IMG/VR virus record: IMGVR_UViG_3300046642_000488
Coordinates: 1-25,287 of that record
Origin: a virus
Length of the DNA: 25,287 nucleotides
Direction: 5' to 3' (one strand)
The notes beneath the pieces are model-generated. The model saw only the letters and a list, made by a program, of their open reading frames with translations. It did not search any database and was not told the DNA's origin. The translations under genes were made by a program, and so were the position numbers. This document shows, piece after piece, positions 1 to 25,287 of this stretch (positions are counted from its first letter, which is position 1; each line of letters opens with the position of its first letter).

Positions 1-633
1 GGTGGCCTGCGCCAGCGACGTCACCTGTGCCACGGCCGCCGACACCTCGCTGGCGTCGTTCTCGTTGTCGATGCCGGCCCAGATCGCGAGGGTGTCGATG
101 AACGCGAGTCCGCCCGCGTGGTCCATCGCCCATCCGGCGACTGCGTCAAGCACCTGCGTGAACCCAAGGCCAGCCTGCACCGCAGCGCGCCGATCCATGA
201 CGTCGAGCGCACTGAGGTCGCTCGTCTTGTATGCGACCGCGACGCCGCCCTCCTCGGTCACGAGCAGGGTGGAGCCAATGGCCACCGGCCACTGGTCGAG
301 CAGCGCCGCCCCAGTCTCGCGGCAGCGCTGCAGGTTCGACGCGAGCGTCGACTTCCCGGCCTTCGGTGGACCGGCCAGCAACGTGACCCCGCCCGAGTAC
401 ACGAGCGGCTGGGCGATCCACGGGATGCTGTCGGGGACTGTCGCCCGGTATTCCTCGATGGGCATGATCAGGCCGGCATACCTGGGTAGCAGCACGACCT
501 CGCGCGGTGGCTCTGTCTCCGTCGCGTGGCCGTTCTGTCGCAGGTAGGCATCGAGCGGATCGGCTGTGCCCGCCGGGACATCCTCGAGCCCCCACTCGCG
601 CTGCTGTGCTGCCTGTTCTGGGGTCCATGTCAC
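1..633 (-). CDS. RepA-like (AAA_25/RecA-fold) replicative ATPase, 3' end cut by window edge
   Basis: The reading frame stays open for 211 codons from a GTG at 633 to the left edge, so the C terminus is missing. A Walker A motif GPPKAGKST lies at about residues 88-96, preceded by the hydrophobic strand GGVTLLA. A VTEE segment is near 125-128, and a Walker B-like strand GLAFIDTLAIW is near 175-185. This is the layout of RepA/RecA-like NTPases used by phages and plasmids as hexameric replication helicases or helicase loaders. AGAGG eight bases before the GTG supports the start; the same frame is closed by a TGA at 652-654. It is the last early-operon gene visible, downstream of the exonuclease and SSB-like genes, which fits a replication-recombination module. 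I infer ATPase activity from the motifs. Helicase versus loader cannot be decided without the C terminus. Confidence 0.85.
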   Translation of the reverse strand, partial: MTWTPEQAAQQREWGLEDVPAGTADPLDAYLRQNGHATETEPPREVVLLPRYAGLIMPIEEYRATVPDSIPWIAQPLVYSGGVTLLAGPPKAGKSTLASNLQRCRETGAALLDQWPVAIGSTLLVTEEGGVAVAYKTSDLSALDVMDRRAAVQAGLGFTQVLDAVAGWAMDHAGGLAFIDTLAIWAGIDNENDASEVSAAVAQVTSLAQAT

Positions 634-651
634 TTGGCTCGCCTCTGGAGG

Positions 652-828
652 TCATGTCGGTGGCCTGTGCTGCGTGTGGTCGGTGACGGTGGCGGCCCAT
701 GCATCCAGCTCGGCGTCGGTGAGCCACTGGCGCTGGGGTGTGCGGTCTGCGAACCAGACCTCCCCGGCCAGCTCGTTGACGATGCAGAGCGAGCCGGCCG
801 GGATGGTCAGGACGTCGATGGACCTCAG
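652..828 (-). CDS. Small hypothetical protein, start codon unclear
   Basis: Between the SSB-like gene and the RepA-like gene one frame reads about 55 residues of plausible protein (core ..IDVLTIPAGSLCIVNELAG.., then a WFADRTPQRQWLTDAELDAW stretch) and ends at TGA 652-654. I see no in-frame ATG, GTG or TTG at its 5' end. The candidates are CTG at 826-828, which overlaps the SSB-like stop, or CTG at 808-810. GAGGT lies just after the upstream stop. The composition looks coding and the gap is otherwise empty, so I list it as a possible coupled small gene with a rare start. No function recognised. Confidence 0.4.
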   Translation of the reverse strand: MRSIDVLTIPAGSLCIVNELAGEVWFADRTPQRQWLTDAELDAWAATVTDHTQHRPPT

Positions 829-1364
829 AAGGGCAGGTCGCCCACCGGCGCTGCGGCCGGCGTGGTAGGGGCTCCATCGAACTCGCCGGGAACCTGGTTG
901 GGGAGCGTCGTCATCGGCTGGTCGACCGGCGCGGCCGCAGGAGCCGTCGAGCGGGCCTTCGGCGCCGGCACGACGGTCGTCACGCGTGGGTAGCCGTTCT
1001 TGTCGAGCTGGACCGTGACCATCGCCTCACGTCCGATCAGGAGCGACGCCGGGATCGGCTTGCTGCGATCGAGGACGACGTTGGCCGGGATGCCGAGGCC
1101 GGTCGCCCAGGCGAACAGCGTCGACTTCTCGGAGCGAGCGGTGCTGGTGATCCCCTCGAGGCGGTCGCCGTCTTCCGTGTGGAAATGCCACTCGATCTTG
1201 CTGTACGCCTCGGCCAGCCCGTCCTCGGGCTTCTCCCGCGTCCAGCCCTTGGACGTCTCGTAGAGCGTGAACGGCTTCAGCGCCGTCAGCGTCGCGAAGT
1301 AGGTACCGGGTTCGGCTCCCGGCTCTCCAGCTGGGATCTCGTATTCGGTGGTGTCCGTGGTCAT
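825..1364 (-). CDS. SSB-like single-strand DNA-binding/annealing protein with DLPF C-terminal tip
   Basis: This 179-residue protein has a folded N-terminal part of about 130 residues, rich in beta-strand character and aromatic residues (ALKPFTLYETSKGW, IEWHFHTEDG, VTVQLDKNGYP). A low-complexity Pro/Ala linker follows, and the protein ends in GDLPF. Bacterial SSBs and several phage SSBs end in an acidic DDIPF-like tip that recruits partner proteins, so both architecture and ending point to a single-strand DNA-binding protein. The ATG overlaps the stop of the YqaJ-like exonuclease by ATGA, so the two are co-translated. That matches the usual exonuclease plus ssDNA-binding or annealing pairs of phage recombination modules. 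I do not recognise the exact family from sequence; an annealase rather than an OB-fold SSB remains possible. Confidence 0.65.
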   Translation of the reverse strand: MTTDTTEYEIPAGEPGAEPGTYFATLTALKPFTLYETSKGWTREKPEDGLAEAYSKIEWHFHTEDGDRLEGITSTARSEKSTLFAWATGLGIPANVVLDRSKPIPASLLIGREAMVTVQLDKNGYPRVTTVVPAPKARSTAPAAAPVDQPMTTLPNQVPGEFDGAPTTPAAAPVGDLPF

Positions 1365-1993
1365 GCGATGGCCTCCGTCTTCGTGTCAGCGTCAAAGCTG
1401 AATGTCATGGCCGGCACAGCCGCTGCCGGGACGGGTCGCTCATGGACGACGATGTGATCGCGCCAGAAGGTGGCGACAGCCTCCACGAGCTCGGCCTCCT
1501 TGTCCGCCTCGCGGTACACGGGGAACGTCAGCAGCCGCATGGCCGCCAGGACGACGATGTAGACGACGTCGCGGCCGGTGCAGGCGAGTTGCGCCCGGCA
1601 CTGCCACTCGATGTAGCTGGGCAACTCGCGCCACAGCTCCGGGCGGCCGGACATCTTGACCTCGACGATCGCGCGCTCGGGCGTCATCGCCCACGGCATC
1701 CGGCTGATGGCGAACGCGTCGGGTGTCGCCGCCAGCCGGACGACGGGGTGGACGAAGCTGCGCGCGTTGGCGCGGGCGCGGAAGCCGAGCTCCGACTCCG
1801 CGAAGCGCAGGATCGCCGACTCCATGTGCGAGCCGAGGCGCATCGCCTGGCTGTCCTTGCGGACCGCCTCCGGCAGCGTCAGGCGGTCGTAGATGCCCTC
1901 GGGTGTCGCGTAGGGATGGCCCGAATCCATTAGGGCTGCCACTTCGCTGGCCGTCACATTGGCGGCCCGAATGAGAGCGTTCTTCTCGTTCAA
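1361..1993 (-). CDS. YqaJ/lambda-Exo-like recombination exonuclease
   Basis: With a TTG start at 1993 the product is 210 residues. It has the motif series of YqaJ-type PD-(D/E)XK nucleases: GSHMESAI (Glu58), ATPDAF (Asp92), AIVEVKMSG (Glu111, Lys113) and YIEWQCRAQLACTG (Gln131/Gln135). Such enzymes resect double-stranded DNA ends for single-strand annealing recombination. The SSB-like gene follows with an ATGA overlap, as expected for a two-component recombination system. The start is uncertain. TTG at 1993 overlaps the HNH stop by TTGA, while an in-frame ATG at 2044 would overlap the HNH gene by 55 bases. The N-terminal NVTASEVAALM matches where YqaJ proteins usually begin their conserved region (GGSDAAAIL-like), so little seems to be missing. 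Confidence 0.85.
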   Translation of the reverse strand: MNEKNALIRAANVTASEVAALMDSGHPYATPEGIYDRLTLPEAVRKDSQAMRLGSHMESAILRFAESELGFRARANARSFVHPVVRLAATPDAFAISRMPWAMTPERAIVEVKMSGRPELWRELPSYIEWQCRAQLACTGRDVVYIVVLAAMRLLTFPVYREADKEAELVEAVATFWRDHIVVHERPVPAAAVPAMTFSFDADTKTEAIA

Positions 1994-2427
1994 AGGAGGA
2001 ATGAGGCACCATCCTTTCGCTGAAGCTCTGATGCGCGCTGGCATGAGCGACAGGTCCGCCAGCCGTTCGGTCGCACGTAGAGGTTGTCGTCGACAAGGGG
2101 GTGGCCTCGATGACATGCGGTCTTCGCGGCATTGACGGCCGCGGCGCCTGTCCCTCGGATGTCGTTCTCGCGATGTGTGACGGGCTCTAGGTGCGCCGGG
2201 TTGACGCAACGACGAACGCGACAGAGATGGTCCAGCTCGAGGCCGATCGGAACGGGCCCGATGACCGATGCGTAGGCCACGCGATGCGCCGACAGGTTCC
2301 GGCCGTCCTCGCCACGGATCTGGCCGTAGCCGTCGCGTCGGATGCTCGCTGTCCACAGCCAGCAGGTGTCGGTCTTCTTGACCTTCGGCCAAAAGCGATC
2401 GGAGAGGGGCCTAGCGGCTGGCGGCAC
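1990..2427 (-). CDS. HNH endonuclease (copy 2) with C-terminal zinc ribbon
   Basis: This 145-residue protein opens with RFWPKV...CWLWTAS..DGYGQI, the usual N-terminal signature of phage HNH_3-type endonucleases. The nuclease core is LELDHLCRVRRCVNPAHLEPV (Asp66, His67, Cys69, Cys74, Asn76, His79). A second zinc-binding unit follows: Cys105, His109, Cys126, Cys129. The protein is built like the product of 4324-4857, segment for segment. The GTG start at 2427 overlaps the preceding small gene by 17 bases, and the stop overlaps the proposed TTG start of the exonuclease. It sits between replication and recombination genes, where free-standing homing endonucleases often insert. A structural or regulatory role is not indicated. 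Confidence 0.85.
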   Translation of the reverse strand: MPPAARPLSDRFWPKVKKTDTCWLWTASIRRDGYGQIRGEDGRNLSAHRVAYASVIGPVPIGLELDHLCRVRRCVNPAHLEPVTHRENDIRGTGAAAVNAAKTACHRGHPLVDDNLYVRPNGWRTCRSCQRASELQRKDGASFLL

Positions 2428-2605
2428 GATCGGCCTCCTGCTCGACGCTGAGCGCCACGCACACGCGGCAGCGGCGCTCCTCCGGCCACGCCAGCCGCTC
2501 CAGGACGGCCGTGGCGCCGCACAGCGCGCGCCAGCGGTCGAACGGGCCGGTGCAGTGGGCGGTGCCGTCCCTGCCGGCCAGCCACTTGCGACGGATGGCG
2601 GTCAC
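2411..2605 (-). CDS. Small cysteine-containing hypothetical protein
   Basis: This is a 64-residue basic protein with two cysteines in the N-terminal half (HCTGPFDRWRALC) and a CRVC pair near residue 46, so one zinc-binding site is possible. The GTG start shares a GTGA overlap with the stop of the DnaA-IV-like gene, which argues that it is translated. I recognise no family. Position within the replication module is the only hint of function. Confidence 0.6.
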   Translation of the reverse strand: MTAIRRKWLAGRDGTAHCTGPFDRWRALCGATAVLERLAWPEERRCRVCVALSVEQEADRAASR

Positions 2606-2835
2606 GGGGCCGCTCGCGGCTCACGCCGCAGCAGATGGATGACGGAGCTGTGGTGGCGACCTCCGAGGATCTCGCCGATCTGCCACAGACGCAGGTCCGT
2701 CTCTTCGAACAGCCGGGTGGCGGCTTCCGCGCGAGCGTCGACCAGGTCGCGCCGGTGGCACGGGCCGACGAGGTCCTCGTGGCGGATGAGATGGATGTCG
2801 GCCACCTCGGCGACGATGGCCTCCACCGGGCTCAC
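2602..2835 (-). CDS. Stand-alone DnaA domain IV-like DNA-binding protein
   Basis: This 77-residue protein reads like the C-terminal DNA-binding domain of the replication initiator DnaA, without the ATPase part. Residues 14-45 resemble the helical region that begins domain IV, with DLVDARAEAATRLFEE matching the aRqiamyLlre segment. WQIGEILGGRHHSSVIHLLRR at 51-71 matches the DnaA signature IGxxFGGRDHTTVlha.rk, including the Arg and His that contact the DnaA box; the usual Asp is His here. The GTG start overlaps the previous stop by GTGA. Isolated DnaA-IV-like proteins occur in some phages. I infer that it binds origin or promoter DNA and may recruit or compete with host DnaA. Confidence 0.75.
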   Translation of the reverse strand: MSPVEAIVAEVADIHLIRHEDLVGPCHRRDLVDARAEAATRLFEETDLRLWQIGEILGGRHHSSVIHLLRREPRAAP

Positions 2836-3542
2836 GCCTGCGCCGCCGCGCGGGCTCGGGCGTGCTTCGCGATGATCGCGACGATGTTCCCGCGAATCCC
2901 GAGCTCGTGGCCGGCTGCACGCGTGTCACCGCCGTGGCGCTCCAGAGCAGCGAGCACCAGTACGGCTCTCTCCTCGGCCTTGGCGGCTCGCTTGACGTCA
3001 CCGCCGTTCGGTGCCTGGCGCTTCGGCCTCGGTCGCGGGTGCGCGTCGACGAGGGTCTCCGGGTCGATGGGTGCCGGGACCGCGTCGACGGCCGGCGGAG
3101 CGACATCTTCCGAGCCGAACGCCCGATAGGCGATGTCGAGCGCCGCCCGAGCCTGCCTCCACGCGCCCTCGGTCGTCGCGAGCGCCTCGGCCGCAGCCAC
3201 CTTCGCGGCCCATGCCTCGGCCGCCACGACGATCGCGTTCGACAGGGTCGACAGCGTCTCCTGCGTGGCGTCGAGTGGCGCGGCGGATCCGGTCACGGAT
3301 GGCTCCTCCGATGGCGGTGCTGGCTTCGGGCGGGGCGACGAAGCCGGCCGCGGGGCGATCGGGCTGGGGGCGACCAGGTCGCGAGCTGCGAGCTCCTCCG
3401 GCGTCGCGATGCGGCGCACGATGGGAGCGGAGAACGCGGGCTCCATGTGGCCGTAGGCGGGCTCTGCGTCGGTCAGGGATCGCCACTCGGACTTCGGCCG
3501 GCCGCGCTCGTCGGTACCGGTGATGACGCGCGTGGCGCTCAC
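2832..3542 (-). CDS. Hypothetical protein with C-terminal HTH-like segment
   Basis: This 236-residue protein has a GTG start sharing GTGA with the upstream stop. Its N-terminal 80 residues are ordinary, then a Pro-rich linker (about 57-80) leads to an Ala-rich helical stretch (about 95-140, with AAEAWAAKVAAAEALA), probably a coiled coil. The last 55 residues (AERAVLVLAALERHGGDTRAAGHELGIRGNIVAII) resemble a helix-turn-helix of the Fis or sigma-70 region 4 kind. I do not recognise the family. A DNA-binding role in the early operon is an inference from that last segment. Its stop overlaps the start of the DnaA-IV-like gene. Confidence 0.65.
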   Translation of the reverse strand: MSATRVITGTDERGRPKSEWRSLTDAEPAYGHMEPAFSAPIVRRIATPEELAARDLVAPSPIAPRPASSPRPKPAPPSEEPSVTGSAAPLDATQETLSTLSNAIVVAAEAWAAKVAAAEALATTEGAWRQARAALDIAYRAFGSEDVAPPAVDAVPAPIDPETLVDAHPRPRPKRQAPNGGDVKRAAKAEERAVLVLAALERHGGDTRAAGHELGIRGNIVAIIAKHARARAAAQA

Positions 3543-3778
3543 AGCTGCGTCTCCCGGCCGCCGACCGGGGTCCGAGGGATGACGCCTGGCTGTGCCCAGC
3601 GCGCCCGCTCACGGGCCGTGTGCTGCGGCATCTCGCGCCCGTCCCAGCCGTGGCCGCGATCGAGCGCCGTCTTCGCGCACGGGCGGCCGTACTCCCACGG
3701 CAGGGCCGTCGGCAGGACCTGGCCGCAATCGGGGCAAGGCTTGCCCCATTCGCCTCCGGTGCTCTGGCACTCGCTCAT
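3539..3778 (-). CDS. Small zinc-ribbon hypothetical protein
   Basis: This is a 79-residue protein whose ATG overlaps the previous stop by ATGA. Near the N terminus is CPDCGQVLPTALPWEYGRPC, with cysteines at about 15, 18 and 34 plus Cys4, consistent with one zinc site. Small proteins with such knuckles are common in actinophage-type early operons and are mostly uncharacterised. No specific function is claimed. Confidence 0.65.
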   Translation of the reverse strand: MSECQSTGGEWGKPCPDCGQVLPTALPWEYGRPCAKTALDRGHGWDGREMPQHTARERARWAQPGVIPRTPVGGRETQL

Positions 3779-3966
3779 GCCAGCGTCCTCGCAACCGTCG
3801 CGAACACGGCCAGCGTGACGATCCAGTCGCCGTTCGGCTGCTGGCGGCAGGAGGCAAGCGTGCGAACGGTCCAGCCGGTCGCGTTGGCCTGCGCCTTCGC
3901 CGTGGCGATCGCCTCGTCGGCGGTCGCGGCCGTTACGCGGAACGGGAGCTGGAAGGTGGCACTCAC
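3775..3966 (-). CDS. Small hypothetical protein
   Basis: From a GTG at 3966, sharing GTGA with the upstream stop, the product is 63 residues: FQLPFRVTAATADEAIATAKAQ, then a basic middle and a hydrophobic end (IVTLAVFATVARTL). The pattern of a strand, a DEAIA..A helix and two further strands resembles a small alpha/beta domain; I do not recognise the family. Overlaps at both ends support translation. Confidence 0.6.
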   Translation of the reverse strand: MSATFQLPFRVTAATADEAIATAKAQANATGWTVRTLASCRQQPNGDWIVTLAVFATVARTLA

Positions 3967-4238
3967 TTGCCCCACGCCTCGACGATCTCGCCGGGCGCCG
4001 CGTCGGCGAAGTCCGGGTCCTCGTGCAGCCAGGTCGGCTCCGGCGGGTCGGAGCGGACGATGACCCAGACCTCGCGATCGGCCACCCAGCGCAGCGCGTC
4101 GGTCGGCGTCACCACCCGCAGGTCGTCGTCGGCGTCGATGTGGGCGTAGCCGGCCCGCAGCAGCACGATCGTGCCGCGCTCGCCGTCGAACACGATGACC
4201 GGGTCGAGGATGCGCGGGTGGCGGACCGCTGTCTCCAT
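3963..4238 (-). CDS. Small hypothetical protein
   Basis: This 91-residue acidic protein (net negative, core VIVFDGERGTIVLLRAGYAHIDADDDLRVVTP by position 15-46) starts at ATG 4238. It follows an 85-base gap that holds a hairpin, so unlike its neighbours it is not directly coupled to the gene upstream. GGAG lies about 11 bases before the ATG. No known family recognised. It leads a run of overlapping small genes down to 2411. Confidence 0.6.
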   Translation of the reverse strand: METAVRHPRILDPVIVFDGERGTIVLLRAGYAHIDADDDLRVVTPTDALRWVADREVWVIVRSDPPEPTWLHEDPDFADAAPGEIVEAWGK

Positions 4239-4282
4239 ATCGCTTCGTCTCCAGTGCCTGTGCCGTGCCTTCGAGGGGATGC

Positions 4283-4319
4283 CGGGACCGCCGGACGGGC
4301 ACTACGCCCGACGGTCCCG
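4283..4319. terminator. GC-rich hairpin in the gap after HNH endonuclease copy 1
   Basis: An outer 8-bp stem (4283-4290 with 4312-4319) and an inner 5-bp stem (4296-4300 with 4306-4310, loop 4301-4305) are separated by a 5:1 internal loop. It begins five bases after the stop of the HNH gene at 4324, in one of the few non-coding gaps of the early operon. No U-tract follows. It could attenuate transcription or protect an mRNA end. Confidence 0.4.
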
Positions 4320-4323
4320 CGGG

Positions 4324-4857
4324 CTACAGCCCGAGTCGGCGGGAGCCGGAGGCTGGGGGGACGGCCTCCGGCTCCGCCCCCGGCGGCATGGACCGGACGA
4401 GGCGTTTGTGTTCTGCCGACTTCCGGCGGTAATCCGGGTCAAGTCCGCGCTTATGCTCGAACGCTGATTTGCATCGCCGACATCGGCGGGCTCCAGTGGC
4501 TGCCGCGATGAAGACGTTGTCGTCGGCGAGGAGATGGCCCTGTCGGCAGTGAGTGCGTGGCCTCATCTGCTTCGGGTGTCGGCCCCGCTCGACCATGTCC
4601 CGGGTGTTGTCGGAGTTCGTTCCGGCGCGCAGATGAGCGGGATTGCAGCAAGGCGGGTTGTCGCATGAATGCAAAGCGAGTTCGGCGACGCCCAGCGCTC
4701 GCTTGAGCGTCAACTCCAGTGCGACTCGCGAGGCCTTCTGCATACGCCCACCGGACCAGATGTGGCCATAGCCGTTGACCTTGGCGCCATGCCAGGGCCA
4801 GCATTCGTCGGGATCCCGTCGATCGACCTTCTCCCAGAAGCGCCTCTCGAGGCTCAT
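4324..4857 (-). CDS. HNH endonuclease (copy 1) with C-terminal zinc ribbon
   Basis: The product is 177 residues, and the ATG at 4857 overlaps the previous stop by ATGA. The N-terminal signature is RFWEKV..DECWPWHGAKVNGYGHIW. The nuclease core is LALHSCDNPPCCNPAHLRAGT (His63, Cys65, Cys70, Cys71, His75), and a C-terminal zinc unit uses Cys104, His108, Cys126 and Cys129. The order of parts equals that of the shorter HNH protein at 1990-2427, so the two are paralogues or two invasions by related elements. In this copy a Ser-Cys follows the active-site His where copy 2 has Leu-Cys. The last 40 residues are basic and Pro-rich. A homing role is likely; DNA packaging HNH proteins usually lie beside the terminase instead. 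Confidence 0.85.
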   Translation of the reverse strand: MSLERRFWEKVDRRDPDECWPWHGAKVNGYGHIWSGGRMQKASRVALELTLKRALGVAELALHSCDNPPCCNPAHLRAGTNSDNTRDMVERGRHPKQMRPRTHCRQGHLLADDNVFIAAATGARRCRRCKSAFEHKRGLDPDYRRKSAEHKRLVRSMPPGAEPEAVPPASGSRRLGL

Positions 4858-5036
4858 GCGACGAACGCCGCGATGAGCCAGATGGCGGCCACCAGGGCGA
4901 CCAGAACGAGGACCGCGCCGATCCACAGCCAGGGGTCGAGCAGCTCGCGCCAGTCGAGCGGCAGCGGGTCGTCGTAGCCGACGTCCCGGCGGTCCCATTC
5001 GCGGGACTCCGGGAAGCGCCCGTAGGTCAGCTTCAT
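4854..5036 (-). CDS. Small single-pass membrane protein
   Basis: This 60-residue protein starts at ATG 5036 (ATGA overlap with the gene upstream). Its polar, charged N-terminal half has many Asp, Glu and Arg. A strong transmembrane segment occupies about residues 37-59 (LWIGAVLVLVALVAAIWLIA). The charge pattern suggests N-in or N-out cannot be assigned. Family unknown. In early operons such proteins are often superinfection-exclusion or host-takeover factors, but nothing here proves that. Confidence 0.7.
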   Translation of the reverse strand: MKLTYGRFPESREWDRRDVGYDDPLPLDWRELLDPWLWIGAVLVLVALVAAIWLIAAFVA

Positions 5037-5251
5037 CGTCCCAGCGCCCCGGTGCGGTCGACCGCCGTCAGGTGGCGGCGCCATTCGGGGACGAACGCAC
5101 CCTGCTCGTCGAGCCGGCGAAAGTCCATGCCGAGGCGCTCGAGGGTCGCGAGGTGGAAGTCGCAGACCGAGCGATCGCCGACGCCGGCGATGCGGACGGT
5201 GGCCGTGGCCTCGTCGCGGCAGGGAAGGCCGGCCCAGCGACAGGGCTTCAT
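5033..5251 (-). CDS. Small zinc-finger-like hypothetical protein
   Basis: This is a 72-residue protein with ATG at 5251 and overlaps at both ends. Residues 4-33 read CRWAGLPC...VCDFH, i.e. Cys4, Cys11, Cys30 and His33, which would suit one zinc site. The C-terminal half is charged. No recognised family or partner. Confidence 0.65.
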   Translation of the reverse strand: MKPCRWAGLPCRDEATATVRIAGVGDRSVCDFHLATLERLGMDFRRLDEQGAFVPEWRRHLTAVDRTGALGR

Positions 5252-5358
5252 CGCCGGACCGCCAGGATCGCATTTACGACGATGACCACGACCAGCAGCG
5301 CCACGAGGAGGTAGCCGAGCGGGATGCGGCCGATGGGCTCGAGGTCGACGGTGCCCAT
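5248..5358 (-). CDS. 36-residue single-pass membrane microprotein
   Basis: A short open frame runs from ATG 5358 (TGATG overlap with the stop of the Cro-like gene) to TGA 5248-5250 (ATGA overlap with the next gene). The product is MGTVDLEPIGRIPLGYLLVA followed by LLVVVIVVNAILAVRR: one transmembrane segment and a basic C terminus, predicting C-in topology. Coupling at both ends and the clean hydrophobic profile make it a real gene despite its length. Being first after the Cro-like regulator, it would be among the earliest proteins made. Confidence 0.7.
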   Translation of the reverse strand: MGTVDLEPIGRIPLGYLLVALLVVVIVVNAILAVRR

Positions 5359-5549
5359 CAGGCGGCTACCTCCCTACCAAGGAGCCTCGACACGTCGGTG
5401 ATCCACTCGGCCGGCGGGACCAGGTCGCCACGGGAGTAGGCGTAGACCGTCCGGCGGCTCTTGCCGGTCTGATCGGCGAGCCATCGGAAGGTGCGCCCCT
5501 GCTCACGTAGGACGGTGCGCCAGTCGTTATGCGATGTCGAGGTATCCAT
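5358..5549 (-). CDS. Cro-like helix-turn-helix regulator
   Basis: This 63-residue basic protein is essentially one HTH unit: WRTVLREQGRTFRWLADQTG then KSRRTVYAYSRGDLVPPAEW. LADQTGKSRRTVYAYSRG is the turn and recognition helix (about 23-41), as in Cro/C1-type HTH proteins. It starts the leftward early operon and diverges from the other HTH gene at 5673. I chose ATG 5549; an in-frame GTG at 5576 would lie only a few bases from the predicted start site of transcription. By position it plays the Cro role (lytic promoter side). Which of the two acts as maintenance repressor is inferred from orientation only. Confidence 0.75.
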   Translation of the reverse strand: MDTSTSHNDWRTVLREQGRTFRWLADQTGKSRRTVYAYSRGDLVPPAEWITDVSRLLGREVAA

Positions 5550-5560
5550 CTGTGCTGCGG

Positions 5561-5589
5561 ACACTACACATCGCACATTGTCATGTCAA
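5561..5589 (-). promoter_or_regulatory. Predicted early leftward promoter
   Basis: On the minus strand a perfect TTGACA lies at 5589-5584. Seventeen bases on is TAGTGT (5566-5561), a weak -10. Transcription would start about 5553-5556, just before the Cro-like ATG at 5549, so the message would be nearly leaderless. The -35 lies inside the left arm of the palindrome at 5579-5604. Confidence 0.5.
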
Positions 5590-5604
5590 CCCATTGACAT
5601 GACA
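5579..5604. promoter_or_regulatory. 26-bp operator-like palindrome between the divergent HTH genes
   Basis: Two perfect 11-bp arms (TGTCATGTCAA at 5579-5589, TTGACATGACA at 5594-5604) flank the 4-bp centre CCCA. Each arm itself repeats TGTCA/TGACA. It lies in the 123-bp space between the divergent regulators, and each arm contains a TTGACA -35 hexamer for the outgoing promoter. A dimeric HTH protein bound here would cover both -35 boxes. This is the expected operator of the switch. Confidence 0.75.
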
Positions 5605-5621
5605 CTCCGGCTATGCACAAT
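5594..5621 (+). promoter_or_regulatory. Predicted rightward promoter for the repressor-like gene
   Basis: A perfect TTGACA at 5594-5599 is followed after 16 bases by CACAAT (5616-5621; four of six consensus bases). The start of transcription would be near 5628, leaving a leader of about 45 bases before GTG 5673. The -35 is the right arm of the operator palindrome. Confidence 0.5.
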
Positions 5622-5672
5622 GCAAAGTCCGGTGCACGCACGCACCATCGGGGGACACAGAAGGACGGGGAA

Positions 5673-6074
5673 GTGCTATCGCCGAGCGAGGCGGCCGTGA
5701 AGCTCCGTGGCCAGATCCTGAAGCGCTACGTACGGGCGGCCGCAGCCATGAACGACCTGTTCGATGACGCGGCGCTGGCCGATGCGGTCGGGATCGGCAG
5801 AGGCGCCATCGCGGGTTGGTGGCGCGGGGCCCAGCCGTCGGGTCAGACGATCTTCCGCCTAGCGGCCGTCACCGGCCTTTCTGCTGACGAGCTGACGCGG
5901 TTCGTCTACGACGACGGGGGTCCGCCGTCCCTGCCTGCACCGGGGTCGTGGACGGCATCCAGCGTCCAAGAAGGACTTCGGCGGGATCAGTCACATCAGC
6001 CGCTCGAAGATCCCGAGCCGCCGCTTCCGTCGCCTGGGCGACAGCCTCGCGGTAGCGGAGCAGGACGAGCATGA
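5673..6074 (+). CDS. Repressor-like helix-turn-helix protein
   Basis: From GTG 5673, with AAGGA seven bases upstream, the product is 133 residues. Residues 32-60 (DAALADAVGIGRGAIAGWWRGAQ) form an HTH of the Cro/C1 (XRE) type, continued by TIFRLAAVTGLSADELTRFV, the usual fourth and fifth helices. The last 50 residues are Pro/Arg-rich and show no LexA/C1 S24 protease domain, so RecA-stimulated self-cleavage is not expected. It diverges from the Cro-like gene across the operator palindrome. By analogy with temperate phages it is the maintenance repressor. The low-complexity tail is the least certain part, as the opposite strand is also open there. Confidence 0.75.
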   Translation: MLSPSEAAVKLRGQILKRYVRAAAAMNDLFDDAALADAVGIGRGAIAGWWRGAQPSGQTIFRLAAVTGLSADELTRFVYDDGGPPSLPAPGSWTASSVQEGLRRDQSHQPLEDPEPPLPSPGRQPRGSGAGRA

Positions 6075-6293
6075 TCTCGGTCGTACGTGTATCCGGCACG
6101 TCGAGCCTCCGGTCGTCCCGCCATTTGGCCGGCGTCGGGACGCTGCGCCAGGGTATCCGACCGTCGCCTCCCGGTCGAGCAGGGTACGGTGAGGTGACGT
6201 TGTGACAGGTTGGGTGTCGTAGATGGGGGGCGGGGGGATGACGATCGAGCACTGTCCGGAGTCGACCAGAACGGGAGAAGGAGAGGTTCCTGG
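6075..6293. other. Non-coding gap between repressor-like gene and O-methyltransferase gene
   Basis: I see no supportable gene here. It contains the inverted repeat at 6114-6142, a G-run at 6225-6237, and a purine-rich ribosome-binding region just before TTG 6294. Minus-strand open frames cross it but have arginine/serine-rich shadow composition. No convincing sigma-70 promoter for the methyltransferase was found. Confidence 0.5.
6114..6142. terminator. Possible terminator hairpin after the repressor-like gene
   Basis: A 7-bp inverted repeat, CGTCCCG (6114-6120) and CGGGACG (6136-6142), with a 15-base loop, lies 40 bases after the repressor stop. There is no U-tract. If real it would separate the methyltransferase from repressor transcription. 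Confidence 0.3.
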
Positions 6294-6962
6294 TTGAGTG
6301 ACAGTCTCATCGTCCGGGCGCAGCTCACGGCCCAGCGCATCGCGGCAGGCGCCGGCTACGGGCTGACGAACTATCGGCACCCGTTCCGGCGTCGGGCGCT
6401 TCGGGCGGTTCGCGACGCGGGACGAACGGCGCGCACCTCGACGACGCCGCTCGAATGCGTCGAGCTCTATCAGGCGGTCCGAGCCACGGACAAGGTCACC
6501 GGCGACATGGCTGAGGCCGGCGTCTACCTTGGCGGCACGGCCGCCCTGATGCTGGGTGCGTCAGCGAAGCGGCTGCATCTCTTCGACACATTCGAAGGCC
6601 TGCCGCATGGCGAGGGCGAGGTGTTCCACGAAGGCGGCTGGGCAGGATCGGTCGCGGCCGTTCGCTCCAACCTCGCCGCCTACAGCGACCGGACCGAGTT
6701 CCATCCCGGCCTGTTTCCCGGGAGCGCGGCCGGCCTCGAGGACCTCCGGTTCTCGTTCGTCCATCTCGATCTGGACCTCTACGACTCGACCCGCGACGCG
6801 CTCGCGTGGTTCTGGCCGAGGATGGTGAGCGGGGGCGTGCTTCTGTCCCATGACTACCCACTCTCGGACGGAGTGGTCCGCGCCTTCGACGAGTTCTTCG
6901 CCGACCGTCCGGAGACCTTCCTGCCGCTGACCGGGAATCAAGCCCTCGCGGTCAAGCCCTAG
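6294..6962 (+). CDS. TylF/MycF-like sugar O-methyltransferase
   Basis: From TTG 6294 the product is 222 residues. The AdoMet-binding loop is at 70-83 (GDMAEAGVYLGGTA). DTFEGLP at 98-104, FVHLDLDLYDST at 155-166 and GGVLLSHDY at 180-188 are the family hallmarks, with the Asp residues of the third and fourth motifs expected to bind the catalytic metal. TylF and MycF methylate hydroxyls of deoxysugars; related enzymes act on polysaccharide sugars. The start is set by AAGGAG/GAGAGG 7-10 bases upstream; no in-frame ATG is nearby. It is one of only two plus-strand genes and lies downstream of the repressor, so it may be expressed in lysogens. A convergent hairpin ends the unit. I infer modification of a phage or host glycan. 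Confidence 0.85.
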   Translation: MSDSLIVRAQLTAQRIAAGAGYGLTNYRHPFRRRALRAVRDAGRTARTSTTPLECVELYQAVRATDKVTGDMAEAGVYLGGTAALMLGASAKRLHLFDTFEGLPHGEGEVFHEGGWAGSVAAVRSNLAAYSDRTEFHPGLFPGSAAGLEDLRFSFVHLDLDLYDSTRDALAWFWPRMVSGGVLLSHDYPLSDGVVRAFDEFFADRPETFLPLTGNQALAVKP

Positions 6963-6969
6963 CTACTTC

Positions 6970-7010
6970 GGGTAGTGATTCAGTTTGAGCGCCAAACTGA
7001 ATCACTACCC
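6970..7010. terminator. Perfect 18-bp hairpin between convergent genes
   Basis: The arms 6970-6987 and 6993-7010 are perfectly complementary, with a 5-base loop AGCGC. The hairpin lies between the methyltransferase stop (6962) and the minus-strand fibre-like gene, touching the TAG stop of the latter (7010-7012). It is less GC-rich than its surroundings. The symmetrical position argues for bidirectional termination, although no U-tract is present on either side. Confidence 0.7.
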
Positions 7011-7693
7011 TAGCTCTTCGCGACGCCGTAGATGCGGATCGTGCCCGACGCGATGTTGCCCGATGAGGCGATGAACCGGAGCGCCGTGAGTGCGGTCCCT
7101 GTCTGGGTGTACTGACTGCCCCACATGCCGTAGCGGGCCGCAGGTCCGGTGGACGTCACGTATTGCAACGTCCCCTGGATCGTGCGTCGCAGGGTCGTGG
7201 ACTGCGGGTCGGTCAGCGTCAGGCTCGCCGTCCCGAAGCCATAGCCTGCTGCGACAGACATCGTGTCGAAGATGCGGGCGACGCCCGTCGCCCCGGCATA
7301 GTTGGCCGCCGCGCCGCCGCTGGTGTAGCCGCTGAAGCCCCACTCGTACACGTTGCCCGTATCGTAGGTTGGCCCGACGCCCGTCCCGGCCTCCCAATAC
7401 AGGTGCGCCGTACTGGTCGCGAGGACGAGGTTGATGATCTCGATCTTGTACGTGTCGTATGTCGAGCTGATGAACGTCGTGAAGTCGAGCGAGGACGACG
7501 TCGACGCGGTGTGCGCCTCCAGGAAGATCAGCGCGCCCGCCGTCCCGCTACCGAGCGCCGAGACGCTGCCAGAAGAGTTGACGATCTTCGCCGAGTGGGC
7601 CGACGAGTCCACGAACACGCGCTGATGGCCGGCGGACGGACTCGCGGGCGTCGTCTGCTCGGTGAAGTCGATGTAGCCGGTGGAAGTCGCCAT
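7010..7693 (-). CDS. Fibre- or spike-associated virion protein
   Basis: This 227-residue protein is rich in Ser, Thr, Gly and Ala, with few charges. The N terminus (YIDFTEQTTPASPSAGHQRV then FVDSSAHSAKIVNSSGSV) is a motif often seen at the attachment end of phage fibres. The C terminus (SGTIRIYGVAKS) is typical of beta-rich receptor-binding domains. The ATG shares TGATG with the tailspike stop. It is probably a second receptor-binding or tail-tip decoration protein, and the last gene of the late operon. Confidence 0.7.
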   Translation of the reverse strand: MATSTGYIDFTEQTTPASPSAGHQRVFVDSSAHSAKIVNSSGSVSALGSGTAGALIFLEAHTASTSSSLDFTTFISSTYDTYKIEIINLVLATSTAHLYWEAGTGVGPTYDTGNVYEWGFSGYTSGGAAANYAGATGVARIFDTMSVAAGYGFGTASLTLTDPQSTTLRRTIQGTLQYVTSTGPAARYGMWGSQYTQTGTALTALRFIASSGNIASGTIRIYGVAKS

Positions 7694-10398
7694 CAGTTCG
7701 GAACCTCAACGTACAGGTAATCAAGGCCATCGGACGTCAGGAGCGGGTCGGCGCTTCCCGAGGCCATGAGGATCTCGTAATGCGTCGTGTTGGACGCGCT
7801 CTGTGCCTGCCAAGTCGCCGCGCTCGAGGAGGTCGCCGTCGGGACGTATCCCACCGATGGCGTGCCGGTGACCGCAACGCCGTTGATCTTCGCGACGGTC
7901 GGGTTCGGGTAGGTGCCCGACAGGTCACCGCCCGCCGTGCCAGCGACCCAGCCCGAACCTAACTGCTGGTCGGAGACGCCCGTCCCACCGCTGCGCAGGA
8001 ACGTATCGACCGCGCCGCCGCCAGCCGCCGTGATGGTGTACCAGCGGATATAGCCCTGACCGTAGTTCGATGGGTCGTAGACGTCGTATTCCGTGTTGAA
8101 CGAGCCTGACCCTGCCGACTCGCGCACGTACTGGAGGATGTCGAGGCCGTGCGACGCCTTGTGCCCGGAGGGCGCCCCGGTGTAGCAGAGGACGCGCACG
8201 ACGTTCGTCGCCGTGAGCTGAAGGATGATCCCCGGATAGTAGGTGAGCGGGATCTCGATGCCGTAGTAGGTCGGCCCGAGGATGAGCGGACCTTTCGACT
8301 CGACGAGCTCGCCCCACAGAGCGCCCGTGTAGAAGCCGCCCACCGCCAACCCGTCGACCTCGACGTTGTTCGCGAGCAGCGCCTGCGCGAACTTGATGCC
8401 GTAGGAGTTCGTGTGTGTCGGGAGCGTCGGGCTGCCGGCATACGCGCCCGGTGTGCTGATCTGGAGACCCGCGACCCGCCCGCCCTGGCACGCTGACAGG
8501 TTCCAGAAGGTGAAGGTCGGATCGTCCGGGCCGAGACAGACGAGGTCTTCCACGACGACCTCGAGGTTGTTGGCGCCACCGGTGCTGACATCATTGCCGC
8601 CCGAGATGACGGCAGCGGTGCCCGACGCGCCGGTCAGCGTGCTCTTGAGGACCGCGTAGCTGCTGGCAAGGGGAACGGTGTCGCCGTACAGCGGATGGAA
8701 GCCCGGACGGAGCGGCCCCTTGAAGCGGATGACGATGTGGTCGACGCCAGAGTGCGCGATGGTCGGCAGGAGGAGCTGCCCGTTGAACGCGCCGGTGTCC
8801 TGCAACGCACCCGCGATGACGTACAGACCGGGCGGGAAGTAGACCGTCCCGCCATCGGCCGCCGCGCAGGCGTCGATGGTGTCCTGGATCGCCGACGTGT
8901 CATCGGTCGAGCCGTCATGAACGGCTCCGTAATCCTCGACGTTGAACCAGCCGAGGTCGAACCCTCCGCCGCCGCCCGCGCCCAGCTCCTGCAACGCCGC
9001 CTCGACGTCGGTGCCGGTGAAGTACGAGCCGGCGTCTGCGATGGAAACCGCCGAGGCATCGTGGGCGTCGGTCGGATCGGTGAGGTGGGAGTCGAGCTCC
9101 GCCTCGACCTCGAGGACCAGCGCGTCACCCTCGTACAACTCGATCTCGAAGACACGCCGCGTCTCATCGTTACCGGTCAACTGCCAGTAGCGATAGGACG
9201 ACGGCGTGAACGTGTCCACGACATCCTGGGCCGTGAACGATCCGGTCGCGGTGAACGTGATGGTCGTGACCGTCGTGGCGTCGGAATAGTCCGACATGCT
9301 CGCGCCTTCGAGGAGATAGCTTCGCGAGCCGGCCGTTTCGCATCCGAGTCTAAGCCGGATATGGTCGATCTCGAACGTGCCGCCGAGTTCGATGCGGATG
9401 ACGTTCGGGCTGTCGATCTCGAGGTAGGACGCATCGTCGCCATCGTTGGCGTCCGGTCCTGCGGCGGTCCAGCCGGCCGCCCCGCCCGTGAAGTGCGCGA
9501 GGATGCGACCATCCGAGAGCGCGGTGGAGAAACGGGCCGTACCCGTGATCGAGATGCTCCCCGAGGTGATCTCGGTGGCGAGCGCGACGACATCCTCGCC
9601 AGCTGGGCTGTTGTTGCTTCCCGTGTTGCCGCTGTCGTTCGTGGTCGAGGCGGGTGATCCGTCGATGTAGATGGTGATAGCGGCGGGGACCAGCGGGGAT
9701 CCAGCCCCGACCGACCACTTAGCTGCGATGAGGTGCCAGTTGCCGTCGTTGACGGTCGTCGTCGTGTGCTTGCCTTGCCAGAACGATGTTGCGTTGAACG
9801 CGGCTGATACCTGGCCGGCAGCCGACCCGAAGGTGGTCGCTCCGATGTAGAGCTGGAAGCCCAGGCCGAATGTCCGGCGGCTGTTGAAGACGAGGATGCG
9901 TCCGGTGCTCGTGGTATTGACCCACGCCTCGATGGTCTCCTCCGTCGTCGAGTTACTCGGGTCGTAGCTCGTCTCGAGGAAGGTCGGAGAGGTAGCGGTG
10001 ACGGCGAGCCCGCCGACATACGGGCCGCTGACGCCGCGAGTCACCGTTCCGCTCTGCTCCGTCATCCCGACGGCGTTGCCGGACGAGTCGATGAACGATC
10101 CGGATGGCTCCTCGTACCGGAAATAGAGGTCGGGGTTATCGGCTAGAACCTCGGCACTCGGATCATCGGCACTGAGGCCGATGTAGACCGGGGTCCTGCC
10201 TAGCGCTCGGTTGGACGACGACGGCGGCCCTGACGGGGAGGTCGACCGCGCGGCCAGTTCGTCGATCGCCGCCTGCACCTGTTCCGCGGTCAGACCCGAC
10301 ACATCGTTGTCATACGTGACGAACTCGGCGTGGTCATGCCCGTCGTCGTCAAGGTCGCCGGCGTGGCGCGCTAGGGTGACTTCCTGGGGGACGCTCAT
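7693..10398 (-). CDS. Tailspike: lectin-like, discoidin-like and pectate-lyase-like domains
   Basis: The product is 901 residues, starting at ATG 10398 one base after the previous stop. Residues 1-52 contain [14 protein letters not shown], a trimer/attachment motif of fibres; a related [12 protein letters not shown] lies at 461-472. Residues 88-305 read like a LamG/concanavalin-type lectin ([40 protein letters not shown]). Residues 320-425 resemble an F5/8 discoidin-like domain ([27 protein letters not shown]). From 485, [20 protein letters not shown] and [13 protein letters not shown] are the start of a pectate-lyase-3 beta-helix. At 824-833 [10 protein letters not shown], a common fibre element, begins the tail. 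It likely binds and cuts a surface polysaccharide; enzymatic activity is unproven. Confidence 0.85.
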
Positions 10399-10399
10399 C

Positions 10400-12208
10400 T
10401 CACGCCGCCACGTAGAAGACGCGCACGGTCGAGTTGAGCGGCGGCGGGTAGGCGAGCTCGTACTCGCCGGTGGTCGGATCGCTCTCGGTGACGTCGGAGG
10501 TCCAGTCAAGGCCGTTCACGACGACGTGCAGCGACCCGGGGCGGTACGCGAACCCGTTATCTGTCGTGTGGGTCGTGGTGGTCCCGTCGCCCAGGTAGCC
10601 GGCGTCGACGACCTCCTGTCCAGAGTCCGGCTCACCGTTGGTGCAGGGAACACCCGCCATGTCCTCGAACCGGGGGTCGGACCCACTGACGTAGTAGATA
10701 GTGGCACTGATCGAGGAGAAGGAGTTCTCGGACGGTGGACCGCCGGGCGTATCCCCGTCGAGCCATGCGTGAACGTTGCAGTCGCCTGCCATCGTGAACT
10801 CGGTACTCGCGAACGGTATTGCGGTCCCGAACAGGCCGCTGCCCATCGGGATGCGTACAGCGCCAAGATCACCGACGAAGTTAGGCGAGTGGTCGGCCAG
10901 AAGGTTCGCCTGGAGGTCCAAGCTGTTCGGGTTGTGGTACACGAGGTAATCCACCCGATAGGTCGCGCCGTTGTAAAGGTGGAAGGTGGAACCAGTGCCG
11001 GTAGAGCTCTGGCAGTCCACGGCGAACTCGGCGACGACACATTCGAGCGCAGGACTGGCGGTGTCACTGAATACCCGGAAATCCGGTGGTACGCAGGTGA
11101 ACGGCTCCGTGGGAGGAGCCGGCCGCCGTGTCCCGACCCGGGCGCGCCGCCTGATCGGCGCTCCGATCTCCAATGCAGCCATCCACCAGCGGACCCTGGC
11201 TCGGCTGCCCTCGCCGACGACAGGCGTCAGGGTCATATGTGAGATGCGCTTCTCCGACGCCGACAGGCCCATGACCGTGCTCGTCACCGTGATCAGGTCG
11301 CCGACGCGGATGAGCGCGAGCGCGTCCTCGTCGAGCGGTCCGATCGAGCAGGTCCAGGTGTCGAGATCGTCCTTCTGGGACGCGAGGAACGCGGCCGTCT
11401 GGACGTCGAGGTCGGATTGACTCGATGCCTCGATGTCGAGCTGAGCCTCGTGCAACAGGCCGTCGGCGTCGTGGTCCGTCTCGGACGTGGCGTCGAACTG
11501 GATGGAGACCCTGCCCGCCTGGTCGACGCCCTTGACGTCGTTGCGGAGATCGATGCTCGTGCGCGTCCGCTGCGGCTCCTGTGGGAAGAACGTCGTCAAC
11601 GAGCCGAGGCTGTCGGCGATCACGTCGCTGATCGAGAGCCCGCAGGTGTGACCGTCGGTCAGGATGTGATAGTGCAGGCACCGCCCTCCGCCTGCCTTGT
11701 CGTGCAGGAACAGCGTCTTGCCGGTGTACGACACGACGTCGGGGATGAGTTCCGACGTCCAGCCGCCGTCGCTGTAGTAGCGCTTGGCCGGCATGTTCGC
11801 GGTATTGGCGTCGATGACCCACGTCGTGTCCCACGCTGGACCGTCCTGGCTCGCGAAGTACAGCACGCGCTCGACGTCCGTCTCGGCCGGCCGCCGGCGG
11901 CTGATGCGGAACCCGTCGAGCAGCGCGTTCGCGTCGGCGAGGCCGAACTGGTACTCACGGGCGACCGCGGGGCTGAAGCCGCGCACGCGGTCCTGGTCGA
12001 GCATGAAGCCGTCCGACAGGACGACGGCGCCCTCCTCGATGAGCGCCTGGCGTCCCGTATGGACGTCGTAGTTCGAGTCCCGGTCGAGGATCGGCAGGAT
12101 ACCGTTGCCGACCTCGCCATCGAAGGCGGCCAGTTCGATGGACGTCCGCGACAGCTCGTCGTCCGAGGGCTTGTAGGGGTAGGGCGTGCCCGCCAGCGTG
12201 ACGTTCAT
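10400..12208 (-). CDS. Tail hub/minor tail protein
   Basis: This 602-residue protein starts at ATG 12208, overlapping the tape-measure stop by ATGA, so it holds the place of the distal-tail or hub protein. The central segment ([20 protein letters not shown] then [20 protein letters not shown]) resembles hub proteins, where a beta-barrel domain sets rate and orientation of the tip. The C-terminal third is a separate Thr/Ser/Gly-rich beta domain ending in [13 protein letters not shown] cannot name the family more precisely; a Dit/Tal fusion is possible since no separate Dit gene lies between tape measure and spike. Confidence 0.65.
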
Positions 12209-14388
12209 CCGAACTCTTGGAAGGTGCCCTTGTGGCCGACGATCGTGGAAGCGAAACGGCCGGTGCTGGCGTCGATGAGCCGCCCGTTGATGTACTGCTT
12301 CACGCTCACCGGCACGATGACGGTCGGCGCCTTCTGGGCCTTGACGGCGGTGGTCGTCGCCGCCTGCCGTCGCGCCAGTTCGGCCTTCATCCGGTCGATG
12401 AACCCGCCGACCTTGGCGGCCGCCTTCGGACCGAGCGTCTTCTGGTCGTTCTGCAACGCCCTGATCGACTGCTTGAGCGCTGCCGTCGAGTGGAACGCCT
12501 GCTGCTTGTTGTGCTCGAAGCCGAGGGTCAATGCCCTGGCCACCGCGACGTCCTTGACGTCCGACGCCCCTCCGGCGAGGAACTTCAGGCGCGGCGCCAC
12601 CGACACGGACTCCTTGTGCGGCCCGGTCAGGCCGCGCGCGCGGCGATCGGCCTCGGTCGCCGAGATGGAGTTCTCGTGGGTCGACTTCTTCAGCGTCGAC
12701 GAAGCGCCGTCGAGCCCGCGCGCGGCGTTGCGGAGCTGGGAGGCTGCCTCGGCGTTGTCCTGCGCCGTGACGTCCAGCCCGTGTGCCGCGTTGCGTAGCT
12801 GCGACGCGCCCTCGCTCCCTGACGCGAGCTCGTCGCTGACCTTCTTCCAGTCGACGCCCGCGAACAGCGACGACGCATCGACGGGCTTCTGGTCGAAGGC
12901 CGCACCGAGAGTCGGGGTGAATGCGCCGGTGGATCCCGGGCCGTTGTGGGTCTGGAGGAACGCCCACGTCGATGCGACCGCAGCGGCCGCGACGAGGCCG
13001 AGCGTCGCCAGGCTGAGGCCGCCCACGGCGCCCGCTGCCTCCGCTGCGGGACCCGGTATGCCGGCGACCGGGCCGTTGACGTTGACGACCGCGGCGTTGA
13101 CGTTCATCAGACCCTTGAACGAGCTGATGACCGCCGAGATGAGGCCGCCCGCGATGTTCGTCACGAGGCCGCCGGTCAGCTTGTTGATGGCGAGGCCTGC
13201 GAGCGCGAGCGACTGGATCTCCGGCGGTAGGGAACGGAACAGGTCGACCGCGGTCTTGATGACCGCTCCGGTCGCCTCGGCCGAGCGCTGGATGATGGGC
13301 GCCACGGTCTTGGCGGTGTTCAGGAAGGAGTCGATCGCACTGGTCGCTCCGCCGCCCTCGAGGAACGATGCCAGCTTGTCGAGTCCCGCGATGGCGGGCG
13401 GCAGGATCCCGTCGATGAACTTGCCGAACGCCGGGACCAGCTTGGAACCGACGACGTCGACGATGCGCGTCAGCGATGGCAGGACCTTGATGCCCGCCTC
13501 CTCGCGGACATCCTGCAACCGCTCCTTGAGGACGGCGAGGCGCGTGTCGAGCTGGCCCGACAGCGCGGCGGCGGTGCCCTTGAACCGCGAGTTGAGCGCG
13601 CCATAGACGGTATCGAACCCGGACGCAGCCTTGGCGCCCGTCTTCGTGGCGTCGGCGAGTTTCTGCTGCCCGATCGCCGCGTCGAGCGCGGCCTTCTTCT
13701 CGGCGTACATCGCCTTCTCGGCCTTCGTGAGCGGCCCGTGAGACTCTTCGAGGCTCTTGTTGATGGCGAGCTGGGCCTTCTGGTGCTCGAGCGACGCGAG
13801 GGCCGCGGACTTCGTCGCAGCGGTCGTCTTCGGGAGGATGATGCCGAGCCGCCCGAGCGATGTGGCGTTGCCCTGCACGGCCCGCCCGACGGCCAGCGTG
13901 ATGGTGTTCAGGTCCTTGCCGGTGCGGATCGAGGCGTCGAGGATGAGCGGCGTCAGCTTCGTGATCTGGTCGCCTGTCAGGCCCATCGTCACCAGCAGCG
14001 TCTGCGTGCTCCTGATCGCCTCGTCGTCCTGCCCCGAGAGGTTGGACAGCGCGAGCGCCTGGTCGTTCAACGCCTTGACGTAGGCTGCGCTCACCTTCCC
14101 CGAGTTGGCGACCGCGGTGTTGAACTTGATCTGGACGTCCTGTGCCGCCTGACCTTCCTTGGCAGATAGCACGAGGAGACCAGCCAGCGAGCCGATGGCG
14201 CCGACCGCCAGGAGCGCGCTGCGCTTGATGCCGACTCCGATCTGCTGGCCCGCCTTGAGGCCGCGGCTCTGCGTCTTCGTGATCTGCGAGTCGAACTTGT
14301 TGAGCGCCGCGTTGGCGTTCTTCAGGGGCGCGGTGAAGCCGTCCTTGAGCGTCAGGGCGGCGACGAGCTTGGCGGTCTCGGAGGCCAT
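12205..14388 (-). CDS. Tape measure protein
   Basis: This 727-residue, Ala/Lys-rich and mostly helical protein begins three bases after the frameshifted chaperone gene, the standard position for a tape measure. Hydrophobic segments lie at about 54-75 (RSALLAVGAIGSLAGLLVLS) and 470-492. A MGLTGDQITKLTPLILDAS region near 135-155 matches the conserved part of phage tape measures (TP901/lambda H type). Residues near 540-580 contain two copies of SQLRNAA.GLD. Using the usual rule of about 0.15 nm per residue, the tail would be about 110 nm; this is an estimate from the family, not a measurement. It sets tail length and is injected with the DNA. Confidence 0.9.
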   Translation of the reverse strand: MASETAKLVAALTLKDGFTAPLKNANAALNKFDSQITKTQSRGLKAGQQIGVGIKRSALLAVGAIGSLAGLLVLSAKEGQAAQDVQIKFNTAVANSGKVSAAYVKALNDQALALSNLSGQDDEAIRSTQTLLVTMGLTGDQITKLTPLILDASIRTGKDLNTITLAVGRAVQGNATSLGRLGIILPKTTAATKSAALASLEHQKAQLAINKSLEESHGPLTKAEKAMYAEKKAALDAAIGQQKLADATKTGAKAASGFDTVYGALNSRFKGTAAALSGQLDTRLAVLKERLQDVREEAGIKVLPSLTRIVDVVGSKLVPAFGKFIDGILPPAIAGLDKLASFLEGGGATSAIDSFLNTAKTVAPIIQRSAEATGAVIKTAVDLFRSLPPEIQSLALAGLAINKLTGGLVTNIAGGLISAVISSFKGLMNVNAAVVNVNGPVAGIPGPAAEAAGAVGGLSLATLGLVAAAAVASTWAFLQTHNGPGSTGAFTPTLGAAFDQKPVDASSLFAGVDWKKVSDELASGSEGASQLRNAAHGLDVTAQDNAEAASQLRNAARGLDGASSTLKKSTHENSISATEADRRARGLTGPHKESVSVAPRLKFLAGGASDVKDVAVARALTLGFEHNKQQAFHSTAALKQSIRALQNDQKTLGPKAAAKVGGFIDRMKAELARRQAATTTAVKAQKAPTVIVPVSVKQYINGRLIDASTGRFASTIVGHKGTFQEFG

Positions 14389-14391
14389 GCG

Positions 14392-14993
14392 TCAGCGCGG
14401 CAGGCGGGCGAGCCTGCCGGCCTCCTGTGCCTGGTGCTCTCGCGCGATCCGGCCCACGCCGAGCTCGGCTATGAGTTGGAGACGCCAGCGAGCGACGGTG
14501 AAGTCGTCTCGGTGTCGTCCGTCAGGGAAGTGATAGTCGAGGATCGCTTCGACAGCTTCGGGTGCTTCGACGTAGAGCCATTCGTCGCTGACGTCGAGCC
14601 GTTGGTCGACGTACTGGGCGATGGCCTCCACGCCGCCGTCACCAAAGGGGCCGTCACCGCCTCCGAGTACAGCGCGTCGGCCTCGTCCGAGAGCGTCTCG
14701 CGGGCGCCGTCGTTGGCGTACAGGTACCGCTCGATGCTCTCGCGGTCGGGCTCGACGGGCTTGCCCTTCTCGTCGACCACGGACCAGGTGCGGATACCGG
14801 CGAGCAGGTACCAGTCGGTGAGCTGCGTCATGATCTCGGGCGTCGAGAGCTCCTCGGCCTTGCCGAGCTTGATGATGTTGCGGGCGGTCCGTCCGGCGGC
14901 GAAGTCGAGCCGCTCGCGCAGCTCGACCGTGTCGCCCTCGGGATGCCTCGGCTCACCCGCCTTGGGCGGGCAGATGCATTCGATGACCGACAT
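14392..14993 (-). CDS. Tail assembly chaperone GT fusion by -1 frameshift
   Basis: Ribosomes that slip back one base on the heptamer at 14643-14649 leave the G frame after codon 117. They then read 83 more residues (GDGGVEAIAQYVDQRLDVSD, then a WLYVEAPEAVEAILDYHF segment, ending LARLPR) to TGA at 14392. The fusion would be 200 residues. The downstream frame has no upstream start of its own that makes biological sense, has normal protein composition, and ends three bases before the tape measure. This is the G/GT arrangement of lambda-like tails, where G and GT bind the tape measure during assembly. Confidence 0.8.
14469..14993 (-). CDS. Tail assembly chaperone G
   Basis: This is the unshifted product, 174 residues, with ATG 14993 sharing TGATG with the tail tube stop. 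The first 117 residues are well composed (ELRERLDFAAGRTARNIIKL; EIMTQLTDWYLLAGI; ESIERYLYANDGARETLSDE). After the slippery site the frame gives only a Ser/Thr/Pro-rich tail (TSTNGSTSATNGSTSKHPKL) that looks like a shadow of the GT frame. Homologues serve as chaperones for the tape measure and are absent from the virion. Position between tail tube and tape measure is diagnostic. Confidence 0.85.
   Translation of the reverse strand: MSVIECICPPKAGEPRHPEGDTVELRERLDFAAGRTARNIIKLGKAEELSTPEIMTQLTDWYLLAGIRTWSVVDEKGKPVEPDRESIERYLYANDGARETLSDEADALYSEAVTAPLVTAAWRPSPSTSTNGSTSATNGSTSKHPKLSKRSSTITSLTDDTETTSPSLAGVSNS
14643..14649 (-). promoter_or_regulatory. -1 ribosomal frameshift slippery heptamer
   Basis: On the minus strand the G frame reads C CCT TTG, an X XXY YYZ heptamer with X=C, Y=T. 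After slippage the two tRNAs would pair with CCC and TTT. It lies exactly where the G frame loses, and the GT frame gains, normal protein composition. A weak GGCG/CGCC stem follows; no strong pseudoknot was recognised by eye. Confidence 0.8.
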
Positions 14994-16102
14994 CAGGACC
15001 CGACCAGTCCGAGGTCTTCCTCCGCGAGGGTGTTGACGACGGTCGTCTCGACGACGCCTCCGAAGTCGCCGGAACCGGCAGGCGGATCGTAGAAGGCATG
15101 GCCGGTCAGGACGATGACGGTGTTCTGCCCCGACTCGCCCTCGGTCCGGGTGTAGTAGCGCATCGGCATGGCCCAGTCCCAGCCGTAGAAGGTGGACGGC
15201 GACTCGGCCAGGGCGGTCGAGACGAAGCGCAGCCCGACGTAGCGGTTGACGGCCGTGTCGCTCATCCAGGCGTCGGACTCCGAGCCGGTGCCGACCGTGT
15301 CGGCCGTCTTGGCGAACGTCGACTCCAGCTCGATCGTCCGCGCGCCCGGGCCGTAGCCCGCGAGGTCGAACGTCTGCGTGCCGTTGGCGGTCCGCTTCTG
15401 GTCGACCTCGTGCGACAGTCGCAGGACGAAGGTGTGCAGCGCGTCGCTGATCTTGTTGGCGTCGTTGAAGATGTCGGTCGCGTCGCTGGCGATGTAGATC
15501 GCCATGTCCTTCAGGTAGACGAGGACGGCCGACGTGTCGACGTCGAGGCCGGCGGTCGGGATGCTGTCGCCCGACGCCATGTCGGGCGGATTGTCGGTCG
15601 AGCCGGTCGAGCCCCACGAGCCGAAGCGCCAGGACATCGACGCCGAGATTGGGCCGAGGCCCTCGGGTCCCGTGAACTCCAGTGACTCGATGATGCCGTC
15701 ACGGAACTGGTACCAGTCGGTCAGGACGTCGTCGCCGAACTCGTAGGTGTAGAGGTCGGGATCGTCGACGGTCGTCGAGGCCGGGTCCCAGACCCACGTC
15801 TGGGCGGTGCCGGCGCCCGACGGGATGACGTTGCCGCCGAAGAACGCCGAGAGCATCGCGGGCAGGCTGTTGTAGTCGAGCGACGGGGTCGTCAGCGGTG
15901 CCGTCAGGTCTGGCGCCACCGTGTAGGGCGGCGCGACCGGATCGAGCGAGCCCGTGCTGACGTCGGGGTCGGTCCAGTTGCGGTTGACGTCGGGAACGCC
16001 GGTGAAGGGATAGGCACGCGACGCGGGGACGGCTGTCCCGAACACGGCCTGCCGGCCGAACAGGTGCTTGCGCAGGCGCACGAAGCCTTGGAAGACGGGC
16101 AT
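14993..16102 (-). CDS. Major tail (tube) protein
   Basis: This 369-residue protein, acidic and beta-rich, starts MPVFQGFVRLRKHLFGRQAV. That opening matches tail tube proteins of the phi-13/TP901 type, in which an RK..LFG..-like opening precedes the barrel. It stands between the tail terminator-like gene and chaperones G/GT, the fixed place of the tube protein. GAGGAG eight bases before the ATG is among the strongest ribosome-binding sites in the window, as expected for a protein made in hundreds of copies. It is long for a plain tube protein (often 150-250 residues), so an extra surface domain is possible, perhaps the SGSTDNPPDMASGD-containing middle. Confidence 0.8.
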   Translation of the reverse strand: MPVFQGFVRLRKHLFGRQAVFGTAVPASRAYPFTGVPDVNRNWTDPDVSTGSLDPVAPPYTVAPDLTAPLTTPSLDYNSLPAMLSAFFGGNVIPSGAGTAQTWVWDPASTTVDDPDLYTYEFGDDVLTDWYQFRDGIIESLEFTGPEGLGPISASMSWRFGSWGSTGSTDNPPDMASGDSIPTAGLDVDTSAVLVYLKDMAIYIASDATDIFNDANKISDALHTFVLRLSHEVDQKRTANGTQTFDLAGYGPGARTIELESTFAKTADTVGTGSESDAWMSDTAVNRYVGLRFVSTALAESPSTFYGWDWAMPMRYYTRTEGESGQNTVIVLTGHAFYDPPAGSGDFGGVVETTVVNTLAEEDLGLVGS

Positions 16103-16121
16103 CGATGGTTCTCCTCTGGTT
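16103..16121 (-). promoter_or_regulatory. Strong ribosome-binding site of the tail tube gene
   Basis: AGAGGAG lies eight bases before ATG 16102, in the 64-base gap after the tail terminator-like gene. Most neighbouring late genes instead overlap and lack such a site, which would let this gene be translated independently and at high rate. Confidence 0.6.
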
Positions 16122-16166
16122 CGATGTGGAGGCCCCTACCGACCGGGGCTCGGTCATGGAGAACGG

Positions 16167-16595
16167 TCAGACTCCGGCTAGGCCCTCCAGCGTCAAGCGC
16201 GTGGCGTAGTAGACGAGCTGCTGGGCGGGTGGCATCCACTCGGGCACGTAGTTCGGCAGATCCTCGCTGTCGCTGATGCCGAGCATCGTGTTGGCGCCCG
16301 CCTGGTGGTAGCGCGCGTCGGCCCAGACGACGATGCCGTCGACGTAGTCGTCCTTCTGGGTGGCCGCTTCCATGCTGTCGAAGATCCCGTGCACCACGAT
16401 CACCGACACCGACGGGTTGCGCCGGGTCAGCGCGGTCGTGTGGTCGATGGTCTCGTTGATGGCGTCGACGAAACCGGTCGGCGGCGCGATCGACCGCGGG
16501 CGGGCCGGGTAGACCTGCATCTTCACGCCGGCACTCGCCGCGTAGTCCTTGAGGAACGCGACGGCCGCGGCACGGAAGTCCGCGTGGGTGCCCAC
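16167..16595 (-). CDS. Tail terminator-like protein
   Basis: From GTG 16595, one base after the TAG of the gene upstream, the product is 142 residues. It shows an alpha/beta pattern (FRAAAVAFLKDYAASAGVKM; VSVIVVHGIFDS; DGIVVWADARYH; QQLVYYATRLTLEGLAGV). It lies between the gp10-like protein and the tail tube, the usual slot of the tail terminator (lambda gpU type), which caps the tube and joins the head. Identification rests mainly on position and size. Confidence 0.6.
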   Translation of the reverse strand: MGTHADFRAAAVAFLKDYAASAGVKMQVYPARPRSIAPPTGFVDAINETIDHTTALTRRNPSVSVIVVHGIFDSMEAATQKDDYVDGIVVWADARYHQAGANTMLGISDSEDLPNYVPEWMPPAQQLVYYATRLTLEGLAGV

Positions 16596-16596
16596 C

Positions 16597-17031
16597 CTAG
16601 GCCGCCCGGTTCCACAGGTCGATGACCTCCTGCGACATGTCGACCTTGGCGAGCGCGTCCTTGGCCGAGCGCGTGCGGTACGGCCGGGCCGGATAGCCGC
16701 GCGCTTTGCGCGCCTTGGGGGCGAAGATGGTGCCGCGCGCAGCAGCGCGGTTGACGCGGCTCGAGATGCCGTGGCCCTGGGTGCCCGCGTCCACGAAGTA
16801 CGACTCGGGCGGCGCGGCGTCGACGATGACCTTCTGCTTCGCACGCGACCGGCGCAGCCTGATGGAGTCGTGCAGGCGTCCGGTGGACCATCGGGTGTTC
16901 CGGTTGGGCACACGCTCCCGCATGAGGCGCGCGCACTCGTCGGCCCATTCCTTGCCGACGGGCAGGAACAGGTTGTCGGCGGTGATCGCCTTCATGCGTG
17001 CGCGGAGCGCCTGGGCGCCGGTGAGACCCAC
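16597..17031 (-). CDS. HK97 gp10-like head-tail joining protein
   Basis: The product is 144 residues, with GTG 17031 sharing TAGTG with the stop upstream. STGRLHDSIRLRRSRA, ESYFVDAGTQGHGISSRV and a final ARPYRTRSAKDAL match the HK97 gp10 family pattern (G.L..SI; Y..y.e.GT; pf..pA). These proteins sit at the neck between connector and tail terminator. The protein is strongly basic and begins with helix ALRARMKAITADNLFLPV. Its stop is one base before the start of the tail terminator-like gene. Confidence 0.75.
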   Translation of the reverse strand: MGLTGAQALRARMKAITADNLFLPVGKEWADECARLMRERVPNRNTRWSTGRLHDSIRLRRSRAKQKVIVDAAPPESYFVDAGTQGHGISSRVNRAAARGTIFAPKARKARGYPARPYRTRSAKDALAKVDMSQEVIDLWNRAA

Positions 17032-17231
17032 TACTCGATGGCCTCCGGCTCGACGGTCTCGGTGGTATCGGGCTCGGGCTCGGGCTCGGGCTCAGCCATG
17101 ACCTCCGGCTCGGGGATCGCCTCGGCCTCGCGCTTCGGCTTCCTGGTGGCCACCGGCCGTGGCCGTTTGGCCTCCTCGCGCGCCCGGATGGCGTCGATGG
17201 CCTTCGTGAGACGCTGACTCTTCGTACTCAT
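17031..17231 (-). CDS. Small protein with Pro-Glu repeat tail
   Basis: This 66-residue protein has a basic N-terminal half (TKSQRLTKAIDAIRAREEAK, then RPRPVATRKPKRE) and an acidic C-terminal half dominated by EPEPEPEP. The ATG overlaps the connector stop by ATGA and its stop overlaps the next start. The strong charge split suggests an unfolded linker or a chaperone-like role in the neck. No family recognised. It occupies a slot where many phages carry a head completion (stopper) protein, but it does not look like one. Confidence 0.6.
   Translation of the reverse strand: MSTKSQRLTKAIDAIRAREEAKRPRPVATRKPKREAEAIPEPEVMAEPEPEPEPDTTETVEPEAIE
17071..17094. repeat. Four tandem GGCTCG-type hexamers
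   Basis: The unit is GGCTCG on the plus strand, with the last copy ending A. On the minus strand it codes for Glu-Pro dipeptides in the small neck protein. A six-base unit means that gain or loss of copies keeps the frame. Confidence 0.7.
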
Positions 17232-17515
17232 GCGATGCCGAACCTCCGGCGGTGCCCGAACAGCAGTCGGGAATAGGTGGGATCGGTGCGCGCCTGCGCG
17301 GCCGCCTCCGGACGGAGAGCCAGCAGCTCTGCCATCCGGAGTGCCGCCTGCGCGAGGTTGTCGTCAGGTTCATCGACGCCGTCGTCCCATGAGCCGACGT
17401 CGTGCTTCACTCGTTCGATGGCTGCTGACAGGACCCGGTCCAGCGTGTCATCCCAGTCCTCCGACGTAACGTCGAGGACTCGCTTGACCTCATCTGGACC
17501 GGGCCAGTCAGCCAC
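17228..17515 (-). CDS. gp6-like head-tail connector
   Basis: From GTG 17515, five bases after the capsid gene stop, the product is 95 residues: mostly helical, acidic, with DDTLDRVLSAAIERVKHDVG and NLAQAALRMAELLALRPEA, then YSRLLFGHRRRFGIA. The pattern of an N-terminal helix pair followed by a helix rich in Ala/Leu and a short C-terminal tail fits the gp6-like adaptor that binds the portal ring. It is directly downstream of the capsid gene, as in HK97. Longer upstream starts would fall inside the capsid gene and have shadow composition. Confidence 0.8.
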   Translation of the reverse strand: MADWPGPDEVKRVLDVTSEDWDDTLDRVLSAAIERVKHDVGSWDDGVDEPDDNLAQAALRMAELLALRPEAAAQARTDPTYSRLLFGHRRRFGIA

Positions 17516-17519
17516 CTGT

Positions 17520-19496
17520 TCAGCTCGCAGCGATGGTGTAGACGGTGAAGGCGTCCGCGAAGCGCGGAGCCGGGAACAGCCCGCCCACGAGGGCGACGTC
17601 ACGGCCTGCCTTGGACGGGACGTCGACGGTGAGCCGACGAGCCGGATCCTCGGCCCACACGAACCCGCGCGACGGGCCGATGATGACGTCGACCTGCTCG
17701 CCCGAGACGGACAGGCTGTCCATCGCCGGCACGTAGACCGGGCGCAGGCCCGACAGCGTGCCGCCCGGGCCGCCGCCTGCCGTGAAGGCCGCGGCGAGGT
17801 TCGAGTACAGCGGTGCGTTGGTCAGCGGCGCCTTGGCGTCGATGAACGCCGCGACGGCCGCCGCGTTGAGCCAGATGGTGTCCGGTGCCCGCTTGTAGAC
17901 CTCGATCGAGGTCTGCCAGGCATCGCCGACCTTGAGGTCCTCGGGGTCGAGCACGCCGCCGTCGGCGGGGATGTGCTGGTTGCTCGCGCTGTCGGTGTAG
18001 CCCTGGAGCAGCGCGGTGAGCGCCTTCGTATCCGCGTCGAGCGCATAGGCCATGCCGAGGTCGCCCGTCAGCAGGTCGAAGAAGCTCGCGTCGGCACGGA
18101 GGATCATCTGGATGCTGATGTCGGCCCCGCCGAAGATGGACTGGTACGGGAAGGTCCCGGTGCCGACCTGCGTGGCCGTGCTCGAGACGTCGGTCTTCTC
18201 GCCCGACGCCTGCGTGCCGGCGACGGCGCGCTGCGTGATGATCGGCAGGGTCATCGAGTTGCCGGTCGTCGGTGCGGTGACCTCGCGTGTCGTCCGAAGG
18301 AACGGCCGATCCTGGTTGATGAGGTCGTCGTAGTCGGCCGTGAAGACGTCCGGCACCAGGCCCGGGTTGTCGGTCGTGATGACGTCGTCGAGGGCGAGCG
18401 TCTGGAGCAGCGACGGAGAGACCGGCTGGCCGCGCATCAGACGAAGCGACTGCTCCATCCAGTCGTACAGCTTGGGCTTGCGGACCGGGTCCGAATGGGG
18501 GATCGCGAAGTCGGCGCGGGCCTTCTCTCGCCATTCCTCGAACGCGGAGAGCATGATGTCGATCTTGTTGTCGCCGCGTGCGTCGCGCTCGGCGAGCTCG
18601 TGACGGACCGCCTCGATGATCGGAGCGGTATCGATGGCCCCGACGACCGGAGCCTCCTGTGACTCGGCCACTGGGCCATTCCCTTTCTCCCCTTCCGGGG
18701 CACTGTCCCGTGACAGGACGTACTTGACGCCCGCATCCGCGAACGTCGGCTGCCATGTGGTGCTGACCTCGGCCAGCCGTGCCGAGTCCGGTCCGAAGAC
18801 CGTCACGGCCTGTCCGTCGATGCGTTCGATGGAGAGCTTGGACAGGTCGACTTCGTAGCCGACCGAGGCACCAGCGCTGACACCGTCGCGCGCGAGCGCG
18901 AGCTGGTCGTCGGCCCTCGATGTCTTGGAGAGCTGGAACTCCATCCACGCACCGTCGGCTTCCCAGAACTTGCGACCTGCGCCGGTCGGTGGGTCCGCGT
19001 GGTCCATGCGGAGTCGGACGTCGCTGGGGATGACATCGCCGAACGCGCCCTTGCGGAACATCAGCGCGCCGTAGCGTGGATGCGTCGCGACCGTGTCATA
19101 CGGCACGATCCGGATGCCGAGCCGTCGCTGGTCGACCGACAGCGTGATATCGGGATCGCTCAGATCGAGGGTCATCCGCTCGACCTCGGCCGACATCATG
19201 CCTTCCGAGATGCGGATGGCGGTCATGTGGCTGTCGAGGTGCGCCTGCGCGGCGTCGCGGTTGATGAGCCCCTGCGCCTGGTTGATCCGCGACAGCGCCG
19301 CATGGACGCCATCGACGTTCGGGGCGTCGCCGGGATGGGAGTGGTGGGGCAGCGCCCAGGTCGACTGCAGCGCCGGATCGCCGTCGCGCTTGCCGGCGCA
19401 GATGTCTGCATACGCCGCCGCGGGATCGTCGGACTTGGCGGCGTCGGACATCGCCTGTCCGCCGTCCCATGCTCCTGTGTCGACTCCGTCCGCCAT
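17520..19496 (-). CDS. Fused prohead protease, scaffold and HK97-fold major capsid protein
   Basis: One 658-residue frame with a strong start (AGGAGG, nine bases before ATG 19496). Residues 1-92 form an AWDG..-to-AQAHLDSHM module seen in some head-maturation proteins. Residues 108-262 are an HK97-type protease: GAFGDVIP and LRMDH (His166 likely catalytic), then VSAGASVGYEV (Ser207 or Ser211). Residues 263-340 are charged and helical (IIEAVRHELAERDARGDNKI), like the delta/scaffold domain. From about 340 to the end the HK97 fold follows (LKVGDAWQTSIEVYKRAPDT; ARRLTVDVPSKAGRDV). Fusion of protease and capsid protein in one frame occurs in a minority of phages; self-cleavage would release the mature shell protein. 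Confidence 0.88.
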   Translation of the reverse strand: MADGVDTGAWDGGQAMSDAAKSDDPAAAYADICAGKRDGDPALQSTWALPHHSHPGDAPNVDGVHAALSRINQAQGLINRDAAQAHLDSHMTAIRISEGMMSAEVERMTLDLSDPDITLSVDQRRLGIRIVPYDTVATHPRYGALMFRKGAFGDVIPSDVRLRMDHADPPTGAGRKFWEADGAWMEFQLSKTSRADDQLALARDGVSAGASVGYEVDLSKLSIERIDGQAVTVFGPDSARLAEVSTTWQPTFADAGVKYVLSRDSAPEGEKGNGPVAESQEAPVVGAIDTAPIIEAVRHELAERDARGDNKIDIMLSAFEEWREKARADFAIPHSDPVRKPKLYDWMEQSLRLMRGQPVSPSLLQTLALDDVITTDNPGLVPDVFTADYDDLINQDRPFLRTTREVTAPTTGNSMTLPIITQRAVAGTQASGEKTDVSSTATQVGTGTFPYQSIFGGADISIQMILRADASFFDLLTGDLGMAYALDADTKALTALLQGYTDSASNQHIPADGGVLDPEDLKVGDAWQTSIEVYKRAPDTIWLNAAAVAAFIDAKAPLTNAPLYSNLAAAFTAGGGPGGTLSGLRPVYVPAMDSLSVSGEQVDVIIGPSRGFVWAEDPARRLTVDVPSKAGRDVALVGGLFPAPRFADAFTVYTIAAS

Positions 19497-19515
19497 AAGG
19501 AAAGACCTCCTACGC
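19497..19515 (-). promoter_or_regulatory. Strong ribosome-binding site of the capsid gene
   Basis: AGGAGG nine bases before ATG 19496 is the best match to the consensus in the window. It lies at the end of a 94-base gap (19497-19590) after the nucleotidyltransferase gene, the longest gap in the late operon. No clear promoter or terminator was seen in that gap. Confidence 0.6.
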
Positions 19516-19590
19516 TGCGCTTCAGGGCACTAGCGCGGAGGCCACTCTCCCGGCGGGCCACGAGGGGCACTGGGCCGGTCCGTTATTCGA

Positions 19591-20214
19591 CTACGCGGAT
19601 GCTAACACACCACGTCGAGCGTTCCATCGTTTCCAGTCGTCGGGACTGTCGAAGTCCTCGGTCCGGTCATCTATGACGACGGCGTCGCCGTGGTCGGCGA
19701 TGTCGCCGAGTCGATCGTGCGCCAGGCAGTAGCACTCCCACCAGCCAGCTCGTCGGATCCTGCGGCGGCGTTTGAGGGTCAGCACGGCAGCGAGCAGCCG
19801 GTGCACCTCGAGGTAGTGCTCGGGCAGGAACGAGTTGGCCCAGATCTCGCCGTACTTCTTGCCCGTCGTCTCAGAGCCGGTGAAGCGCGCGAACAGACGT
19901 GGCTCCGGCCCGTCCGAGCAGATGGCGTCCATCGCCGCGGCGCTGTACCACACGTCACCCATGAGCAGGACGGTGCGGCCCGTCGGATCGGCGTAGGGCA
20001 TGACCGCGATCCGGCCGTCGATGCCGTCGTCGCGTGTCCGCACGCGAGGGATGCCGAGGTCGTACGGACCGGCCATGACGATGTCCGTCACGCCGCGCTC
20101 GCGAAGCAGCCGGACCATCCGGTCGAGCAGGGTCTCGCCATCGACCTTGAGCAGGTGCTTGGCACGACCGTTCCAGCGGGTCGCGCGGCCGCCGGCGAGG
20201 ATGATCGCCCTCAT
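19591..20214 (-). CDS. MobA-like/sugar-phosphate nucleotidyltransferase
   Basis: This 207-residue protein opens MRAIILAGGRATRWNGRAKH LLKVDGETLLDRMVRLL, the nucleotide-binding signature LAGG..TR...K.L...G..LL of NTP-transferases. VLLMGDVWYSAAAMDAI at about 82-98 carries the acidic residue that usually binds the metal (GDVW). The enzyme would join a sugar phosphate, or a related phosphate, to NTP, giving an activated sugar for the glycosyltransferases upstream. At 207 residues it is shorter than RmlA-type enzymes. The ATG overlaps the previous stop by ATGA. The substrate cannot be told from sequence. Its product is not followed by any other sugar-pathway enzyme. Confidence 0.78.
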   Translation of the reverse strand: MRAIILAGGRATRWNGRAKHLLKVDGETLLDRMVRLLRERGVTDIVMAGPYDLGIPRVRTRDDGIDGRIAVMPYADPTGRTVLLMGDVWYSAAAMDAICSDGPEPRLFARFTGSETTGKKYGEIWANSFLPEHYLEVHRLLAAVLTLKRRRRIRRAGWWECYCLAHDRLGDIADHGDAVVIDDRTEDFDSPDDWKRWNARRGVLASA

Positions 20215-21026
20215 CGGCCGAGCCGCGCCTGCGTGCCCTCGTAGTACTCACGCGCTTCGAAACGGTCCTTGTCGGGGACGACCGAACCGCGCTGCGGCAG
20301 GGATTCCACGAGGTCCCAGTCGATCGGGAAACGCGCCTTGAGCTCGCGCGTCGGCTCCTCCATCCCAAGCCCGCCAATGGAGAAGCCCGGGCGCATGTTC
20401 TGATGGCTGCGCGTCAGGTCGTGGCGGACCCACAACCAGGCGGGCTCGTCGGTCGCGACGTGCATCGGCGCGAGCTTCGCTGCCGACAGGTGCGACACGT
20501 CGTTGATGACCTGCCGCTTGCGGTCGACCGGGACCTGGAGCGTGCAGAACATCGGGACCGGATACGTCACTCGCTCGACGAGCCTGCCCGCCACACGCCA
20601 GCCGGCCGGCAGCGTCCAGACGATCCGGCTGGTCGGCGGCACCGATGCTGCGGCAAGGCGGATCCATGCCAGCGTCTCGGGCACGAAGGCGTCGTCGTCA
20701 TCGAGCCGCGTGGTCAGGATGGGGCCGTCGGTCCAGTCGATGTTGGCCGCCCAGCGCGGCGTCTGCGGGCGATCGGCGCCGCCGCGACGGAGCATGTTGC
20801 CGGCGGGCCTGATGATGCACGGCAGACCGGCCGATTCGATGGCGGCGATGCGCGCCTTGACCAGCACGTCGCGCGGATCGACGAGCACGATCCACGTCAC
20901 GTCACGGTTGGTCTGGGCGCGCAGCGACGGCACGGTGACGCCCTCGAGCAGGGCCAGTCGCCGCCGATTGGCGGCCGGCGGCGTGCCCGGGCCGAAGGCC
21001 GAGCGGGTCAGGATGTAGTGGCGCAT
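20211..21026 (-). CDS. GT-A glycosyltransferase, putative rhamnosyltransferase
   Basis: This 271-residue protein begins MRHYILTRSAFGPGTP then RRRLALLEGVTVPSLRAQTN. LTTRLDDDDAF (Asp109-Asp112) is the acidic DXD-type cluster of a GT-A enzyme. SLRAQTNRDVTWIVLVDPRD is the typical opening of the putative rhamnosyl transferase family found in polysaccharide and capsular clusters. The ATG lies inside the end of the methyltransferase gene (19-base overlap). The end (FPIDWDLVESLPQRGSVVP) has the usual basic C-terminal helix. The donor sugar is inferred from family resemblance only. Confidence 0.8.
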   Translation of the reverse strand: MRHYILTRSAFGPGTPPAANRRRLALLEGVTVPSLRAQTNRDVTWIVLVDPRDVLVKARIAAIESAGLPCIIRPAGNMLRRGGADRPQTPRWAANIDWTDGPILTTRLDDDDAFVPETLAWIRLAAASVPPTSRIVWTLPAGWRVAGRLVERVTYPVPMFCTLQVPVDRKRQVINDVSHLSAAKLAPMHVATDEPAWLWVRHDLTRSHQNMRPGFSIGGLGMEEPTRELKARFPIDWDLVESLPQRGSVVPDKDRFEAREYYEGTQARLGR

Positions 21027-21493
21027 CGCCGACCGTGGATGAACACGCCGGGCCGCCGCGGGTCGGCCTGCACGCAGACCGCGTCGCACGAGGCGAGGTC
21101 GAGCAGCAACGGGCAGGCGTTGTCCATGAAGCGCCAGTAGTCGAACGGGTGCGCGTGCTCGGGGAAGCCGTTGCCGCGCGCCGTCAGGATGAGGTCCCCG
21201 CCGGGACGCAGGACGCGGGCCATCTCGGCCAGCGACAGCCAGAAGGCCGAGTCGTGTTCGAGCATCTCGGTCGACACGACGATGTCGAACGATGCGTCCG
21301 GAAAGTCGAGCGCGTGGGCGTCCATCACGCGATCCACGCCCTTGCCCGACCGGAAGTCGACGCCGACATACGGACCTGTGAACAGCTGGCGGACGGAGCC
21401 GTTGACGTCGAGTGCGCCCACCTCCAGCGTCTTGCCGTCGAGTCCGTGGTGGGCGACCTCGCCGCCGACCCAGCGCATCGCTGACGGATGCAT
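21008..21493 (-). CDS. Class I SAM-dependent methyltransferase
   Basis: This 161-residue protein starts at ATG 21493 (TGATG with the stop upstream). KTLEVGALDVNGSVRQLF is motif I, YVGVDFRSGKGVD motif II, FDIVVSTEMLEHDS motif IV, and LRPGGDLILTARGNGFPEHA motif V/VI. This is the compact methyltransferase type common in glycan and natural-product clusters, where it modifies sugars or small molecules. No target-recognition domain of a DNA methylase is present, so a sugar or small-molecule substrate is the best guess. Its end overlaps the rhamnosyltransferase start. Confidence 0.82.
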   Translation of the reverse strand: MHPSAMRWVGGEVAHHGLDGKTLEVGALDVNGSVRQLFTGPYVGVDFRSGKGVDRVMDAHALDFPDASFDIVVSTEMLEHDSAFWLSLAEMARVLRPGGDLILTARGNGFPEHAHPFDYWRFMDNACPLLLDLASCDAVCVQADPRRPGVFIHGRRCATTS

Positions 21494-22458
21494 CAGGCGA
21501 CGGCCAGTGCGCCGACGCCGGCCCAGTCCATGAGCGCAGCAGCCGCGCGGCCGGCAGCCCCACTGCGGTAGGCGTACACGAGGTCGACGCAGCGCTCGCG
21601 CTCGGCGCGCTGGTCGGGCGGATCCTCCAGCGCGTGCGTCACGGCCTCGGTCAGGTCGTCGCCCTCCTCGACGTTGACGCCGACCGTCGATGCCTCCCAG
21701 AAGCGGAGGCCGTGGTCCACCTTGCGCCGGTAGAGGCGCGAGTTGAGCACGACGACCGGGCGACCCGTGGATGCGAACTCGAACAGGGTCGAGCTGCCGT
21801 CGTTGACGTAGACGTCGGCCCGCGCGCAGACCTCGGCGAAGGATCCGACGGTCTCGATGCCCATGCTGCGATAGGCCGCCGCGAGCCGCCGGATGATGCG
21901 CGGATGGCCGTGGCCGATGACCTCGAACGACGTTGCCAGGGCCGCCACCTGGCGCCTGAAGCCGTCGAACGCCGGCCGCGTCTCGGGGCAGATGGTGCAG
22001 TTCCAGTGGAACGAGACCGCGACGACTGGGGGCCCGTCGCGGTCTCGTCGGGGAAGGCTGTCGAGCTTGGCACAGCCGACGACCTCGACGCGCGCTGCCG
22101 GGTAGCGTGCGCGGTCGCGGGCTGCCGGATGGTGGCCGGGATGCATGAACAGCTCGGCGTCCCGGCCCTCGCCGCCTGCGTAGGAGCCCGACCGGGCGCT
22201 GCGTGGATCGCCGCCGAACGACTGCCCGCAGCCGTGCTCCATCATCGCGTTCCGTCGTCCCCGTCCGCGCTTGAGGTCGCCGTTGGACGCCACCAGCGTC
22301 GGATGCCGCGACGGTGGCGCGACCGCAACGACCGTGTTCGGGATGTCGGGCCGTGGCCAGCGCACGTAGAAGGTCCCGCGGGCCTCCTCCGGCAGCGCCA
22401 GCCAGATGGGCTTGATGTGATCGGCGAAGTGCCCCTCGGACGCGATCGCGTCGATCAC
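21493..22458 (-). CDS. GT-B CDP-glycerol-phosphotransferase/glycosyltransferase-like protein
   Basis: From GTG 22458, sharing GTGA with the portal stop, the product is 321 residues. MMEHGCGQSF (Glu74, His75) resembles the EHG/HGt active-site segment of TagB/TagF-type poly-glycerophosphate polymerases. VYVNDGSSTLFEFASTGRPV at 217-236 matches their ISDYSS..fEf...KPvv motif. ELFMHPGHHPAA and FEVIGHGHPRIIRR fit the inter-domain region of a GT-B fold. Such enzymes add glycerol phosphate or sugar units to a wall polymer or glycan. It is the first gene of the cassette placed between portal and capsid. The exact donor is open, as UDP-GlcNAc epimerase-like GT-B proteins share parts of this pattern. 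Confidence 0.72.
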   Translation of the reverse strand: MIDAIASEGHFADHIKPIWLALPEEARGTFYVRWPRPDIPNTVVAVAPPSRHPTLVASNGDLKRGRGRRNAMMEHGCGQSFGGDPRSARSGSYAGGEGRDAELFMHPGHHPAARDRARYPAARVEVVGCAKLDSLPRRDRDGPPVVAVSFHWNCTICPETRPAFDGFRRQVAALATSFEVIGHGHPRIIRRLAAAYRSMGIETVGSFAEVCARADVYVNDGSSTLFEFASTGRPVVVLNSRLYRRKVDHGLRFWEASTVGVNVEEGDDLTEAVTHALEDPPDQRAERERCVDLVYAYRSGAAGRAAAALMDWAGVGALAVA

Positions 22459-23834
22459 GCGACGGCCGGATAGCGCGTCCCGCACCGCCGGCAGGTGCCC
22501 ACGAACGCACCGGAGTCGGCGAGCTTCTGGTTGCATCGCCGGACGATCCCGCGGATGGTCGTCTGGCCGTCGCAGCGGACGCCCCGCGACAGCCCGATCG
22601 TGGCCTGCGGTGGCGACGGCGGGACCGGCATCGTCTCGATGTCGCCCGGCAGGTAGCCCTCCTCGACCTTCGCCTGCTCGACGCTCATGACGCCCGACGC
22701 GATGCCGGCCGTGTAGACGTCGAAGCGGGTCTTGACGTCGGCGCGCTGGAGGCCCTTCGTGTTGAACCGCGCCGCCTGCGTTCGCGGCAGGAGGTCGGAC
22801 ATGTGCGCCTCCAACGGCTCGAAGTACGACGGCGCCAGGCACACCTTCAGGAGCTCGATCTGCACGTCGGGGATGCTCTGGTAGGTCAGCGACGAGCCGG
22901 TCATGTTGAACTCCAGCAGGACGCCCGGGATGCCGAACATCCGCGCCACGTCGCCGTTGCTGGCGTTCCGCCCGTCGAGCATCTGTGCGCCCTGCGGGTT
23001 GACGTCGAGCTGCTGGACCGAATCGATGCCCGGATCGATGACCTTCGGCTCGTTCGGCTGTCCGACCATCCAGTCGCGCTTGAGCACCTGCGCCTCGGTC
23101 AGCCCATCGATGTCGTCACGGACCGTCGGATCGAGATCGTCTGCCGACTTGATGATGATCGGCGGGATGCCGCCGGCGGTGTAGAAGTTCGACGCCCACT
23201 GCATCGCCTCGACTGCGACGTTGACGGCCAGGCCGCACATCTGGAGGGGGCCGATGCCGCGCAGGCCCGAGGCGTCGCGGTGGTACATGATGTGGACGAA
23301 CGAACCGGAGGGGTTCGCCAGCGAGTAGCGCGTGCCGGTGATGTCGCCGGGCCGCGGACGCTCGGGATCGCCCCAGTAGTACGTCGGGCGCAGCCTGTTG
23401 GCTGGGTTCGCCTGGACGCTCACCTCCCACGGGGCGACGTTGACCAGTGCGATCGGGAAGCCCGCGCTGTCCCGGTTGGCGATCCACATGATCGACTCGC
23501 CGCGCGTGGCGCGGTAGTAGGCGACGTCGCGGTAGAAGTCGTAGGGCGTGTCATAGGGGTTCGGACGGGCCAGCACGATCGGCGTCTCGGACATCGGCGA
23601 GCCGTTGCGCCAGCCCTGCATCGAGGTCGAGGCGACGGTGTGGCTGATGAGCGTCACGGCGCGCTGGATCGCCGGCACCGACAGCGCCTGCGCGACGCTC
23701 GGGATGCGTGCCGGGACGAGCGTCCGGGCGCGGATCTCGGCGACCTGCGTGTCGAGGTCGGGGAAGGACAGCTCGAGACGCTCCTGCTGTGGCTGGAGGG
23801 CCATGAACGACGTGACGCGATCCCAGATGCTCAT
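22455..23834 (-). CDS. Portal protein with C-terminal zinc-ribbon-like tail
   Basis: The product is 459 residues; ATG 23834 overlaps the terminase stop by ATGA, and the longer upstream reading is shadow sequence inside the terminase gene. It matches phage portal proteins of the HK97 type: SVPAIQRAVTLISHTVASTS, PYDFYRDVAYYRATRGESIM, then GIGPLQMCGLAVNVAVEAMQ and MLDGRNASNGDVARMFGIPG VLL, and the C-terminal EPLEAHMSDLLPR. The last 40 residues add four cysteines (421, 434, 448, 451) in a CNQKLADSGAFVGTCRRCGT context that resembles the zinc finger of Com-type proteins. The ring forms the DNA gate at one capsid vertex. The zinc tail is unusual. Confidence 0.88.
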   Translation of the reverse strand: MSIWDRVTSFMALQPQQERLELSFPDLDTQVAEIRARTLVPARIPSVAQALSVPAIQRAVTLISHTVASTSMQGWRNGSPMSETPIVLARPNPYDTPYDFYRDVAYYRATRGESIMWIANRDSAGFPIALVNVAPWEVSVQANPANRLRPTYYWGDPERPRPGDITGTRYSLANPSGSFVHIMYHRDASGLRGIGPLQMCGLAVNVAVEAMQWASNFYTAGGIPPIIIKSADDLDPTVRDDIDGLTEAQVLKRDWMVGQPNEPKVIDPGIDSVQQLDVNPQGAQMLDGRNASNGDVARMFGIPGVLLEFNMTGSSLTYQSIPDVQIELLKVCLAPSYFEPLEAHMSDLLPRTQAARFNTKGLQRADVKTRFDVYTAGIASGVMSVEQAKVEEGYLPGDIETMPVPPSPPQATIGLSRGVRCDGQTTIRGIVRRCNQKLADSGAFVGTCRRCGTRYPAVA

Positions 23835-25243
23835 TGGATCCTCGCATGGCCGGAGCGACGCGGACCCGACGCGAGCCAGGTGGCCCGGATCGCAGCCAGC
23901 GCCGCGGTGATGGGATGGTCGTCGGAGGCGCGGACGGCCTCGAAGGTGCCGCGCTCGTCGTTCTTCTTGCGAGCCGTCCAGGTCAGGTCGTCCGACACGG
24001 CGTCGGCGTCGGTCCAGTGGAGCTTGCCGGCGGTCACGATATTGACGAACTGGGCGCTCGCCTGGGCGAACACGCCGCCGCCGATGGGCTCGGGCTTGGC
24101 GAGGTACTTGGCGAGCTCCTTGTCGGTGAGCGGGTCGAAACCGATGCGCGTAACCCCGAGCGCCTTTGCCCGGTCGCGCAGGTCGGTGCCGAGGCGGTCC
24201 GTATCGATCGGCTCGCCGGTGACGTTGAACAGCAGCCGCAGGCCGACCTCGCCGTCGTCCAGCTGCCAGGCGAGCGCCGCGGAGGCCCGGTGGCCGTCCG
24301 GGGAGAGCGACACGGCCATGACCGGGCGCTTGGCGGTCTCGGCCTCGTCGTCCTTGCAGCGGATCCAGCTGAAGTCGTCGACCAGGCGCTCGCGCATCGT
24401 GGTGACCCAGCGGCACAGGTTCTCCGTCTCGAAGATGGCGAGCGTGCCCGCCAGCGAATGCGACAGGTACGACTTCTCGAGGTTCTGCATGACCATCGGC
24501 AGGTGGCCCACGGCCGGGTTCGCCTCGAGCCAGCCGCTACGGTCGTCGACGGCACGCTCGGGCGCGGCGGACCATTCCAGATAGGCGAGGTTCGGGTCCT
24601 GCTCGGCGCGCAGCCGGATCGCGTTCAGGACCACGCTGTCATCCTCGCCCGCGTTCGACAGGTAGAGGACCTGCGGATTGGGCGATGCCATGAGCGTCGG
24701 ACCGGCGGCGGCCATGAAGTCGTGCTCGGTGAGTTCGCGCAGCTCGTCGACGACCAGGTCATCGTTCGACGGTCCGCGGGCACCGCCACGGGTCGGCGCC
24801 ACGATCCGGTAGTGGCCGCCGTTGGTGAGCCGGATCTCCTCCTGGCCGTTGGCGAACCGCGGCGCCCGCTTGAGCAGGTCATAGTGCTTCGCCATCATCA
24901 GGTCGGCGACCCGGCCGAAGACCTCGCGCGGTAGCTCGCGGTTCTGAGCCGTGTGCATGATCCGCCGGCCCATCAGCAGGCGACGGACGATATGCGGCAC
25001 GAGCAGCTCGGTCTTGCCGTTCTGCCGCGCGACCACGATGCCGACCTCTGGATACAACCAGCGGTCGCCGATGCCCAGCGCCTCGATGTAGGTGCCGACC
25101 GTCTCCTGCCACGGCATCGGCGTGATACCGCATTCGATGGCGACCGCACGCCAGTCCTTGACCAACGTTCGGGCAGGGCGAGGTGGTGCGATGCGCGGAG
25201 TGGGGCTGCCGATGGCCTCGACGACCGCATTAGCCAGCGCCAT
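23831..25243 (-). CDS. Terminase large subunit
   Basis: This 470-residue protein starts at ATG 25243 with GGAGG four to five bases upstream. PMPWQETVGTYIEAL is the N-terminal adenine-binding region. VVARQNGKTELLVPHI at 71-86 is the Walker A (R.NGKT form), and DDLVVDELRELTEHDF the Walker B with Glu. A Ser/Asn-type coupling motif (VLYLSNAG) follows near 191. The C-terminal nuclease half contains the acidic AVSLSPDG strand, GFDPLTDKELAKYL, and a final DDHPITAALAAI. This is the packaging motor of a tailed phage. The portal gene follows at once. The small subunit is not seen and may lie just right of the window. Confidence 0.9.
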   Translation of the reverse strand: MALANAVVEAIGSPTPRIAPPRPARTLVKDWRAVAIECGITPMPWQETVGTYIEALGIGDRWLYPEVGIVVARQNGKTELLVPHIVRRLLMGRRIMHTAQNRELPREVFGRVADLMMAKHYDLLKRAPRFANGQEEIRLTNGGHYRIVAPTRGGARGPSNDDLVVDELRELTEHDFMAAAGPTLMASPNPQVLYLSNAGEDDSVVLNAIRLRAEQDPNLAYLEWSAAPERAVDDRSGWLEANPAVGHLPMVMQNLEKSYLSHSLAGTLAIFETENLCRWVTTMRERLVDDFSWIRCKDDEAETAKRPVMAVSLSPDGHRASAALAWQLDDGEVGLRLLFNVTGEPIDTDRLGTDLRDRAKALGVTRIGFDPLTDKELAKYLAKPEPIGGGVFAQASAQFVNIVTAGKLHWTDADAVSDDLTWTARKKNDERGTFEAVRASDDHPITAALAAIRATWLASGPRRSGHARIQ

Positions 25244-25287
25244 CGGTCCTCCGCGAGTAGTCGGCGGTCACGACCTGCGAATCTCGC
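25230..25287 (-). CDS. 3' end of an upstream gene (partial)
   Basis: One frame from the right edge ends ..VVTADYSRRTDGAG at TAA 25230-25232, overlapping the terminase start by 14 bases. Composition is protein-like and it is where a small terminase or HNH gene would sit, but only about 18 residues are visible, so identity cannot be judged. Confidence 0.3.
   Translation of the reverse strand, partial: RDSQVVTADYSRRTDGAG

Follow-up and report, generated by a model that had tools for sequence, protein, structure and literature searches.

The window analyzed here (the whole stretch of DNA, i.e., one whole virus record of 25,287 bp that is itself probably a fragment) holds four genes between its portal and protease-capsid genes, which probably act as a late virion-decoration cassette, glycosylating and methylating a virion surface protein during assembly. 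These are glycan genes lying between head genes, with contents that differ among relatives, so that decoration of the phage's own particle is the probable function. The genes, and the elements that frame this portal-capsid slot, are as follows:

25243-23831, minus strand: terL
23834-22455, minus strand: portal gene, upstream anchor of the slot (PF04860, E = 1.9e-42; phrog_12)
22458-21493, minus strand: GT-B enzyme, TagB/TagF-like, 321 aa, GTG start (PF04464)
21493-21008, minus strand: SAM-dependent methyltransferase, 161 aa (PF08241; phrog_32762)
21026-20211, minus strand: GT-A glycosyltransferase, 271 aa (PF11316)
20214-19591, minus strand: MobA-like nucleotidyltransferase (NTP transferase), 207 aa (PF12804; phrog_33187)
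19497-19590, minus strand: capsid leader of 94 nt with a predicted hairpin, downstream border of the slot (alignment and single-sequence folds)
19496-17520, minus strand: protease-capsid fusion, downstream anchor of the slot and candidate acceptor (phrog_2263, E = 3.3e-35)

The location between portal and protease-capsid given in the initial annotation is borne out by these gene coordinates and by the Pfam and PHROGs anchors, phrog_2263 being a major head protein family in PHROGs (the PF04586 match of the same protein is weak, 0.0027). On the 3' side of the protease-capsid gene follow small head/tail genes, then tail genes, then early genes. One tail fibre/spike-like protein (7693-10398, minus strand) carries a pectate-lyase-like domain (PF12708), and the host therefore probably has a surface polysaccharide. 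The early region includes a small stand-alone DnaA C-terminal (helix-turn-helix) protein (PF08299; 2602-2835, minus strand) and two HNH-type endonuclease genes (PF13392; 1990-2427 and 4324-4863, minus strand, the second match weak and below the cut-off).

All four domains previously assigned from motifs (GT-B, methyltransferase, GT-A and nucleotidyltransferase) were recovered above their curated Pfam cut-offs, and structure models back the two glycosyltransferase folds. For the GT-B enzyme, the PF04464 match (E = 1.8e-8, 34.2 bits vs. a cut-off of 22.1) is confined to the C-terminal half (residues 172-302, profile positions 223-357 of 367). Its AlphaFold model, from 29 sequences, had a pLDDT of 93.9, and its PDB fold neighbours were led by UDP-GlcNAc 2-epimerases, followed by SdgB, Cps3D and TagF (3l7l, at rank 45). 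Invariant residues include H75, G76, H185, P186, D220, and S223, and the histidine and D-x-S-S regions align to Cps3D and TarL with non-significant scores; the H-G, H-P, and D-x-S-S-type motifs may thus be equivalent to the TagF catalytic residues. Score, GT-B fold and motifs all agree with membership in PF04464. The GT-A enzyme likewise combines a PF11316 score above the cut-off (E = 1.6e-11, 44.6 bits vs. 23) with a GT-A fold (pLDDT 83.9; PDB neighbours SpsA, RmlT, TarS, TarP, and a Leptospira glycosyltransferase) and an invariant acidic metal-binding motif (DDDD), as expected for a PF11316 member. Profiles and models thus make a solid case that both proteins are glycosyltransferases; donors vary among the GT-A fold neighbours, and the fold searches do not fix the donor sugars. 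The more specific suggestion of a methylated rhamnose- or glycerol-phosphate-like unit is not sustained, since PF11316 is a “putative” rhamnosyltransferase family, PF04464 is matched in its C-terminal half only and neither fold specifies a donor.

The cassette methyltransferase matches PF08241 (E = 3.3e-12, 47.3 bits vs. 21.2) and phrog_32762 (E = 3.1e-23). The NTP transferase matches PF12804 (E = 5.7e-11, 43.3 bits vs. 27), with MobA-like similarity mainly in the N-terminal signature, and phrog_33187 over its whole length (E = 4.5e-19); its nearest cultured relatives, in Streptomyces phages, share 28-32% identity over 97% of the length. No NTP transferase gene was seen in the cassettes of relatives, and the protein gave no meaningful alignment with either gp31 of phage Rctr41k or the X1 protein of L002 (see below); the L029 record also has a PF12804 match, and one relative from this gene family is located outside a slot. 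Hydropathy profiles predicted no transmembrane segment in the four cassette proteins (highest 19-residue value 1.5). A further methyltransferase gene lies outside the cassette:

6210-6962, plus strand: TylF-family methyltransferase (PF05711, E = 2.8e-18)

This gene adjoins the tail genes, runs opposite in direction to the structural operon and is absent from the examined stretches of relatives. It may possibly act in the same pathway as the cassette.

Read directly from the sequence, the gene junctions are those initially described: a 4-base GTGA overlap between portal and GT-B, a 1-base TGATG overlap, a 19-base overlap and a 4-base ATGA overlap. An overlap by itself is not special, because the genome has many of four bases, one of them between terL and portal; we therefore discarded the 4-base overlap alone as a sign of anything unusual. 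Predicted Shine-Dalgarno pairing is weak at all four cassette starts, at -1.7 to -3.5 kcal/mol, whereas it reaches -9.5 at terL, -5.9 at portal and -10.9 kcal/mol at capsid; this makes dependence on coupling plausible. The proposed coupling of the four genes to the portal gene is thus right as judged from the junctions, with dependence on it only plausible. Translation of the cassette by read-on from portal is plausible from these signals, probably with a low output, and the capsid values fit a restart of translation at that gene's own strong leader. Late expression together with particle modification is our best reading, the late timing being taken from gene position.

L002 and L003 share about 90% identity with the last ~90 nt of this leader despite differing cassettes upstream. 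In the window, the predicted hairpin pairs the capsid Shine-Dalgarno sequence, and single-sequence folds place a hairpin at the same position, with a different inner stem, in 17 phages (z -1.3 to -4.6). RNAalifold found no consensus across these 17 leaders: their alignment slides from one hairpin type to another, which also defeated a joint covariation test, and Rfam gave no match to the leader. The predicted hairpin may serve to regulate translation of the capsid gene.

Within the portal lineage, the slot reads portal, GT-B, GT-A, then variable genes ahead of capsid. Rather than being scattered in the closest relatives, GT-B and GT-A are kept at the same place, and in the lineage they are followed by a methyltransferase in L003, by another methyltransferase and a protein that we call X1 in L013, and by X1 alone in L002, L012, and L019. 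The X1 family (start like VVGKGPSLLRL), which has no Pfam or PHROG match, supplies the third or fourth gene of the cassette in several phage lineages:

L002, 6685-7269: X1 family
L012, 6200-6754: X1 family
L013, 6490-6984: X1 family
L016, 9181-9771: X1 family
L019, 8685-9302: X1 family
L036, 6207-6764: X1 family

Overall, gene order and partners vary among the cassettes of relatives. Because these loci had been picked by GT-B, we repeated the search from the capsid alone, which yielded 13 distinct phages. Glycan or methyl enzymes lie between portal and capsid in eight of them (L002, L003, L066, L070, L071, L072, L073, and L077), whereas in three (L068, L074, and L078) the capsid follows the portal directly after a gap of 108-224 bp; the L076 slot holds two genes of structural or unknown type, and that of L075 small ORFs only. 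Two of the eight enzyme-bearing phages also carry a collagen-like protein directly 5' of the glycan genes:

L072, 3430-3786: collagen-like protein (PF01391)
L077, 2990-3718: collagen-like protein (PF01391)

Head/fibre-like proteins (phrog_240, phrog_2106) likewise precede the enzymes in the slots of L016, L017, and L072. With such genes beside the enzymes, the slot holds likely surface proteins together with enzymes that might modify them. The collagen-like gp12 of SPP1 is a known capsid decoration, and the L072 and L077 proteins are possibly glycosylated head decorations. No obvious acceptor gene was seen inside the window's own cassette.

Single genes also seem to move within the slot. In the portal tree, the window falls among L002, L003, L004, and L013 (support 100/99), but in the GT-A tree it joins L016-L019 and L057 (99/97) and is separate from an L002-L004 group (96/98). 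GT-A identity is accordingly 40-46% to the phages closest by portal and 55% to L057, which has a different head gene set, while GT-B shares 79% identity with its L003 counterpart. Given this conflict between trees, single genes were apparently exchanged within the slot, and the GT-A gene of the window appears to have been swapped.

The GT-B profile retrieved 48 viral loci. In other, unrelated lineages, the gene adjoins major head (phrog_10, phrog_1328), head-protease, head-morphogenesis or connector/major-tail genes, and its neighbours include methyltransferases and other glycosyltransferases; a few loci elsewhere lie by replication or DNA-methylation genes (e.g., primase, DNA methyltransferase). 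GT-B accompanies GT-A in 16 of 17 distinct GT-A loci. Across 50,697 cultured phage records, tblastn returned a single GT-B match (Rctr41k, 39%) and none for GT-A. Pattern scans, which divergent copies could escape, found no GT-B relative in one genome per species of 84,980 bacterial and archaeal species, and no relative of the portal profile in bacterial genomes. Between the window and L003, dN is 0.15 and dS 0.65 for GT-B, i.e., a purifying selection like that of portal, and by this comparison the cassette genes are under selection and not chance ORFs.

We infer the following course of events, in which donor, acceptor, order of the steps and the particle rather than the host as target are all part of the model. 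Ribosomes finishing portal would carry on into GT-B, methyltransferase, GT-A, and NTP transferase. The NTP transferase would supply an activated donor, GT-B and GT-A would assemble a short glycan, which might include a phosphodiester-linked unit, on a virion protein exposed at the surface (e.g., capsid, tail tube or fibre), and the methyltransferase would cap it. The portal-capsid gap would then be an exchangeable slot, in which related phages hold different decoration enzymes, decoration proteins, or nothing. The comparative data favour this model, namely the recurrence of enzymes and surface proteins in relatives' slots, the head-gene neighbourhood of GT-B in unrelated lineages, the pairing of GT-A with GT-B and the cluster O layout, as do the domains, the folds, and the fixed position with weak Shine-Dalgarno signals. 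The GT-B loci away from head genes, the NTP transferase relative outside a slot and the dissimilarity of the enzymes to those of cluster O count against it.

The same enzymes could instead modify a host surface polymer (teichoic-acid- or polysaccharide-like) late in infection, so that other phages are kept out or progeny do not bind again to debris. Enzymes of the PF04464 family classically build teichoic acids, the wall-teichoic-acid enzymes TarS, TarP, and RmlT are among the PDB neighbours of GT-A, and the PF12708 tail fibre fits a host with a surface polysaccharide. We nevertheless consider this unlikely, as the cassette sits inside the head operon, includes no transmembrane or flippase-like protein and would be expressed just before lysis, when little time is left; relatives' slots hold collagen-like and fibre proteins, and the closest studied parallel (Corndog) is reported to act on virions. 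It is tempting to extend the decoration model further, with the portal-capsid gap as a general “serotype locus” of tailed phages, where a virus-specific TagF-like transferase, the commonest slot enzyme in this branch, would add a phosphodiester-linked teichoic-acid-like unit to the virion from a CDP-activated donor made by the phage NTP transferase; in this full form, we regard the proposal as speculative and rather improbable.

It is very unlikely that the genes are passenger cargo (morons) in a permissive spot with no joint function. The highly variable content, the empty slots of some relatives and the swapped GT-A would fit such cargo, but nearly all recognizable slot genes code for sugar enzymes (glycosyltransferases and others), methyltransferases or surface proteins of the virion, GT-A and GT-B co-occur, and GT-B, like portal, is under purifying selection. 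Protection of phage DNA against restriction by glycosylated bases is hardly credible: virus-encoded DNA-modifying glycosyltransferases do exist, according to work cited in PMC12619734, but the genes lie in the head operon away from replication genes, no other DNA-modification enzyme was recognized in the window's early region, and a thymidylate-synthase-type hydroxymethylase was found in none of 11 records (the window and 10 related or comparison records, most of them fragments).

Virion decoration, the reading that we favour, has implications beyond this phage. Reports of virion glycosylation so far concern mainly a few mycobacteriophages, in which a role as antibody shield is discussed. Our data suggest that a fixed head-operon slot is reused, with different enzymes, for virion decoration in uncultured environmental phages. 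These normally meet no antibodies, which raises the question of what a glycan coat does in the environment. The slot can further guide the search of metagenomes for decoration proteins and for enzymes that probably modify virions.

The closest precedent is found in cluster O mycobacteriophages, which carry O-methyltransferase and glycosyltransferase genes between portal and capsid protease (PMC4351075; PMC5968724). As in the window, four genes including a methyltransferase and glycosyltransferases occupy this slot (Corndog gp35-38; gp33-36 in Firecracker, the sequence representative of the cluster in our comparisons), and the first cassette gene of Firecracker overlaps portal by 4 bases, with 68 bp left before the protease. 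All four cassette proteins were detected in Corndog-infected cells (PMC4351075), and there are reports that the virions of Corndog, Che8, and Myrna are glycosylated and that glycosylation of the Corndog capsid requires gp38 (PMC12363180 citing Freeman 2023; also PMC11600133). In contrast to the window, cluster O has separate capsid and protease genes, no NTP transferase and no PF04464 or PF11316 match, and the Firecracker enzymes come from other families (TylF, GT2-like, GT25-like). No significant similarity was found between cassette enzymes in the pairs compared; only the TylF-family methyltransferase outside the window's cassette is related to the Firecracker O-methyltransferase gp33 (33% identity over 78 aa, E = 1e-7 in a two-sequence comparison). 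The window shares with the Corndog type the slot with apparent read-on, a methyltransferase and at least two glycosyltransferases, without homology of the enzymes, and is therefore a parallel rather than a member by descent.

Other systems are similar in part. Streptomyces phages (Rooney gp31-33) have a homologous NTP transferase in a compact glycosyltransferase-NTP transferase-methyltransferase cassette, which however follows the tail genes and draws its other two enzymes from different families (PF13524, FkbM). In Pontimonas phage phiPsal1 and Synechococcus phage S-CBS4, as in the window, head genes are accompanied by glycosyltransferase genes and by one for a homologous methyltransferase, although the glycosyltransferases are from other families and the phiPsal1 genes lie 3' of the capsid gene. 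A gtr-type seroconversion cassette would need a membrane flippase and membrane-anchored glycosyltransferases, whereas the four proteins here have no predicted transmembrane segment. The TagB/TagF/TarL polyol-phosphate transferases share the GT-B fold, Pfam match and conserved motifs with the window's GT-B, which is by comparison short, phage-borne and matched to the profile in its C-terminal half only. On this sequence comparison, the arrangement is not new, given the cluster O precedent, and the enzymes in the window's cassette differ; what is added here is evidence that points to a hypervariable slot for decoration and to a TagF-like family borne by phages and linked to head genes.
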